Assembly (NCBI RefSeq): GCF_000255295.1
Contig: NC_017030.1
Span: 9,770,328-9,834,327, forward strand
Source of the DNA: Corallococcus coralloides DSM 2259
GTDB lineage: Bacteria > Myxococcota > Myxococcia > Myxococcales > Myxococcaceae
DNA: 64,000 nucleotides
Reading direction: 5' to 3'
Shown here: positions 1 to 64,000 of the stretch, one piece after another
Layout: every line of letters begins with the position of its first letter
How positions within the stretch are numbered: the first letter of the stretch is position 1
Translations under genes and position numbers: made by a program
Notes under the pieces: generated by a model
Seen by the model: only the letters and a program-made list of their open reading frames with translations
Databases searched by the model: none
Told to the model about the DNA's origin: nothing

Positions 1-213
1 TTCGGCATCCGCGTGGGCGCGGTCGCCCCGGGCATGATTGAGACGCCCATGACGCAGGGCATGAACCAGAAGGCCCGCGACGCGCTGGTGGCCGCCATCC
101 CGGTGGGCCGCATCGGCGAGCCGGAGGACATCTGGCAGGCCGTGAAGTTCATCGTGGAGTGCGACTACTTCAACGGCCGCACCATCGACGTGGACGGCGG
201 CCACAACTTCTAG
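1..213 (+). CDS. SDR family oxidoreductase, C-terminal part (5' end outside window)
   Basis: The reading frame is open from the first base and ends at TAG 211-213, so only about 70 C-terminal residues are present. The piece has the usual end of a short-chain dehydrogenase/reductase: a 'VAPGMIETPMT' segment, which in this family follows the catalytic Tyr/Lys and contacts NAD(P), then 'GRIGEPEDIWQAVKFIVE' and the terminal 'TIDVDGGHNF', matching the FabG-like 'xxVDGG' ending. The catalytic Ser-Tyr-Lys residues lie upstream of the window. Substrate cannot be told from this fragment. The next gene is convergent. Confidence 0.85.
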   Translation, partial: FGIRVGAVAPGMIETPMTQGMNQKARDALVAAIPVGRIGEPEDIWQAVKFIVECDYFNGRTIDVDGGHNF

Positions 214-241
214 GCCGCCCGCAGCACCCGCGCCCCGGACA

Positions 242-637
242 TCAGGCGCTCTTGCGCTTCCGGGGCGCGGCCCGCGTGACCTTCACCGCCACGCCCTTCT
301 GCGCCTGCGCCGGAGCCTTCACGTCCACCCAGCGCTCCGCCCACTTGCCCAGTTCGTCGATGACCTTCCAGAACGCTTGACCCTTCTGCGTCAGACGGTA
401 CTCGGAGCGGATGGGCGGACCCGGGTCCACGTGGCGCTCGACGATGCCTTCGGCCTCCAGGTCCTTGAGCCGCTCCGACAGGACGCGCTCGCTGATGGTG
501 CCAATGCGCTCCGTCAGCTCCCCGAAGCGGCACGGCCCGTCCATCAGGATGCGCAGGATGACGCCCGTCCAGCGCCGGCCCAGCAGGTCGGCCGCCGCCA
601 GGAACCGCGAGCACAACGGGCTCAGGTCGTCATGCAT
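242..637 (-). CDS. HxlR family winged-helix transcriptional regulator
   Basis: A protein of 131 residues in the MarR/HxlR class. The N-terminal 'CSRFLAAADLLGRRWT' and the helix-turn-helix 'RFGELTERIGTISERVLSERLKDLEAEGIVER' followed by the wing 'YRLTQKGQAFW' are characteristic. HxlR proteins bind DNA as dimers and often respond to electrophiles or quinones. I chose ATG 637 because GGGAGG stands about 8 nt upstream. An earlier in-frame start at 685 adds 16 residues with no similarity to the family. The Cys near residue 8 sits where redox-sensing members keep their sensor cysteine. It diverges from the nitroreductase at 767, a typical target arrangement. The C-terminus is Lys/Arg-rich. Confidence 0.88.
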   Translation of the reverse strand: MHDDLSPLCSRFLAAADLLGRRWTGVILRILMDGPCRFGELTERIGTISERVLSERLKDLEAEGIVERHVDPGPPIRSEYRLTQKGQAFWKVIDELGKWAERWVDVKAPAQAQKGVAVKVTRAAPRKRKSA

Positions 638-766
638 CGTGCCACCTCCCCCCTGAGTATAGCGCCCGCCCCTTCCCGCCGGCACTCACTTACTTTTTGG
701 AAGTCACTTGCGAAATGAAAGTGACGCGGGTAGCCATGGGGTGTTCGCAACGGAAGGACACCCCGC
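638..766. promoter_or_regulatory. Divergent control region with inverted repeat, HxlR/nitroreductase
   Basis: The gap between the divergent hxlR-type gene and the nitroreductase holds a perfect 7-bp inverted repeat, GTCACTT (703-709) and AAGTGAC (719-725), separated by 9 nt. Just upstream is 'CTTACTTTTTGGAAGT' (688-704), which has an imperfect ACTT/AAGT symmetry. HxlR-family regulators commonly bind such elements in divergent promoters. Binding by this regulator is inferred. Confidence 0.45.
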
Positions 767-1369
767 ATGGCGACGACGAACACGGCCCTGGACACGGACG
801 CGCTGGAGCAGCTCTTCACGGAGGCCCGCACCTACCCGGGCTGGCTGGACCGGCCGGTGACGGAGGAGACGCTGCGCCGCATCTACGAGCTGGCGCGCAT
901 GGCGCCCACCGCGGTCAACAGCCAGCCGGTGCGCCTGGTGTTCGTGAAGAGCCGCGAGGCCAAGGAGAAGCTCAAGCCCGCGCTGGCCCCGAACAACGTG
1001 GACAAGACGATGCAGGCGCCGGTGACGGTCATCGTGGCGTACGACACCGCGTTCCACGAGCAGATGCCCAAGCTGTTCCCGTCGCGCGACATGAAGAGCG
1101 TCTTCGCCGCCCAGACGCCGGAGGCACGCGAGCAGGCGGCCTTCATGAACGGCACCCTGCAGGCCGGCTACGTCATCCTCGCGGCGCGCGCGCTGGGGCT
1201 CGACTGCGGCCCCATGGGCGGCTTCGACAAGGCGAAGGTGGACGAGGCCTTCCTCCAGGGCACCGGCTGGAAGTCGAACCTCCTCATCAACCTGGGCTAC
1301 GGCGACCCGGCGAAGCTCCACCCGCGCAACCCGCGTCTGTCTTTCGAGGACGCCTGCCGGGTGGACTGA
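767..1369 (+). CDS. Nitroreductase family protein, RutE-like (malonic semialdehyde reductase type)
   Basis: A 200-residue FMN-dependent nitroreductase-fold protein. The segment '[18 protein letters not shown]' is the FMN-binding N-terminal motif of the family, and '[21 protein letters not shown]' is the conserved helix and loop before the second FMN contact. The overall pattern, including 'LINLGYGD' near the C-terminus, is closest to RutE/HadB-type malonic semialdehyde reductases. There are no other rut pyrimidine-degradation genes nearby, so a role in reducing quinones or reactive aldehydes under the divergent HxlR regulator is at least as likely. Length is normal for the family (about 195-200). 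Confidence 0.82.
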
Positions 1370-1523
1370 CACCGTCCAATCCCAGACAGCGCATTGGTCC
1401 CTCCGTTCAATGGCATCAGGCGGCTACAATCCTGAGTTTCTAGGTTAATCAGGAAGAAGCAGCCGCACCGTCGGTTCAACGGGCGTGGGGCCGGTGACGG
1501 GAGGCAAGCGCGGTGGGGCGGGC

Positions 1524-1985
1524 CTAGTACAGCTGTTCGAGCGGCATCATCGTGCCCGCCTCGAACTCCGGCGCGCGGCGCAGCTGGTCCAGCACGCGCG
1601 GGGCGCACCTCAAGTGCAGCATGGGCAGGGAACCGCCCGGCTCACTCATGGCGCGCACGGCGCCCACCAACTGGTGTGCCTCCAGCCAACGCATGAAGCT
1701 CTCTCGGAAGCGGGCGTTCTCCGCCTGGCCTTCCTTGTAGAGGTCCGCGCGCGAACGCAGGGGTGCCCGTGAGGACGCGGAAGGGCTCTTCGGCGCGGCC
1801 GATTCCCGGGGCATCACCGTGACGTCGATGTCGCCGCCCGGCTGGGCGTCACGCTCCAGGCCGCCAGAGCCCGGCAACGCACGCACCGTGCCTCCGCTGC
1901 CAGGCAGCGGACGCACGGCGGCAACGGAGGACATCCGGGCCGAAATGTCTTGAGGTCCGCCCGGCACGCCATTCTTCCTGCTCAT
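1524..1985 (-). CDS. Small protein paired with subtilisin; possible propeptide-like inhibitor/chaperone
   Basis: A 153-residue protein of unknown function. The start at 1985 has GGGGAGG about 9 nt upstream. Residues 1-70 look disordered and contain two 'LPGSGG' repeats. The C-terminal 65 residues, with 'SLPMLHLRCAPRVLDQLRRAPEFEAG', have the alternating strand-helix look of subtilisin propeptides (inhibitor I9 fold). The gene lies 57 bp downstream of the S8 protease gene on the same strand and is probably co-transcribed. The I9-like reading is my inference from pattern and context, not a firm family match. It could instead be an unrelated companion protein. Confidence 0.6.
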   Translation of the reverse strand: MSRKNGVPGGPQDISARMSSVAAVRPLPGSGGTVRALPGSGGLERDAQPGGDIDVTVMPRESAAPKSPSASSRAPLRSRADLYKEGQAENARFRESFMRWLEAHQLVGAVRAMSEPGGSLPMLHLRCAPRVLDQLRRAPEFEAGTMMPLEQLY

Positions 1986-2042
1986 GGCCACATCCTCCCC
2001 AGGTCCGGTGCTCACGTGGCACCGGCCCCGGCAACTACCGCG

Positions 2043-3452
2043 TCACCTGAAAACAGCCAGGCCCTTCCCCGTCCGGTGGTTCGCCGAGCGAGGAAGCTTG
2101 ATGGCATTGGCCAGAATCAAATCTCTCACTTCCAATGCCGTCAAGTCAGGGGCGCGGCAACGATACAGCGCGGCGATTCCTGCGACATATGGCGCCGCCA
2201 TGCTTGTGCCGCTCATTCGTTCATAGAACGCCTGATTGTTGCAGCGGCGTTCAGTAGACGAATACACATTCACCCCGTAGCCCATGACGTCAGGGACGAC
2301 CCGTCGCCCCACGGCGCCGCTGGCGGAGAAGGTGGCCACGTTGCGTTCGAAGTCGACTGCCCCCACAGCCAGGGCCTCGGGAAAGGCTGCTGGGTAACCA
2401 ACCGTGTCGGGTCCACTGTTACCCGCCGCGACAATGGGCAGGATGTTGCTGTCCAGAAGCCGACGCAGCATGGCTTGCAGCGCGCGCTGGTTGAGCAGGT
2501 AGTCCGCTTCGGAGATGCCCGGAGGCGGCTGCAGCGGGAAGCCCAGCGACAGGTTGACGACGGCGGGACGCGACGCGTTCTCCGGACGGCTGAACTGGTG
2601 CAGCAGCCACTCCATGCCGGCGGCCACGCGGCCCAGGCTGGTGCGGATGGTCTCCGATTCGATGACGGACGCGGCGTACAGGTCCACCTCCGGCGCGACG
2701 CCGTGGTGCACGCCCGCGGCGATGCCGCACACGTGCGTGCCGTGGCCGTCCGGGTCGAACCCGCGCACGTCGCGCGCGGGGTTGTGCGGCGAGTTGGGGA
2801 AGAGCGAGACGTAGCGGAACTGGATGGTCTTGCTCGCGTGCTCGGGGTGGTCCGCGTCCACGCCGGTGTCCAGGATGCCCAGCATCACGCCGGCGCCCCG
2901 GATGCCCTGGGCGTGCGCCAGGGGGACACCGGACTCGTCAGGCCACTCGCGCTGCGCGAGCGAGCTCATGCCGCGGTTGCGCGGCCCTGTCTGTCCGGCG
3001 GACACCGGACCGGGGAAGGACAGGGGCACCACGTCCGGGATGAACTCGAACTCCTCCGCCAGCTCGCCGCGGGCCGCCACTTCCGCGTCCTGGGAGTAGA
3101 AGTGCGCCATGGTGGCGCCGATGAGCGGCATGAACCGGTAGCTGCCGGCTTCCGTGCCGGCCTGCTCCGTCACGGGCGCGCCCGGCATGGGCGTGGCGTC
3201 GACGTCGCTGGCCTTCTTGCCGCGGGCGCGCTTGCGGCCGCGGGGCTCCTGGCCGCTGACGGCGGGCTTCACGCCAGGCAGCGTGGCCGACCGCAGGCCG
3301 AGGGCGGTGAGGGCATCCGGTGCCTTCTGGGCCGCGCTGAAGCGAAGCGCGGTGCTGCGGCTGAGGACGCGCTCGCCCTGCGCCGTGCCACGCACTCCGG
3401 GCCGGGCCTGCGTCTCGATGGACTCCTTGGGTACCAACAGGAAAGACTTCAT
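2043..3452 (-). CDS. S8 family serine peptidase (subtilisin-like)
   Basis: A 469-residue subtilase with a complete catalytic set: Asp195 in 'GILDTGVDADHP', His237 in 'DGHGTHVCGIAAG', oxyanion Asn345 in 'VAAGNSG' and Ser417 in 'MSGTSMAAPYVAGIAALY'. There is no signal peptide. The first 185 residues contain a basic patch 'RGRKRARGKK' (about 71-80) and a region that may be a propeptide. This suggests an intracellular or non-classically exported enzyme. AGGAG precedes the ATG at 3452. The downstream gene at 1524-1985 is a likely partner. Substrate is unknown. Confidence 0.92.
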   Translation of the reverse strand: MKSFLLVPKESIETQARPGVRGTAQGERVLSRSTALRFSAAQKAPDALTALGLRSATLPGVKPAVSGQEPRGRKRARGKKASDVDATPMPGAPVTEQAGTEAGSYRFMPLIGATMAHFYSQDAEVAARGELAEEFEFIPDVVPLSFPGPVSAGQTGPRNRGMSSLAQREWPDESGVPLAHAQGIRGAGVMLGILDTGVDADHPEHASKTIQFRYVSLFPNSPHNPARDVRGFDPDGHGTHVCGIAAGVHHGVAPEVDLYAASVIESETIRTSLGRVAAGMEWLLHQFSRPENASRPAVVNLSLGFPLQPPPGISEADYLLNQRALQAMLRRLLDSNILPIVAAGNSGPDTVGYPAAFPEALAVGAVDFERNVATFSASGAVGRRVVPDVMGYGVNVYSSTERRCNNQAFYERMSGTSMAAPYVAGIAALYRCRAPDLTALEVRDLILANAIKLPRSANHRTGKGLAVFR

Positions 3453-3987
3453 GGCTTGTGCTCCTTGGACCGCTCAATCCGCGCCGGGCCCTGAAGGGGG
3501 AGCACCTGCGGTACGACCACGCCCACCTGGGGACCCTGACAAGCCCCTTCGGATCCGGTGGGTCGGGCTCGCGGGCGTCGCCCGGAGCCGCTGCATCACC
3601 TGCCCTCCCCTCTCCCCATTCGCTGGGGCCAACCGGGGGATTTGACCGCGACCCCCTGACAAAAAATCACGGGATTTCCGTAATAGACACCCCTTGTCTG
3701 GTGTCTCGGTCCTCACTCGGCTTCCCCGAACCTCCGGAAACACAACGGATTCCCTCCGTGGGACGAGGGCAGTGGCCGGGGGCGCACACGGGCTCTGTCC
3801 GCCAGCGGATGTGGGGAAGGGGCAGGCAGGAGGGGCGGGGGCGCGAGAGGGCGTCCGGGTGGGGCTTGCGCGCCCGGCGGGCGGTGCGTGGAAAAAGAGG
3901 TGGAGGGAAGCCCGGGATGCGCCGATTGTTCGGCTTCCATCCGCCCGGAGTATGTCCGCGCGGATCCCTGGCCTTTCTGGAGCCCCC
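3453..3987. other. Gene-free stretch between subtilisin and Lgt-like genes
   Basis: No convincing gene is visible over about 535 bases. The region is the divergent upstream sequence of the subtilisin (minus) and the Lgt-like gene (plus). It is relatively A/T-rich around 3655-3690 ('TGACAAAAAATCACGG', 'CCGTAATAGACACC'), the likeliest promoter zone. A short G5/C5 hairpin lies at about 3634-3655. Open frames over 3694-3951 are compositional and lack a start with a ribosome-binding site. I could not identify a clear -35/-10 pair. Confidence 0.5.
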
Positions 3988-4791
3988 TTGATTCCCTATT
4001 GGCACGCCCCCTCGTTCAAGCTGGGGCCCCTGGAGCTGAACCCCTTCAACGTCTTCGTGGCGGCGGGCATCCTGTTGGCCGCCCGGCTGCTGACGAAGCA
4101 GGCGGAGCGCGAGGGCCTGGACCCGAACCCGCTGGCGGACTTCGCGATGTGGGGGGTGGCGGCCGGCATGCTCTTCGGCCACTGGGTGCACCTGTTCTTC
4201 TACCACCCGGAGGAGATGTCCAAGAGCCCGTTCCAGATCCTCCGGTTCTGGGATGGCCTGTCATCCTTCGGCGGCCTGTTGGGCGGCATCCTGGCGGCGG
4301 TGGTGTTCTTCCGGGTGAAGAAGCTGCGCTTCAACGACTACGCGGACAGCTTCGCGCTGGGCGTGGCGCCGGGCTGGGCGGTGGCGCGGCTGGGGTGCTT
4401 CGCGGTGCACGACCACCCGGGCAAGCTGACGGACTTCTTCCTGGCGGTGCAGTTCCCCAACGGCAACCGGCACGACCTGGGCTTCTACGATGCCATCGTG
4501 CTCTTCGCGATCACGGGCCTGCTGTACGCGCTGCGCGACATGCCGAAGATGAAGGGGCGGCTGTTGCCGCTGCTGGCGCTGCTGTACGCGGCGTCCCGCT
4601 TCAGCCTGGACTTCCTGCGGGCCACGGACCTGTCGTACGTGGACGCGCGCTACTTCGGCCTGACGCCGGCGCAGTACGGCTGCCTGCTGCTGGTGGCGTA
4701 CGGACTGTGGGGCCTGTTGCGCAAGCAGGCGCCGAGCGCATCCTCGCAGAAGCCGTCCGCGCCGCAGGGCCGGGTGGAGACAGCGCGCTAG
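3988..4791 (+). CDS. Prolipoprotein diacylglyceryl transferase family membrane protein (divergent Lgt)
   Basis: A multi-pass membrane protein of about 267 residues with the Lgt layout: an N-terminal 'PYWHAPSFKLGPLELNPFNVF', the loop 'WDGLSSFGGLLGG', then 'GWAVARLGCFAVHDHPGKL' and a C-terminal 'QYGCLLLVAYGLW'. Lgt transfers diacylglycerol from phosphatidylglycerol to the lipobox cysteine of prelipoproteins. The usual signature (G-R-x-G-N-x-x-N-x-E) is altered to A-R-x-G-C-F-A-V-H-D, so key Asn and Glu are missing and activity is uncertain. I prefer TTG 3988, which follows GGAG by 6 nt and gives the typical 'MIPYWHAPSF' start. ATG 3952 is the in-frame alternative. Confidence 0.75.
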   Translation: MIPYWHAPSFKLGPLELNPFNVFVAAGILLAARLLTKQAEREGLDPNPLADFAMWGVAAGMLFGHWVHLFFYHPEEMSKSPFQILRFWDGLSSFGGLLGGILAAVVFFRVKKLRFNDYADSFALGVAPGWAVARLGCFAVHDHPGKLTDFFLAVQFPNGNRHDLGFYDAIVLFAITGLLYALRDMPKMKGRLLPLLALLYAASRFSLDFLRATDLSYVDARYFGLTPAQYGCLLLVAYGLWGLLRKQAPSASSQKPSAPQGRVETAR

Positions 4792-4825
4792 CGCGTCCAC
4801 GTTTCGCTTGGAGGGGGGGTACCGC

Positions 4826-5398
4826 GTGAAGGCACTGGCGTACGACGCGTTGATGGCGCCGCTGGGCTGGGTGGGGCTGAACGCCGCCCGGCGGCAGCTG
4901 GTGGAAGGGCTGTCCGGCAAGGTGCTGGAGGTGGGCGCGGGCACGGGCCTGGCGCTGCCGGGCTACCCGGACTCGGTGACGTCGGTGACCGCGGTGGACG
5001 TGGACCTGGGAGCGCTGGTGCGCGCGCGGGCCCGGAAGAGCGGCGTGGCGCTGCTCCAGGCGGATGCGCAGGCACTGCCCTTCACGGACGGCTCATTCGA
5101 CGCGGTGGTGTCCAGCCTGGTGTTCTGCTGCGTGGACGCGCCGGCCACGGCGCTCTCGGAGGTGATGCGGGTGCTCAAGCCGGGCGGCGAGCTGCGCCTG
5201 CTGGAGCACGTGCGGGCCCCGAACCCGGCCGTGGCCACCGCGCAGGACCTGCTGACACCCGCGTGGCACAAGCTGACCGGCGGCTGCCGCCTCAACCGGG
5301 ACACCTTCCGCCTGGTGGAGGCCACGGGCTTCCACATCCTCAAGCGCGAGCAGCGCCTGGGCGGCGTGGGCGAGTTCATCGTCGCACGGCGGCCTTGA
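4826..5398 (+). CDS. Class I SAM-dependent methyltransferase
   Basis: About 190 residues. Motif I is 'VLEVGAGTGLALPGYP', the acidic ribose-binding position is 'VTAVDVD', motif II is 'ALPFTDGSFDAVVSSLVFC', and motif III is 'VLKPGGELRLLEHVRAPN'. The order and the 'LLEHVRA' ending resemble the Methyltransf_11 group that includes phospholipid/METTL7-type enzymes. I start it at GTG 4826, 6 nt after a long GGAGGGGGGG tract; TTG 4808 lies before that tract. It follows the Lgt-like gene by 34 bp on the same strand, so the two may be co-transcribed, perhaps both acting on lipids (inference). A hairpin with a short T run follows at 5423-5442. Confidence 0.85.
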   Translation: MKALAYDALMAPLGWVGLNAARRQLVEGLSGKVLEVGAGTGLALPGYPDSVTSVTAVDVDLGALVRARARKSGVALLQADAQALPFTDGSFDAVVSSLVFCCVDAPATALSEVMRVLKPGGELRLLEHVRAPNPAVATAQDLLTPAWHKLTGGCRLNRDTFRLVEATGFHILKREQRLGGVGEFIVARRP

Positions 5399-5422
5399 GC
5401 CTCCCTTCAGGAGGGGGCTTGC

Positions 5423-5442
5423 AGGACCCGTCCGAGGGTCCT
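5423..5442 (+). terminator. Possible terminator after the methyltransferase gene
   Basis: AGGACCC (5423-5429) and GGGTCCT (5436-5442) form a perfect 7-bp stem with a 6-nt loop, followed by TTCC. A smaller CCTCC/GGAGG stem lies just before it. The T tract is weak, so termination efficiency is uncertain. Confidence 0.45.
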
Positions 5443-5554
5443 TTCCGACCTGTCAGGATGGATTCACACACGGGATGTCAGAGGTCACTTTAGGATGGCG
5501 TGCATGCTCGCGGCGGACCTACCCGCCGCGTCCCATCCCGTGAGGCCCTGACGC

Positions 5555-6487
5555 ATGTTGCGCGCCCTTCGACCCCTCCTCGCAGTGCTGGTGTTCGCCG
5601 GCTGTGGACCCGACATAGCTTCGGAGTCCGCGTCCGACCTCGTGAGTGCTCCGGCCGCCCTGGCGGACTCCGACCGTCACGGTGGCGCCAATCCCCGTGA
5701 AGGCTCCGTGCGACTGTCCACCGGCGTCACGCTCCGCTACGTCGAGCAGGGCCGCCAGGACGGGCCCGTCGTCGTCTTCCTGCACGGCTATACGGACTCG
5801 CACCACACCTGGGACCTGGACCTTCCGCGCTTCTCGCGCGACTTCCGCATCTACGCGTTGGATCAGCGTGGCCATGGCGACTCATCCCGCCCGGCGTGTT
5901 GCTACACGCAGCAGGCGTTCGCGAAGGACGTGGTGGCGTTCCTCGACGCGAAGCACGTGTCGCGCGCCGTGCTCGTGGGCCACTCCATGGGCAGCTTCAT
6001 CGCGCAGCAGGTGGCGCTGGACTTCCCCCACCGCGTGAGGGGGCTGGTGCTCGTGGGCTCCGCGCCCACTGTCGCGGGCAATGAGGTGGCCCTGGGCCTC
6101 AAGGAGGCCGTGGACTCGCTGACCGACCCCGTGGACCCCGCATTCATCTACGAGTTCCAGGCCAGCACCTTCTACGCGCCCGTGCCGGAGTCGTACCTGG
6201 ACACGCTCGTCTCGGAGAGCTCCAAGCTGCCCGCGCGCGTGTGGCAGGACGCGCTGGACGGGCTCATCGCGGAGGACCACTCCGCGCGCCTGGGCCGCAT
6301 CCGCGTGCCCACGCTGATCATCGGCGGGGACCACGACGGCTTCTTCCCCGTCGAGGAGCAGCGTGCCCTGGCCCGCGCCATCCGCGGCTCCAGGTACCTG
6401 CTCTACCCGGAGACCGGCCACGCGCCGCACGCCGAGCGCCCCCAGCGCTTCGTGAACGACGTGCACCACTTCCTCAACCGCCTGTAG
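5555..6487 (+). CDS. Alpha/beta hydrolase, predicted lipoprotein
   Basis: A 310-residue hydrolase with an N-terminal lipoprotein signal: hydrophobic 'LLAVLVFAGC' puts the lipobox Cys at about residue 17, so the enzyme is probably anchored in the envelope. Fold markers in order are the oxyanion loop 'VVFLHGYTDSHHTW', nucleophile elbow 'GHSMGS', acid 'IIGGDHDGFFP' and catalytic His in 'ETGHAPHAERP'. The sequence 'ALDQRGHGDSSRP' is typical of the haloalkane dehalogenase/haloperoxidase/epoxide hydrolase superfamily. The exact substrate cannot be told. The gene is convergent with the EamA transporter. Confidence 0.9.
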   Translation: MLRALRPLLAVLVFAGCGPDIASESASDLVSAPAALADSDRHGGANPREGSVRLSTGVTLRYVEQGRQDGPVVVFLHGYTDSHHTWDLDLPRFSRDFRIYALDQRGHGDSSRPACCYTQQAFAKDVVAFLDAKHVSRAVLVGHSMGSFIAQQVALDFPHRVRGLVLVGSAPTVAGNEVALGLKEAVDSLTDPVDPAFIYEFQASTFYAPVPESYLDTLVSESSKLPARVWQDALDGLIAEDHSARLGRIRVPTLIIGGDHDGFFPVEEQRALARAIRGSRYLLYPETGHAPHAERPQRFVNDVHHFLNRL

Positions 6488-6497
6488 CCCTCCGGGC

Positions 6498-7388
6498 TCA
6501 GGCTCCGGCCGTCCCGGGTTCCGCCGGGCGGCTGGAGTCGCTCCGGGCCAGCACCACCACCGCCACCAGGATGAGCAGGCCGCCCAGGCCCTGCCGCAAG
6601 GACAGGCGCTCGCCCAGGAAGATGGCGCCCAGCACCACCGCCATCACCGGCTCCAGCGTGGAGAGCAGCGACGTGTTCACCGGGCCAATGCGCTTGAGGC
6701 CCGCGAAGAACGTGAGCATGGCCACCACCGTGGACAGCAGCGCCAGGCCCGCCACCGCGGCCCAGCCGCCCGGCGTCTGCGGAAAGGCCGGGCCCTTCAC
6801 CAGCATCAGCGCCCCGAAGGCGACCCCCGCGGACAGCGGGACGACGGTGCTCGCCGCGAGCGGCCCCGCCGGCCCCGCCACGCGCGCGCTGGACAGGACG
6901 TAGAGCGCGTAGATGACGGCCGACAGCACGCCCAGGCCAATGCCCAGCGGCTTCGCGTCCGGGCCGGGGTCCACCGTGAGCGCCGTCCCGCACAGGGCCA
7001 GCCCCACCGCCAGCCAGCGGCGGCGGCTCAGGTGCTCGCGTCCCAGGGCCACCTGGATGAGGGCCACCAGCGCGGGGAAGAGGTAGAGCAGCAGGGCCAC
7101 CAGCCCGGCGGACGCGTGCTGGAGCGCGATGAAGTAGACGCTGCCCTCCGTGAAGTAGCCCACCGCGCCCAAGCCCACCAGGCCCCACAGGAGGCGGCCC
7201 CGGGGCCACCTTCCGCCCTTCGCGACCATCACGCCCGCGAGCACCAGGCCCGCCAGCGTGAAGCGCAGGAAGAGCAGCGTGGGCATGTCCGTGCCCGCCG
7301 CGTAGGCCAGGCGCGCGAACAGGCCCAGCGCGCCAAAGGAGGCGCCGGACAGGGCGACGAGGAGGAAGCCGGCGGTGCGGGTCCGCAT
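6498..7388 (-). CDS. EamA/DMT family transporter
   Basis: A protein of 296 residues with ten predicted hydrophobic segments arranged as two EamA repeats (about residues 7-135 and 150-280). The second repeat has the characteristic 'GPVNTSLLSTLEPVMAVVLGAIFLGERLS'. Members of the drug/metabolite transporter superfamily export amino acids, purines and other small metabolites; the substrate here is unknown. ATG 7388 begins the first transmembrane helix ('MRTRTAGFLLVALSGASFGALG'); an extended frame upstream overlaps the rhodanese gene and is not used. The rhodanese gene lies 17 bp upstream on the same strand, suggesting a two-gene operon. Confidence 0.88.
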   Translation of the reverse strand: MRTRTAGFLLVALSGASFGALGLFARLAYAAGTDMPTLLFLRFTLAGLVLAGVMVAKGGRWPRGRLLWGLVGLGAVGYFTEGSVYFIALQHASAGLVALLLYLFPALVALIQVALGREHLSRRRWLAVGLALCGTALTVDPGPDAKPLGIGLGVLSAVIYALYVLSSARVAGPAGPLAASTVVPLSAGVAFGALMLVKGPAFPQTPGGWAAVAGLALLSTVVAMLTFFAGLKRIGPVNTSLLSTLEPVMAVVLGAIFLGERLSLRQGLGGLLILVAVVVLARSDSSRPAEPGTAGA

Positions 7389-7405
7389 GGCGCCCGGGCG
7401 CGCGC

Positions 7406-7687
7406 CTACCAGTTCTTCACGGAGCCCAGGTCGAACACGTCCGGGAAGCCGCCCTTGCGCAACAGCTCCGCGGCCACCGCGCTGCGGCCTCCCGCCGCGC
7501 AGTACACCACCACGGGCGTGCCCACCGGGCCGACCTCGGAGAGGCGCTGGGCCAGCACCTGCACGGGGATGTTGCGGGCGGCGTCCGGGTGTCCCTGCTG
7601 GAACTCCTCCGGGGTGCGCACATCCAGCAGCACCGCGCCCTGGGCGACGAGTTCGTGGGCCTTCTGCGAGCGTTCCTGAGGCGTCAT
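7406..7687 (-). CDS. Rhodanese-like single-domain protein
   Basis: 93 residues forming one rhodanese domain: 'GAVLLDVRTPEEFQQGHPDAARNIP' at the start and the active-site loop 'VVVYCAAGGRSA' with the catalytic Cys near residue 64, followed by 'AAELLRKGGFPDVFDLGS'. Such stand-alone domains carry sulfane sulfur or act in stress and sulfur transfer. There is no signal peptide, so it is probably cytoplasmic. The start at 7687 is the second ATG of the frame and begins directly with the family's N-terminal helix. It precedes the EamA transporter gene, possibly in one transcript. Confidence 0.88.
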   Translation of the reverse strand: MTPQERSQKAHELVAQGAVLLDVRTPEEFQQGHPDAARNIPVQVLAQRLSEVGPVGTPVVVYCAAGGRSAVAAELLRKGGFPDVFDLGSVKNW

Positions 7688-7773
7688 GCACCCATTCAAC
7701 CAAAGCCCGGGGCCCTGTCGGGCTGAAAACTGGAGGCCGCCGCACCGGGCGCTACAGTCCTGTAACGATACCC

Positions 7774-8289
7774 ATGCGACTCGACAAGCTCACCCTGCTC
7801 CACCAACTGTCCGAGCGGCTCCAGCAGAGCGACCGGCTGGCCCACCGCGCGGAGGCCGATGCCCGCGAGGCCGCCCGCAGCCTCGCCACGGAGTCCGAGA
7901 AGAAGGAGGACGGCCGCGCCGCCATCGAGTACGGCAGCCTCGCCACCGGCCAGGCCCAGCGCGCCCGCCGGCTCCAAGAAGAGCTCCAGGCGCTCACCGC
8001 CTTCAGCCAGAAGGAGCTGCCCCGCTTTTCGCGCCAGGGGCCCGTGGGCCTGGGCGCCCTGGTGGACTGCAGCACCGAGGATGAGGACGGCTTCGCCGAG
8101 CGCACCTTCTTCGTGCTCCCCGCTGGCGCGGGCACCGAGCTCACCGGCCCCGGCGGCGACGGCTTCCTCTCCGTCATCACGCCCAGCTCCCCCGTGGGCC
8201 GCGCGCTCCTGGGCAAGAAGGCCGGCGACACCGTGGAGGTGACGCTCGCGGGCGAGGTGCGCGAGTGGACGGTGCTGGAGGTCGCCTGA
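7774..8289 (+). CDS. GreA/GreB-like transcription elongation factor family protein
   Basis: About 171 residues with the two-part architecture of Gre factors: an N-terminal antiparallel coiled coil (about 1-75, rich in Glu, Arg and Ala) and a C-terminal FKBP-like domain ending in 'ITPSSPVGRALLGKKAGDTVEVTLAGEVREWTVLEV'. That 'SPxGxALLGKKxGD' block is the diagnostic Gre C-terminal motif. The tip of the coiled coil carries acidic residues ('ESEKKEDG') that could reach the RNA polymerase secondary channel. It could be a GreA paralogue or Rnk-like regulator rather than housekeeping GreA. The ATG at 7774 starts the coiled coil. Confidence 0.8.
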   Translation: MRLDKLTLLHQLSERLQQSDRLAHRAEADAREAARSLATESEKKEDGRAAIEYGSLATGQAQRARRLQEELQALTAFSQKELPRFSRQGPVGLGALVDCSTEDEDGFAERTFFVLPAGAGTELTGPGGDGFLSVITPSSPVGRALLGKKAGDTVEVTLAGEVREWTVLEVA

Positions 8290-8308
8290 GCGGAAGCCGG
8301 CGCCGCGC

Positions 8309-10063
8309 CTACTCGCTCTGGGTGGGCCCCGGCGCCGCGTGCGCGACCAGCCACTCCTCGGGGATGTCTCCCCGGGGCAGCTCCAGGAGGAACGTGGCGC
8401 CCTCCCCCGGCGTGCTCACGGCGCTCACCGTGCCGCCGAACGCCTCGACAATCTGGCGCGTGATGTAGAGCCCCAGCCCCAGGCCGCCGTAGTGCCGGTC
8501 GCTCACCGCGCGCTCGAAGCGCTCGAAGATGCGCGACAGGTCGTCCGGCGCGATGCCGATGCCGTGGTCCTTCACGGTGAGCCGCGCCAGCGAGCCCCGC
8601 GCCTCCACGCTCACGATGACGGGATGGCCCGCGCCGTACTTGAGCGCGTTGGACACCAGGTTCGTCACCACCTGCTCCAGCCGCAGCCGGTCCCACCGGC
8701 CCACCACCGGCACCGGCGCCTCCAGGCCCAGCTCCGTGCCGGCCTGCGCCGCCGCGGCGGAGAAGCGGTAGAGGATTTCCGCGGCCACGCTCGCCAGGTC
8801 CAGCTCCTCCAGCTCCAGCCGCAGCCGGCCCGCGGTGATGCGCGACACGTCCAGCAGGTTGTCCACCAGGCCGGACAGCCGCCGCACCTGGCGCTGGACA
8901 ACATCCAGCGCGTCCGCGACGCGGTCGGTGGGCACGTCCTTGCCCTCGCGCGCCAGCACCACCACCTGCTTCTGCAAGAGCTGCACCTTGAGGCTCAGCG
9001 GCGTGAGCGGCGTCTTCAGCTCGTGGCTCGCGATGCCCAGGAACTCGTCGCGCTGGCGCACCGCTTCGCGCGCCTCGCGGTACAGCCGCGCGTTCTCCAG
9101 ATACAGCGCGGTGCGGTGGGCCAGCTCCGTGAGGAAGTGCTCCTCCTCCGGGCCAAAGGACCGCAGCACGTTGGAGCGCAGCACCATCAGCGCGCCCAGC
9201 ACGTTGCCGCGCGCGCCCAGCGGCACGCTCAGGCAGCCGTGCGGCCCCACCTCGCGCAACAGCCGCGCGTGCTCCGCGTCCCGCGCGATGGCCGCCACGT
9301 GCTCCTCGGACAGGAGGGGCAGACGCCCCACCGCTCCGGACGCGAACACCGCGGGCAGCCCGCCCGGCACGGAGGCGTCCAGCGGATAGCGCGTGAGCAG
9401 GTCGCGCAACAGCGCGTGCCTTCCTGAGTCCACGTGCAGGGACGCCGCCACGCGAAGGACCTCATCGCCCATGGAGCCCGGCGCGCGGAGGACGAGCAGG
9501 GCCCCCTCCCCCAGCGTGGGCACCAGCAATTGGAGCAGCGGCTCCAGCTGCGCCTCCGCGTCCACCGACGTGCCCAGGAGCGCCCCGGCCTCCGCCAGCA
9601 GGCGTGACGCATCCAGCATGGACGCCGGCACGGCCTCCACGGCGTGCGTGCGCAGGAGCGCAGCGGCCACCTGCCCGTCCGCGGCCCGCACCGGCATTGC
9701 GTTGCAGCGCAACACGGCGCGTGTTCCATCTGGACGGAGCACGTGCCACAGGGACGCGTCCACCGGCTCACCCGCCAGCGCTCGCGCCAGCGGTGAGTCC
9801 CCCGGCGGCAACAGTGTGCCGTCATCCCGCACCCATTCACACCCAGGCAGGCGGGCGTGCTCGATGTGGAGAGGAACCGGAATGCCGAAGTGCGCCGCGG
9901 CTTGTGAGTTGAAAACAGTCACACGGCCCGTGCATTCAACGAGCACCACACCTTCAGCGTCCATGACGCGCGTCGACAGGGGCGGGCCGTCCCCGTCCGT
10001 CACGCGGGCCTCCGAGGCTGGAGAGGTGATGCCGGACATGCCAAGGCTTTCCGCATGCATCAT
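8309..10063 (-). CDS. PAS-GAF sensor histidine kinase (soluble)
   Basis: 584 residues without transmembrane segments. A PAS-like domain (about 25-150) is followed by a GAF domain (about 175-325, 'GCLSVPLGARGNVLGALMVLRS'), the HisKA dimerisation box 'FLGIASHELKTPLTPLSLK' with phospho-accepting His347, and a HATPase domain with N box 'VTNLVSNALKYG', G1 'DHGIGIAPDD' and G2 'GGLGLGLYITRQI'. I use ATG 10063 because GGGAGGCGGAG lies upstream. No response regulator gene is adjacent, so it probably signals to a distant partner. The gene diverges from the hybrid kinase at 10270, and the two may be functionally linked (inference). Confidence 0.92.
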   Translation of the reverse strand: MMHAESLGMSGITSPASEARVTDGDGPPLSTRVMDAEGVVLVECTGRVTVFNSQAAAHFGIPVPLHIEHARLPGCEWVRDDGTLLPPGDSPLARALAGEPVDASLWHVLRPDGTRAVLRCNAMPVRAADGQVAAALLRTHAVEAVPASMLDASRLLAEAGALLGTSVDAEAQLEPLLQLLVPTLGEGALLVLRAPGSMGDEVLRVAASLHVDSGRHALLRDLLTRYPLDASVPGGLPAVFASGAVGRLPLLSEEHVAAIARDAEHARLLREVGPHGCLSVPLGARGNVLGALMVLRSNVLRSFGPEEEHFLTELAHRTALYLENARLYREAREAVRQRDEFLGIASHELKTPLTPLSLKVQLLQKQVVVLAREGKDVPTDRVADALDVVQRQVRRLSGLVDNLLDVSRITAGRLRLELEELDLASVAAEILYRFSAAAAQAGTELGLEAPVPVVGRWDRLRLEQVVTNLVSNALKYGAGHPVIVSVEARGSLARLTVKDHGIGIAPDDLSRIFERFERAVSDRHYGGLGLGLYITRQIVEAFGGTVSAVSTPGEGATFLLELPRGDIPEEWLVAHAAPGPTQSE

Positions 10064-10269
10064 GGTGTCATCTCCGCCTCCCGGGAAGAAAGGAAGACAG
10101 GACCCGCAGCCCACTCCATCCTCAAGGACAGGGAATGCTTCCCATCCTCACGCTCTTCCCGCGGGCCCCCTTGCCTGCATGACGGCGATCCTCAATCGTT
10201 CGACTGTCTACGTCCGCGCCGTGCACGTTCCGTCCGCACGGCCAAGTTCTTCCACCGCGAGTCCTCCGC

Positions 10270-13116
<2,847 letters not shown>

Positions 13117-13143
13117 CACCGCGGACCGCCGTTCGTGTCCCTC

Positions 13144-13182
13144 CATCGGTCATCGGGAGGAGGGTCCTCCCGCTGACCGATG
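13144..13182 (+). terminator. Long hairpin after hybrid kinase gene, possible terminator
   Basis: Two nested perfect stems: CATCGGTCA (13144-13152) with TGACCGATG (13174-13182), and inside it GGGAGGA (13155-13161) with TCCTCCC (13165-13171) around a 3-nt loop. No T tract follows, so it may terminate weakly, stabilise the upstream transcript, or act otherwise. Confidence 0.5.
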
Positions 13183-13250
13183 CGCCCGCGTGACGGGTCT
13201 GCGAGCGTGTGCTCGTCCGCTCGCACCCCTTGGGGGAAGGTCCGTCGCGC

Positions 13251-14762
13251 ATGAACCGCACCAAACTGTTGCTGACCCTCGCTGGCCTGCTGTTCGTGGG
13301 CGCGCTCGCGCTCGACGCGCGCTCGTTCTTCGCGAAGACCTCGTCGCACCCGCCGGTCGTCTCCGAGGAGCGGCTCCCCAACGGGCACCTGCACCGGCTC
13401 CCGGCCACGGCCACCCCCACCGTGGACCAGACCCACACCGTCATCCAGCCGGGCGAAGCCCCCATCAACGGGGTGCTGCCCGTCGTCCTGGGCCAGCCCG
13501 CGTCCGGCAAGGCCGGTCCGGTGGAGCTCACGGGCAAGCTGTCCGGCGCGTACGTGAAGGCGGGTCCGGGTGAGGCCTTCGCCGTGTTCGAGCTGTCCGC
13601 GCGCATGCCGGAGAAGGTCCAGCGCGTGCCGGTGAACCTGGCGCTGGTGGTGGACCGCTCCGGCTCCATGGATGGCTCCAAGCTGACGGACGCGAAGCGC
13701 GCCGCGCAGGAGCTGGTGCGGCAGCTGCGCGACGGGGACCGGCTGGCGCTGGTGCACTACGGCTCCGACGTGAAGGTGGTGCCCAGCGTGGAGATCAACA
13801 ACACCACGCGCCGCGAGCTGTTGAGCACCATCGACGCCATCCAGGTGAACGGCGGCACGAACATGAGCGGCGGGCTGGTGGCGGGCGCGGAGGCGGTGCG
13901 TGCGTACGCGAAGCAGTACCGGGTGACGCGCACCATCCTGCTGAGCGACGGCGAGCCCACCGAGGGCGTGACGTCCAACGCGGGCCTCTTCTCCGAGGTG
14001 GGCAGGCTGCGCGAGACGGGCATCACCGTGAGCGCGCTGGGCGTGGGCAGCGGCTTCAACGACACGCTGATGCGCGGCATGGCCGAGCGCGGCGGCGGCT
14101 TCTCCGGCTTCGTCAGCGACTCCTCGGAGCTGGCCGCCATCTTCACCCGTGAGCTGGAGCAGGCCGCCAGCACCGTCGCGCGCAACGTGAGCATGACGCT
14201 GACCCTGCCGCCCGGCGTGAGCGGCGTGGAGGTGATGGGCCTGCCGTCCACCCGCGAGGGCAACGCCGTGCGCATCCCCCTCTACGATTTGACGGGCGGC
14301 CAGTCCGCGCGCGTGGTGGTGAAGCTGACGCTGGACGCTCCCGCGAACGCGGCGGAGATGAACGTGCTGGACGCCGCGGTGTCGTACGTGGACGTGGCGG
14401 CGGACCTGCCGTCGCAGGTGACGCTGGCGCTGGGCGCGAAGGTGACGAACGACGTGCAGGTGGTGCACGCGAACCTGGACCGCGACGTGCGCGTCCATGC
14501 CATCCGCGCGTTGGGTACCCAGCAGCTCCAGGCGGCCGCGGAGCAGATGCAGAGCGGCAACCGCGAGAGCGCGCTCAGCTTCCTGACCAACGCGCGTAAA
14601 CTGTTCGGCGCTTCGGCGTCCGCGCTCTCGGGGGAGCTTGCGGACCTGGACAGGACCCAGGCAGCCTATGGCACTGCCCAGAGTGACTCCGAGGTCCGCG
14701 AAGAGGCCCTCAAGCTCAAGAAGAAGTCGATGAAGAACTTCGGGCAGAACAACAGCTACTAG
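13251..14762 (+). CDS. VWA domain-containing protein with N-terminal membrane anchor
   Basis: 503 residues. An N-terminal hydrophobic segment (about 5-22) is a signal anchor or signal peptide. The von Willebrand factor A domain spans about 125-300 with the metal-binding MIDAS motif 'VVDRSGSMDGSKL', the threonine site 'GGTNMSGGL' and the acidic site 'LLSDGEPTEG'. The rest has beta-rich and helical segments of unknown role. The layout resembles bacterial 'vWFA domain' envelope proteins that bind divalent metal and protein ligands. I start it at ATG 13251, preceded by GGGGGAAGG. The gene at 14792 follows closely on the same strand. Confidence 0.88.
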   Translation: MNRTKLLLTLAGLLFVGALALDARSFFAKTSSHPPVVSEERLPNGHLHRLPATATPTVDQTHTVIQPGEAPINGVLPVVLGQPASGKAGPVELTGKLSGAYVKAGPGEAFAVFELSARMPEKVQRVPVNLALVVDRSGSMDGSKLTDAKRAAQELVRQLRDGDRLALVHYGSDVKVVPSVEINNTTRRELLSTIDAIQVNGGTNMSGGLVAGAEAVRAYAKQYRVTRTILLSDGEPTEGVTSNAGLFSEVGRLRETGITVSALGVGSGFNDTLMRGMAERGGGFSGFVSDSSELAAIFTRELEQAASTVARNVSMTLTLPPGVSGVEVMGLPSTREGNAVRIPLYDLTGGQSARVVVKLTLDAPANAAEMNVLDAAVSYVDVAADLPSQVTLALGAKVTNDVQVVHANLDRDVRVHAIRALGTQQLQAAAEQMQSGNRESALSFLTNARKLFGASASALSGELADLDRTQAAYGTAQSDSEVREEALKLKKKSMKNFGQNNSY

Positions 14763-14791
14763 TCCCCCCGCGGTCCGGAGCCCGGTGCGCC

Positions 14792-15898
14792 ATGTCGCTC
14801 TCCATCCAACTCATCCGGCGGGAGGACTTCGAGTCGCGCTGCCTGTACGCGCTCGTGGGCGCCGGGGCCATGGCGATGGTGGCCGGCGTGGCGCGGCAGG
14901 TGCTGCACGTGCCGGTGGAGCCGGGCTACTTCGCGCTGATGGCGGCGGCCCTCACCGCGGTGAAGCCGAAGGCGGCGGAGAACCTCCTGGTGCGCGCGGG
15001 CATGGTGCTGCTGCCCGCCCTGCCCTATGTGCTGGGGCTCGGGTCGCCCTGGACACATGCGGTCGCGGGCGCCATCGCCGCGGGGCTCCTGGCGTGGCGG
15101 GGCAACGGGCGCGACAGCGTGGGCACGCCGCTCCAGGTCGCGCTGTGCGCCGGGGCCGCGGCCGTCACCACCGCGCTGGGCCTGTACGTGCACCAGGTGC
15201 TCGACGCGCGCTTCCTCCCGGCGTGGGGCTACTTCCCGCTGATGGTGGACTACGCCGTGGTGGCGCTGTTCTGGAGCATCAGCACGCTGCCGGCGAACCT
15301 GGCCATGGACCTGGACGCGGTGGCCACCCGGGGCATGCGCCTGGAGGCCACGCTCTCCGGTGAGGTGCGCGGCCTGGTGGCCCGGGCGCTCACCCTCTAC
15401 CGCCAGTGCCAGGAGGAAGCGCGCAAGCTGGCCAGCGGCCCGGGGCTGGAGAAGCTCCAGGCCGTGCTCGGCAAGCTGGCCCGGGACGCCTTCACCCTGG
15501 CCGAATCCCACACGCAGCTGGAAGCGCAGCTGTCCTCCGCGTCCCAGGGGAGCGTGGACTCGCAGGTGCAGGAGTTGAAGAAGCGCGCCCAGGACGCGCA
15601 GGACGGCGTGGCCCGCCGCCAGTTGGAGCGCGCCGCCGCGTCGCTGGGTGAGGAGCTCAACCACCTGGATGCGCTGTCGCGCCGCCAGGAGCGCCTCTTC
15701 GCGCAGCTGCACGCACAGGTGGCGCTGCTGGAGCGGGCCCGCGTGTGCTTCATCGGCGCCCGCGCCGCGTCCCCCCTGGGTGGTGGCGGCGGCGACCAGG
15801 TCCAGGCGCTGGCGGACAAGCTCTCCGCGTTGGACCTGGAGTCCTCCGGCCCGGAGGGAGCGGCGCAGGCCGCGCGGGCTCCCGCGGTCCGCTCCTGA
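14792..15898 (+). CDS. Hypothetical membrane protein with long coiled coil
   Basis: 368 residues, no recognised family. The N-terminal half has about five to six hydrophobic segments between residues 18 and 165 (for example 'ALVGAGAMAMVAGVA' and 'LQVALCAGAAAVTTALGLYV'). The second half (about 170-325) is a long charged helical region rich in Glu, Gln, Arg and Leu heptads, then a Gly-rich linker and an acidic/Ala tail. Such a plan fits a membrane-anchored scaffold facing the cytoplasm. The gene begins 30 bp after the VWA gene and could be co-transcribed. No function is claimed. Confidence 0.7.
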   Translation: MSLSIQLIRREDFESRCLYALVGAGAMAMVAGVARQVLHVPVEPGYFALMAAALTAVKPKAAENLLVRAGMVLLPALPYVLGLGSPWTHAVAGAIAAGLLAWRGNGRDSVGTPLQVALCAGAAAVTTALGLYVHQVLDARFLPAWGYFPLMVDYAVVALFWSISTLPANLAMDLDAVATRGMRLEATLSGEVRGLVARALTLYRQCQEEARKLASGPGLEKLQAVLGKLARDAFTLAESHTQLEAQLSSASQGSVDSQVQELKKRAQDAQDGVARRQLERAAASLGEELNHLDALSRRQERLFAQLHAQVALLERARVCFIGARAASPLGGGGGDQVQALADKLSALDLESSGPEGAAQAARAPAVRS

Positions 15899-15908
15899 GG
15901 GCCGCGCC

Positions 15909-16247
15909 CTACTTCGCCGACGCGCGCGTGGAGGCGCGGGTGCGCTTGCGCGCCGGAGCCGCGGCCTTCTTCGCGGTGACGCGGGGCGTGTGCAGCTCGC
16001 TGGCGATGCGCTGCTCAATCTCCTCGCGCGTGCGGCGGCTGACCTCCAGCGCGGCGTTGATGCGCTCGCGCACGATGTCCGCCTGAGCCTCCGCGGCGGC
16101 GCGGTACTCCGCGATGTCCCGGCGCAGCTCCAGGCGGCCCTCGCTGGGGGCGCCTCTCGCCGTCTTCCGGGTGGCCGTCTTCCGCCGCGCGGGGCGTTCC
16201 CCCGCCTGGGTCCCACTGCCCTGTTGTCCCTGTGCCTTGCGCGCCAT
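15909..16247 (-). CDS. Small basic helical protein with Lys/Ala-rich tails
   Basis: 112 residues. Both ends are rich in Lys, Arg, Ala and Thr ('ARRKTATRKTARG' near the start, 'KKAAAPARKRTRASTRASAK' at the end) and flank a central helix (about 38-85, 'LELRRDIAEYRAAAEAQADIVRERINAALEVSRRTREEIEQRI'-like heptads). The tails resemble histone H1-like bacterial proteins and PHA-granule phasin-type tails, so nucleic-acid binding is possible but unproven. The start at 16247 has GAGGGGGC upstream. Convergent with the membrane coiled-coil gene. Confidence 0.6.
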   Translation of the reverse strand: MARKAQGQQGSGTQAGERPARRKTATRKTARGAPSEGRLELRRDIAEYRAAAEAQADIVRERINAALEVSRRTREEIEQRIASELHTPRVTAKKAAAPARKRTRASTRASAK

Positions 16248-16563
16248 CTGTCTGCCCCCTCGCGCGATCGCCCGCGCCTGTGGGCGGAAAGGTGGGGTGT
16301 GGACTTCCCGCACGGAAGCCCGACCCCGGGTCGGATGTGGGGCGGGCAGCCAGACAATGTGCGGGCGCGGCAACAGAGGAGCTTCTCAATGCATCCAGGA
16401 AGGCGCTAAGAGAGCGCTCACCGTTCCTGGGCCAAGGGGCCTCTTGACTGATAGCTCAGGAACCACCGCATCACCCCAAGGGCCGGGATGCGAGCAAGCC
16501 TTCGAGCCCCGCGCACCCCGGCAGCCCGGGACCCGCGGCGGAGCGGATAGTGAGGGAATCCCC

Positions 16564-17358
16564 GTGGCGGTCTCTTTCCTGAACCGGAAGCACAACCTGG
16601 ACCGGATGTCGCTGCGCGACCTGGTCTACTCGTTCTTCACCTATTACGCCGTCGTTGCCTACATCCTCATCGGCATCACCTGCATCGTGCTGTCGGTGAA
16701 GTGGTTCGAGGCGCCGGTGCGCATGGGCGCGGCGGTGCTGCTGGCCACGGTGGCGTACCCGTTCGGCTGGTACCTCATCCACCGGTACATCCTGCACGGG
16801 CGCTTCCTCTACAAGTCCGCGGCGACGGCGGTGACGTGGAAGCGCATCCACTTCGACCACCACCAGGACCCGCACGACCTGCGCGTGCTCTTCGGCGCGC
16901 TGCACACCACGCTGCCCACCATCGCGCTGGTGCTCACGCCCATCGGCTACCTCATCGGCGGCCGGTCCGGCGCGGCGGCGGCGCTGGGCTGGGGCATGGT
17001 GACCACGTGCTTCTACGAGTTCTGCCACTGCATCCAGCACCTCAACTACGCCCCGCAGCAGAAGTGGCTGAAGGACATCAAGCGCCTGCACATGTCCCAC
17101 CACTTCCACAACGAGCAGGGCAACTACGGCATCACCAACTACTTCTGGGACCGCGTGTTCGGCACGCTGTACGAGAAGGCCTCCGACAAGCCCAAGAGCC
17201 CCACCGTCTTCAACCTGGGCTACACGGCGGAAGAGGCGCAGAAGTACCCCTGGGTGGACAAGCTCTCCGGCGGCACCCGTGGCGACGGTCACCCGCGCCG
17301 CTTCTGGGGCGCTGAAGGGCTGAGCTCGCCGGAAGCCTCCAGCGAACAGCAGTCCTGA
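16564..17358 (+). CDS. Fatty acid hydroxylase / sterol desaturase superfamily protein
   Basis: About 264 residues with four hydrophobic segments and the full set of di-iron histidine boxes: 'HRYILHG', 'HFDHHQDPHD', 'HCIQHLNY' and 'HMSHHFHNEQGNYGI'. These boxes coordinate the non-haem iron of membrane-bound hydroxylases and desaturases such as fatty acid 2-hydroxylase and carotenoid hydroxylase. Substrate is unknown; lipids are likely in a myxobacterium. I start it at GTG 16564 just after GAGGG. A longer open frame runs far upstream but lacks a plausible start and has different composition. A clear terminator follows at 17382-17414. Confidence 0.88.
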   Translation: MAVSFLNRKHNLDRMSLRDLVYSFFTYYAVVAYILIGITCIVLSVKWFEAPVRMGAAVLLATVAYPFGWYLIHRYILHGRFLYKSAATAVTWKRIHFDHHQDPHDLRVLFGALHTTLPTIALVLTPIGYLIGGRSGAAAALGWGMVTTCFYEFCHCIQHLNYAPQQKWLKDIKRLHMSHHFHNEQGNYGITNYFWDRVFGTLYEKASDKPKSPTVFNLGYTAEEAQKYPWVDKLSGGTRGDGHPRRFWGAEGLSSPEASSEQQS

Positions 17359-17381
17359 GTGCCAGCTCCCGCTTCACCCCG

Positions 17382-17420
17382 GACCTCCCCGCGCGCTTCG
17401 TCGCCGGGGAGGTCTTCGTT
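17382..17420 (+). terminator. Intrinsic terminator after fatty acid hydroxylase gene
   Basis: GACCTCCCCG (17382-17391) and CGGGGAGGTC (17405-17414) form a perfect 10-bp G/C-rich stem with a 13-nt loop. It is followed by TTCGTTT on the plus strand, as expected for rho-independent termination of the upstream gene. Confidence 0.75.
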
Positions 17421-17430
17421 TGGGCGCACG

Positions 17431-18369
17431 TCACGCGGAGAGCGGCTGGGCCACGTCCTGCTGCTGCTCCTCGCGAAAGCGCCGGGCGGACAGGGGCGGC
17501 AGGGGGTGCACGCGCGCCACGAGGCACGCCGCGCTGCCACCGGCCAGGTGGAACTGATCCAACCTCACGCTGACGGGCCGGCGCCCCAGGCCGCGCAGCA
17601 CCGCCTCCACTCGGGGGACGCGCGCCCCGACGATGACGGTGTTTCCCACCTCCACCAGATTGAGCCCGAACGCGAGCGCGTCCTCGCGCGCGACGGGAAT
17701 CACCTGCTGGATGCCCTCCGTGCGCTCCAGCATGCGCAGCGACTCCGGCGTGAAGGCCTCCAGACACACCAGCGCGGTGCCATCGGACAGGACGGTGAGC
17801 GCGGTGTCCAGGTGGTAGAGGTACGGGTCGCACAGCTCCAGCGGCGTGACGGGCGCGGCGAGGAAGGCCTCCAGCACGCCCGCGGCGCGCTGCGTGGAGC
17901 GCATGCCCCAGCCCAAAAGCGCGCCCCGGCCCGCGGGCAGCATGGCCACGTCGCCCCCTTCGATGTGCACGCGCGGCGGCTCGATGACGTCGAAGCCGCG
18001 CGCGGCCAGCCACCGGGAGCGCGCGAGTTGTTCACTGCGGCGCTGTCCGTGGCGCATGGTGGCGAGCAGGGCGCGCAGCTCGCCTTCCTGGGAGACGAGC
18101 ACCGCGTTGTCCTTGGCGAACACGGAGTCGAACGCGCCGTGGACGAAGGGCAGCTCGAAGAAGCTCGCGCCTGCTTCACGCACGGCACGCAGGAACTCGC
18201 GGTGCTGCGTGCACGCACGCCGCCACGCGACAGCCCCGGGCTTCATATGAGGGTTGATGTTCCATGCGACCTGATACGCGCAGTCGCGGGAGCGGACATG
18301 GTCCTTTTCGCAACGCACCTGACTGACAGCGAAGGTGGCGGGAGCGATGTGGCCGGTGTGCAAGGTCAT
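17431..18369 (-). CDS. Amidinotransferase / dimethylargininase-like protein
   Basis: About 312 residues of the guanidino-group modifying fold (arginine deiminase, DDAH, amidinotransferase). Visible landmarks are 'NINPHM' near the N-terminus, 'FVHGAFDSVFAKDNAVL', the substrate-binding 'HIEGGDV', catalytic His in 'DPYLYHLDTALTVL' and the likely nucleophilic Cys in 'AGGSAACLVARV'. Hydrolysis of dimethylarginine to citrulline or arginine deimination are the likeliest reactions. The start is uncertain: ATG 18369 or 18375 include the conserved N-terminus, but no good ribosome-binding site is visible and a perfect hairpin sits directly upstream. Confidence 0.78.
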   Translation of the reverse strand: MTLHTGHIAPATFAVSQVRCEKDHVRSRDCAYQVAWNINPHMKPGAVAWRRACTQHREFLRAVREAGASFFELPFVHGAFDSVFAKDNAVLVSQEGELRALLATMRHGQRRSEQLARSRWLAARGFDVIEPPRVHIEGGDVAMLPAGRGALLGWGMRSTQRAAGVLEAFLAAPVTPLELCDPYLYHLDTALTVLSDGTALVCLEAFTPESLRMLERTEGIQQVIPVAREDALAFGLNLVEVGNTVIVGARVPRVEAVLRGLGRRPVSVRLDQFHLAGGSAACLVARVHPLPPLSARRFREEQQQDVAQPLSA

Positions 18370-18382
18370 CCCCATACATGTG

Positions 18383-18408
18383 ACCGGAAGGCACTCCCGC
18401 CTTCCGGT
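18383..18408. promoter_or_regulatory. Perfect inverted repeat in divergent intergenic region
   Basis: ACCGGAAGG (18383-18391) and CCTTCCGGT (18400-18408) form a 9-bp perfect inverted repeat with an 8-nt spacer. It lies in the roughly 60-bp gap between the divergent amidinotransferase and redox-enzyme genes, just before the proposed start of the former. It could be an operator for both genes or a hairpin in the leader that affects translation; the sequence alone does not decide. Confidence 0.45.
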
Positions 18409-18430
18409 ATGTGTAGAGAGGGTGCGCACC

Positions 18431-19348
18431 ATGAGCGGGCTTGGCGAGGTGGCTGGGGAAGCGGGGACGGAGGACGCACGCCTGTCCGAACGGCTTCACC
18501 GGACCCTCTTGCGCTTCAACCATGCGCGACTGGCTCCGGGGTTTCCCACCGAGGGCTGGCGGGCAGCCGTGCAGGAAGAGACGCAGTTGCGCCTGCTCGA
18601 AGGCGAATACGTGGAGGCGGAGCGGCGGCGCATCGCGGCCTGGGCCGCGGAAGCACCGGAGGACGCGGACGGGTTCATCGCGTGGTTCGAGGATTTGAAG
18701 GAGTCCGGTCCCGGACAGCATGATCCGCTGTTCCCGTGGCTCGCCACGCAGGCCACGCGTGAGCAGATGGACTGGTTCCTCACGCAGGAGGTCGCGGGCG
18801 AGGCGGGCTTCGACGACCTGGTGGCGCTGACGCAGCTGCAGCTGCCCACGCGAGCGAAGCTGGAGCTGGCGCGCAACTACTGGGATGAGATGGGCCGCGG
18901 GCGCGAGGACGCGATGCACGGACCGATGCTCGCGGAGATGGCCCAGAAGCTGGGGTTGAAGCCCACGGACGAGGACACGGTGTGGGAAGCGCACGCGCTG
19001 GCGAACCTGCTCTGCGCGTTCGCGTTCAACCGCCGCTACACGTACCACGCGGTGGGCGCGCTGGGCATCGTGGAGGAGACGGCGCCGGGCCGCACCGCGT
19101 GCGTCAACGAGGGCCTCAAGCGTCTGGGGTTCGACATGCGCGTGCGGCGCTATTACGCCCTGCACTCCACGCTGGACGTGAAGCACTCCGAGACCTGGAA
19201 CAAGGAGGTGCTGCGTCCGCTGGTGGAGGCGAACCCCGCGTGCGCGCGGCCCCTGGCGGAAGGAGCGCTCTTGCGACTGACGGCGGGCGCGCGGTGTTTC
19301 GAGCGCTACCGCCATGAGCTGGGCCTGGACCTGAAGTCGCTCAGCTGA
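18431..19348 (+). CDS. Iron-containing redox enzyme family protein (haem oxygenase-like fold)
   Basis: 305 residues, mostly helical. The pattern 'EMGRGREDAMHGPM', 'YHAVGALGIVEETAPGR' and 'YYALHSTLDVKHSETWNKEVLRPLVE' spaces Glu and His residues as in the haem-oxygenase-like di-iron oxidase superfamily (PF14518-type 'iron-containing redox enzyme'). In that family such residues ligate two irons that activate oxygen. The reaction here is unknown. Start ATG 18431 follows GAGAGGG. The gene is divergent from the amidinotransferase, so both may act on a shared guanidino or amino-acid-derived substrate; this is speculation from context. Confidence 0.78.
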   Translation: MSGLGEVAGEAGTEDARLSERLHRTLLRFNHARLAPGFPTEGWRAAVQEETQLRLLEGEYVEAERRRIAAWAAEAPEDADGFIAWFEDLKESGPGQHDPLFPWLATQATREQMDWFLTQEVAGEAGFDDLVALTQLQLPTRAKLELARNYWDEMGRGREDAMHGPMLAEMAQKLGLKPTDEDTVWEAHALANLLCAFAFNRRYTYHAVGALGIVEETAPGRTACVNEGLKRLGFDMRVRRYYALHSTLDVKHSETWNKEVLRPLVEANPACARPLAEGALLRLTAGARCFERYRHELGLDLKSLS

Positions 19349-19508
19349 AGCAGCGGAGCCTGGCCGTCCTTCCCCCCGGGACCTTGCGCGTGTGCGCTGG
19401 GCTCGGGGGTGCGTTTCCCGAAGGACGGTCCGCCCGGGGCCGGGGATGCGCCGGAGCCAGGGCGGGCGCCAGCTTGGGGCGTTTCCGAAGGCCGAGCTGG
19501 AGGTCCCG

Positions 19509-19970
19509 ATGTCCCTGTTCCGATGCATCCCCGCCGCGCTGCTGCTCCTGACGGCGTGCGCCTCCCCGGGCACGTCCATGGAGGAGGTGATGCGCCGCAC
19601 CGCGCCCCTGATGCCGAAGCGGCCGGATCCGCTGACCTACGGCACCCGGCCGGAGAACCCGGTGCGGGTGGGCTGGGGCGACAAGGGCGTGATGGCGTAC
19701 TTCAAGCTCTTGCGAGGCCCGCAGGGCCAGCCGGTGGCGTGGCGCCGCATGGGGGACTGCTGCGAGTTCACCGAGGTGGATGGCCAGGGCAATGGGAAGG
19801 GCCGGCTGTCCATCTTCGAAGTGACGTACGATGGGCTGGACACGCCGGTGGTGCTCTACGTGGACGCCTTCACCGGCGGGAACGTGTACGCGCCCTGGGG
19901 CTTCCTGCTGGAGGGCCAGGGCGACACGCCGCCGCCGTCCGGGACGGAGCCGGAGGTCATCGACCTGTAG
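19509..19970 (+). CDS. Small predicted lipoprotein
   Basis: 153 residues. The N-terminus 'MSLFRCIPAALLLLTAC' is a lipoprotein signal with the lipobox Cys near residue 17. The mature part is globular, with aromatic and Gly residues ('VRVGWGDKGVMAYFKLLRG', 'MGDCCEFTEVDGQGNGKGRLSIFEVTYDG') and no motif I recognise. GGAGG stands about 5 nt before ATG 19509. The upstream gap holds an inverted repeat, CCGTCCTTC (19364-19372) with GAAGGACGG (19420-19428), of unknown meaning. Confidence 0.72.
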   Translation: MSLFRCIPAALLLLTACASPGTSMEEVMRRTAPLMPKRPDPLTYGTRPENPVRVGWGDKGVMAYFKLLRGPQGQPVAWRRMGDCCEFTEVDGQGNGKGRLSIFEVTYDGLDTPVVLYVDAFTGGNVYAPWGFLLEGQGDTPPPSGTEPEVIDL

Positions 19971-20187
19971 GGGCCGCCCGCCAAACTCCTGAATCCGCGA
20001 AGTCGTGGGGACTCAAGCGACCCCCTTCCGAGCGGGGCCCGTCGTGCCTAGATGCAAGGGTCGACAGGAGTGTGACTTTCCCCCGGCTGTTGACCGTCAC
20101 GCTTACAACCTCCCCTCGTGCATGGGAGGTGCGGCCTTCTTGGCGCTGCGCTAAGCGTTCGACCGCTCTCCCGACGGAGGAGGAACC

Positions 20188-22902
20188 GTGGCGGCTGTGA
20201 AGAAGAAGCGTTGGCCGTATGTGCTGGGAGGCATCCTCGTCCTCCTGATCGCCATCGTGGCGGTGGTGCTGTGGCGCCTGGACGCCATCCTGCTGAAGAC
20301 GGCGCGCGACCAGGCCGCGACGTACTCGCAGAAGCTGGGGCGCCCCATCGAGATTGGCGACGTCTCCACGAAGCTCTTTCCCTACGTGGGCGCTCGCATC
20401 CAGAACGTCAGCGTGGGCGCCGCCGAGGGCGAGGACCTGCCGCTCGCGGAGGTGAAGGACGTGACCGTGAGCGTGGCGGCGATGCCGCTGCTCACCTCCA
20501 AGGGCAAGGACATCCGCGTGCAGGACGCGGAGGTGTCCGGGCTCACCGTGAACGTCCTCCGCCTGGCGGACGGCACCACCAACGTGCAGCGCCTCCAGGA
20601 GAAGCTGGCCGCGCAGCAGCCGAAGGAGGAGACGCCGGAGGAGGAATCGCAGCCCACGGACCTGTCGGGCGTGCACGTGGAGCGCGCGGCGCTCACCGAC
20701 GGCGTCATCCGCTTCGTGGACCGCACGGGCGGCGCCCAGGCGCGCGAGCTGGCGGTGAAGGACCTGGACATCGAGGTGAAGGACCTGCGCGTGGGCCAGC
20801 CGCTGAAGGTGGACCTGGCCGCGGCGGTGCTCGCGGACAAGCAGAACCTGAAGATGACGCTCGCCGCGGCGCCGCTGCCGGCGACGCTCATCCCCACGCC
20901 GGAGCAGGTGACGCTGAAGGCGGAGCACATCGACCTGTCGCCGCTGGGGCCGTTCCTGCCCCCGGACGTGGGGCTGCAGGCGGGCACGCTGGACGCGGAC
21001 TGGAAGGCGGACCTGGGCGGCGCGGTGCCCGGCGGCAAGGGCCCCACGAAGCTCGTGGGCGTCATCAAGGCGCTGGGCATGAAGTTCGCCGGCTCCGAGG
21101 GCGGCAAGGCGCTGGACGTGGTGCTCGACACGGACGTGGCGGGCGACATGGCCACGGGTGACCTGGCGCTGGACAAGCTGAAGCTGGACCTGGGCCCCGC
21201 GGCCATCACCGGCAAGGGCAAGGTGAAGGGGCTGCTCACGGACAAGCCCGCGGTGGAGGGCCTTGAGCTGGTGGGCCGCAACCTGGACCCCGCCGTGCTC
21301 GCCGAGTACTACCCGCCGCTGCGCAAGCAGCTCAACGGGATGATCGCCGGCCCCATTGGCCTGGACGTGCGCGGCAGCGGCACGCAGGAAGCGCAGGCCA
21401 TCAACATCGCGGTGGACCTGACGCCGGTGCGGCTGCGGGTGCCGGATCAGCTGACGAAGGAAGCCGGCGGCGCGATGAAGCTGAACGCGACGGTGACGGG
21501 CGCGGCGGCGAGCGGCGGCGCGCTGCGCTTCGACGCGAAGGCGGACCTCAACGGCGTGGACATGCGGCCGGGCCTGCTGGTGAACAAGGCGCCGGGGCAG
21601 CGGCTGGAGGTCGCGGCGGCGGGCACGTACGCGCCGGCGAAGACGGGCAGCGGGATGACGGTGAACGTCACCCGCATGAGCCTGGGCGCGCTGGAGGACA
21701 CGGTGACGGGCACCGCCACGGTGACGCTCGCGGGCACGGGCAAGAAGGCGACGACGACGTTCAAGGCGGACGTGAAGGCCGCGAAGCTGGATGCGGAGAA
21801 GTTGTTGATGAGCGAGGAGGAGGTCCTGGCGCGTAACGGCGGCAAGCCCCCGCCGGAGCCGCCACCGGGCGAGGCCAGCCGCTTCAACGGCTACCGGGGT
21901 GACATCCAGTTCGCCATCACGTCGCTGCGCTACACGGCGATGGACCTGTCCAACGTGACGGGCGTGGTGAAGATGGTGGACGACCTCATCACGGTGGAGA
22001 AGTTCTCGACGGGCATCTACGGCGGCAAGGTGGTGGCGGACGGGACGACCATCCGCCTGGGGCCCGCGCCGGAGGCCCGGCCCTTCACCGCGAAGGTGCA
22101 GGTGCAGGGCCTGGAGGTGGCGCAGGCGCTGGCGGCGCGTACGCCGAAGCAGGTGCTGACGGGCAAGTTCAACGGCAACGTGGACGTGCAGGGCGTGGGC
22201 TACACGCCGGAGAAGCTGCAGCAGACGCTGCTGGGCGGCATCAGCGGCAACCTGCTGGAGGGCACGTTCCTGGGCAAGGACCTGGTGTCGTCCGTGACGG
22301 GGCCGCTGGCCAAGGCGGTGCCCTTCGCGAAGGCGCTCAAGAGCGGCGACGTGACATCTCTGGGCGGGGACCTGCCCTTCAGCGTGACCATCAAGAACGG
22401 CGTGGCGCAGCTGAGCAAGCCCATCACCTGGACGCGGCCGGAGGCGGCGATGAGCTTCGACGGCGGCATCGGGCTGGACGGCACGCTGGACCTGACGGGC
22501 GGCGTGTCGCTGACGCCCGCGACCATCAAGACGCTGACGGTGGGCAAGGTGACGCCGACGGAGGCCATCCCGGTGGGGCTGAAGATCTCAGGCAAGGCGT
22601 GGAGCCCGGAGGTGACGGGCATCGACGTGAAGCCGGCGGCGACGACCATCCTGAAGCTGGCCGGAGGGGCCGCGCTGAGCGGTGTGCTGGGTGAGAAGGG
22701 CAAGGCCGTGGAGGACATCCTCACGGGCGGTCAGGACAAGGCCAAGGCCGAAGCGGAGGCGAAGCGCCAGGAGCTGGAGGCGCGCGCCAACGAGGAGAAG
22801 AAGAAGCTGGAGGAGCAGGCCCGCATCGAGCAGGAGAAGGCCAAGCAGCGCGCCGAGGAAGAGGCGAAGAAGCGCCTCAAGGGCATCTTCGGCGGGAAGT
22901 AG
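20188..22902 (+). CDS. AsmA family protein
   Basis: 904 residues. One N-terminal transmembrane helix (about 9-31) is followed by the AsmA N-terminal pattern 'LGRPIEIGDVSTKLFPYVGARIQNVSVG', long beta-rich repeats with many 'LTV', 'VKDLDIEV' strands, and the C-terminal AsmA block 'GISGNLLEGTFLGKDL'. AsmA-like proteins form periplasm-spanning hydrophobic grooves that move phospholipids between membranes. The last 60 residues are an unusual Glu/Lys/Ala coiled coil ('KAEAEAKRQELEARANEE') not typical of AsmA. GTG 20188 is preceded by GGAGGAGG. A hairpin follows at 22929-22960. Confidence 0.88.
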   Translation: MAAVKKKRWPYVLGGILVLLIAIVAVVLWRLDAILLKTARDQAATYSQKLGRPIEIGDVSTKLFPYVGARIQNVSVGAAEGEDLPLAEVKDVTVSVAAMPLLTSKGKDIRVQDAEVSGLTVNVLRLADGTTNVQRLQEKLAAQQPKEETPEEESQPTDLSGVHVERAALTDGVIRFVDRTGGAQARELAVKDLDIEVKDLRVGQPLKVDLAAAVLADKQNLKMTLAAAPLPATLIPTPEQVTLKAEHIDLSPLGPFLPPDVGLQAGTLDADWKADLGGAVPGGKGPTKLVGVIKALGMKFAGSEGGKALDVVLDTDVAGDMATGDLALDKLKLDLGPAAITGKGKVKGLLTDKPAVEGLELVGRNLDPAVLAEYYPPLRKQLNGMIAGPIGLDVRGSGTQEAQAINIAVDLTPVRLRVPDQLTKEAGGAMKLNATVTGAAASGGALRFDAKADLNGVDMRPGLLVNKAPGQRLEVAAAGTYAPAKTGSGMTVNVTRMSLGALEDTVTGTATVTLAGTGKKATTTFKADVKAAKLDAEKLLMSEEEVLARNGGKPPPEPPPGEASRFNGYRGDIQFAITSLRYTAMDLSNVTGVVKMVDDLITVEKFSTGIYGGKVVADGTTIRLGPAPEARPFTAKVQVQGLEVAQALAARTPKQVLTGKFNGNVDVQGVGYTPEKLQQTLLGGISGNLLEGTFLGKDLVSSVTGPLAKAVPFAKALKSGDVTSLGGDLPFSVTIKNGVAQLSKPITWTRPEAAMSFDGGIGLDGTLDLTGGVSLTPATIKTLTVGKVTPTEAIPVGLKISGKAWSPEVTGIDVKPAATTILKLAGGAALSGVLGEKGKAVEDILTGGQDKAKAEAEAKRQELEARANEEKKKLEEQARIEQEKAKQRAEEEAKKRLKGIFGGK

Positions 22903-22928
22903 GCACCGGAGGGGCTTGGCATCACTCG

Positions 22929-22960
22929 CGCCGCGAGGTTCCCCCGGGAGCTTCGCGGCG
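22929..22960 (+). terminator. Possible terminator after asmA-like gene
   Basis: CGCCGCGA (22929-22936) pairs with TCGCGGCG (22953-22960) in a perfect 8-bp stem. It is followed within a few bases by CTGTTTC. It would separate the asmA-like gene from the ATPase operon starting at 23000. Confidence 0.5.
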
Positions 22961-22999
22961 TGGCTGTTTCAGGGGCTGACGTCGTAAGGTGGGTGGACG

Positions 23000-24163
23000 A
23001 TGCCGACGCTGGAGCGGATTGAAATCGCGGGGTTCAAGTCCATCAAGGAGATGGCGCTCGACCTGCGTCCCATCAACGTCCTGATTGGCGCGAACGGCGC
23101 GGGGAAGAGCAATTTCATCTCCGTGTTTACGCTGCTCCAGCGGATGCGAGAAGGGCGGCTTCAACAGCACGTCGCGCAGGCAGGTGGGGCGGACAGCCTG
23201 CTGCACTACGGGCGGAAGCAGACGCCTCAGACCGGACTCAAGCTCGTCTTTTCGCAGCAGGCCACGCACCGATTCGAACTGGCGCCCACCGATGAGGACT
23301 CGTTCATCATCACCAACGAGTCCATCACTTCATCACACAGCAACAACGCCAAGCCGCTCCCCCTTGCCACAGAGCAGCGGCCCCAGCGAGAGGCCACCTG
23401 GTCACACGCGCGCACGCAGCTCCGCGATGAGATTCTTGCTGAGGTCGGGAAACTGGGATCCCCAGCGCTTCAGAGCGCACTTGATGAGGCCAAGCGTTTT
23501 TTCGCTCTGATCGGCAGGCTCTTCGACGGGCTCAAGGTCTATCACTTTCAGGACACAAGCCCAGGCGCGCGCCTGAAGCAGACCCAGCACATCGACGACA
23601 ACGAAGCCCTCCGCGCGGATGCTTCGAACCTCGCTGCGTTTCTTTATCTCCTTCGAGAGAAACACCCCGACAGTTACCGCCGCATCGTGGCGACAGTCCG
23701 GCTCGCGGCGCCCTACTTCGACGACTTCCGACTACGCCCCAACCCACTCAACGAACAGAAGATCCTGCTCGAATGGTCCGAGCGTGACTCCGACGACTAC
23801 TTCAACGCGCACGCGCTTTCGGACGGGACGCTTCGCTTCATCTGTCTCGCGACGCTCCTGCTCCAGCCAGAACTTCCGCCGATGATCATCATCGACGAGC
23901 CAGAGCTGGGCCTGCACCCCTACGCAATCCAGCTCCTCGCGGGCATGGTTCGGAGTGCATCCCAGAAGTCACAGATCATCCTCTCCACCCAGTCCGTGAC
24001 GCTGGTGAATCAGTTCACTCCGGAAGACCTCGTCATCGTGGATCGCCAGGACCGGGCATCCACCTTCCACCGTCCCACCCCGGAGGAAACCGCTTCTTGG
24101 CTGGAGAGCTACAGCCTGGGGGAACTCTGGGAGAAGAACGTCCTGGGTGGCCGTCCGGGCTGA
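23000..24163 (+). CDS. OLD-like AAA/ABC ATPase (first gene of candidate defence operon)
   Basis: 387 residues of the RecF/SMC-like ATPase class: N-terminal 'LERIEIAGFKSIKEM', Walker A 'GANGAGKS' (30-37), an ABC-type signature region near 'ALSDGTLRFICLATLL', Walker B 'MIIIDEPELGLHP' (Asp299/Glu300) and the His switch region 'ILSTQSVTLVNQF'. In anti-phage systems such ATPases sense infection and activate a linked nuclease. The next gene starts 3 nt later and encodes a DUF4276 protein, so the pair resembles a split OLD-type ATPase plus TOPRIM-like effector. The third gene is a shortened relative of this one. The lower local G/C suggests gain by transfer. Confidence 0.88.
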   Translation: MPTLERIEIAGFKSIKEMALDLRPINVLIGANGAGKSNFISVFTLLQRMREGRLQQHVAQAGGADSLLHYGRKQTPQTGLKLVFSQQATHRFELAPTDEDSFIITNESITSSHSNNAKPLPLATEQRPQREATWSHARTQLRDEILAEVGKLGSPALQSALDEAKRFFALIGRLFDGLKVYHFQDTSPGARLKQTQHIDDNEALRADASNLAAFLYLLREKHPDSYRRIVATVRLAAPYFDDFRLRPNPLNEQKILLEWSERDSDDYFNAHALSDGTLRFICLATLLLQPELPPMIIIDEPELGLHPYAIQLLAGMVRSASQKSQIILSTQSVTLVNQFTPEDLVIVDRQDRASTFHRPTPEETASWLESYSLGELWEKNVLGGRPG

Positions 24164-24166
24164 GCC

Positions 24167-24829
24167 ATGAAGCGCATCCTCATCCTCGTTGAGGGGCAGA
24201 CCGAGGAGACCTTCGTCCGCGAAGTGCTCGCGCCCCATCTGCTTCGCCTGGGACTGGCGCTCATCCCGCGTCTGGTGGTCACCAAGTACGTCAAGGAAGG
24301 TGGCAGCTTCAAAGGCGGTGTTCCCCAGTATGCGCTCGTGCAGGGAGACCTGCGGCGACTGCTTGGCGACACCGGGGCCGCGTGCGTGACGTCGATGCTC
24401 GACTACTACGGCCTGCCCAAGGACTTCCCCGGACTCACGACCCGTCCCCAGGGTAGCTGTTACGCGCGCGTCGACCATGTGGAACGCGCCTTCGCCGAGG
24501 ACATCGGCCATCGCGGCTTCCTTCCCCACCTGGTGCTGCACGAGTTCGAGGCATTGCTGTTCACCGACCCTGGCCAGTGCTCCATCTCCTTTTCCACCGA
24601 GGAGATCACGAAGCTCCAGGCCATCCGCGCCAACGTGCAGTCTCCTGAGGAGATCAACGAGCATCCAGACACGGCTCCCTCGAAGCGCGTCCTGGCTGTT
24701 TCGCCCGGCTACCAGAAGACCCTGCACGGCCCGCTGGCGGTGATGAGCATCGGGCTTCCCGCAATCCGCGCCGCGTGTCCCCACTTCGCCCAGTGGCTGT
24801 CGAAGCTCGAAGCCCTCGCGGAGAAATAG
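24167..24829 (+). CDS. DUF4276 family protein, TOPRIM-like candidate effector
   Basis: About 220 residues with the family's landmarks: 'ILVEGQTEETFVREVLAPHL' at the N-terminus, 'TSMLDYYGLPKDFPG' and 'LVLHEFEALLFTDP'. The conserved Glu of 'VEGQTE' and the Asp of 'LDYY' fit the acidic layout of a TOPRIM-type metal-binding site, which would make this the nuclease-like partner of the upstream ATPase. DUF4276 genes commonly sit next to such ATPases, and the function is not firmly established. It begins 3 nt after the ATPase stop and is followed 10 nt later by the degenerate ATPase homologue, so the three are almost certainly one transcript. Confidence 0.85.
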   Translation: MKRILILVEGQTEETFVREVLAPHLLRLGLALIPRLVVTKYVKEGGSFKGGVPQYALVQGDLRRLLGDTGAACVTSMLDYYGLPKDFPGLTTRPQGSCYARVDHVERAFAEDIGHRGFLPHLVLHEFEALLFTDPGQCSISFSTEEITKLQAIRANVQSPEEINEHPDTAPSKRVLAVSPGYQKTLHGPLAVMSIGLPAIRAACPHFAQWLSKLEALAEK

Positions 24830-24839
24830 GCTCGCGGCC

Positions 24840-25511
24840 ATGTCCAACCGGCTCACGCGCATCCAGGCCGAGGGCCTGCGCTCGCTGCGCGACTTCGTGC
24901 CGAGGCCCCGGCTGACGGTCCTCGTGGATCCGGAAGGTTCGGCCATGCGCGACCTGGTGACCTTCTTCGCGCTGCTGCGCGAACTGGCCTTCGGCCGGCT
25001 TCAACAGACGCAGTTGCTGGACGCGGTGGACGGCCCCGTGACGCTGGTGCTGGGCGTCGATGACGACGACTACAGCGTGACGCTGCGGCGCTTTCCGGAT
25101 GGCCGGTGGCGCGTCGTCCAGGAAGAACTGTCCCTGCTCGCGGGGATATCGATCCCCTTCGTGGAGCCTGGCTCGTCTCGCGAGGAGGCCGTGCTCTCCA
25201 CGTTTCCTCCCGGGCCCACCGTCCGCATGGGCGACACGGAAGCTGCCTGGCTGGGGGAGATTGCCGACAGTGCGTCGCGGGCGATGAACGGCTTCCTGCG
25301 TGGCTTCCGCGTCCAGCCCGCGGAGTCCTTCGACGCGAACGTCCCGTTCCTCTTCCTGGAGGAACGGGACGTGGACCTGCCCTCGAATGCCGTCTGGGAC
25401 CGGGTCCAGGCCGCTCGCGCGGCGTCCTCTCGGGTCCCCGTGCTGCTATGCACCCCGTCGGTGGCCCTGGCGGACGCCTTCGACCTGGAAGACGTCCTGC
25501 GCGTGGGCTGA
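24840..25511 (+). CDS. Shortened ATPase-like protein lacking Walker A
   Basis: 223 residues. Its N-terminus aligns without gaps to the ATPase at 23000: 'LTRIQAEGLRSLRDF' against 'LERIEIAGFKSIKEM', and 'FFALLRELAFGRLQQ' against 'VFTLLQRMREGRLQQ'. Where that ATPase has 'GANGAGKS' at residues 30-37, this protein has 'DPEGSAM', so it cannot bind ATP in the usual way. The C-terminus 'VLLCTPSVALADAFDLEDVLRV' matches 'IILSTQSVTLVNQFTPEDLVIV', while the middle, including Walker B, is shortened. It may be a regulatory pseudo-ATPase subunit for the operon, or a decaying duplicate. The frame is intact with no stop. Confidence 0.75.
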   Translation: MSNRLTRIQAEGLRSLRDFVPRPRLTVLVDPEGSAMRDLVTFFALLRELAFGRLQQTQLLDAVDGPVTLVLGVDDDDYSVTLRRFPDGRWRVVQEELSLLAGISIPFVEPGSSREEAVLSTFPPGPTVRMGDTEAAWLGEIADSASRAMNGFLRGFRVQPAESFDANVPFLFLEERDVDLPSNAVWDRVQAARAASSRVPVLLCTPSVALADAFDLEDVLRVG

Positions 25512-25515
25512 ACCG

Positions 25516-26295
25516 CTACTGCCCTCCGGCGGCGCGCGTGTCCCAGCCTCCACCGATGGGCCCACCCCGGGGACCACCCGCACCGCGCGGGTTCATGTCG
25601 TCGCGGCGCATCTGCTGGTACTGCGTCATCTGCTCCGCGCTGAGCACCTTCTGCATCTCCGCATCGGTCTGCGTGCGCAGGTCGCGCATCTGCTGGCGCA
25701 TGTCACGTCCCGGCCGGCCTCCCGCCATCGCCGACGACAGCTCCTGGCGCTTCGCGTCCTCGGCCTGCATCGCCTTCGTCAGCGCCTGCTCCTGGCTGTA
25801 GTTGAGCCCCGCGCTGCGGATGAAGGTCTTGATGCGCTCGGAGCGCTCGGTCTCCGCCTGCACGCGCATCTGGTCCACCTGCTGCTGCCACTGCTGGCGC
25901 TGCTCGGTGCGCTGCTCATCCTGCACCGTGCGCATCAGCTCCTTCAGCGACTGCTTCGCGCTGTCGTTGGTCAGAGCCTCGCCCACCATCACGCCGCGTA
26001 GTTCCTCACGCAGCTTCGCGACCTCCGCCTCCAGGCCCGCGGGCGGAGGACCGCCCGTGCCAGCCGAGGCCGTGCCGCCGCCCTGCTCGAAGGCCATCAT
26101 CCGCCGGGACAGCAGCTGCACCGTCTCCTCCAGCGCCTTCACGCGGTTCTGGAGCGCCCGCACGTCCGCCGTCGAGTCCTGCACGCGGGGCGCCTCCTGG
26201 ACGACAGGGGCCTCCGACTTCCCAGGCCCCCACAGGGCCACACCGAGTGCCAGCGAAGCCATCCCCACCGATGCGATGCCGAGAATGCGGTTCAT
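25516..26295 (-). CDS. Periplasmic coiled-coil protein, Spy/CpxP-like in part
   Basis: About 259 residues. An N-terminal hydrophobic segment ('ILGIASVGMASLALGVALWG') is a signal or anchor. A coiled coil (about 45-75) is followed by a Gln/Glu/Arg-rich helical region with 'SAEQMTQYQQM', similar to the LTxxQ repeats of Spy/CpxP periplasmic chaperones and heavy-metal-resistance proteins. The C-terminus is Gly/Arg/Pro-rich and disordered. ATG 26295 follows AGGAG. The gene is convergent with the ATPase operon, ending only 5 bp from it, so it is probably not part of that system. Confidence 0.65.
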   Translation of the reverse strand: MNRILGIASVGMASLALGVALWGPGKSEAPVVQEAPRVQDSTADVRALQNRVKALEETVQLLSRRMMAFEQGGGTASAGTGGPPPAGLEAEVAKLREELRGVMVGEALTNDSAKQSLKELMRTVQDEQRTEQRQQWQQQVDQMRVQAETERSERIKTFIRSAGLNYSQEQALTKAMQAEDAKRQELSSAMAGGRPGRDMRQQMRDLRTQTDAEMQKVLSAEQMTQYQQMRRDDMNPRGAGGPRGGPIGGGWDTRAAGGQ

Positions 26296-26474
26296 GATGC
26301 TCTCCTGGACGGAACTCCCGGCCGCGTATTCCATCGCGCCCCCGAAGCTCCGCCCTGCGCCTGCATCCTCCCACCCTGCCCGCCTCCCGGGGAACCGTCC
26401 TGCGACGCGCGCCTGCCTGCCCTCCGTGTCGCGAGCGTTGACCTCCTCCTGCGGGACACGGAGAGTCCCCCGCC

Positions 26475-28126
26475 ATGACGCTCCGTCCCATCACTGAAGT
26501 CGGCGCCGAGCTGGGTCTCGCGCCGGAAGACGTCCTCCCCTGGGGCCGCGACCGCGCGAAGGTGTCGCTGGACGCCCTGGGCCGCGGCTCGCGCCAGGGC
26601 CGCATGGTGCTGGTGTCGGCCATCAACCCCACGCCCCCGGGCGAGGGCAAGACGACCATGTCGGTCGCGCTGGCCATGGGGCTGCGCAAGCGGGGCCGCA
26701 AGGCGGTGGCGGCGCTGCGCGAGCCATCCCTGGGGCCCGTCTTCGGCGTGAAGGGCGGCGGCACCGGCGGCGGGCAGGCGAGCCTGGAGCCGGCGGCGGA
26801 CATCAACCTGCACTTCACCGGCGACCTGCACGCCATCACCAGCGCGCACAACCTGCTGTCCGCGCTGGTGGACAACGCCGTGTACTACGGCCACCCGGTG
26901 GCGCTGGAGGGCACGCGGGTGCGCTGGCGCCGCGCGATGGACATGAACGACCGGTTCCTGCGCAACGTCATCGTGGGGCTGGGCGGCAAGGCGCACGGCG
27001 TGCCGCGCGAGACGTCCTCGACATCACGGCCGCCAGCGAGGTGATGGCCATCCTGGCGCTGGCGGAGAACCTGAAGGACCTGGAGGCGCGGCTGGGGCGC
27101 ATCGTGGTGGGGCAGGCGCCGGACGGCTCGCCGGTGCGCGCGAACGACGTGAACGCGGCGGCGTCCATGGTGGCGCTGCTGAAGGACGCGCTGATGCCCA
27201 ACCTCGCCCAGACGCGCGAGGGCGGGCCGGCCATCGTCCACGCGGGGCCGTTCGGCAACATCGCGCACGGATGCTCGTCGGTGGTGGGCACGCGGCTGGC
27301 GCTCGCGTACGCGGACGAGGTGGTGACGGAGGCGGGCTTCGGCTTCGACCTGGGCGCGGAGAAGTTCCTGGACATCAAGTGCAGGAGCGCGGGCGTGTGG
27401 CCCCGGGGCGTGATGCTGGTGGTGACGCTGCGGGCGCTGAAGCACCACGGCGGCGCTGCGGCGGCAAAGGTGGCGGATCCGGACCGGGAGGCGCTCCTGA
27501 AGGGCTTCAACCACCTGGAGAAGCACCTGGAGTCGGTGGCGGCGTTCGGCCTGCCGGCGGTGCTGTGCGTGAACCGGTTCCCGCAGGACACGGAAGCCGA
27601 GCTGGACGAACTGCGTGCGTTCGCGAAGGCGAGGGGCGTGGGCATTGCCGTATGCGACGGCTTCGGCAAGGGCGGCGAGGGTTCGCTGGAGCTGGCGGAC
27701 ACGGTGCTGGCGATGCTGGACGCGACGGACGCGGCGCCGCCGAAGCCGCGCTTCCTCTACGAGCTGGAGCAGACGCCGGAGGAGAAGATCCGCGCCATCG
27801 CGCGCACGGTGTACGGCGCGGACGACGTGGCCTTCACGCCAGGGGCGCGCAAGGACCTGGAGACGGCGCGAGCGCTGGGAGGCGCGGGGCTGCCGGTGTG
27901 CATGGCGAAGACGCACCTGTCCCTGTCGGACGACCCGGCGAAGACGGGCCGGCCCCGGGGCTTCACGTTGACGGTGCGAGAGGTGCGCCTGTCCGCGGGA
28001 GCAGGCTTCCTGGTGGCGCTGACCGGAGAGCTGCTCACCATGCCGGGCCTGCCGCGCGAGCCCGCCGCCCGCCGCGTCACGGTCCATCCGGACGGCAGCA
28101 TCACGGGCCTGATGCAGGGCGAGTGA
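26475..28126 (+). pseudogene. fhs: Formate-tetrahydrofolate ligase with a single frameshift
   Basis: The two halves together make a full-length formyltetrahydrofolate synthetase of about 550 residues, which ligates formate to THF using ATP. The first part (26475-27014) has the P-loop 'TPPGEGKTTMSVALAMGL' and 'EPSLGPVFGVKGGGTGGG'. The second, in another frame, continues exactly with 'DITAASEVMAILALAENL' and keeps 'HAGPFGNIAHGCSS', 'TEAGFGFDLGAEKF' and the C-terminus. The break is at about 27012-27015: after 'GGKAHGVPRE' one base appears to be missing. Everything else is intact, so either a sequencing or assembly error or a very recent mutation is likely. Confidence 0.85.
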
Positions 28127-28195
28127 CGTCAGAGGTAGGGCCTGGCGTCTCCCGTCTTCTCTCGACGGGAGCACGCTGCCCGACTGAGGCGCATC

Positions 28196-28546
28196 CTACT
28201 TGCGGCGGACGCGGGGGGCGAGCGCCCGTGGCCGCACTGCCTTGCGGCGGGCGGGGGCCGGCACCAGTTGCAGGCGACAGCCCAGCGCGGCGGCCAGCTT
28301 CGTGACCGTCGACAGCGTAGGGTTCGCCGAAGGGGCCGTGAACAGGCGGCGCACGACCTCCGGCGGGGTCTCCGCCTTCCGAGCCAGGTCCGCCTTGCTC
28401 AGTCCGGCCTCCTCGCGCCGCGCATCCAGGGCGCGGATCAGCTTGTCAGCCGCATCCACTTCGGCACGCGCCTTCGCGTACGCCTCCGCGAAGGCCGGGC
28501 GCTTGAGCTTCTTCTCGAAGTAACGGTCGAATCCCGTGGGGGTCAT
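28196..28546 (-). CDS. HigA/XRE-type helix-turn-helix protein, orphan antitoxin-like
   Basis: About 116 residues. The helix-turn-helix region is 'GLSKADLARKAETPPEVVRRLF' followed by 'NPTLSTVTKLAAALGCRLQLV', the typical XRE/HigA layout of short antitoxins. The N-terminal helix resembles the dimerisation/toxin-binding part. No RelE/HigB-like toxin gene is adjacent on either side, so it appears to be an orphan antitoxin or solitary regulator. GGAG lies before ATG 28546. Two palindromes immediately upstream (28572-28593 and 28595-28605) are likely autoregulatory sites. Confidence 0.75.
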   Translation of the reverse strand: MTPTGFDRYFEKKLKRPAFAEAYAKARAEVDAADKLIRALDARREEAGLSKADLARKAETPPEVVRRLFTAPSANPTLSTVTKLAAALGCRLQLVPAPARRKAVRPRALAPRVRRK

Positions 28547-28571
28547 GGCAGGGCTCCAGGCTTCAATCCGG

Positions 28572-28605
28572 GGCGTAGCATACAAGTTACGCCTGACGCG
28601 GCGTC
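28572..28605. promoter_or_regulatory. Paired palindromes upstream of XRE gene, likely operator
   Basis: GGCGTA (28572-28577) and TACGCC (28588-28593) form an inverted repeat around the A/T-rich 'GCATACAAGT'. Directly next to it is GACGC-G-GCGTC (28595-28605). Both lie within 60 bp upstream of the HigA-like start, on what reads as 'TTGTATGCT' in the gene's direction (a possible -10 region). Antitoxin regulators usually bind such sites in their own promoters; binding here is inferred. Confidence 0.5.
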
Positions 28606-28632
28606 CTGACAGCCCCCCGTCCACAATGCACG

Positions 28633-28664
28633 ACGGGCCGCCCCGGTGTTCCGGAGCGGCCCGT
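28633..28664 (-). terminator. Possible terminator downstream of chemoreceptor gene
   Basis: ACGGGCCGC (28633-28641) and GCGGCCCGT (28656-28664) make a perfect 9-bp stem, extended inside by CCGG pairing. It lies about 30 bp after the chemoreceptor stop. There is no T tract, so assignment is tentative. Confidence 0.45.
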
Positions 28665-28692
28665 GGGCCCTGCTGGATGCCTTCGCGGTTGG

Positions 28693-30285
28693 CTAGACGC
28701 GGAAGGTGGTGGACAGCTCCTGGAGCTTGCCCAGGGAGGTGTTGATCTGCCCCACCGCCTGCTCGGCATTGCTCGTGGCCATCACCACGTCGCTCATCAT
28801 CTCCGACAGCTGCGTCACCACTTCCGTCATCTGCGTGATGCCCGCGTTCTGCTGCGTCACCGAGGCGACGATCTGCCGCGCCGCCTGGCTGCTCTCCTGC
28901 ACCACCTGCGTGATGTCCTTCAGCGTCGTCGCGGACGAGAGCACCTGCTCGATGCCCTCCTCCATCTTCTGGCTGTCCTCCTCCGCGATGCCCACCGTCT
29001 CGCGGATGGCCTGGTTGATCTCCAGGAGGATCTTCCCGATGCGCTGCGTGCTCTGCAGCGACTGGCTGCTCAGCGCCCGCATCTCCTTGGCTACCACCGC
29101 GAAGCCCCGGCCTTCCTCGCCGGCCCGCGCCGCCTCGATGGCCGCGTTCAACGCGAGCACGTTCGACTGGTCCGCCAGGTCCTTCACGCTGCCGATGATT
29201 TCACCCGCGTGCACCGCCTGCTCGGACAGCACGCCAATGCTCCCCACCAGCGCGCCCACCCGCGCGCGGATCTGCTGCAACCCCTCCGCGCTGCGCTCGA
29301 TGGACACCTGCCCGGAGGCGCTGTACGCGTCCGCCTGCGCCGCCACCTTCAACACCATCTCCGCGCGGCTGGCCGCCATGCCGGACGTCTGGGCGATCTC
29401 CGCGATGGTGGAGCTGGCCTCCGTGAGGCTGCGCGACTGGCTGGTCAGGAAGTTGAGCTGCTCGTGGCTCGCCGCGTTCAGCCGCGCCGCCGCCGCCGTC
29501 AGCTCCGTCACCACCGAGTGCAGCGTGTTGGGCACCGAGCCCAGCCGCGTCATCAGCGACTGGATGCTGCGCGCCAGCTCGCCCACCTCGTCCTGCGCGC
29601 TCGTGTCGATGGCCAGCGACAGGTCGCCTTCCCGCACGATGCGCGTCGCCGTCGCCGTCAGCCGCGCCAGGGGCGTCGTCACCTCGCGCAAGAGCCACAC
29701 CGTGGCCACCGCGAGCACCACGATGCACGCCACCGCCAGCACCAGCACCCACGTCAGCGTCGTGCCGTGCAGCGACGACACCTCCATGAAGGTCTCGCGC
29801 TGCGACGCCTCCTGCTGCGCCGTCACGGACTCCAGGCCGTCGTGCATCGTCCGGTACGCGGGCTCCAGCTTCGCGAGCGCGGCTTCCGCGGCCGCGTCAT
29901 TGCGCGCCGCCAGCGCCACCACCTGCGACGCCTCCTTCCAGTAGCGCGTGAAGGCCCCCTGCAGCGCCTCCACCTTCGGGCCATCCACGTCCGGATACGC
30001 GCGAAGCGCCGTGAGCCCCTTCTGGAGCTCCACCACCTGCGCGTCCAGCGTCTCCTGCTTCACCGCGTTCAGCGCCACCGCGTCGCCGACGTCCTGGTGC
30101 AGCGCCGCGAATCCCGCGCGGGCCGTCTGCGCCTGGCTCACCGACGGCGCCAGGCTGGAACCAATGCGCTCCGAGGCGCTCCGCGTGCGCGAGCCCAGCA
30201 CCACCGTCACCGCCACGATGGCCACCAGGAACGCCGCCGCCACCGTCGGCAGCACCATCATCTTCTGCTTGAGCCGCATCGCCAT
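28693..30285 (-). CDS. Methyl-accepting chemotaxis protein
   Basis: 530 residues. TM1 (about 10-32) and TM2 (about 178-200) flank a periplasmic helical ligand domain of the 4-helix-bundle type (about 35-175), followed by HAMP (about 200-255) and the cytoplasmic signalling coiled coil. The hairpin tip '[36 protein letters not shown]' type sequence is the conserved MCP core that contacts CheA/CheW. No che genes are in the window. The C-terminus lacks a CheR-tethering pentapeptide. In myxobacteria such receptors can also feed gliding or developmental Che systems. I start it at ATG 30285, after GAGGGGG. Confidence 0.93.
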
Positions 30286-30696
30286 CACGCACCCCCTCGC
30301 GCGCCCATGTCACCCATCCCGATGAAGCGCGGCCGTACTCCCGCGCCGGGCCTGCTGCGCCAGCTCATTGTCGCTCATCCTTCCGCGGACCCCCACGGGC
30401 TCTCCGGGGGCCGGGGCTCCGTCAGGACTCGTAGGATAGACAACACCTCTCCCCCTGACTCAAGCCCGCGTCCCTTGAATTGTCTCAGAAACGGGTCGTC
30501 ATTGCCCCGCAGGGTCAGGCGGGACACTTCACCCTGTCAGGTGGGACTCGCCGCTGAGGACGCCGCACGTCAGTCGTGGAAGGCCCTCCAGGCACCCTGG
30601 CGCGATCATTCCAGCTGTCCGGCAAGACCTTCACTGTTGGTGACATTGGCCTGGGTGCGTCCAGGCGAGCCCTGGGGCAGGCGCCAGGCCGGCCGC
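30286..30696. other. Gene-free stretch upstream of chemoreceptor
   Basis: About 410 bases hold no convincing gene; open frames here are extensions or antisense shadows of neighbours. The region contains the chemoreceptor promoter on the minus strand. A weak candidate is TTGAGT (complement of 30458-30463) with TCTATC or TATCCT 17-19 bp downstream (complement of 30433-30440). Nothing else structured was noticed. Confidence 0.4.
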
Positions 30697-31071
30697 TCAG
30701 CGGGTGGGATGGGGGAGGAAGGGCTCCACCTCGCGGCGGCAGGTGTCGTCGCACTCGGAGAAGCGGACGAGGAACGCCGCGTGGTTCGCGCACTTCTTGG
30801 GCCAGCGTGAGGCGCCGCCGTCCGCCAGGCACAGCAGGCGGAACTCGTCGCGGGTGTCATTGAAGAGGGCTTCACGCTGCGAGGGGGACATGGCGTCCAG
30901 CGCGCGGTTCTCCCCGCCCTGGAGCCAGATGAAGACGCCCACCATCGCCGCGAAGACGAGTCCCAGCCAGGTGCCCTTGCGCAGCCAGATGCTGGGCGGT
31001 GGGGCCAGCTCCTTCGCGAAGATGTTCTTGTCCTCGCCCCCCTCGTCCGGAGGCGTCCCTTCGTTGCCCAT
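30697..31071 (-). CDS. Small single-span membrane protein, unknown function
   Basis: About 124 residues. One transmembrane segment ('GTWLGLVFAAMVGVFIWLQGG', about 33-53) is preceded by an acidic N-terminus ('PPDEGGEDKNIFAKELAPPP'). The C-terminal domain after the membrane has five to six Cys ('LLCLADGG', 'KKCANH', 'SECDDTCRREV') that could form disulfides or bind metal if periplasmic. No family recognised. I prefer ATG 31071 because GGAAGGGAG is just upstream; ATG 31089 is an alternative. Divergent from the sigma-54 regulator. Confidence 0.6.
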   Translation of the reverse strand: MGNEGTPPDEGGEDKNIFAKELAPPPSIWLRKGTWLGLVFAAMVGVFIWLQGGENRALDAMSPSQREALFNDTRDEFRLLCLADGGASRWPKKCANHAAFLVRFSECDDTCRREVEPFLPHPTR

Positions 31072-31261
31072 GGGCTCCCTTCCATCCATGGCGCGTGCCA
31101 GCCGCACGGCCGAGCCGCAGCAGACACCAGCCCGTTCCACGTTGCACCTTGCAACCGCCATCCGGGGCACATCGTGCCGGATGCGATGCGCCCACCGTGG
31201 CTTGCGCCGCCCGGCATCCGACAGACGGGCCCGGCACACGGCGTGCTCTTAGACTGGGACC

Positions 31262-32638
<1,377 letters not shown>

Positions 32639-32756
32639 CGCCCCCGGGCCTGTGCGCCAGTGCATGCAGGCCGGCACTGGCGGCCGGGGCGTGCAGGGGC
32701 GCTCGTCCTGGAGAGCGGATTGCGCCCTTGCGCGCGCATGCGAACCCTGGCCCGTC

Positions 32757-33218
32757 ATGAACCTCATCGACGTGCTCATCCAGCAGCACCGCGACGCAGA
32801 GGCCCTCTTCGAGGCCTGGCACCATGCGCCTGACGACGAGAAGCCCGCGCTGAGCCTGCGGCTGGCCGAAACGCTCACGATGCACAGCACCCTCGAGGAG
32901 CGCTGGGTGTATCCCGTCGCGCGGAGCGTCGTGGACGGGCCGCGCATCGACTTCGCGGTGGAGGAGCATGGGGAGATGACCCAGCTGCTCTCCGAGCTGT
33001 TGCGCGTCCGCCACGACCCGCGCCGCCGCGAGGCCACGGTGCGCCAGTTGGAGGCCGTGGTGGCCCAGCACATGGCGGAGGAGGAGCGCGAGGTGCTTCC
33101 CCGCCTGCGCAAGATGGACGCGAGCGCGTTCGGCCTGTCGAGCGATGAAATCATCCGCTCCGCGTCCGATGCTCGGAAGGAAGCAATGCGCCAGCTGGAG
33201 TCCTCCGCGCCGATGTGA
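32757..33218 (+). CDS. Hemerythrin HHE domain protein
   Basis: 153 residues folding as one hemerythrin-like four-helix bundle. Likely iron ligands are His in 'LIQQHRDAEALFE', 'MHSTLEERWVYPV' (H-x3-E), 'VEEHGEMTQLL' and 'VAQHMAEEEREVLP' (H-x3-E), which together give the HHE cation-binding set. Such proteins bind oxygen or NO, or protect di-iron sites. No signal peptide. It follows the sigma-54 regulator by about 120 bp on the same strand and ends 9 bp from the convergent kinase gene. Confidence 0.88.
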   Translation: MNLIDVLIQQHRDAEALFEAWHHAPDDEKPALSLRLAETLTMHSTLEERWVYPVARSVVDGPRIDFAVEEHGEMTQLLSELLRVRHDPRRREATVRQLEAVVAQHMAEEEREVLPRLRKMDASAFGLSSDEIIRSASDARKEAMRQLESSAPM

Positions 33219-33227
33219 CCGCGGGCC

Positions 33228-35063
33228 TCAGCCCTGCTCTGGCTGCGGCAGCGTGAACCAGAAGGTGCTGCCCTGCCCCTGGGTGCTCACCACGCCCAGC
33301 TCGCCGCCGTGGGCCTGGACGATGTCGCGGGCGATGGACAGCCCCAGCCCCGCGCCTCCCGCAGGCGCACCCGGGGCCCGGTAGAACTTCTCGAAGATGC
33401 GGGCCTGCTCCTGGGCGGGGATGCCTTCGCCGGTGTCCTTCACCTCGAAGCGCACGTGGGTGCCTTCGCGCGACACGCGCACGGACACCTCGCCGGCTTG
33501 CGGCGTGTGCTTCACGCCGTTGCCCACCAGGTTGCCCAGCACCAGCTGCAGCCTGTCTGGATCCACCCGCACCGTCTCCACGTCCGGCGACAGGGATTGC
33601 GACAGGCGCACGCCCCGGTCCTCCGCCAGCGTGCGCTGCGCGGACAGCGCCTGCTCCACCAGCTCCTCCATGCTCACCTCTCGCACGTCCAGCTGGAGCT
33701 GCCCGGACTGGATGCGCGACAGGTCCAGCAGGTCGTCCACGATGCCCTGCAACCGCTCGCAGTCCTCGCGCGCCGCGAAGAGCAGGTCCGCCTGCTTCTC
33801 CGTCACCTGGCCCACGACGCCTTCCGCCACCAGGTGGATGGCCATGCGCAGCGACGTGAGCGGCGTGCGGAACTCGTGCGCCACCGTGGCCACCAGGTCG
33901 TTCTTCAGCTCGTCGAAGCGCCGCAGTCGCGTCACGTCCTGGAGGATGAGCGTGGCGCCCACCACGTCCCCCGTCTCTCCGTGCACCGGGCTGCCTCGCG
34001 GCAGGAGCCACCGGACGCCCTCTGGAGATGCCTCGACTCGGACCGCCTCCTCGTAGCCTCGGGGCTGGTACGTGCCCCTTCCGCCCACGACATGCGCACG
34101 CACCCGCTCCAGCACGGCGCGCACCTCCGGCTCCACCCGGCCCAGCGCGTCCCCGCCCTCGTCCAGCCGCAGGTGCAGCACGTCCTCCGCCGCGGCGTTC
34201 ACGTTGAGCAGCCCGCCTTCAGCGCCCAGCACCAGCACGGGGTCGGGCAGGCTGTCGATGGCCGCCTGGGACACCGCCTGCGCCTGGAGCAGTTCGCCCA
34301 GGCTGCTCTTGCGGTACTGCGCCAGCCGCTCCGCCATGGTGTTGAAGTCCCGCGCGAGCCCGGCGATCTCGTCCCGCCCCTCCACCACGGCTCGCGCCTC
34401 CACGTCGCCCTGCCCCAGGCGGCGCACCGCTTGCGACAGCACGGACACCGGCCGGAGCGCTCGCTGCACCAGCGACGTGGTGAAGAACAGGCCGAAGCCC
34501 AGCGCCGCCACCACCGCCAGCACCATCAGCGTGTTCACCCGCTCGCTCTGCTGGCGCAGCCGGTCGTTCTTGCGCACCATCGCGTCCTGGTTCAGCGCGA
34601 GGACGGACGACGCCGCGGCCTTCGCCTCCTGGAAGGCGGGCGAGAGCGATTCGAAGTAGCGCGTGCGCGCGGCCTCCGTGTCCTGAGCCTGGAGGAAGGC
34701 GTCGAACTCCTCGCGGTACTTCGTCCACGCGGTGCGCAGCCGCTGCGTGGCCTCCGCCTCGCCGGGCTCCGTGATGTTGCCCTGCTGGATGCCCAGCTCC
34801 GACTCCAGCGAAGGGCGCTGCGTGGCCTGTTGGGTGAGGCCCCGCTCGCGCTCGCCCGCGATGATGAACAGCGCCGCGCTGTCCATGCGCTCCAGCTGCT
34901 CCGTGATGCGCTGGGTGGCGAGCACGCTGCGGTAGTTGTCCTCCAGCACCTGCTGGCCGGAGCGGCCCACGCGCGCCAGGGTGATGACGGCCGTGGCGCC
35001 CAGGAAGAGCAACGCCAGCACCAGCGGCGCCTGGGCCAACAGCAGACGCGAGCGCAGCGTCAT
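33228..35063 (-). CDS. Membrane sensor histidine kinase of the kdp locus (separated KdpD kinase half)
   Basis: About 611 residues: TM1 (about 9-28), an extracytoplasmic helical sensor with 4HB-like features (to about 185), TM2 (about 185-207), HAMP ('RALRPVSVLSQAVRRLGQGD'), PAS, HisKA with 'VATVAHEFRTPLTSLRM', and HATPase with 'LVGNGVKHTP', 'DTGEGIPAQ' and 'GAGLGLSIARDI'. Its ATG overlaps the stop of the KdpD sensor gene (35060), so the two are translationally coupled. In Escherichia coli KdpD these parts are one protein with a four-helix DUF4118 membrane domain. Here that domain is replaced by a two-TM/HAMP plan. The cognate regulator is not adjacent. Confidence 0.9.
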   Translation of the reverse strand: MTLRSRLLLAQAPLVLALLFLGATAVITLARVGRSGQQVLEDNYRSVLATQRITEQLERMDSAALFIIAGERERGLTQQATQRPSLESELGIQQGNITEPGEAEATQRLRTAWTKYREEFDAFLQAQDTEAARTRYFESLSPAFQEAKAAASSVLALNQDAMVRKNDRLRQQSERVNTLMVLAVVAALGFGLFFTTSLVQRALRPVSVLSQAVRRLGQGDVEARAVVEGRDEIAGLARDFNTMAERLAQYRKSSLGELLQAQAVSQAAIDSLPDPVLVLGAEGGLLNVNAAAEDVLHLRLDEGGDALGRVEPEVRAVLERVRAHVVGGRGTYQPRGYEEAVRVEASPEGVRWLLPRGSPVHGETGDVVGATLILQDVTRLRRFDELKNDLVATVAHEFRTPLTSLRMAIHLVAEGVVGQVTEKQADLLFAAREDCERLQGIVDDLLDLSRIQSGQLQLDVREVSMEELVEQALSAQRTLAEDRGVRLSQSLSPDVETVRVDPDRLQLVLGNLVGNGVKHTPQAGEVSVRVSREGTHVRFEVKDTGEGIPAQEQARIFEKFYRAPGAPAGGAGLGLSIARDIVQAHGGELGVVSTQGQGSTFWFTLPQPEQG

Positions 35064-36223
35064 GGGCGCTTCTCCTCGTGGGATTCGAAGGACACGACGT
35101 GGATGTCGAAGCCCTCCCCTTCCCGCAGGAGGCGCGCGTCCGCGGTCATCCCCAACCGCTGACGCCACTTCGCCTGGTGCGAACGGCCGATGATGATGTG
35201 CCCCACGCCGTGCGAGCGGGCGAAGTCCAGCAGCGCCGCCACCGGGTCACTGGAGCGCAGGCGCACCACCTCCGCGCCCAGCTCCTTCGCCTTCTCGATG
35301 TTCGTCAGCAGGTGCCGCTGCGCCTCCGCGTCAATGAGGTTCGGCGCCTCGCGCGGCGTCTCCACGTACACCACGAACCAGTCCGTGTTGAGCCGGCCCG
35401 CCATGCGCGAGCCCCGGCGCAGCAGCGTCGCCGCGCGCGGCGGATGGCTGGAGAGGGCCACCATCACCCGGCCCCATGCGCCTCCCTTCTGGGATGCGTC
35501 CTCGCCGGCTCGGGCCTGTCTGCCCGTGGTGGCCCGATCCAGGCTCTCCGCCACCTCGCGCAGGGCCAGCTCGCGCAGGGTGGAGAGGTTGTCTCCGGTG
35601 AAGAAGCGCTCCAGCGCGTGCGGCACCTTGTCCGGCGCGTAGATCTTCCCCGCCTTGAGCCTCTCGTGCAGGTCCTCCACCGCGAGGTCCAGGTTCACCA
35701 CCTGATCCGCCGTCTTGAGGAAGCTGTCCGGCAGCGTCTCCCGCACGGTGACGCCGGTGTTGCGCTCCACCAGGTCGTTGAGGCTCTCCAGGTGCTGCAC
35801 GTTGAAGGCGCCAATGACGTTGATGCCCGCGGCCAGCAGCTCCTGCACGTCCTGGTAGCGCTTGCGGTGGCGGCACACGGGCGCGTTGGTGTGGGCCAGC
35901 TCGTCCACGATGGCCACCTGCGGCTTGCGCGCGAGGATGGCGTCCAGGTCCAGCTCCTCCACGGTGACGTCGCGGTACGTGAGGCGCTGGCGGGGCACGG
36001 CCTCCAGGCCCTCGACCAGTGCCTCCGTCTCGGGACGGCCGTGGGTTTCGACGAAGCCCAGCACCACGTCCACGCCTCGCGCCTTGAGCGCGTGCGCCTC
36101 CTCCAGCATGCGGAACGTCTTGCCCACGCCCGCCGCGAAGCCGATGTAGAGCTTCAGCCGGCCGCGCCGGCCGCGCTCCACCAGCTCCAGGAAGTCCTCC
36201 GCGCGAGGACGCCGCGTCGTCAT
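35060..36223 (-). CDS. kdpD: KdpD N-terminal sensor protein with USP domain, no kinase
   Basis: 387 residues comprising only the N-terminal portion of KdpD. The KdpD domain (about 17-225) has the P-loop 'GFAAGVGKTFRML' and 'IVDELAHTNAPVCRHRKRYQDV'. A universal stress protein domain (about 245-375) ends in 'GVGHIIIGRSHQAKWRQRL'. The membrane and kinase parts are in the next gene, which overlaps by 4 bp. The domain binds ATP and senses intracellular K+ in classical KdpD, tuning kinase activity; here it must act in trans. GAGGAG precedes ATG 36223. It lies 13 bp after kdpC. Confidence 0.92.
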   Translation of the reverse strand: MTTRRPRAEDFLELVERGRRGRLKLYIGFAAGVGKTFRMLEEAHALKARGVDVVLGFVETHGRPETEALVEGLEAVPRQRLTYRDVTVEELDLDAILARKPQVAIVDELAHTNAPVCRHRKRYQDVQELLAAGINVIGAFNVQHLESLNDLVERNTGVTVRETLPDSFLKTADQVVNLDLAVEDLHERLKAGKIYAPDKVPHALERFFTGDNLSTLRELALREVAESLDRATTGRQARAGEDASQKGGAWGRVMVALSSHPPRAATLLRRGSRMAGRLNTDWFVVYVETPREAPNLIDAEAQRHLLTNIEKAKELGAEVVRLRSSDPVAALLDFARSHGVGHIIIGRSHQAKWRQRLGMTADARLLREGEGFDIHVVSFESHEEKRP

Positions 36224-36236
36224 GCCTGCGTTCTCC

Positions 36237-36836
36237 TCACCGGGAGGCCGTGGGCGCGGGTCCGCCGAACTGACGGTCCATCGCGAGGTTCAACGTGAGC
36301 ACGTTCACCCGGGGTTCTCCCAGCACGCCGAACGTCCGTCCTTCCACCCGAGACATCACCAACGCCCGCACGCGCGCCGGGTCCACGCCTCGCGCTCGCG
36401 CCACGCGGGGAACCTGCCACAGCGCGGACTCCGGCGACACCTGCGGATCCAACCCGGACGCGGAGGCTGTCACCAGCTCAGCGGGCACGGGGCCTTCGGC
36501 CTCGGGGTTCTCGCGGCGCAGCCGGTCCGCCTCCGCCACCGCCCGGTCGCGGAGCTTCTGGGAGGTGGGGCCCAGGTTGCTGCCACCGGAGGCCGTCGCG
36601 TCCCAGCCCGTGCCCGCGGCGGAGGGACGCGGCTGGAAGTAGCCCGGTTGCGTGAAGCCCTGGGCGATGAGCTCGCTGCCCACCACCCGGCCGCGGTCGT
36701 CCTTCACGAGCGACCCGTTGGCTTCATGCGGGAACAGCACCTGCGCCACGCTGGTGACGGTCAGGGGATACAGCACACCCGTGAGGGCCAGCGTGACGGC
36801 ACTGACGCGCAGGGCGGTGAGGAGCGTGGAGAGCAT
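36237..36836 (-). CDS. kdpC: Potassium-transporting ATPase subunit C
   Basis: 199 residues. One N-terminal transmembrane helix ('[29 protein letters not shown]') carries the soluble KdpC domain with the family patterns '[23 protein letters not shown]', '[10 protein letters not shown]', '[33 protein letters not shown]' and the end '[11 protein letters not shown]'. KdpC stabilises the complex and raises ATP affinity of KdpB. AAGGAA lies before ATG 36836. It follows kdpB by 21 bp. Confidence 0.97.
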
Positions 36837-36857
36837 GGATGTTCCTTTCTTGTGTGC

Positions 36858-38918
36858 TCAGGCCAGGCCCACGGTGGTGAGCAGCACGTCGATGACCTTG
36901 ATGCCCACGAACGGGACGATGACTCCGCCCACGCCGTAGAGGAGCAGGCTGCGGCGCAGGAGGGCCGCGGCGCCCAGCGGGCGGTAGCGCACGCCCTTCA
37001 GCGCCAGCGGGATGAGCGCCACGATGATGAGCGCGTTGAAGATGACGGCGGACAGGATGGCGCTGAATGGCGACGTCAGGCCCATCACGTTGAGCGGGGC
37101 GATCTGCGGGAAGACGCCCATGAAGAGGGCCGGGAGGATGGCGAAGTACTTCGCGACGTCGTTGGCGATGGAGAACGTCGTCAGCGTGCCTCGCGTCATC
37201 AGCAGCTGCTTGCCCACCTCCACCACCTCCAGGAGCTTGGTGGGGTTGGAGTCCAGGTCCACCATGTTCCCGGCCTCCTTCGCGGCCTGGGTGCCGGTGT
37301 TCATCGCCACGCCCACGTCCGCCTGGGCCAGCGCGGGCGCGTCATTGGTGCCGTCGCCCGTCATCGCCACGAGCTTGCCCTTGCCCTGCTCCGTGCGGAT
37401 GAGCGCGAGCTTCGCCTCCGGAGTGGCCTCCGCCAGGAAGTCGTCCACGCCGGCCTCTCGCGCGATGGCCGCCGCGGTGCGCGGGTTGTCGCCGGTGATC
37501 ATCACCGTGCGGATGCCCATGGCGCGGAAGCGGTCGAAGCGCTCCTTGATGCCGCCCTTCACCACGTCCTTCAGGTGGATGATGCCCAGCACCCGCGCGC
37601 CGTCCGCCACCGCGAGCGGCGTGCCTCCGGCGTCACCGATGCGGCCCGAGGCCTGGGTCAGCTCCTCCGGCGCGGTTCCGCCCTGCGCCTGCGTGTGGCG
37701 GACGATGGCGTCCACCGCGCCCTTGCGGATGCTGCGTGGGTGCGGGTCCACCAGGTCGCAGCCGCTCATGCGCGTCTGCGCGGTGAAGGGGATGAAGGTG
37801 GCCTGATGTGCTCGCAGCTCGCGCGGGCGCATCTTGTAGGTGTCCTTCACCAGCGTGACGACGGAGCGCCCTTCCGGCGTTTCGTCCGCGAGGCTCGCGA
37901 GCTGCGCGGCCTCCGCCAGCTCCTCCGCGCGCACGCCCGGCATGGGCAACAACTCCGTGGCCATGCGGTTGCCCAGGGTGATGGTGCCCGTCTTGTCGAG
38001 CAGCAGCGTGTCCACGTCTCCCGCTGCCTCCACCGCGCGCCCGCTGAGCGCGAGCACGTTCTTGCGCAGCAGCCGGTCCATGCCCGCGATGCCGATGGCG
38101 CTCAGGAGTCCGCCGATGGTCGTGGGGATGAGGCACACCAGCAGCGCCACCACCGCCGTGCCGGACAGCGGCACGCCCGAGTAGAGCGCCAGCGGCACCA
38201 GCGTCACGCACGCCATCAGGAACACCAGCGTGAGGCCCACCAGCAGGATGTGCAGGGCGATTTCGTTGGGCGTCTTCTTGCGGGCCGCGCCCTCCACCAG
38301 GCCGATCATCCGGTCGAGGAACGACTCACCCGGATCCACGCTGATGCGGATGACGATGCGGTCGGACAGCACCTTCGTGCCTCCGGTGACGGCGGAGCGG
38401 TCGCCGCCGGACTCGCGGATGACGGGGGCGGACTCGCCGGTGACGGCGGACTCGTCCACGCTGGCGATGCCTTCCAGCACCTCGCCGTCGCCGGGGATGA
38501 CGTCTCCGGCCTCGCACACCACGCGGTCTCCCTTGCGCAGGGCGGGGGCTCCGACGCGCTCCTCCCGGCCGTCGTGGGTGAGGCGGCGGGCCTGGGTGTC
38601 CTGACGCATGCGGCGGAGGGCGCTCGCCTGGGCCTTGCCTCGGCCCTCCGCCACGGCTTCGGCGAAGTTGGCGAAGAGGACCGTGAACCACAGCCACAGC
38701 ATCACGGACACGGTGAACCAGGTGGGCGCGGTGGACTCCTGCTGGGACGTGAGGTCCTTGAGCACGAACACGCTGGTGAGGAGGCTTCCGGCCCACACCA
38801 CGAACATCACGGGGTTTCGGGCCACGTCGCGCGGGTGGAGCTTCTTGAGGCTCTCCCAGACGGCGGGCTTGAGCAGCGCCGGGTCCAGCAGCGACGCCTG
38901 CTTGTTGGCGGGGGCCAT
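36858..38918 (-). CDS. kdpB: Potassium-transporting P-type ATPase subunit B
   Basis: 686 residues, the catalytic P-type ATPase of the Kdp complex. Visible are the actuator '[24 protein letters not shown]', the phosphorylation motif '[14 protein letters not shown]', and the hinge '[43 protein letters not shown]'-type sequence (given here as landmarks). Hydrophobic segments surround them as in the family. ATP hydrolysis in KdpB drives K+ uptake through KdpA. It starts 2 bp after kdpA ends. Length and motifs are complete, so the pump should be functional. Confidence 0.98.
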
Positions 38919-38920
38919 GG

Positions 38921-40618
38921 TCAGAACACCTTTCCGGCCGCGCCGAGGAAGTGCTCGACGATGGGGCCCAGGGACAGCGCGGGGAAGAACGTCAGCGCGC
39001 CCACGACGACGACGACGCTCACGAGCAGCCCGGTGAAGAGCACGCCGTTGGTGGGGAAGGTGCCGGGTCCGGGGGCCACGGTCTTCTTGCCCACGAGCGA
39101 GCCCGCCAGCGCCAGCACCGGCACCATCATCAGGAAGCGGCCCGCGAGCATCGACACGCCCAGGCTGATGTTCCAGAACGGCGTGTTGGCGTTGAGGCCC
39201 GCGAAGGCGCTGCCGTTGTTGGCCACGCCGCTGGTGAATGCGTAGAGGATTTCCGACAGGCCGTGCGGCCCGGCGTTGTTGAGGGACGACGTGCCCTGCG
39301 GGAGCACCGCGCCCACGGCGGACAGGCCCAGGATGACCAGCGGGAAGACGAGCACGTACAGCATCGCGAGCGTCATCTCGCGCGCTTCGATCTTCTTGCC
39401 GAGGAACTCCGGCGTGCGGCCCACCATCAGGCCCGCGATGAAGACCGCGAGCACCGCCATCACGAGGATGCCGTAGAGGCCCGCGCCGACGCCGCCGAAG
39501 ATGACCTCACCCAGCTGCATGTTGACCAGCGGCACCAGTCCGCCGAGCGCCGTGAAGCTGTCATGCATGGCGTTGACCGCGCCGCAGGACGCATCCGTGG
39601 TGACGGTGGCGAACAGCGCGGAGGCCGCGACGCCGAAGCGCGTCTCCTTGCCCTCCAGGTTGCCGGATGGGAGGACGTTCGCGGCGGTGAGCGCGGGGTT
39701 GGGTTGGACTTCCGCGGCGTAGCTGGCGGCGGCGCCCACGAGGAAGAGGACGGACATGGCCGCGAAGAGGACCCAGCCCTGCTTCGTGTCGCCGGCCATC
39801 TTGCCGTAGGTGTACGTGAGGCCCGCGGGCAGCACGAAGATGAGCAGCAATTGGACCAGGTTGGTGAGCGGGGTGGGGTTTTCGAAGGGGTGGGCGCTGT
39901 TGGCGTTGAAGAAGCCACCGCCGTTGGTGCCCAGCATCTTGATGGCCTCCTGCGAGGCCACGGGCCCGAAGGCGAGCGTCTGCTTCGCGCCTTCCACGGT
40001 GGTGTGTTCGGGGTACGGCGCGAGGTTCTGGAGCACGCCCTGCGACACGAAGAACAGGGCCGCGAGGAAGCTCAGGGGCAGGAGCACGTAGAGCGTGCCG
40101 CGCACCAGGTCGACCCAGAAGTTGCCCAGGGTCCGGCGGGTGAGGCCGCGCGCGAGGGCGAGCGCGACACCCAGCCCCGTGGCCGCGGAGACGAAGTTCT
40201 GCCACGTCAGCCCCAGCATCTGGGTGGCGTAGCTCATCGTGGATTCACCGGCGTACGACTGCCAGTTGGTGTTGGCCACGAAGCTGGCGGCGGTGTTGAA
40301 GGCGAGCGCCGGGCCCACGGCGGGCAGGCCCCGCGGATTGAGCGGGAGCACGTGCTGGAACCGCTGGAGCGCGTAGAGGACGACGAGGCCCACGGCGCTG
40401 AAGGCGAGCAGGGCGGCGGTGTACTGGCCCCATGTCTGCTCCTGTTCTCGGCGCACGCCGCACAGGCGCAGCAGGGCGCGCTCGATGGGACCGAGCACCC
40501 GGGGCAGGGGTTGGGTGTCGGCCACGAAGACGCGGAAGAGGTAGAGGCCCACGGGCTTCGTCAGCGCGAGGACGAGCGCGAAGAACAGCAGGGTCTGGAG
40601 CCAGCCAAGGAGGGTCAT
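38921..40618 (-). CDS. kdpA: Potassium-transporting ATPase subunit A
   Basis: 565 residues with about ten membrane segments. It is the channel-like K+-binding subunit of the Kdp pump, related to the SKT potassium transporters. Conserved selectivity-filter-type loops include '[18 protein letters not shown]', '[20 protein letters not shown]', '[19 protein letters not shown]' and '[19 protein letters not shown]', each carrying the Gly-rich K+-coordinating turn. It begins 9 bp after the kdpF stop. The operon order kdpF-A-B-C-D is classical. Confidence 0.98.
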
Positions 40619-40627
40619 GGCGGGCTC

Positions 40628-40717
40628 CTAGAAGCGCTCGGGCCGAAGCAGGGCGTAGACGAGGTAGACGGAGAGGAGGACCGCGAGCGCGGCCCCAGCG
40701 GAGTATTCGAAGCTCAT
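40628..40717 (-). CDS. kdpF: Potassium-transporting ATPase small subunit F
   Basis: A 29-residue membrane peptide, too short for most gene finders. ATG is at 40717 and TAG at 40628-40630. It starts 'MSFEYSAGAALAVLLSVYL' and ends 'VYALLRPERF'. That 'YLVYALLRPERF' end is the hallmark of KdpF (one transmembrane helix ending in L-x-x-PE-x-F). KdpF sits on KdpA and stabilises the complex. Its position directly before kdpA confirms the call. Confidence 0.93.
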   Translation of the reverse strand: MSFEYSAGAALAVLLSVYLVYALLRPERF

Positions 40718-40896
40718 GACTCCAGGAGCATGAGCATCCGCCGTACCGGAGCGGGCCTTGCGTCAGGCCCAGGCATTCCGAGGGGTTGCGGACGCGGCAC
40801 TCACGTCCAGGTTGCAATGTGCACGAACCGGCTCCGTGCGCCCCTGCGAGGTGAAAGGGGGCGACGGCGTTACAGTGGGGAGCGGAGGTGGTTGGC

Positions 40897-42276
40897 GTGC
40901 ATCGGTACCGGTGGAGCGAGAGCATCGAACCCAGGCTTCAGCAGGCGACCGAGCGCATGCGCCGGTTGCGTGCCACCCGGATGCCGCCTGCCGCGGTGCA
41001 GAGCCTGCGGCACTGGTTCCGGATCCACCACACGTACAACTCGAATGCGATTGAGGGGAACCGTCTGACCCTGCCAGAGACGCGCGCCGTGGTGGAGGAC
41101 GGCATCACCATCGCGGGCAAGTCGCTGAAGGATCACTTCGAGGCGGTGAACCTCGCGCACGCGCTCGACTTCGTGGAAGCGCTGGCCAGCAAGGAGACCG
41201 TGCTGGGTGAGCGGGACGTGCGCGAGATGCACGGCATCGTCCTGCGGGGTATCGACCCGGAGAACGCCGGTGTCTATCGGCGCATCAACGTGCGGATTGG
41301 CGGCACGGAGCACGTCCCCCCGGAAGCTGTCCGGGTGCCAGAGGAGATGCGGAAGTTCGGCGAGTGGTTGGCTGGGGCCAAGAACGAGCATCCCCTGGTC
41401 GTCTGCGCCATCGCTCATGCATGGTTCGAGACGATCCATCCCTTCGTGGACGGAAACGGGCGGACCGGCAGGCTCATCGCCAATCTGCTGCTGATGCGGG
41501 AGCAATACCCGGCCATCGTCCTGCTCGTCGAGGACCGGGCGCGGTACTACACGGCGCTGGATGCGTCCCATTCGGGCGACATCACCCCGATGGTGGAACT
41601 GACACTCGACCGCCTGGACCAGAGCTTCGAGGAGTACGAGCGCGCGTCGCGTGAGATCCTTAAGGTACAGGAACCCGCCATCGAGTATCTCGCGAAGCGA
41701 ATGAACACCGCTCGGGTCAACACCTCACCTGAGTTCATGCAGTGGAGGATTGGATTGGAGTCCCTCCATGACGCACTGGAGTTCATGGCCCAGAGCCTGA
41801 CTCGTCGAATCTCCGCTGAGGTTCGAGTCCAGCTCACTGTCACTCCGCGTCCTCAGTTGACCGAACAGGACTGGGGGACCATCAAGCGCAAACGATTCCC
41901 CCTCTTCAGCCTTCAAGCTGAAAGCAGCCTCTGTCGAGTGAACATGGAGCTCCAGTCGAACGTGTACTCCGGCTCGCTTCCCGGCTGGAAGGCCTATCCC
42001 CCCGTCATCTACCTTCGAGGCCCTTCAGGGGAGAACGAACCACCCAGTCGCTTCGTTGAGGCAGTCCCCACAGGCCATCTCTTCCGGGTCTTACGCGGCA
42101 GCAAAGACCTCGCAGCCTACCTCTGGCAAGAACGCGCCACGCCTAGCGAGATGAGAGGGCAGCAACCTCCGCCTCCACCGCCTTACCAAGTTGAAGTCGA
42201 TGTCTCCGCCACGCAGATCGCAACGGAGATTTGGACCTACGTCATCGACCATCTCATCTTGCCAGCCTCAAGTTGA
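40897..42276 (+). CDS. Fic family protein with built-in inhibitory helix
   Basis: About 459 residues. The Fic core motif 'HPFVDGNGRTGR' starts at His181 and is complete, so AMP transfer (or another nucleotidyl/phosphate transfer) to protein hydroxyls is expected. The N-terminal motif 'SNAIEGN' (49-55) matches the inhibitory (S/T)xxxE(G/N) helix of class II Fic proteins, whose Glu blocks ATP binding. The C-terminal 200 residues have no motif I recognise; they include a Pro run ('PPPPPP'). I choose GTG 40897, 8 nt after GGAGG. No antitoxin gene is adjacent, as fits self-inhibited Fic enzymes. Confidence 0.88.
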   Translation: MHRYRWSESIEPRLQQATERMRRLRATRMPPAAVQSLRHWFRIHHTYNSNAIEGNRLTLPETRAVVEDGITIAGKSLKDHFEAVNLAHALDFVEALASKETVLGERDVREMHGIVLRGIDPENAGVYRRINVRIGGTEHVPPEAVRVPEEMRKFGEWLAGAKNEHPLVVCAIAHAWFETIHPFVDGNGRTGRLIANLLLMREQYPAIVLLVEDRARYYTALDASHSGDITPMVELTLDRLDQSFEEYERASREILKVQEPAIEYLAKRMNTARVNTSPEFMQWRIGLESLHDALEFMAQSLTRRISAEVRVQLTVTPRPQLTEQDWGTIKRKRFPLFSLQAESSLCRVNMELQSNVYSGSLPGWKAYPPVIYLRGPSGENEPPSRFVEAVPTGHLFRVLRGSKDLAAYLWQERATPSEMRGQQPPPPPPYQVEVDVSATQIATEIWTYVIDHLILPASS

Positions 42277-42291
42277 GGCTGCGGCAGATGC

Positions 42292-42648
42292 TCACGGGCT
42301 GCTGGACACGGACGAGTCGCAGTCCGAGGTGCACCTGCCGGAGCAGGCGACCTGGCCGGGGTACGAGAGCATCATGATGCACTCGGTGCCTCCCGTGCAG
42401 GTCACGAACTCCTCGCACACCGTCGCCCCATTCACGCAGCGCGCCTGCGGTACGCCGTCCAGCGGCAGCACGAGGCAGGACAGGCCCTGCGGACACTGGG
42501 GCAGGTCCACGCCGCACTCCTGTGCCTGGTCCAGGGACTGGCCCTCCCGCAGCTTCAGCCTCCCTTGAGGCCCCACTGCGTCGTTCGACCCACAGGCCGC
42601 GAGGGCCATCACCGTCAGACAACCGCCCAGCATCCGCATCCAGCGCAT
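42292..42648 (-). CDS. Small Cys-rich predicted lipoprotein
   Basis: 118 residues. Signal 'MLGGCLTVMALAAC' gives a lipobox Cys at about residue 18. The mature part has about ten Cys in a pattern such as 'ECGVDLPQCPQGLSC', 'TVCEEFVTCTGGTEC' and 'ACSGRCTSDCDSS', suggesting a disulfide-rich extracytoplasmic domain common in myxobacterial lipoproteins. AGGAG lies before ATG 42648. It is convergent with the Fic gene. Function unknown. Confidence 0.75.
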   Translation of the reverse strand: MRWMRMLGGCLTVMALAACGSNDAVGPQGRLKLREGQSLDQAQECGVDLPQCPQGLSCLVLPLDGVPQARCVNGATVCEEFVTCTGGTECIMMLSYPGQVACSGRCTSDCDSSVSSSP

Positions 42649-42787
42649 CGTGGCTCCTTGGGAACGTGAAACCTCATGCGCGGAGCAAGGCCTGGACCAG
42701 GAAGGCTGCTCAAGGATTCCGCGCGCTTGGCGGCTGGAGGTTGCCTCGGAAATCTGATGCCGCCTCGAATCCCTGGCGGCACACGCC

Positions 42788-43276
42788 TCAGCGGAACTCG
42801 TCCACGATGTACATGCCCGCGCGCGGTGCGTTGAGGATCGCCGTTCCTGGCTTTGACTCGGGACGCTTGCGCAGTTGCCCAAAGCCGAGCCTCGCCACCG
42901 CGCAGATGGGCACGCGATCCTTTCCCTTCAGGAACTGGGCTTCGTAGTACCGGATGACCGGCTGAGCACCACCCGTCCACACGCGGCCATACAGCCGGAG
43001 CGGCGCCTCCAACGTGCCGACGTCCTGATCCAGTATGCTCTCGAGGGGCCCGTCATGCAGCGTGATGGACTCCGCCCGACTCTGGTTCGCGTCGAGCTGT
43101 ACCCATGCGGACTCCCCCACATACAGGCGCAGGTATCGCATGACCTCCAGCGCCTTCTCCGGGCACTTCTCCGCCATGGGGGTGCCATCCGAGCGAAGCC
43201 GGACGTCACCCGGTACCGTTGCACAACCCAGCGGCAGCCCCATCAAGCCCACGAGCACGTATTGGCGGGGAGTCAT
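42788..43276 (-). CDS. Predicted lipoprotein, downstream copy of tandem pair
   Basis: 162 residues. The signal 'VLVGLMGLPLGC' has its lipobox Cys near residue 18. The mature part 'CPEKALEVMRYLRLYVGESAWVQLDANQSRAE' and the C-terminus 'FLKGKDRVPICAVARLGFGQLRKRPESKPGTAIL' are nearly identical to the gene at 43412-43909, so the two arose by tandem duplication (repeat offset about 624 bp). No known domain. It is likely in one transcript with DUF2381 and the sister copy. Confidence 0.8.
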   Translation of the reverse strand: MTPRQYVLVGLMGLPLGCATVPGDVRLRSDGTPMAEKCPEKALEVMRYLRLYVGESAWVQLDANQSRAESITLHDGPLESILDQDVGTLEAPLRLYGRVWTGGAQPVIRYYEAQFLKGKDRVPICAVARLGFGQLRKRPESKPGTAILNAPRAGMYIVDEFR

Positions 43277-43285
43277 GCGGCGTTC

Positions 43286-43374
43286 CTACTCGCCCAGCAG
43301 GGCCGGATCCAACTGAACAATGGCCTGCAGAAGCTCATCCTGCCGGTACAGCTCCAGCCGCAGGGCGGTCAAAC
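43286..43374 (-). pseudogene. 3' fragment of a DUF2381 gene left by tandem duplication
   Basis: Between the two lipoprotein copies, the minus strand encodes 'LTALRLELYRQDELLQAI' and 'VQLDPALLGE' before TAG at 43286-43288. This matches the C-terminus of the intact DUF2381 protein at 43920 ('LTSLYLELYRHDGLRQAI', 'VELSPSLLGK'). The similarity stops at about 43374, where the sequence joins 'AATCTGATGCCGCC', which is also found at 42751 after the other lipoprotein copy. This is the duplication junction. The fragment has no start and is not expected to be expressed as a protein. Confidence 0.85.
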
Positions 43375-43411
43375 AATCTGATGCCGCCTCGAATCCCTGG
43401 CGGCACACGCC

Positions 43412-43909
43412 TCAGCGGAACTCGTCCACAATGTACACGCCCGCACGCGGGGAGTTGAGGATCGCCGTTCCTGGCTTGGACTCGGGCCGCTTGCGCAGCT
43501 GCCCGAAGCCGAGCCTCGCCACCGCGCAGATGGGCACGCGGTCCTTTCCCTTCAGGAACTGCGCTTCGTAGTACCGGATGACCGGTTGTTCTCCGCCTGT
43601 CCACACGCGCCCGTAGAGGCGCATGGGCGCCTCCAACGTTCCGATGTCCTCGTCCAACACGCTCTCGATGGGCCCGTCGTGAAGCGTGATGTGCTCCGCC
43701 CGGCTCTGGTTCGCATCCAGTTGGACCCACGCGGCTTCGCCCACATAGAGCTGCAGGTACCGCATCACTTCCAGCGACTTCTCCGGGCACTTCTCCGACA
43801 TGGGCGTTCCATCCGCATGAAGGCGGACGTCGCCCAGGGTCGTCGCACAACCCGGATGAAGAACCAGCAGGCCCATCCAGGCCACGAGTACGTATCGACG
43901 CGAGGTCAT
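43412..43909 (-). CDS. Predicted lipoprotein, upstream copy of tandem pair
   Basis: 165 residues, with signal 'VLVAWMGLLVLHPGC' and lipobox Cys at about residue 22. It is closely related over the whole length to the copy at 42788-43276; the main differences are three extra residues in the signal and scattered substitutions such as 'VGEAAW' for 'VGESAW'. It starts 10 bp after the DUF2381 stop, so translation is probably coupled with it. As the copy next to the intact DUF2381 gene it is likely the ancestral locus. Function unknown. Confidence 0.82.
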   Translation of the reverse strand: MTSRRYVLVAWMGLLVLHPGCATTLGDVRLHADGTPMSEKCPEKSLEVMRYLQLYVGEAAWVQLDANQSRAEHITLHDGPIESVLDEDIGTLEAPMRLYGRVWTGGEQPVIRYYEAQFLKGKDRVPICAVARLGFGQLRKRPESKPGTAILNSPRAGVYIVDEFR

Positions 43910-43919
43910 GCGGCCGTTC

Positions 43920-44843
43920 CTACTTCCCGAGCAAGCTCGGGCTCAATTCAACAATGGCCTGCCGCAACCCATCGTGCCGGTACAGCTCCAGGTACAGGGA
44001 GGTCAGGGTCCCGCCGTCCACGAACGCGCTCCCGTCCACCACGAGCCCGATGACACCCGAGGTCCCAGGTTCAATCACCGCGGAGGATGACCGGACCGCC
44101 AGCGGCCGCTCGCGCGTGTCCGACCTGCCCACGAGCCGCACGGAGCTCATGCTCCACGGACGCCGAGCGCTCAGGTTCTTCACCTTGAACACGACCGCTG
44201 CCTTGCCAGTGCCCCGGTAGACGGTGCCATCCAGTGCCGTGTCGCCATCCGTGCCGGAGAAATGATCCGCGACACCGAAAGGCGTCTGCGCCACCGCGCC
44301 CGTGGTCAGCAGGGCCGCCAGCGCATGGTCCTCGGAGGACTCCTCCTTGCGGAAACGCTCGTTCTCCGCGCGAAGGGTCTTGTTCTCCTTCTCCGAGTCC
44401 ACCAGCGCCGAGGCCATGGCCTCGTAGCCATCCCGGTCCTCGTAGACGTTGAGCTGTTGGTCCGCGCCCCCATGCTCGCGCCGCCCCGGAGGCCGGAGGA
44501 GGAAGGGAACCTCCCGCGCATCCGACAACGTGACGAGCAGGGAGAAGCCCTCCTCCGGTGCCAGGTCGCGCCGGGGCTCCAGCACCACCTTCCTGCCCAC
44601 GACGCCCACCGGTTCGAACCGCCCCTCTCCACCCACCAACCGCGCCCGGAGCGGCGCGAGGTCCTGCTCGAAGCGGAGGACCGTCACGACCTGCCCCTTC
44701 ACGTAGATGCGCTGGGGCGCGGCCTCGGGCTGCTCGGGGAGGAAGAGCGTCCGGATGACGGCGTGCTCGTGCTCCTCCGCCACAGCCGCTCCAGCGAGCA
44801 GCGTCCCGAGCAACGCCCACGTCCCAGGTAGAGCGATTCGCAT
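43920..44843 (-). CDS. DUF2381 family protein (myxobacterial paralogous family)
   Basis: 307 residues with a cleavable signal peptide ('WALLGTLLAGAAVAEEHEH'). The mature protein has the DUF2381 layout: 'RIYVKGQVVTVLRFEQDL', 'VVGRKVVLEPRRDLAPEEGFSLLV', a central helical/coiled segment ('SEKENKTLRAENERFRKEE') and a beta-rich C-terminus ('GTGKAAVVFKVKNLSARRPW', 'GVIGLVVDG'). The family is known almost only from myxobacteria, usually next to serine/threonine kinase genes or lipoproteins; function is not established. It heads a set with the tandem lipoproteins downstream. Confidence 0.85.
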   Translation of the reverse strand: MRIALPGTWALLGTLLAGAAVAEEHEHAVIRTLFLPEQPEAAPQRIYVKGQVVTVLRFEQDLAPLRARLVGGEGRFEPVGVVGRKVVLEPRRDLAPEEGFSLLVTLSDAREVPFLLRPPGRREHGGADQQLNVYEDRDGYEAMASALVDSEKENKTLRAENERFRKEESSEDHALAALLTTGAVAQTPFGVADHFSGTDGDTALDGTVYRGTGKAAVVFKVKNLSARRPWSMSSVRLVGRSDTRERPLAVRSSSAVIEPGTSGVIGLVVDGSAFVDGGTLTSLYLELYRHDGLRQAIVELSPSLLGK

Positions 44844-44888
44844 ACAACCTGGGACATAGCATCCACCTCCCGGGGGTCCAAGCCGTGC

Positions 44889-45599
44889 TCAGGGCGCGAA
44901 GCGCGCCAGGACGACCTTGTACTGGAGCGAGACGAAGAGCGTCTTCGGCTGCACCAGTCCCGCCTGCGCGAACATCGCGAACAGCGCGGCATCGGACCCG
45001 ATGGGCTGCATCTTCGTCATGGCCTGACTCCGGGCCTCCAACTTCTCCCGCGTCACGCCATACGCCCGCAGCCGCCGGAACTCGATGTTCGTCAGCTCGG
45101 GGTCCTGGCCGATGCGACAGCCCAGCACCAGCGGCGCTCCCGGCTTGAGCCTCCGCGTCACCTCTCGCAGCAGTTCGATGCGGGCCTCTTCCCCCTCCAC
45201 GTGGTGCAGCACGCCCATCAACTGCACGCCGTCGAACGGAGGACCTTGCGGCAACGTGCGCAGCTCGCCTTCGTGCAGCTCCGTGCGCGCAAGCAACCCT
45301 TCCGCCTCCAGTCGCTTGCGCGCGACCTCCAGCATCGCGCCCGAGGGCTCCACGCCCGTGAAGCGCCAGCCCGGCACGTTGAACCGGAGGTAGGGCATCA
45401 GCTCCGCTCCCGTACCCAGGCCCACGTGGAGCAGTGACGCCGTCTCCTGTCCGTCCAGGTGGGCAGCCAGGGCACTGACGCCCAGCTCGTACGCCGCCTG
45501 ATAGCCAGCGAGGCTGACCGCCGCCTGGGCGTCGTAATGGGGCGCGCGGTCGGCTCCAAAGCCATGCACCGGCGCATGTGCGGAATGATCATGGGTCAT
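44889..45599 (-). CDS. Class I SAM-dependent methyltransferase
   Basis: About 236 residues. Motif I 'LLHVGLGTGAELMPYL', acidic site 'FTGVEPSGAMLEVARKRLE', motif II 'PPFDGVQLMGVLHHVEGEE' and motif III 'RLKPGAPLVLGCRIG' define a Methyltransf_12/25-type enzyme. The first Gly of the usual E/DxGxGxG is kept, but the acidic residue is replaced by His-Val, a small deviation. 'MTHDHSAHAPVHGFG' starts the protein and is His-rich. Start 45599 is chosen over ATG 45614; neither has a strong ribosome-binding site. Substrate unknown. Confidence 0.82.
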   Translation of the reverse strand: MTHDHSAHAPVHGFGADRAPHYDAQAAVSLAGYQAAYELGVSALAAHLDGQETASLLHVGLGTGAELMPYLRFNVPGWRFTGVEPSGAMLEVARKRLEAEGLLARTELHEGELRTLPQGPPFDGVQLMGVLHHVEGEEARIELLREVTRRLKPGAPLVLGCRIGQDPELTNIEFRRLRAYGVTREKLEARSQAMTKMQPIGSDAALFAMFAQAGLVQPKTLFVSLQYKVVLARFAP

Positions 45600-45677
45600 G
45601 ACCGCAAGATGCATCCGCCCCGCACTGAATGGCAGAGCGGGGATTCAGACGGAATCAGCGGATCTTTCGATGGAGGC

Positions 45678-46988
45678 CTACTCCTCCGGAACGAACCCGT
45701 CCCCCTCGCGCCGGAACACCGAGCCGGCCGGCGCATCCAGGATGGCGTCCAGTTCCTTGAACCGGGCCAGCAGGGTCCTCAGCGGGACCACGACCGCGTT
45801 GGAGCCATCCTCCATGTACGCGTCGGTCTCCAGGCCCGACGTGAAGGTCCAGCCGCTGTCGTCCTTCCGCGAGGGCTCCTCCCGCTCCGCGAAGCGGATG
45901 GGCTCCCCGCCCTCAGCGATGTAGCGCGTGACGACCGCCTTGCACTGACGCAGCCAGAGGCGCCGCATCATCCGCTGCCGCTCCTCCGTGCCCAATTCCA
46001 CCCGGACACGCACCGTCCGCCCCTCCGCGTCCAGGTGCCGGCTGACCGTGAAGACGCCGTCCCCCCAGCGGTTCCCACACCCCACCACGCGCGCACCGTC
46101 CAGCACGAGCGAGGCCGTGTCCTCCTCGCTCTCCCGCATCCCGGCGTTCAGCTTCTCCAGGTTGCAGTGCGGCCGGTAGTCCACGCCCACCGCGAGCCCT
46201 TCCTTCTCGATACGCTCCTGCAACGGCGTGGCCTTCTCCCCCACCCGCTCCATGGGCAGGTCCTTCCACCCATACAGCCCGTCGCCCAGGTCGCTCGCGC
46301 CCAATGCCTTCGCGAGCCCCGGCGCGTCCCGGCCGTGAAACACATAGTCCGCCAGCCCGTCCTCCGGCTCCCACATGCGGAACCGTCCCATCGGGCCCAA
46401 CCCGGTGAACAACAATTGACCGTGGTCCACCATCACCCCGGCCACCTGCTCCGACCGGGTTGCTTCCGCCTTCCCGTCCACGACGATGTCGATGGACCGC
46501 CAACGCCCGCCGAACTCCCCTGGCGGCATGGGCATTCCAATCACTTTCAAGCCATGGCCCGCGGGCAGGTCGCCCACGACCACCGCCCACAGGCCGTTGT
46601 ACTTCACGACCCCCAATCCCTTTCCATGCTCCAGCGCCAGCCGCGCCCGCTCCGTGTGCGGAACCCGCGCTGACAACACCTCCGCGCGCGCGTCGAAGCC
46701 CCGCTCCCGGGCGAAGCCCTCGAAGTGCGCCGCCGCGTCCGCAGGGTCCTTCCGGTCGAAGAGGAAGCGCGGGTCGAACTCGCGGTCGTAGGCACGGCCC
46801 GCCGCGTCCGCGTCCGGCCCGGTGATGCGCAGGTCATGCTCCGGCGGCGCCTTCTTCCGGGGCGACGCCGGCTCCGCGTCATGCCGCCAGAAGCGCCCCA
46901 GGCCCGGATCCAGGATGAGCAACACCCCCTCCGGCAGGTCGATGTGTCCCAACTCCACGGGACTGGGGGTCGTCGCGGTTCGCGCCAT
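45678..46988 (-). CDS. Large protein with DUF2185 (Imm33-like) C-terminal domain
   Basis: 436 residues. The C-terminal 75 residues ('RKDDSGWTFTSGLETDAYM', 'AILDAPAGSVFRREG') match the DUF2185/Imm33 fold found in immunity proteins of polymorphic toxin systems. The N-terminal part 'VELGHIDLPEGVLLILDPG' looks like the start of DUF4241-type proteins, which are also immunity-related; this second match is less certain. No toxin gene is adjacent. It may protect against a distantly encoded or foreign toxin. It lacks a signal peptide, so it acts in the cytoplasm. Confidence 0.7.
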   Translation of the reverse strand: MARTATTPSPVELGHIDLPEGVLLILDPGLGRFWRHDAEPASPRKKAPPEHDLRITGPDADAAGRAYDREFDPRFLFDRKDPADAAAHFEGFARERGFDARAEVLSARVPHTERARLALEHGKGLGVVKYNGLWAVVVGDLPAGHGLKVIGMPMPPGEFGGRWRSIDIVVDGKAEATRSEQVAGVMVDHGQLLFTGLGPMGRFRMWEPEDGLADYVFHGRDAPGLAKALGASDLGDGLYGWKDLPMERVGEKATPLQERIEKEGLAVGVDYRPHCNLEKLNAGMRESEEDTASLVLDGARVVGCGNRWGDGVFTVSRHLDAEGRTVRVRVELGTEERQRMMRRLWLRQCKAVVTRYIAEGGEPIRFAEREEPSRKDDSGWTFTSGLETDAYMEDGSNAVVVPLRTLLARFKELDAILDAPAGSVFRREGDGFVPEE

Positions 46989-47126
46989 GGCTCCGGACCC
47001 TACGCCACGTGCTCAAACGCGCCTCGGACAAACATTCCAAATCCTGGACTGTGTGCCCCTACCGGTGCCGACACACACACAGCTGTCTTCCAAATCCAAC
47101 CAACCCGTAAGGCTTTAACAAGGTTC

Positions 47127-47153
47127 TAAAGGAATCAGACCTATTACGTTTTC
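47127..47153 (+). promoter_or_regulatory. Candidate ECF-type promoter element upstream of sigma gene
   Basis: GAATC(A)GACCT followed 4 nt later by CGTTTTC, in an A/T-rich stretch 30-56 bp before the sigma factor start. The same element, 20 of 27 positions identical and with identical spacing, occurs at 50763-50789 before the small proline-rich gene. A -35/-10 pair recognised by the encoded sigma factor, giving autoregulation, is the simplest reading. The spacing between GAATC and CGT (10 nt) is shorter than usual for ECF promoters, so an operator is the alternative. Confidence 0.5.
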
Positions 47154-47182
47154 TTTTCAGTACCGGCACTGGGGGCCGCACG

Positions 47183-47740
47183 ATGAGAGAAGAACTCGAC
47201 ACTTCCGACATGGAGTACGCCGATTTCGCGGTCCGTCATCAGCCCATCCTGATGGCGGTCGCGCGAAACATCTGTGGAGGGAACGCCACGGCTTGTGACG
47301 ACCTGGTCCAGGACGTCCTGCTGCGGGCCTTGCTGAAGTGGGACTCACTGCGCGGCTGGGGGGAGCCGGAGCGGCGTGCGTGGCTGGTGCGGGTGCTGCA
47401 CAACCGCTTCCTCGACCAGTGCCGCCGCACGCGCACGGAGGCCACCACCGCCATCAACCTGGGCAACGTGCACAAGCTCTTCGAGGAGCCTCAGGCCCCG
47501 GACCTGGAGCTGTGGGAGTGCATCACCGAGGCGGAGCTGCAGAAGGCCGTCGCGACGCTGCCCTTCAACCTGCGCCGCACCTTCGAGCTTCACTCGGAGG
47601 GGCTGCGCCACGCGGAGATTGGCCGCCTGTTGGGGTCGCCCGTGGGCACGGTGGGCACCTGGCTCTACCACGCGCGGCTGAAACTGCGTGACCAGCTTCG
47701 CGACATGGCCGAGGCCCGTCGGAAGCTGGGGAGCGGATGA
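47183..47740 (+). CDS. ECF RNA polymerase sigma factor
   Basis: 185 residues with the two ECF domains: region 2 ('FAVRHQPILMAVARNICGG', 'CDDLVQDVLLRALLKWDSL', 'WLVRVLHNRFLDQCRR') and region 4 ('LQKAVATLPFNLRRTFELH', 'RHAEIGRLLGSPVGTVGTWLYHARLKLRDQL'). It directs RNA polymerase to a limited regulon. The stop overlaps the start of the next gene by 4 bp (47737), whose product carries an anti-sigma zinc finger at its N-terminus, so the two are translationally coupled regulator and inhibitor. A candidate autoregulatory element lies upstream at 47127. Confidence 0.95.
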   Translation: MREELDTSDMEYADFAVRHQPILMAVARNICGGNATACDDLVQDVLLRALLKWDSLRGWGEPERRAWLVRVLHNRFLDQCRRTRTEATTAINLGNVHKLFEEPQAPDLELWECITEAELQKAVATLPFNLRRTFELHSEGLRHAEIGRLLGSPVGTVGTWLYHARLKLRDQLRDMAEARRKLGSG

Positions 47741-50700
47741 ACAGCCACTGCGCCCACCTCCCGGCTTTCGTGGACGGGGAGCTTCCGCTCGAAAACCACG
47801 ACGACTTCCGCGCGCACCTGGCCTCCTGCGAGGACTGCGCCGTGCGGTTCCATGACCTGCTCCAGGCGGACATCCTGGGACGGCTGGCGCACGCGAAGGC
47901 GCCACCCACTCCCGAGGCCACGGGGATCCCCCCCACCCCGTGGCCCCTCACCCCATCCGAGCCCGCTGGCGTCAGGGCACCTCCACCGCGTCCGCGCCGC
48001 TGGCGCCCCCACTGGAGTCACGTGGGGGCGCTCGCCCTGGCCCTCGCCGCCGTGGGCACCTGGGCGGCGCGCGTCACGCGAGAGCCTTCCTCGCCGTGGC
48101 CCGCGCCTGCACCCACCCGCTCCCTGGAGGCCCGGCTGACCTCCGGGGCCCTGGATACGCACCGCCCCTACGTGCCCATGCGCGGAGGGGCTCCCGCGGC
48201 GGCCCCGCTGCCGCTGCGGGAGCTGGCCCGGCTGGAGGACCGTCAGGACTGGCGCGGCATCGCCTCCGCGTACCTGCTCGCGGGCGACCCTCGGCAGGCC
48301 CTGAACTACCTGGGCAACGCGCCCGCGTCCCCGGACGTGGACTCCGACCGCGCGGTGGCGCTGGCGCTGGCCCATGCCGGTGCCTCCGAGCAGGCGTCGC
48401 TCGACGAGGCCCTGGCCGTGCTGGAGGACGTGCTCCGGAAGCAGCCGGAGCATCCGCAGGCCCTGTGGAACCTGGCGCTCGTCCTGCGCAACCTGGACCT
48501 TCCCCTGCTGGCGGCGGATGCCTTCGACGCCGTGGCGACCCTGGGCGAGCCCGGCTGGGGTGAGGAGGCGAAGGCCAAGGCACGCGCGCTGCGCGAACAG
48601 ACGCTGGCCCGGGGCCGCGCCTGGAAGCAGGCCTTCGCGGCGACGCAGGACTTGATGGCGGACCCTCACGCGCCGCTGCCGCTGGAGGAGGCCGCGAAGC
48701 TGCCGGGCATCGTCCGGCTGGCCTTCTATGACGCGGTCCGCGCGGCGCCCTCGAAGGACGCGGCGCTGCGGCTGCTGCCGCTGGCGGACGCACTGGACCG
48801 GGCCTACGGCGGCGGCACGGTGCTGCGCGCGACCGTCACCCGCGTGGCCGCTCGGAACTTCCAGAAGCGCGGCCCGCTGGCGCAGGACTACGCGCGGCTC
48901 GTGCGCGGCAGGACTCCGTTCCCTCCGGCCTTCCTGGAGACGCTGCGGCACTCCGGCGAGGACGACCTGTACGTGGGCGCGCTCGGCTATGAGCTCCAGG
49001 CGGGACGGCCCGTGGACGTGGCGGCGTTCGCTCGCGCCGCGGACGGACTGGGTGATCCGTGGTTCCACCTCATCGCCGAACGCGAGCGCGCCAACCAGGA
49101 GGTGCGCGACGGCCAGTGGTGGAAGGCGGAGGCGCGCGTGCTGGAGGCGCTGCGCACGTGCGAGGCGGAGCGGTTGGACTACCGCTGCGCCGACCTGCGG
49201 GCGTGGCTCACGGACATGTACCTGATCGAGTTGCACCGGCCCGCCGAGGCCCAGGCGCACGCGCTGGCCGGCTGGCGGTTGGCGAAGCAGCAGGGGGAAT
49301 GGCAGCAGGAGCGGTTGTTCCTCCAGGAGCTGGCGCAGGTGGCGCGCTTCCACCACGTCGCCCCCACCTCGGGCGCGTACCTTCGGGAGTCGCTGGCGCG
49401 CGTGCCGGACGACCCCGCGCAGAGGGGCTACGTGCACCGCAACCTGGCCACCCTGGCGTGGATGGACTTCCGCGTGGACGAGGCCCGGCGGCACCTGGAA
49501 CGGGCGATGGAGTCCGGCACGCCGCTGGGGCTGAATGGCGCGGGCGTGCTCGCGGACCTGGCCCGCTTCGGCCCCATGCCCGGCGCGGCGGATGCGCTGT
49601 CCCGCGCCCTCTCCGGACTGAGGCAGGGCCAGCCGCGCCCCGGCGAGCGCGCGCTGCTGGATGCCCTCCAGGGCGAGTTCGAGCTGGAGCGCGACCCCGC
49701 CGCCGGACGCGCCCTGCTGAACAGCGCCCTCACGCAGGCGGAGCACGCACCCGACGACATGAATACCCGCCGCGCACGGGCCCGCGCCTCCGCCGCGCTC
49801 ATCTCCGACGCCGGCCGTACGGGCGCGTACCTGGAGGCGCTCACCCTCGTGGGCCGCCAGCTCCAGGTGACGGAAGTACCGGAGCGCTGCGTGCTCGCGG
49901 TGTCGGTGCAGCACGAGCGCACGCTCACGGTGGCGAGGGGGCCTTCGGGCGCGGTGCTCGGGGACTTCAACCCGACACGCACGGCGCCGCTCGGACAGGA
50001 CGCGTCCGGGCTGGTGCCCCCCGCGTTGCAGCAAGCGCTGCGCGGGTGTGAGCAGGTGCAGGCGCTGGCACCGCCTCCGGTGAATGGCCTGCCCCGGCTG
50101 CTGGCTCCGGACATCGCATGGAGCTACCGGTCGGGCCACGCGACGGTCGGTCCGCCTCCGCCGGTGGATGGCGGCACGCACCTGGTCGTCTCCAACGTGG
50201 ACACGCCCGCGGCACTGGGCCTCCCGCGCCTGCCGCCCATGTCTCCTCCTCCAGGCGAAGACGCCCGGCGCGTGAGGCTGGAGGGTGCGCGAGCCACGCC
50301 GGCGCGCGTGCTGGAGGCGATGTCCACCGCCACCGAGGTGGAGATCCACACGCACGGCGTGTTCAGCCCGGAGCTGTCGGATGCATCGCTCCTCATGCTG
50401 GCACCGGAGCGGGATGGCCGGTACGCGCTCACCGCCAGGCAGGTGCGTGCCCACGGACTCCCCAAGGCACCGCTGGTGTTCCTGGCGGCCTGCGGCGCCG
50501 CGCGCACCGCGCCCTTCCCGCATGAGTCTTTCAGCCTGCCGGTGGCCTTCCTCGACGCCGGAGCGCGCGCGGTGATGGCCGCCACGGTGGACATCCCAGA
50601 CTCGGCTGGCCGCTTCTTCAACGACGTGCGCGAGCGCATCCACGCAGGCGCCGCTCCCAGCGTGGCCCTGCGTGACGAGCGGCAGGCGTGGCTCCAGGCC

Positions 50701-50745
50701 TCCCCTGGAGATCGCTGGGTGCACGACGTGCTCCTGTTCGAATGA
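47737..50745 (+). CDS. Anti-sigma zinc finger / TM / TPR / CHAT caspase-like protease fusion
   Basis: 1002 residues. Residues 1-40 form a zf-HC2 anti-sigma domain with the metal site His27-x3-Cys31-x2-Cys34. A Pro-rich linker leads to one transmembrane helix (about 96-112). Residues about 150-800 are TPR-like helical repeats ('PQALWNLALVLRNLDLPLLAADAF'). The C-terminus is a CHAT protease with catalytic His873 in 'EIHTHGVFS' and Cys919 in 'FLAACGAAR'. The topology puts the anti-sigma domain in the cytoplasm and the protease across the membrane if the helix spans once. It probably holds the sigma factor until a signal triggers release. Combining inhibitor and protease in one chain is unusual. 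Confidence 0.9.
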   Translation: MNSHCAHLPAFVDGELPLENHDDFRAHLASCEDCAVRFHDLLQADILGRLAHAKAPPTPEATGIPPTPWPLTPSEPAGVRAPPPRPRRWRPHWSHVGALALALAAVGTWAARVTREPSSPWPAPAPTRSLEARLTSGALDTHRPYVPMRGGAPAAAPLPLRELARLEDRQDWRGIASAYLLAGDPRQALNYLGNAPASPDVDSDRAVALALAHAGASEQASLDEALAVLEDVLRKQPEHPQALWNLALVLRNLDLPLLAADAFDAVATLGEPGWGEEAKAKARALREQTLARGRAWKQAFAATQDLMADPHAPLPLEEAAKLPGIVRLAFYDAVRAAPSKDAALRLLPLADALDRAYGGGTVLRATVTRVAARNFQKRGPLAQDYARLVRGRTPFPPAFLETLRHSGEDDLYVGALGYELQAGRPVDVAAFARAADGLGDPWFHLIAERERANQEVRDGQWWKAEARVLEALRTCEAERLDYRCADLRAWLTDMYLIELHRPAEAQAHALAGWRLAKQQGEWQQERLFLQELAQVARFHHVAPTSGAYLRESLARVPDDPAQRGYVHRNLATLAWMDFRVDEARRHLERAMESGTPLGLNGAGVLADLARFGPMPGAADALSRALSGLRQGQPRPGERALLDALQGEFELERDPAAGRALLNSALTQAEHAPDDMNTRRARARASAALISDAGRTGAYLEALTLVGRQLQVTEVPERCVLAVSVQHERTLTVARGPSGAVLGDFNPTRTAPLGQDASGLVPPALQQALRGCEQVQALAPPPVNGLPRLLAPDIAWSYRSGHATVGPPPPVDGGTHLVVSNVDTPAALGLPRLPPMSPPPGEDARRVRLEGARATPARVLEAMSTATEVEIHTHGVFSPELSDASLLMLAPERDGRYALTARQVRAHGLPKAPLVFLAACGAARTAPFPHESFSLPVAFLDAGARAVMAATVDIPDSAGRFFNDVRERIHAGAAPSVALRDERQAWLQASPGDRWVHDVLLFE

Positions 50746-50762
50746 CGCCCTTTCAGGTCACT

Positions 50763-50789
50763 TAAAAGAATCCGACCTGACGCGTCTTC
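50763..50789 (+). promoter_or_regulatory. Second copy of the sigma-operon element
   Basis: GAATC(C)GACCT followed 4 nt later by CGTCTTC, matching the element at 47127-47153 in 20 of 27 positions with the same spacing. It lies about 70 bp before the start of the small proline-rich protein gene at 50858, which suggests that gene is in the regulon of the sigma factor encoded just upstream. Confidence 0.5.
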
Positions 50790-50857
50790 AAGAGGAAGCC
50801 GCACGCGGGGATTGGCAAGGCCGGACCCCGCGGCGGCCGCGTCAGGAGGACACGGTC

Positions 50858-51052
50858 ATGTCGAGATGCCGGATCAGCCCCATCCTGGTACCCATCCCCC
50901 ACAAGCCCCAGCAGGACCTCCCGGACAAGCCGCCCCCGGGACCCGCCGGCCTGGATACGAAGACTGCCGTGTCGCCGCAGAAGCCCCGCCATCCGCCCCA
51001 AGACGACCTGCCGACCAGGCCTTCGCCGTGGCCGGATGGCTTCGATCGCTGA
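50858..51052 (+). CDS. Small proline-rich protein, putative sigma-regulon member
   Basis: 64 residues ('MSRCRISPILVPIPHKP' at the start, 'PPGPAGLDTK' and 'PTRPSPWPDGFDR' later), about a quarter Pro, likely disordered, with a single Cys. A perfect AGGAGG stands 8 nt before ATG 50858, which argues for real translation. It follows the CHAT fusion gene by about 110 bp and has its own copy of the sigma-operon element. No known family. It could be a substrate, ligand or signal of the CHAT protease; this is inference from position only. Confidence 0.65.
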   Translation: MSRCRISPILVPIPHKPQQDLPDKPPPGPAGLDTKTAVSPQKPRHPPQDDLPTRPSPWPDGFDR

Positions 51053-51089
51053 CGCTTCAAGGCATGGCGCGGGCCTATGCTCCCGCGCC

Positions 51090-51668
51090 ATGCCGTCGCA
51101 TCCGTATGTCGTGAAGGCTGTGCAGTCCCGAGACGAGCTGGAGCAGGTGCTGGCCCTGCAGCGCCGCAATCTGCCTCCCGCGCTGTCACCGGAGGAGCAG
51201 CACGCCCAGGGCTTCGTCACCGTCCAGCATGACCTGGCCACGCTGGAGCACATGCATGCGCTCGCGCCCAGCATCATCGCCGTGCAGGGCTCCGACGTCG
51301 TGGCGTACGCGCTGGTGATGCCCCGCGAGTGCCGCGCGTGGGTCCCCGTCCTGGACCCGATGTTCGCGCTCCTCGAAGGGCTCGAACACCGGGGCCGGCC
51401 GCTGAAGGACCAGCGCTTCTACGTGATGGGGCAGGTGTGCGTGGACAAGGCCCACCGAGGGAAGGGCCTCTTCGACGCGCTCTACCACCAGCACCGCGAG
51501 CAGCTTCGCTCGCGCTTCGACTGCGTGGTGACGGAGGTCTCGGTGCGCAACACCCGCTCCCTGCGCGCGCACGCGCGGGTCGGGTTCGAGACCGTCCACA
51601 CCTACCGCGACGCCACCGACACGTGGGCCGTGGTGCTCTGGGACTGGGGCGCGGGCACGTCGCGCTGA
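51090..51668 (+). CDS. GNAT family N-acetyltransferase
   Basis: About 192 residues. The acetyl-CoA-binding motif A is 'YVMGQVCVDKAHRGKGLFDALYHQHREQL' with the R/QxxGxG/A-type 'RGKGLF' loop. Motif B is 'EVSVRNTRSLRAHARVGFETV'. Such enzymes transfer acetyl groups to amines of small molecules or proteins; the substrate is unknown. ATG 51090 begins the domain. The 3' end overlaps the convergent receiver-protein gene by 67 bp. Confidence 0.88.
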   Translation: MPSHPYVVKAVQSRDELEQVLALQRRNLPPALSPEEQHAQGFVTVQHDLATLEHMHALAPSIIAVQGSDVVAYALVMPRECRAWVPVLDPMFALLEGLEHRGRPLKDQRFYVMGQVCVDKAHRGKGLFDALYHQHREQLRSRFDCVVTEVSVRNTRSLRAHARVGFETVHTYRDATDTWAVVLWDWGAGTSR

Positions 51669-52087
51669 AGCACGGGGTCCACACGCACTGCCGGCGTGGG
51701 CCGGTTCGCCATCCGCTTGTGGTGCATACCGGACAGTTTCAGCGCCAGCTCCGGACCGGTGATGCCCTTGGGGATGTAGCCGTCCGCGCCGGACGCGCGC
51801 ACCAGCTCGCGCAGCCGCGACTCGTCCATGGACGAGTACAGGATGAAGAGCGTGTCCGGACCCGCGAACTGGCGCACCACGCCCAGGATGCGGTCGCCGC
51901 TCAGCGCGGGGATGTTCACGTCCAGGAGGACGATGTCCGGCTGCTCGGTCCGCAGCAGGTTGGCCACGCCCAGCGCCGCGCGCGTGGTGACGACATCGAA
52001 GCCGTAGCGGCTGATGGAGCGCTCCACCAGCTCCAGCACGAGTGGGTCATCATCCACCACAAGCGCCTTCAACTTGCCTTCCGCCAT
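51602..52087 (-). CDS. Single-domain response regulator (receiver)
   Basis: About 161 residues. A CheY-like receiver fills about 5-125: acidic 'LVVDDDP', phosphorylation Asp in 'IVLLDVNIP', Thr/Ser switch in 'ILYSSMDES' and Lys in 'GYIPKG'. A short tail of unknown role follows ('RVDPVLQRDVPAPQSQS'). There is no output domain, so it relays phosphate or acts by protein contact. GGAG precedes ATG 52087. A promoter candidate is at 52154-52183. It overlaps the GNAT gene tail to tail. Confidence 0.88.
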   Translation of the reverse strand: MAEGKLKALVVDDDPLVLELVERSISRYGFDVVTTRAALGVANLLRTEQPDIVLLDVNIPALSGDRILGVVRQFAGPDTLFILYSSMDESRLRELVRASGADGYIPKGITGPELALKLSGMHHKRMANRPTPAVRVDPVLQRDVPAPQSQSTTAHVSVASR

Positions 52088-52153
52088 CGCGTCTCCGCCT
52101 TTCAAGACCCCGGGGGAAAGGTCTGAAGTGCATTACGTCCAGGTAGGCTGTGC

Positions 52154-52183
52154 AATATACGCCATACCTGTATTCATGCACAA
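52154..52183 (-). promoter_or_regulatory. Candidate sigma-70 promoter of the receiver gene
   Basis: On the minus strand, TTGTGC (complement of 52178-52183) and TATATT (complement of 52154-52159) are separated by 18 bp, close to the -35/-10 consensus. TGTGCA (52149-52154) and TGCACA (52177-52182) flank the spacer as an inverted repeat, a possible operator. Confidence 0.45.
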
Positions 52184-52269
52184 TGCCCCCAAGCCTGAAG
52201 ACCTGGGAGGACCGTACTTTGAGTACGAATTCCGGGTCTCCATGTCGCGCGGAGGTGGGGAAAAGGGTC

Positions 52270-53832
52270 CTACGCCGCAGGGGCGGCGGCGACCCCAGAC
52301 TGATACTCGCGGTGAATAGCGGGAGGCCTCGCGCGGGTGGGAGGACGGGCTTCGAAGCGGCCTTCGGCGCGGGCGCGGCAGTTGTCGCAGCGGGCGCAGT
52401 CGTCCTCCAGCGGCTCCTCGAAGTAGGTGCCCAGCACCTTCCAGCGGCACGCGGTGGTGCTCCCGTAGCGCATCATCGCGTCCAGGCGCTCGCGGTCTCC
52501 CTGGTGGCGGTCCTCGTACGCGCGCAGGTACGCGTCCAGCTCCTCGGGCGACTCGAATACGCGCAGCTGCTTCACGCCTCGCGCGCCCTTCTCCAGCACG
52601 CCCGCGGCCACCAGCTGCGCCACCAGCACGCGGGTGCGCTTGTCGCCCAGGCCGCTCACTTCTGACAGCCGCTTGAGGGCCACGGCCCTGCCTTGCGCGC
52701 ACAGCGTGTTCGCGGCCTGGTAGAGGCGCTGGCTCTCGTCGCGGCGCGGGTACTTGCCGCCCAGGAAGAAGCCCTGGATGCGCCGGTCCTCCAGCCGGTA
52801 CAGCAGCGCCGCCTTCGCGGGCAGCCCGTCACGGCCCGCGCGGCCCGCCTCCTGGTAGTAGCTCTCCAGCGAGTCGGGGAAGTGGTAGTGCACCACGAGC
52901 CGCAGGTCCGGCTTGTCGATGCCCAGGCCGAAGGCCTTCGTCGCCACCACCACTGGCGTGGTGCCGTCCATGAAGTGGCGCTGGTTCTCCTCGCGCTCGG
53001 CGGCCCTGAGCTTGCCGTGGTAGCGGCCCGCCTCCAGTCCTTCCGCGCGCAGCCAGCGCCACAGCTCGTCCGCCTTGCGCACGGTGGCCGTGTAGACGAT
53101 GGCGCTGCCGTCATTGGCGCGCAGCAGCTCCAGCAGCTTCTGGCGCTTGAGCTCCGGGTTCACCGTGCGGTGGACCTCCAGCGTGAGGTTGTCGCGCTGG
53201 ATGCCGGTGCACACCACCACCGGGTCCTCCATCCCCAGCTGCGTGCGGATGTCCTCGCGCACGCGGGGCGTGGCGGTGGCCGTGAGCGCGAGCACCCTTG
53301 GACGGCCGAGCGCGCGGATGGCGTCCCCCAATGACAGATAGGCGGGCCGGAAGTCGTGGCCCCACTGCGAGACGCAGTGCGCTTCGTCCACCACGAAGAG
53401 GCTCACGTTCGCGCGCTTGAGCAGCGCCAGCCGCTCCGGGTTCTCCAGCTGCTCGGGGGTGACGTAGATGAACTCGTGCTCGCCCCGGCGGATCTCCTTC
53501 TGGAGCGCCTTCAGCTCGCCGGCCTTCAGCGTGGAGTCCAGCTTCGCCGCGTCCAGGTCGTAGCGCTCCGTGAGGTGTTCGCGCTGGTCGTGCATCAGCG
53601 CGAGCAGCGGGCTCACCACCACCGTGGCGCCGGGCACGAAGAGGGCGGGCAGCTGGAAGGTGAGGCTCTTGCCCGCGCCCGTGGGCAGCACGCCCAGCAC
53701 GTCACGCCCCGCGAGCACCGCCTCGATGATGTCCCGCTGACCGGGCCGGAAGTCCTCCACGCCGAAGCGCTCGCGCGCCTCCTGCTCGAGCTGGGGCCAG
53801 AGGGGGGAGCGGTCCTGCGTCTCGGTGGGCAT
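52270..53832 (-). CDS. recQ: RecQ family ATP-dependent DNA helicase
   Basis: 520 residues. Motif 0 'FGVEDFRPGQRDII', Walker A 'LPTGAGKSLTFQLP', DEAH box with RecQ signature 'VVDEAHCVSQWGHDFRPAYLSLG', motif III 'LALTATATP', motif V 'ATKAFGLGIDKPDLR' and motif VI 'QEAGRAGRDG'. The RecQ-Ct zinc-binding part is recognisable ('CRWKVLGTYF', 'DDCARCDNCRA'). The HRDC domain seen in E. coli RecQ is absent, giving a shorter protein. It unwinds 3'-5' in recombination and repair. Confidence 0.93.
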   Translation of the reverse strand: MPTETQDRSPLWPQLEQEARERFGVEDFRPGQRDIIEAVLAGRDVLGVLPTGAGKSLTFQLPALFVPGATVVVSPLLALMHDQREHLTERYDLDAAKLDSTLKAGELKALQKEIRRGEHEFIYVTPEQLENPERLALLKRANVSLFVVDEAHCVSQWGHDFRPAYLSLGDAIRALGRPRVLALTATATPRVREDIRTQLGMEDPVVVCTGIQRDNLTLEVHRTVNPELKRQKLLELLRANDGSAIVYTATVRKADELWRWLRAEGLEAGRYHGKLRAAEREENQRHFMDGTTPVVVATKAFGLGIDKPDLRLVVHYHFPDSLESYYQEAGRAGRDGLPAKAALLYRLEDRRIQGFFLGGKYPRRDESQRLYQAANTLCAQGRAVALKRLSEVSGLGDKRTRVLVAQLVAAGVLEKGARGVKQLRVFESPEELDAYLRAYEDRHQGDRERLDAMMRYGSTTACRWKVLGTYFEEPLEDDCARCDNCRARAEGRFEARPPTRARPPAIHREYQSGVAAAPAA

Positions 53833-53992
53833 GGCCTGAAGGTAGGGATGGCCCCCGTCCGGCTCCTCCCCGTCACGCGCGGTGCGCCTGGCCGCCTGCC
53901 GGGCTGGGAGGGGTTGTCTTCCCAGGCGTTCCGTTCAGGGCCTTGCGTAGGAAAGCCGTGCGCGGCCAGGCGGGGCGAGGCAGCTTTGGGGG

Positions 53993-55687
53993 ATGGCTCC
54001 TGGAACTCCCGCCAACAACGACTTCGCCCTGCTGGTGGCGGTCCTGCCGCCGTCGCTCCAGGAAGCGGTGCGGCAGCTGCCCGAAGCGGAGCTGCTGGAA
54101 GTGGTGATGGACCTGGGGCGGCCTCCGGAGGCGAGGCTGGTGCACGGCGTGGCGCGGCTGTCGGAAGCGCCCGTGACTCAAGAAGCGCTCCAGGCGGTGC
54201 TCGCCCACGTGGGCGAGGTGGGCGGCGACAACCGCGCGGGCATCGAGCGCACGCTCCACCGCGTGTCGGCCATCCGCAACCGCCAGGGCCGCGTGGTGGG
54301 GCTCACGCTGCGCGTGGGGCGCGCCATCCAGGGCACCATCGACATGCTGCGCGACCTGGTGGAGTCCGGACGCAACCTGCTGCTGCTCGGGCGGCCGGGC
54401 GTGGGCAAGACGACGAAGCTGCGCGAGGTGGCGCGCGTGCTCGCGGATGCGCTGGGCAAGCGCGTGATGGTGGTGGACACGTCCAATGAGATTGGCGGCG
54501 ACGGGGACATCCCGCACCCCGGCATTGGCGGCGCCCGGCGCATGCAGGTGAGCCGGCCGGACCGTCAGCACGACGTGATGATCGAGGCGGTGGAGAACCA
54601 CATGCCCGAGGCCATCGTGGTGGATGAGATTGGCACCGCCGCGGAGGCCGCCGCCGCGCGCACCATCGCGGAGCGCGGTGTGCAGCTGGTGGCCACGGCG
54701 CACGGCAACACGCTGGAGAACCTGGTGCTGAACCCCACGCTGTCCGACCTGGTGGGCGGCGTACAGACCGTCACGCTGAGCGACGACGAGGCCCGGCGCC
54801 GGGGCACGCAGAAGACCGTCACGGAGCGCAAGGGCACGCCCACGTTCGACATCGTGGTGGAGATGGTGAACCGGGACGAGGTGCGCGTGCACCGCGACAC
54901 GGGCGGCGCGGTGGACCGGCTGCTCACGGGCGCGGAGGTGGGCGGCGAGAAGCGGCGGCAACAGGACGGCGCCGTGCACGTGGAGGCCGCTCTGGAGGTG
55001 GTGGAGGCCACGCCTCCGGGAGGGCGCGTGCCGAAGGGGACGCCCGCGCTGGGTGCGCCCCGGCCCGGGCCCACGCGCATCGCCGCGCACGCGGTGAGCC
55101 GCGAGCTGCTGGAGCGCGTGCTGCGCGACCTGCCGGTGGAGGCCGTGGTGGTGGGCCGTCCGGAGAACGCGGAGGTGGTGCTCACGCTGCGAAGCCGCGC
55201 GAACTCTCCCCGGCTGCGCCGTGCGGCGGAGCGCGTGGGCGCGCGGGTGCTCGCCATCAAGCGCAACAGCGCCACGGAGATCCGCCGCGCACTGCGCATG
55301 GAGTTCCACCTGCTGGAGGGCGTGGACCCCGCGGACGTGCACGCCGCGGTCGCGGACGCGGAGGAGGCCATCCAGCGCGTGCTCTCGGAGGGCATCAGCC
55401 TGCCGCTCGCGCCGCGCCCGTCGCGTCTGCGGAAGTTGCAGCACACCCTGGTGGTGAAGAACCACCTGGAGGCCGTGAGCGTAGGCAGCGAGCCCGTGCG
55501 CCACCTGGTCATCTATCCGCTGGGCACCGTCCTCACGGAAGCGTCCGACGCCGCGCCGGAATACGTGGACGCGCCGGAACCGGATGACGACCTGGAGGAC
55601 GACGACCCGTCGGCCGTGGACGATGGACCGGCGGATGACGAGGACGCGGGCCTGGAGGCAGCGTCCCCGGATGAAGGCGCCTCGTAG
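53993..55687 (+). CDS. R3H/AAA ATPase protein (Ycf45/SpoIIIAA-like)
   Basis: 564 residues. AAA region (about 105-290) with Walker A 'LLGRPGVGKTTKLREVARV', then 'VVDTSNEIGGDGDIPHPGIG' and Walker B 'EAIVVDEIGTAAEAAAART', as in Ycf45/SpoIIIAA-type secretion-ATPase relatives. A C-terminal R3H-like nucleic-acid-binding part ('RKLQHTLVVKNHLEAVSVG', 'RHLVIYP') and a very acidic tail ('EPDDDLEDDDPSAVDDGPADDEDAG') follow. Role unknown; homologues occur widely in cyanobacteria, plastids and myxobacteria. Two palindromes follow the gene. Confidence 0.85.
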   Translation: MAPGTPANNDFALLVAVLPPSLQEAVRQLPEAELLEVVMDLGRPPEARLVHGVARLSEAPVTQEALQAVLAHVGEVGGDNRAGIERTLHRVSAIRNRQGRVVGLTLRVGRAIQGTIDMLRDLVESGRNLLLLGRPGVGKTTKLREVARVLADALGKRVMVVDTSNEIGGDGDIPHPGIGGARRMQVSRPDRQHDVMIEAVENHMPEAIVVDEIGTAAEAAAARTIAERGVQLVATAHGNTLENLVLNPTLSDLVGGVQTVTLSDDEARRRGTQKTVTERKGTPTFDIVVEMVNRDEVRVHRDTGGAVDRLLTGAEVGGEKRRQQDGAVHVEAALEVVEATPPGGRVPKGTPALGAPRPGPTRIAAHAVSRELLERVLRDLPVEAVVVGRPENAEVVLTLRSRANSPRLRRAAERVGARVLAIKRNSATEIRRALRMEFHLLEGVDPADVHAAVADAEEAIQRVLSEGISLPLAPRPSRLRKLQHTLVVKNHLEAVSVGSEPVRHLVIYPLGTVLTEASDAAPEYVDAPEPDDDLEDDDPSAVDDGPADDEDAGLEAASPDEGAS

Positions 55688-55730
55688 ACCTGGGGACCTG
55701 AGCGGAGCCCCCCGCTGGCGGCGACCCGAA

Positions 55731-55759
55731 AAAACCTGTCCGACTGTCGGACAGGTTTT
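55731..55759. repeat. Palindromic repeat, copy 1 (possible bidirectional terminator)
   Basis: AAAACCTGTCCGAC (55731-55744) and GTCGGACAGGTTTT (55746-55759) are perfect 14-bp arms around one base. It has runs of A before and T after, so it could terminate transcription in both directions. It lies 43 bp after the R3H/AAA gene. Confidence 0.75.
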
Positions 55760-55791
55760 GGACCAGTGCCGGGCGGGAGGTGAACCGCGCG

Positions 55792-55817
55792 AACTTGTCC
55801 GACTGTCGGACAGGTTT
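55792..55817. repeat. Palindromic repeat, copy 2
   Basis: The core TTGTCCGAC/GTCGGACA is the same as in copy 1 (TGTCCGACTGTCGGACA is shared exactly), with one mismatch near the left end (AACTTG for AACCTG). Both copies are followed by TTTGGACC. Spacing between copies is about 60 bp. Confidence 0.75.
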
Positions 55818-56004
55818 GGACCGGGCGGGCCCGGACAGGGCCGCCCCTGGGTGCGCAGCGGGCTGCACACGGGGCCTGGGGTCATGGGAGCCCCTTCCCC
55901 TGTGAGTTCGCGGGGTTGAGGGGGGCATGACGGTTGCTGAAGGCTCGGGGTACGGTCCCTCGCGATGGCGCGGGGGGAGCCGCACCGTCTTTCCGGAGAC
56001 CTTC

Positions 56005-56814
56005 ATGCGCCGCATTGCCTTCGCCGCCCTCGCCGCCCTCGCCACCACCGCCTGTGGGGACAACCTGCCCACGCAGGAGGAGATAGACGACGCGAAGGCC
56101 CGCGTGGAGCGCCTCGCGGCCTCCACGCACCAGGTGCGCGGCGCGTTCGAGATGCTGGGCCTGATGCCCGTGTACACGTGCGGCGAGCCCCGGAGCTCGT
56201 TCCTCACCCAGGCCGTGAAGGGGCTGAGCGCCTCGGTGACCTGCGCGACCTTCCGGGTGCAGGCCGTGGACGACGTCACCGACTCCGTCGTCGTGTCCTT
56301 CCCGTCCAACGGCTGTGACGTGCACGGCCTGCGCTTCACCGGAAGCGCGGTGCTGGAGTACCGCGGCGGCCAGGACCTGATGGAGATGAAGGCGGACCTG
56401 CGCGAGCTGGCCGTGGATGGCCAGACGCTCCAGGCGAAGGTGGGCTACGGCACGTGCTCGGACGAGACGCGTCTGTTCGCGGAGGTCGAAGGCCAGGTGC
56501 CCGGCCGCGAGGGCCACGGCTTCCACATCAACAGCACCGTGGGGAAGCGCGACGGGCTGCCCATCATCGGCGGCTCGTCGCTGGTGTTCGACGGTCCGGG
56601 CGAGCTGACGGGTCCGAACGGCACGGACCGCATCACGCTCACGTCGCTCGAATATGAAGTGGGCAACTACCTTCCCAAGGAAGGCACGGCCCTGGTGGAG
56701 ACCGCGAGCGGACACCGCCTGAGCTTCGCGTTCCAGCCGGTGCTGTGGCGCGTGGGCAAGGTGGAGGTCACCGTGGACGAGAAGGACCCGGTGACCGTGC
56801 CCGTCGTGCGCTGA
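56005..56814 (+). CDS. Predicted lipoprotein, unknown function
   Basis: About 269 residues. The signal 'MRRIAFAALAALATTAC' has the lipobox Cys at about residue 17. The mature part starts with a helical stretch ('QEEIDDAKARVERLAAS') and continues with beta-rich sequence and paired Cys ('VYTCGEPRSS', 'SVTCATFRV', 'SNGCDVHGL', 'YGTCSDETR'). ATG 56005 is chosen over 55927 because the lipoprotein signal starts there. It ends 4 bp before the hflX 3' relic, showing that it was the convergent neighbour of hflX before the island inserted. Confidence 0.75.
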   Translation: MRRIAFAALAALATTACGDNLPTQEEIDDAKARVERLAASTHQVRGAFEMLGLMPVYTCGEPRSSFLTQAVKGLSASVTCATFRVQAVDDVTDSVVVSFPSNGCDVHGLRFTGSAVLEYRGGQDLMEMKADLRELAVDGQTLQAKVGYGTCSDETRLFAEVEGQVPGREGHGFHINSTVGKRDGLPIIGGSSLVFDGPGELTGPNGTDRITLTSLEYEVGNYLPKEGTALVETASGHRLSFAFQPVLWRVGKVEVTVDEKDPVTVPVVR

Positions 56815-56818
56815 GGCC

Positions 56819-56949
56819 TACTCCTGGAACGACCGGGTTTGCCGGGCGATGGCGCCCGGCAAACCCCGCACTCGCAGCCGGCTGCCCGTCTCGTCGTAGG
56901 CCTGGGACACCACGGTGGTGTGCTCGTACACCTCGCCGATGCGAGCCTG
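56819..56949. repeat. 131-bp direct repeat, left copy: relic of hflX 3' end
   Basis: This segment matches 61021-61151 over 131 bp with four mismatches and no gaps. In the minus direction it encodes the last 43 or so HflX residues ('RIGEVYEHTTVVSQAYDETG' onwards, ending 'RSFQE'), followed by a stop (56818-56820). The only predicted amino-acid change is Gln for Leu ('IARQTRSF' vs 'IARLTRSF'). Upstream of it the hflX frame is lost. It is the original gene end displaced by insertion and marks one boundary of the island. Confidence 0.92.
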
Positions 56950-57189
56950 TTCTCTAGCATTCGGGCAACCGGCCAGCCTTGTAGGCAATACGGCCCAAGC
57001 TCTAGAGACTTGGGAACGCGCTCGTTCAAACCAATTGTTCATCGACCGCGCCTCCTCATCCATGAGCGCTATTCCCCAGCCACGCTCTGGCGCCCCAAGT
57101 CATCCTCAAGAGGGGGGGGGTGGTTATCCACCCAGCAGATGAAGTCCCAGAGGCTTGCCTATACTCCTCGCCAGGAGGGACGCATCAGC

Positions 57190-59193
57190 ATGCTAACGAA
57201 GGTCAGTATTCGAAATTTTCGCCTACTACGCAATGTCGAAATGCTCTTCGACGAGCAATCCACACTCATCATCGGACGAAACAACAGCGGAAAAACATCT
57301 CTCGCAGAACTCTTTCGCCGCCTTGTAGAGGATGGAATTCCCGCCTTCACCTTGCAAGACTTCTCATTAGACACTCACGAGGAGTTCTGGAATGCATATC
57401 TCCTCAGCACACAAGGCCAGCTAGACAAGGCCCGAGACACCCTTCCCTCGATTAAAGTCACACTCACATTAAGCTACGATCAAGAAACACTCGATCTTGG
57501 ACACCTAGCAGACTTCATCGTTGACCTTAATCCTGAATGCTCAGAGGTCCAGATTGAGATCACCTACGCACTTATCCCGGAAAAGGCGAAGCCGTTCTTC
57601 GAAACGCCAGCAACAACTCATGAGCAACCACCTCCAGACAAAGCGCTTTTTTTCCGAACCCTCAAGGAGCGACTGCCTCACCACTTCAGGTGCACGCTCG
57701 CATCGGTCGACCCTAACGACGCAACGAACCGCAAGCACATAGAGTGGTCAAAACTACGCCTACTAGTTCAAGGCAATTTCATCAGCGCCCAGCGCGGCCT
57801 GGACGACATAACGCACAAAGAAAACGACACTCTAGGGAAAATATTAAACTCCCTCTTCAACACCGCAGAATCGGAATCAGCTCACCAGGACGATCGAAAA
57901 ACAACACACGATCTGCGAGCAGCCGTCAGCGACATCCAAGCCAAGCTCGACACCGGCTTCAACGAAAAACTCAAGAACCTACTCCCAGCAATCAACATGT
58001 TTGGGTACCCTGGACTAGCAGACCCCAACATTCTCACCGAAACCCTACTAGACGTCGGTCTGCTTTTAAGAAACAACACAAAAATACGATATTCAGGCAA
58101 CAACGGAGTGCATCTACCGGAATCATACAATGGCCTAGGCACAAGAAACTTAATCTACATCCTCCTAAAGCTTCTTGAGGCATTCAAGACATTCGAGGCC
58201 AAACCAACAACACCAAGCGCACACGTCATATTCATTGAAGAGCCAGAAGCGCATTTGCATCCACAAATGCAGGAAGTTTTCATCAAGCAACTTGCACTCC
58301 TGTCGGAAATGTTCACCAAGAAGTCCAATCTCACAGGCAAGTGGCCAGTCCAATTCGTGGTGTCAACACACTCCTCCCACATCACAAACAAGGTTTCTTT
58401 TGAGGCAATGCGCTACTTCCTCCCTGCCTCGGGGATTCCCGGCGCGCCAGCCACTACGACAAAAATCAAAGACCTAAAGAAGGGCCTTAAAGAAATTCCA
58501 ACCAAAGATCAGGAATTCCTTCACCAATACCTAACCTTGACTCGATGCGATCTTTTGTTTGCCGACAAGGCCGTGCTCATTGAAGGGACGGCTGAACGGC
58601 TCATGATGCCCCGCATCATTGAGAAGCTCGATGCTCAGCTAGCCGCTAGTCAAGGCCTCGGCCGCCAATACGTATCGATCGTAGAGGTTGGCGGGGCCTA
58701 CGCACATAAGTTCTTGGGACTGCTTGACTTCCTGGAACTCAAGACATTGATCATAACAGACTTGGACTCCGTGTCGGCATCACGAAGCATCTGTCCAGTC
58801 TCACAAGGGACGCTAACCAGTAACGCATGCATTAATCACTGGTTCGACAAGAGCTACTCCCCTGCCGAACTCATCCTCAAAACCGCCGAAGAGAAAACCA
58901 AAGGGCTTGTGCGATTGGCCTATCAAGTGCCCGAGCAGCCCTCTGGGCCCTGCGGCCGGAGCTTCGAAGACGCATTCATCCTTGCAAATCTCGCCATCTT
59001 TCCTGGCTGCCAAAACGATGAATCGCACGCGATGGACGAGGCAAGGCAAAAGAAGAAATCAACCTTTGCGCTCACATACGCCATCCATGAAACCAACTGG
59101 CACATCCCCCGATACATAGCAGAGGGGCTCAATTGGCTTGCCGCTAGCTCGACTCCAGTACATCCATCGGCAAAAATTCAGGTGGCAGCATGA
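57190..59193 (+). CDS. Gabija-like GajA: OLD-family ATPase/TOPRIM endonuclease
   Basis: 667 residues. ATPase domain: Walker A 'GRNNSGKTS' (29-37), signature region near 'YNGLGTRNLIYILLKLLEA', Walker B 'HVIFIEEPEAHLHPQM' (Glu350/Glu351) and 'FVVSTHSSHI'. TOPRIM domain: 'KAVLIEGTAERLMMPRI' with Glu465 and 'LIITDLDS' with Asp524 and Asp526, the metal-binding acidic set of OLD nucleases. In Gabija, GajA nicks DNA when nucleotides are depleted during phage infection. AGGAGGG precedes ATG 57190 and TATACT lies at 57160-57165. The stop overlaps the helicase start by 4 bp. It is longer than typical GajA (about 580 residues). Confidence 0.88.
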   Translation: MLTKVSIRNFRLLRNVEMLFDEQSTLIIGRNNSGKTSLAELFRRLVEDGIPAFTLQDFSLDTHEEFWNAYLLSTQGQLDKARDTLPSIKVTLTLSYDQETLDLGHLADFIVDLNPECSEVQIEITYALIPEKAKPFFETPATTHEQPPPDKALFFRTLKERLPHHFRCTLASVDPNDATNRKHIEWSKLRLLVQGNFISAQRGLDDITHKENDTLGKILNSLFNTAESESAHQDDRKTTHDLRAAVSDIQAKLDTGFNEKLKNLLPAINMFGYPGLADPNILTETLLDVGLLLRNNTKIRYSGNNGVHLPESYNGLGTRNLIYILLKLLEAFKTFEAKPTTPSAHVIFIEEPEAHLHPQMQEVFIKQLALLSEMFTKKSNLTGKWPVQFVVSTHSSHITNKVSFEAMRYFLPASGIPGAPATTTKIKDLKKGLKEIPTKDQEFLHQYLTLTRCDLLFADKAVLIEGTAERLMMPRIIEKLDAQLAASQGLGRQYVSIVEVGGAYAHKFLGLLDFLELKTLIITDLDSVSASRSICPVSQGTLTSNACINHWFDKSYSPAELILKTAEEKTKGLVRLAYQVPEQPSGPCGRSFEDAFILANLAIFPGCQNDESHAMDEARQKKKSTFALTYAIHETNWHIPRYIAEGLNWLAASSTPVHPSAKIQVAA

Positions 59194-60947
59194 CTGTTAC
59201 CACGCCAATTGACCCCGCTGCGGCAGCTGCCAACGAAGCTATTTCCAAGATTCGCGACTGCATAGATCTCGGTAAGAGCTTTTGCCTTGAGGCCGGCGCC
59301 GGTTCGGGAAAAACACACTCGCTCGTCAGCGCCTTGACCCACATAGTCGAAAAACGTGGAAGAGAGCTCGTAAGAAAGCATCAACAGGTCGCATGCATCA
59401 GCTACACCAACGCGGCCAGCAAAATTATTTCCGCAAGAACTGATGAACACCCCGCCGTCTTTGCATCGACCATTCACTCCTTCTGTTGGTCGCTAATCAA
59501 GGACTATCAGCCATACTTGCGCGCTGAACTATCAAACGCTCCCAATTGGACTGAACGGCTCACCACCATTGGCGGAATCGGGAACAGAAGCGTCGAATAC
59601 AATCTCGGTCATCCCGTCGCCAACAAGGAGGAAGCCAGCGTTTCCCTTGGCCATGGGGACGTCCTCAAGCTCGCGACAAAGTTACTAGGCAACAGCAAGT
59701 TCAGAAGACTGCTCGCATCGAAACATCCCATAATCTTCATCGACGAGTATCAAGACACCGACATAGACTTCATTGAAGCAATCAAGACTCACATCCTTGA
59801 GAAATCCAGCGGCCTTGTTTTTGGATTCTTTGGAGATCCGTGGCAGAGAATTTACGGGCGCTCTTGCGGAGCCTTCGATTCCTCGAAAATTGTCTCCATT
59901 CAACAAGGGGCAAACTTCAGATCACGTCCCAAAATTGTCGAGACACTAAATCGAATTCGTCCGAGCCTGCCGCAGTCCGTCCGTCCTCACGAAGAACGTG
60001 GTTCAGTCAGTGCTTATCATACCAACGACTGGGCTGGAGAACGCCAAACCGGCGCTCAATGGAAAGGTGACTTACCACCAAACATCGCTCGCGATCACAT
60101 CAGAGCAATGCGTTCCAATCTTGAGGCGCAGGGGTGGGATTTTTCCCCCAAACGGACAAAAATCCTAATGCTGACGCACAACGTCCTAGCTCAAGAGCAG
60201 GGCTACAGCGGAATAGCGCAAGTATTCAAAGGGCGGAATGACGACTATGCCAGCAAGGAGGACGATCACATCAAATTCCTCGTAGAGGTGATCGAACCAG
60301 CATGCCGCGCCTATGAGAAGAAACAATATGGCGACATGTTTTCTGCACTTGAGTCAACCATGCCAACCGTGCGCTCTCCTTCTGACAAGCAATCATGGAC
60401 GAAGGATATGGATATGCTGATAGCACTTCGAACAACCGCAACCATTGGTGCGGTACTAGACCATATAGCCGCAACAAAACGTCCACCATTGCCTGATGTT
60501 CTTGAAGGGAAAGAGCGAGAGTTCAAGAATACTCAAGTGGCGGACGATGAAGCCACCTCGTGGATGACCAGGCTTCGAGCTCTCCGACAAGTGCCTTACC
60601 GAGAGATAGTCGCTCTGGCGAACTTCCTCGATGCATCAACCCTCTACTCGACAAAACATGGGGTCAAAGGGGATGAATTCGAGAATGTACTAGTCGTCGT
60701 CGGTCGAGGATGGAATCTTTATGACTTCAATGAACTACTAGAACTCTCCTCCTCGCCAAACTCTATAAACCCTAAGCGAGCAGACGCCTACGAACGAAAT
60801 CGTAATCTGCTTTATGTAGCTCTCTCGCGCGCCAAGGTACGCCTTGCCGTTCTCTTCACACAGAAGTTGTCAAACCAAGCAACGGAAACATTGTCGTCTT
60901 GGTTTGGGGGAGAAAATGTTTATTCACTCAAACTCCAGGGCACCTAA
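59190..60947 (+). CDS. Gabija-like GajB: UvrD/PcrA-type helicase
   Basis: 585 residues, SF1 helicase: Walker A 'LEAGAGSGKTHSLVSAL' (GxGxGKT at 36-42), motif Ia 'QQVACISYTNAAS', motif II 'HPIIFIDEYQDTDIDFIEAI', motif III 'FGFFGDPWQRIYG', motif IV region 'NFRSRPKIVETLNRIRPS', and motifs V/VI 'STKHGVKGDEFENVLVVVG' and 'NLLYVALSRAKVRLAVLF'. In Gabija this partner binds GajA and senses or processes DNA ends. It is coupled to gajA by an ATGA overlap. Base composition is atypical for the genome. OLD class 2 pairs have the same layout, so Gabija is the best but not exclusive name. Confidence 0.88.
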   Translation: MTVTTPIDPAAAAANEAISKIRDCIDLGKSFCLEAGAGSGKTHSLVSALTHIVEKRGRELVRKHQQVACISYTNAASKIISARTDEHPAVFASTIHSFCWSLIKDYQPYLRAELSNAPNWTERLTTIGGIGNRSVEYNLGHPVANKEEASVSLGHGDVLKLATKLLGNSKFRRLLASKHPIIFIDEYQDTDIDFIEAIKTHILEKSSGLVFGFFGDPWQRIYGRSCGAFDSSKIVSIQQGANFRSRPKIVETLNRIRPSLPQSVRPHEERGSVSAYHTNDWAGERQTGAQWKGDLPPNIARDHIRAMRSNLEAQGWDFSPKRTKILMLTHNVLAQEQGYSGIAQVFKGRNDDYASKEDDHIKFLVEVIEPACRAYEKKQYGDMFSALESTMPTVRSPSDKQSWTKDMDMLIALRTTATIGAVLDHIAATKRPPLPDVLEGKEREFKNTQVADDEATSWMTRLRALRQVPYREIVALANFLDASTLYSTKHGVKGDEFENVLVVVGRGWNLYDFNELLELSSSPNSINPKRADAYERNRNLLYVALSRAKVRLAVLFTQKLSNQATETLSSWFGGENVYSLKLQGT

Positions 60948-61019
60948 GATAGCAACATCCCGCAGTTCTATTCACTACAGCTGCATCTTACGATGCTGTC
61001 TCCGCAGTACTGCTTGACG

Positions 61020-62495
61020 TTACTCCTGGAACGACCGGGTGAGCCGGGCGATGGCGCCCGGCAAACCCCGCACGCGCAGCCGGCTGCCCGTCTCGTCGTA
61101 GGCCTGGGACACCACGGTGGTGTGCTCGTACACCTCGCCGATGCGGGCCTGCCGCGCGTAGGGAATCACCAGGTCCGCCTCCACCATGGAGGCCTCGAAG
61201 AAGGCGATGATCTCCCGGCGCAGCCCGGCCACGTCATCTGGCCGGTGCGCGGACACGAGGAGCGCTTCGGGGTGCTGGGCCCGGAGCGCTTCCTGGGCCG
61301 CCGCGTCCAGCCGGTCCACCTTGTTGAACACCAGCTTGCCCGGCACCACGTCCGCGCCAATCTCCCGGAGCACCGTGCGGGTGACCTCCAGCTGCGCGGC
61401 CCAGGTGGGGTCGGACGCGTCCACCACGTAGAGCAGGAGCGACGCCTCCAGCGCCTCGTCCAGCGTGGAGCGGAAGGACGCCACCAGGTCGTGCGGCAGC
61501 TTCTGGATGAAGCCCACCGTATCTGAGACGAGGATGCGCGGCCGGGTCTCCGGCTGCATCGCGCGCACCGTCGTGTCGAGCGTGGCGAAGAGCTGATCCG
61601 CCACCAGCACCGTGCTGCCCGTCAGCGCCCGCATCAGCGATGACTTGCCCGCGTTCGTGTAGCCCACCAGTGCCACGCGCAGTTGGTCGCGGCGCGCGTA
61701 GCGGCGCTGGTCCTGGTCCTTCTGGATGGCGGCCAGGCCCTCGCGCAGCTCGGCCAGCCGGTCGCGAATCTTGCGGCGGTCCAGTTCGATCGCGGAGTCA
61801 CCGGAGCCTCGGCCCTGCTGGCGCTCGCGGCCGCCCGGGGCTTCGCGCAGACGCGGGGCCAGGTAGTTGAGCCGGGCGATCTCCACCTGCATGCGCGCCT
61901 CGTGGCTCCTGGCGTGCCGGTGGAAGATGTCCACGATGACGCCCGCGCGGTCCAGCACCTGCACGCCCGTGGCGCGCTCCAGGTTGCGCAGCTGGCTGGG
62001 GGACAGCTCGTGGTCCACGACCACCACGGTGGGCCTGGGGCCCGGCTCGATGGCGGTGGCCTCCGCGTCCGCGTCTGACTCCGGATCCGCGTCCGTGTCC
62101 GGGAAGGCGTCGTCGTCCTCGTCGGGCGGCTCGGATCCGGATCCGTCCAGGTCCGCGTCGCCGGGAGCGACCGGGGCGTCCGGGCCCTCGGGCTCCGCGT
62201 CGGCTTCAGCCTCCCACTTCTCGCGTGCCTTCGATGTCTTGCCCTGCGCGCCGGACGGGATGACGCCCGAGCCGCCGGTGAGCGCGGACAGCTCCTTGAG
62301 CTTGCCGGAGCCAAGCACCGTGCCGGTGGCCAGCCGCTGCCGGCGCTGGGACACGGTCGCCACCGCGTCGAAGCCCAGCGTGTGCACCAGCCGCTTCAGC
62401 TCCGCCAGGTCCGCGGCATGCGCCTCGTCCGTGACACCGGGAAGCTGGACGCCGACGAGGACGGCGCGCGGGCGCTCGGGAAGGGTTTTCGCCAT
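61020..62495 (-). CDS. hflX: GTPase HflX
   Basis: About 491 residues. N-terminal HflX domain with 'VQLPGVTDEAHAADLAEL', 'LGSGKLKEL' and 'VVVVDHELSPSQLRNLE', coiled linker 'DRRKIRDRLAELREGLAAI', then the GTPase domain with G1 'GYTNAGKSS', G2/G3 'DTVGFIQKLPHDLV', G4 'NKVD' and the C-terminal domain. HflX splits stalled or stress-hibernating ribosomes. An acidic, probably disordered insert of about 60 residues ('DEDDDAFPDTDADPESDADA') interrupts the N-terminal domain. The last about 43 residues come from the right-hand repeat of the inserted island. I start it at ATG 62495. Confidence 0.93.
   Translation of the reverse strand: MAKTLPERPRAVLVGVQLPGVTDEAHAADLAELKRLVHTLGFDAVATVSQRRQRLATGTVLGSGKLKELSALTGGSGVIPSGAQGKTSKAREKWEAEADAEPEGPDAPVAPGDADLDGSGSEPPDEDDDAFPDTDADPESDADAEATAIEPGPRPTVVVVDHELSPSQLRNLERATGVQVLDRAGVIVDIFHRHARSHEARMQVEIARLNYLAPRLREAPGGRERQQGRGSGDSAIELDRRKIRDRLAELREGLAAIQKDQDQRRYARRDQLRVALVGYTNAGKSSLMRALTGSTVLVADQLFATLDTTVRAMQPETRPRILVSDTVGFIQKLPHDLVASFRSTLDEALEASLLLYVVDASDPTWAAQLEVTRTVLREIGADVVPGKLVFNKVDRLDAAAQEALRAQHPEALLVSAHRPDDVAGLRREIIAFFEASMVEADLVIPYARQARIGEVYEHTTVVSQAYDETGSRLRVRGLPGAIARLTRSFQE
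61021..61151. repeat. 131-bp direct repeat, right copy: functional hflX 3' end
   Basis: This copy is in frame with hflX and supplies its C-terminus and stop (TAA, complement of 61020-61022; the relic has TAG). It is 127/131 identical to 56819-56949. The stop codon and scattered synonymous differences suggest the cassette brought its own version of the hflX end from a related strain. Confidence 0.92.
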
Positions 62496-62682
62496 GCATG
62501 GGCTCGTAACACGCCGGGCCCCGGGATGAGCGGGCGGGTGGGCCATTTCGAGGGCCCTGCTCGGCCCCCAGGGGGGCGGCGGTGGATATCCGGTGTTCGA
62601 CGCTCGCGGAGGGAAGGACCGGTGGATGGCTTCGTGCGACGGTATGCCTGAGCGCACCCGCTTTGATACGCACCGAGCCCCC

Positions 62683-63600
62683 ATGACGCCCCTGCGTGGT
62701 GATGTCGCCGTCCTGATGGAGAACGCCCCTCCGAAGCGCCAGGCGCTGGCGGAGGCCGCGTTCGTGTTCTTCGCGGTGCTGGGCCCGTCGTCGGTGGCCC
62801 GGCTGGGCCGGGGGGCCGCCGTGGCGGTGGAGCTGGCGCTGCTGGCGTGGGGGCTGATGCTCCTGCGGCCCTGGGAGTCCTCTCGCCGAGGGGCGTGGTG
62901 GGGCGTGCTGGGCCTGGTGGTGGCGCTGGGCGGCGCGGGCGCGGGCGCGTGGGTGGCGTCGGACGCGGAGATGACGAAGGGCTTCTCGCTGTCCATGGCC
63001 CCGCTGGTCATCCGGGCGCTGGGCATGTGCCTGCTGGTGGCGGTGCTGCTGTGGCGTGACGGTCAGGGCCCCGCGCAGGTGGGGCTGGTGCGCGAGGGCT
63101 GGGCGCGCGAGCTGCTGCTGGGCGGGGTGGTGCTGGTGGGCACGTACGTGGTGCACCTGGCGGCGTCGGTGCCGCTGGCGGCGGTCGCGGTGGCGTTGAA
63201 GCTGGCGGGCGAGGAGCTGGCGGCGCGCAAGGGCGTGGCGGCGGCGCTGCTGGACACGGGGCTGGGCATCCCGGCGTTCGCGGCCATCATGGTGGTGGTG
63301 ACGGGCTTCGAGGAGTTCGTCTTCCGAGGCTTCCTGGTGCCCCGGCTGAAGGTGGTGCTGGGAGGCTGGGTGCCGGCCATCCTGGGCGCCGCGGTGCTCT
63401 TCTCCGTGGGGCACTTCTACGAGGGCACGCTCGCGGTCTTCCAGACGTTCGTGATGGGCGCCTGGTTCGGCTTCGTCCTCTGGTACCGGGGACGGCTGCT
63501 GCCGCTCATCGTGGCCCACGCGGCCTTCAACACCATCAGCTTCGCGCTGATGCTGTGGCTGTCGCGCTCGGGCTTCCTGGAGAAGCTGCCGCCCCTCTGA
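62683..63600 (+). CDS. CPBP family intramembrane metalloprotease
   Basis: About 305 residues with eight or so hydrophobic segments. The Abi/CPBP core is present: 'GFEEFVFRGFLVPRL' (EExxxR metal-site motif), 'LFSVGHFYEG' (F-x3-H) and 'IVAHAAFNTISF' (H-x3-N). Members include prenyl-protein-type proteases and bacteriocin self-immunity proteins. Substrate is unknown. ATG 62683 is chosen tentatively; ATG 62716 is also possible. It is divergent from hflX and convergent with the ferritin-like gene. Confidence 0.85.
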   Translation: MTPLRGDVAVLMENAPPKRQALAEAAFVFFAVLGPSSVARLGRGAAVAVELALLAWGLMLLRPWESSRRGAWWGVLGLVVALGGAGAGAWVASDAEMTKGFSLSMAPLVIRALGMCLLVAVLLWRDGQGPAQVGLVREGWARELLLGGVVLVGTYVVHLAASVPLAAVAVALKLAGEELAARKGVAAALLDTGLGIPAFAAIMVVVTGFEEFVFRGFLVPRLKVVLGGWVPAILGAAVLFSVGHFYEGTLAVFQTFVMGAWFGFVLWYRGRLLPLIVAHAAFNTISFALMLWLSRSGFLEKLPPL

Positions 63601-63619
63601 TGCGAGGAGCGGCGCATGT

Positions 63620-63667
63620 GCAATAGATTGGTTTTAGCGGCGACTTAGAAGCAATCTATTGCTTCTA
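63620..63667. terminator. Overlapping alternative hairpins between convergent genes
   Basis: GCAATAGATTG (63620-63630) pairs perfectly with CAATCTATTGC (63652-63662). In competition, TAGAAGCAA (63646-63654) pairs with TTGCTTCTA (63659-63667). The stretch is A/T-rich compared with its surroundings and lies between two convergent genes, where a bidirectional terminator is expected. The mutually exclusive folds are unusual for a simple terminator. Confidence 0.5.
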
Positions 63668-63668
63668 G

Positions 63669-64000
63669 CTAGGCCAGTGCTCCGAGCATCAGCTCGGACG
63701 CCAGCTCCCTGACGAGCCCACAGGCCACTTCCGCGGTGGGCAGCCCGGAGTGGCGGGCCACTTCGTCCGGCAGGTGGCTGGAGGCCGCGTCCCGCTCCAG
63801 CTCGCGCCAGGCTTCGCGGCGGGCCGCTTCCACGCGTTCGCGGGCGGCCGGGGACAGCTGCTCCAGCGCCCATGCGTCGATGGCCCAGGACAGCTCCGCG
63901 TGCCTCAGCTCGTCTGGGGCGATGGTGCCCAGGGACTCGCGCACCTGCGCATCCTCCGCGCTCCGGGCCTGCCAGCCCGCCAGCAGCGCGCCGAAGGTCT
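63669..64000 (-). CDS. Ferritin-like domain protein, C-terminal part (5' end outside window)
   Basis: The frame ends at TAG (complement of 63669-63671) and is open to the window edge, giving about 110 residues. 'AGWQARSAEDAQVRESLGT' and 'IAPDELRHAELSWAIDAWAL' contain the E-x6-E/H-type spacing ('DELRHAELSW', with E-x2-H) of ferritin-like di-iron four-helix bundles known in myxobacteria. The rest is helical. Assignment rests on this one motif, as the first ligand helices are outside the window. Confidence 0.55.
   Translation of the reverse strand, partial: TFGALLAGWQARSAEDAQVRESLGTIAPDELRHAELSWAIDAWALEQLSPAARERVEAARREAWRELERDAASSHLPDEVARHSGLPTAEVACGLVRELASELMLGALA

What the first reader, a model, noticed from the sequence alone, without database searches (positions are those of the whole stretch)
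56819..61151. Gabija-type defence cassette inserted into hflX, flanked by a 131-bp duplication of the gene's end, with no integrase
The direct repeats at 56819-56949 and 61021-61151 are 127/131 identical. The left one is a stranded relic of the hflX C-terminus beside its old convergent neighbour; the right one completes a new hflX frame. The interior holds only an OLD nuclease and a UvrD-like helicase with A/T-richer codons. Insertion that regenerates the target gene's end is the mark of site-specific elements, but no recombinase is present. The hflX 3' end may be an unrecognised integration hotspot for defence cargo in myxobacteria.
Basis: partly seen in the sequence, partly recalled or inferred. 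Interest (0 to 1): 0.9.

Follow-up and report, generated by a model that had tools for sequence, protein, structure and literature searches.

The report
Gabija cassette in a duplicated gene end
A two-gene anti-phage cassette sits at the end of a housekeeping gene without breaking it, because 131 bases of the host's own gene were copied when the cassette went in; a similar signature surrounds some other defence and rival-killing cassettes in related genomes, and how they get in without a known recombinase is an open question.

Summary
In detail: 131-bp direct repeats (127/131) bracket a low-GC Gabija operon (gajA-gajB); the right copy completes hflX, the left is a relic. It is an insertion: 14 of 15 congeners have one hflX end, and in 12 of these hflX ends 3-53 nt from the lipoprotein gene. 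The exception, G008, carries another cassette (DUF6310 toxin-like plus DUF5953) between 132-bp repeats with nearly the same boundaries. The signature is not confined to hflX: 12 of 102 DUF6310 modules, a SitA5 toxin cassette, an OLD-nuclease cassette and 2 of 12 Gabija loci from other taxa are bracketed by direct repeats of 31-327 bp, unrelated between target genes. Seven insertions have single-copy counterparts in relatives. Both copies share states private to the host lineage, so resident DNA was duplicated. This fits the known 'insertion with long target duplication' described for restriction-modification genes, here extended to Gabija, OLD and kin-toxin cassettes. An att/integrase reading is not supported: repeats differ between genes, lengths vary, and the nearest tyrosine-recombinase match is 1.2 Mb away. 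Ku was found in none of 16 genomes, against classical end-joining. What makes the duplication, and why hflX was hit twice at nearly the same bases, remains open.

The parts
56819..56949 (-). left copy of the 131-bp repeat: stranded relic of the hflX 3' end
   Evidence: compared with 14 relatives all 4 differences from the right copy lie on this copy
56835..56866 (.). perfect 14-bp palindrome in the relic, a corrected quasi-palindrome of the native hflX end
   Evidence: sequence; pair I3; positions 109-110
56950..61020 (.). inserted low-GC cassette, 4.07 kb
   Evidence: absent at this place in the 15 congeners
57190..59193 (+). gajA, OLD-family ATPase with TOPRIM nuclease domain
   Evidence: PADLOC GajA 2.7e-274; PF13175, PF20469
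59190..60947 (+). gajB, UvrD-like helicase, start overlapping the gajA stop
   Evidence: PADLOC GajB 1.4e-243; PF00580
61021..61151 (-). right copy of the repeat: functional 3' end of hflX
61020..62495 (-). hflX, intact (491 aa), stop codon at the cassette junction
56005..56814 (+). resident convergent lipoprotein-like gene, neighbour on the left
   Evidence: no Pfam family

Best explanation
The Gabija operon entered this lineage by insertion with long target duplication. SHOWN: a 4.07-kb fragment without a recognisable recombinase lies in the hflX 3' end; the resident 131 bp from a glutamine codon of the C-terminus to the stop codon is present on both sides, so one copy keeps hflX whole and the other decays beside the old neighbour; the same kind of arrangement exists at hflX in another species with other cargo and at other genes with DUF6310/DUF5953, SitA5 and OLD-nuclease cassettes. 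INFERRED: the duplication arises when a foreign or intragenomic fragment is joined across two offset breaks, or by a polymerase that leaves the resident template, copies the fragment and returns upstream; the ends of the fragment are arbitrary. Selection then shows us mainly events in which the duplicated piece covers a gene end, because these leave both neighbours intact. The flanking repeats should allow exact loss by homologous recombination. The cassette itself should work as an ordinary Gabija nuclease-helicase system (family knowledge, not tested).
For: Single-copy sites: one hflX end in 14 of 15 congeners, 12 of them with hflX ending 3-53 nt from the lipoprotein gene; G009 and G011 have a recQ-like gene between, no repeat. 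G008: 132-bp repeats, 100% identical, different cargo. Both window copies share a state found in none of 14 relatives and all 4 differences are on the relic; in the SitA5 case both copies share 11 states absent in 8 relatives. DUF6310 modules: 12 of 102 have their own direct flanking repeat at >=50 bits against 41 of about 10,302 mismatched flank pairs; own inverted repeats 1 of 102. At >=60 bits 11 of 102 against 3 of 193 background pseudo-modules, Fisher p 7e-4 (L069 and L070 were left out of the background because they hold known cases). Joined single-copy sites contiguous in relatives for L144, L148, L173 and L070; OLD cassette L276 single-copy in G003, G006, G014. Gabija elsewhere: own repeats at >=60 bits in 2 of 12 loci, 0 of 132 mismatched pairs.
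Against: The two hflX insertions have almost the same boundaries (start within 2 nt, end within 1 nt), which random joining does not predict; at hflX and at the trehalase-like gene the repeat ends within 2 nt of the stop codon. 90 of 102 DUF6310 modules show no such repeat and 8 of 9 other OLD loci none at the threshold used (one of the eight, L275, is the same insertion as L276). Three background stretches also carry repeats. Some of the 12 are not independent: L196 and L197 are one insertion by descent and L199 is at the same gene. No donor copy with flanks was found, so microhomology at the joints was not tested. [quoted passage not shown]
Confidence: 0.7

Rival explanations
1. Campbell-type homologous integration: a circular molecule already carrying the cassette plus a piece of the target gene end recombines with the chromosome, giving repeat-cassette-repeat.
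For: Predicts exact gene reconstitution, same boundaries in different strains and repeats of fixed extent at one gene; a circle model was proposed for repeat-flanked transposed genes in Arabidopsis (PMC2869330, abstract and passages).
Against: The two hflX cassettes share no exact stretch longer than 15 nt, so no common vehicle is visible; both copies carry host-lineage states; it does not explain how the circle first acquired the gene end; no hflX end was found in viral contigs.
Confidence: 0.17
2. Site-specific integration by a recombinase acting in trans or lost later, with the hflX 3' end as attachment site.
For: Same boundaries twice at hflX and repeats ending at the stop codon; gene-end regeneration is typical of such elements (general knowledge); the wording of PMC4978471.
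Against: Repeats at different genes are unrelated apart from one 26-nt and one 20-nt match and 31-327 bp long; distances from cassette genes to the repeats vary; the nearest PF00589 match is at 8.61 Mb, 1.2 Mb away; no viral relative. Serine recombinases and transposases were not searched genome-wide.
Confidence: 0.1
3. Ku-dependent end joining of a foreign fragment at a double-strand break with long offset ends.
For: Would give random ends and filled-in duplications.
Against: Ku (PF02735) matched in 0 of 16 genomes of the genus, while the control found it in Bacillus subtilis.
Confidence: 0.02
4. Old duplication of the hflX end unrelated to the island.
For: None beyond the existence of two copies.
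Against: The genomes nearest by hflX, G012 (97%) and G014 (96%), have one copy and no island; both window copies share a G000-only state.
Confidence: 0.01

Closest known systems
Insertion with long target duplication (Nobusato et al. 2000, Gene 259:99; not read itself, seen as cited in passages of PMC1643837, PMC3031569, PMC4978471, PMC3154945)
   Same: Cargo bracketed by long, variable direct repeats of host sequence; one copy at the empty site; defence-type cargo
   Different: Described there for restriction-modification genes; here Gabija, an OLD nuclease and kin-toxin/immunity cassettes, often at gene 3' ends that are rebuilt, one target hit twice at nearly the same bases
Gabija anti-phage system
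   Same: GajA (OLD/TOPRIM) and GajB (UvrD-like) in one overlapping operon, full-length profile matches
   Different: GajA is only weakly similar to the solved GajA proteins (1.4e-6 to 2.6e-6 over residues 453-530); activity untested
SitA/SitI outer-membrane-exchange toxin cassettes of myxobacteria (PMC5562445, passages)
   Same: L070 cargo matches SitA5 (NF050093, 276.6 bits, cut-off 160) with an AHH nuclease end and an Imm11 partner
   Different: [quoted passage not shown] here a SitA5 cassette stands between long target duplications
Integrative elements in gene 3' ends (e14-like, recalled)
   Same: Target gene rebuilt by a second copy of its end
   Different: No recombinase in the insert, no common core between sites, variable length

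Membership tests
Insertion with long target duplication | long direct repeats of resident sequence bracket the insert | tested here: met
Insertion with long target duplication | single copy at the empty site in relatives | tested here: met
   14 of 15 congeners
Insertion with long target duplication | repeat length variable and sequence unrelated between target genes | tested here: met
   17 repeats compared; matches only within one gene, apart from one 26-nt and one 20-nt match; 31-327 bp as aligned blocks in the DUF6310 set
Insertion with long target duplication | movement observed | not testable with these tools
   sequence comparison only
Gabija | GajA OLD-family ATPase with TOPRIM domain | tested here: met
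Gabija | adjacent GajB UvrD-like helicase | tested here: met
Gabija | phage protection | not testable with these tools
   needs an assay
Integrase-bearing genomic island | integrase in or beside the element | tested here: not met
   the long frames inside are gajA and gajB; nearest PF00589 match 1.2 Mb away
Integrase-bearing genomic island | attachment core shared by elements of the family | tested here: not met
   hflX end not found in the viral contig collection; unrelated repeats at other genes
SitA family (G008 DUF6310 cargo) | match to a SitA family model | tested here: not met
   no NCBIfam match; so not filed as SitA, although it starts like a lipoprotein
SitA family (L070 cargo) | match to a SitA family model | tested here: met
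   NF050093 above its cut-off
SitA family (L070 cargo) | TraA-dependent transfer | not testable with these tools
   needs an assay

The most novel reading that the evidence does not exclude
Nuclease-encoding cassettes (restriction-modification, Gabija GajA, OLD, AHH toxins and the possibly nuclease-like DUF6310) move by a shared recombinase-free route in which a nick or cut by the cargo's own nuclease, followed by host repair without Ku, creates the long offset break; the hflX 3' end holds such a preferred cut, which is why two unrelated cassettes sit at the same bases.
Probability: 0.1. Interest if true: 0.9.

Novelty: new variant of a known kind. Interest (0 to 1): 0.62.

Why it matters
How small defence and toxin cassettes move without their own recombinase is an open question. 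This group of genomes offers at least seven insertions with single-copy counterparts in relatives, two targets that were used repeatedly, and no detectable Ku in the genus, so the joining mechanism can be tested. If the reading holds, insertion with long target duplication, reported for restriction-modification genes, also carries Gabija and kin-discrimination cassettes, in line with a common way by which anti-phage and anti-rival genes enter genomes without disabling resident genes.

Tried and rejected
Rejected or not supported: an att site with an integrase; Ku end joining; a known RNA element at 56000-62600 (no Rfam match at gathering scores); a tRNA target (none in the window); a common vehicle of the two hflX cassettes; hairpins as the common cause of the break (10 chosen repeats: by perfect-stem length 3 of 10 were matched by at most 5% of control windows, by folding energy 3 of 10 were at or below 1%); inverted repeats; fixed cassette ends. 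DUF6310 against solved structures gave only matches with E of 0.22 or more. Searches that did not settle the matter: the cassette's DNA in plasmids and GajA in phages (distant relatives only), papers on defence hotspots. Nobusato 2000 was not looked up itself; Furuta 2010 is not held.

Selection of material: one search covered 96 genomes of the family, 68 matched; 60 of these were fetched, leaving out the window genome and G040, G041, G049, G052, G081, G092, G095. One search found DUF6310 in 56 of 96 genomes; its list was cut short, and 100 of the listed loci plus L069 were tested. Modules with less than 300 bp of flank on one side were dropped, their number was not printed. L069 is one of the 12 and was the discovery case. 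L069 and L070 were left out of the background. In one search a third Gabija locus (L193) showed a weaker 98-nt match at 73%, which did not reach 60 bits.

The confidence of the main reading was lowered from 0.72 to 0.70, for the wording of PMC4978471 that I had left out.
Full report
WHAT IS THERE. The window holds two 131-bp direct repeats, 127/131 identical, at 56819-56949 and 61021-61151. In the complete 10.08-Mb genome this sequence matches only these two places, apart from a 32-nt self-palindrome hit. The 4.07 kb between them has a GC content near 0.5 against 0.7 around it and encodes GajA and GajB, full-length profile matches, with start and stop overlapping. hflX (61020-62495, minus strand) is intact and ends in the right copy; the left copy is a stranded C-terminus beside the convergent lipoprotein-like gene.

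IT IS AN INSERTION. All 16 genomes of the genus have the hflX 3' end. Two copies occur only in the window genome G000 and in G008. Of the 15 congeners, 12 have hflX ending 3-53 nt from the end of the lipoprotein gene; G009 and G011 have a recQ-like gene between them without a repeat, a gene that was also found elsewhere in the fetched stretches of 8 other congeners. The genomes nearest by hflX, G012 and G014, lack the island. In the order, 72 of 145 genomes gave a match to the HflX C-terminus and again only G000 and G008 had two. Against 14 relatives, all four differences between the window's copies are on the left copy, and both copies share one state seen in no relative. So the resident sequence was duplicated, and the stranded copy has been decaying since. 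Two adjacent changes in the relic turn an imperfect palindrome of hflX into a perfect 14-bp one.

THE SITE WAS USED TWICE. G008 has a 132-bp repeat, 100% identical, around 2.16 kb with two other genes: a lipoprotein-like protein with DUF6310 and a DUF5953 protein. Boundaries agree with the window's within 2 nt inside hflX and 1 nt at the stop codon. In both, the last base or bases of the hflX stop codon come from the inserted side. The two cassettes share no exact stretch longer than 15 nt. This coincidence is the main unexplained point.

THE SIGNATURE IS WIDER. DUF6310/DUF5953 pairs are a dispersed multicopy family: DUF6310 has up to 25 matches in a genome and occurs in 56 of 96 genomes of the family. 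Of 102 modules tested, 12 have a direct repeat between their own two flanks at 50 bits or more, against 41 of about 10,302 mismatched pairs; own inverted repeats 1 of 102. At 60 bits it is 11 of 102 modules against 3 of 193 pseudo-modules of the same size in other loci. The set includes L069, the discovery case, and L196 and L197, which are one insertion by descent because the intact copies share derived states that the relic lacks. Repeat blocks are 31 to 327 bp; in L144 and L196 two blocks suggest an original of about 720-750 bp with a deletion in the relic (my reading). Repeats at different genes are unrelated, apart from one 26-nt and one 20-nt match between L144 and L196, among 17 compared. 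Four further cases lie outside this family: a SitA5 toxin with an AHH nuclease end and an Imm11 partner in G009, 255-bp repeats; an OLD-nuclease cassette in G002, 88 bp, 94%; and Gabija loci of a Methylobacter genome (134 bp, covering the last part of a 337-aa frame to 5 bp past its stop) and a Methanobrevibacter genome (179 bp), 2 of 12 relatives tested with 0 of 132 mismatched pairs. For these last two no empty site was sought. Of ten OLD-type matches in the genus one is the window's GajA; of the other nine, one is bracketed at the threshold used (L276), and its counterpart in G000 keeps the insertion and a weaker left copy.

SINGLE-COPY SITES. Besides hflX in both species: L144, contiguous in 12 relatives and partly in G007; L148 in G004 and G002; L173 in G002 and G006; L070 in G011, 1260 bp at 87.8%; L276 in G003, G006 and G014, where left and right flank matches overlap by 76-80 bp, the single copy. 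That makes seven insertions with a single-copy counterpart. In one search other relatives matched only one flank of L148 or L173.

WHERE THEY SIT. In several cases the duplicated piece covers a gene end and one copy keeps that gene whole: hflX twice, a trehalase-like gene (L196/L197; NCBIfam trehalase score below its cut-off), a gene with an FDLDGT start region as in HAD phosphatases (L148, motif recalled), and both convergent genes of L144. In L070 and L172 it covers a gene start. At the trehalase-like gene, 14 loci from 12 genomes were read; six genomes carry a DUF6310 module at the gene's end (G008, G010, G005, G000, G012, G014), and in G005 a gene-end fragment and a further relic bracket another module, so this is a second recurrent target.

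HOW IT PROBABLY WORKS. No recombinase was recognised in the cassette; the nearest tyrosine-recombinase match is 1.2 Mb off; serine recombinases and transposases were not searched genome-wide. Distances from cassette genes to the repeats vary. Ku was not found in any of the 16 genomes. I therefore infer joining of an arbitrary fragment across offset breaks, or copying by template switching with return upstream; the corrected palindrome in the relic is one sign of template switching at this place, no more. Which of these is right is not shown.

WHAT IS KNOWN. 'Insertion with long target duplication' was named by Nobusato and colleagues in 2000 from two Helicobacter genomes and tied to restriction-modification genes; I saw this only as reported in passages of PMC1643837, PMC3031569, PMC4978471 and PMC3154945. 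PMC4978471 words one case as possibly site-specific. The full-text library holds 19 papers with the phrase 'long target duplication' (listing); none of their titles names Gabija or myxobacteria. A search from 2018 on combining 'target duplication' with Gabija and related terms found 143 papers with two of the terms; none of the 12 listed holds 'target duplication'. DUF6310 and DUF5953 did not occur in the one paper listed (two of five terms were required) nor in PMC12077131. The eLife paper on SitA toxins mentions prophage-like and other mobile elements, not target duplications, in the passages seen (PMC5562445).

VERDICT. It is a new variant of a known kind of insertion.

Noticed in passing
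window 55737-55753 and 55796-55812: Two copies of the perfect palindrome TGTCCGACTGTCGGACA 59 bp apart in an intergenic stretch.
   Followed up: no
window 42751-44005: Direct repeat of about 631 bp, 83% identical, nearly tandem, nothing to do with the cassette.
   Followed up: no
window 56835-56866: The relic carries two adjacent substitutions that perfect a quasi-palindrome of the native hflX end, as expected of hairpin-templated mutation.
   Followed up: partly
L064 about 7250-12628 (G003): About 5.4 kb between the AAA gene and the lipoprotein gene near hflX, a distance much larger than in most other congeners.
   Followed up: no
L070 12759-14294, L072 585-2132: A recQ-like gene lies between hflX and the lipoprotein gene in G009 and G011, elsewhere in the fetched stretches of 8 other congeners.
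   Followed up: partly
L185 4839-4972 and 10222-10354; L189 6692-6869 and 11499-11677: Gabija loci of a Methylobacter and a Methanobrevibacter genome bracketed by direct repeats of 134 and 179 bp.
   Followed up: partly
L069 8874-9788 and relatives: DUF6310 has a conserved D...FD...W(E/D)xKT pattern that resembles PD-(D/E)XK nucleases (motif recalled); no structure was predicted.
   Followed up: partly
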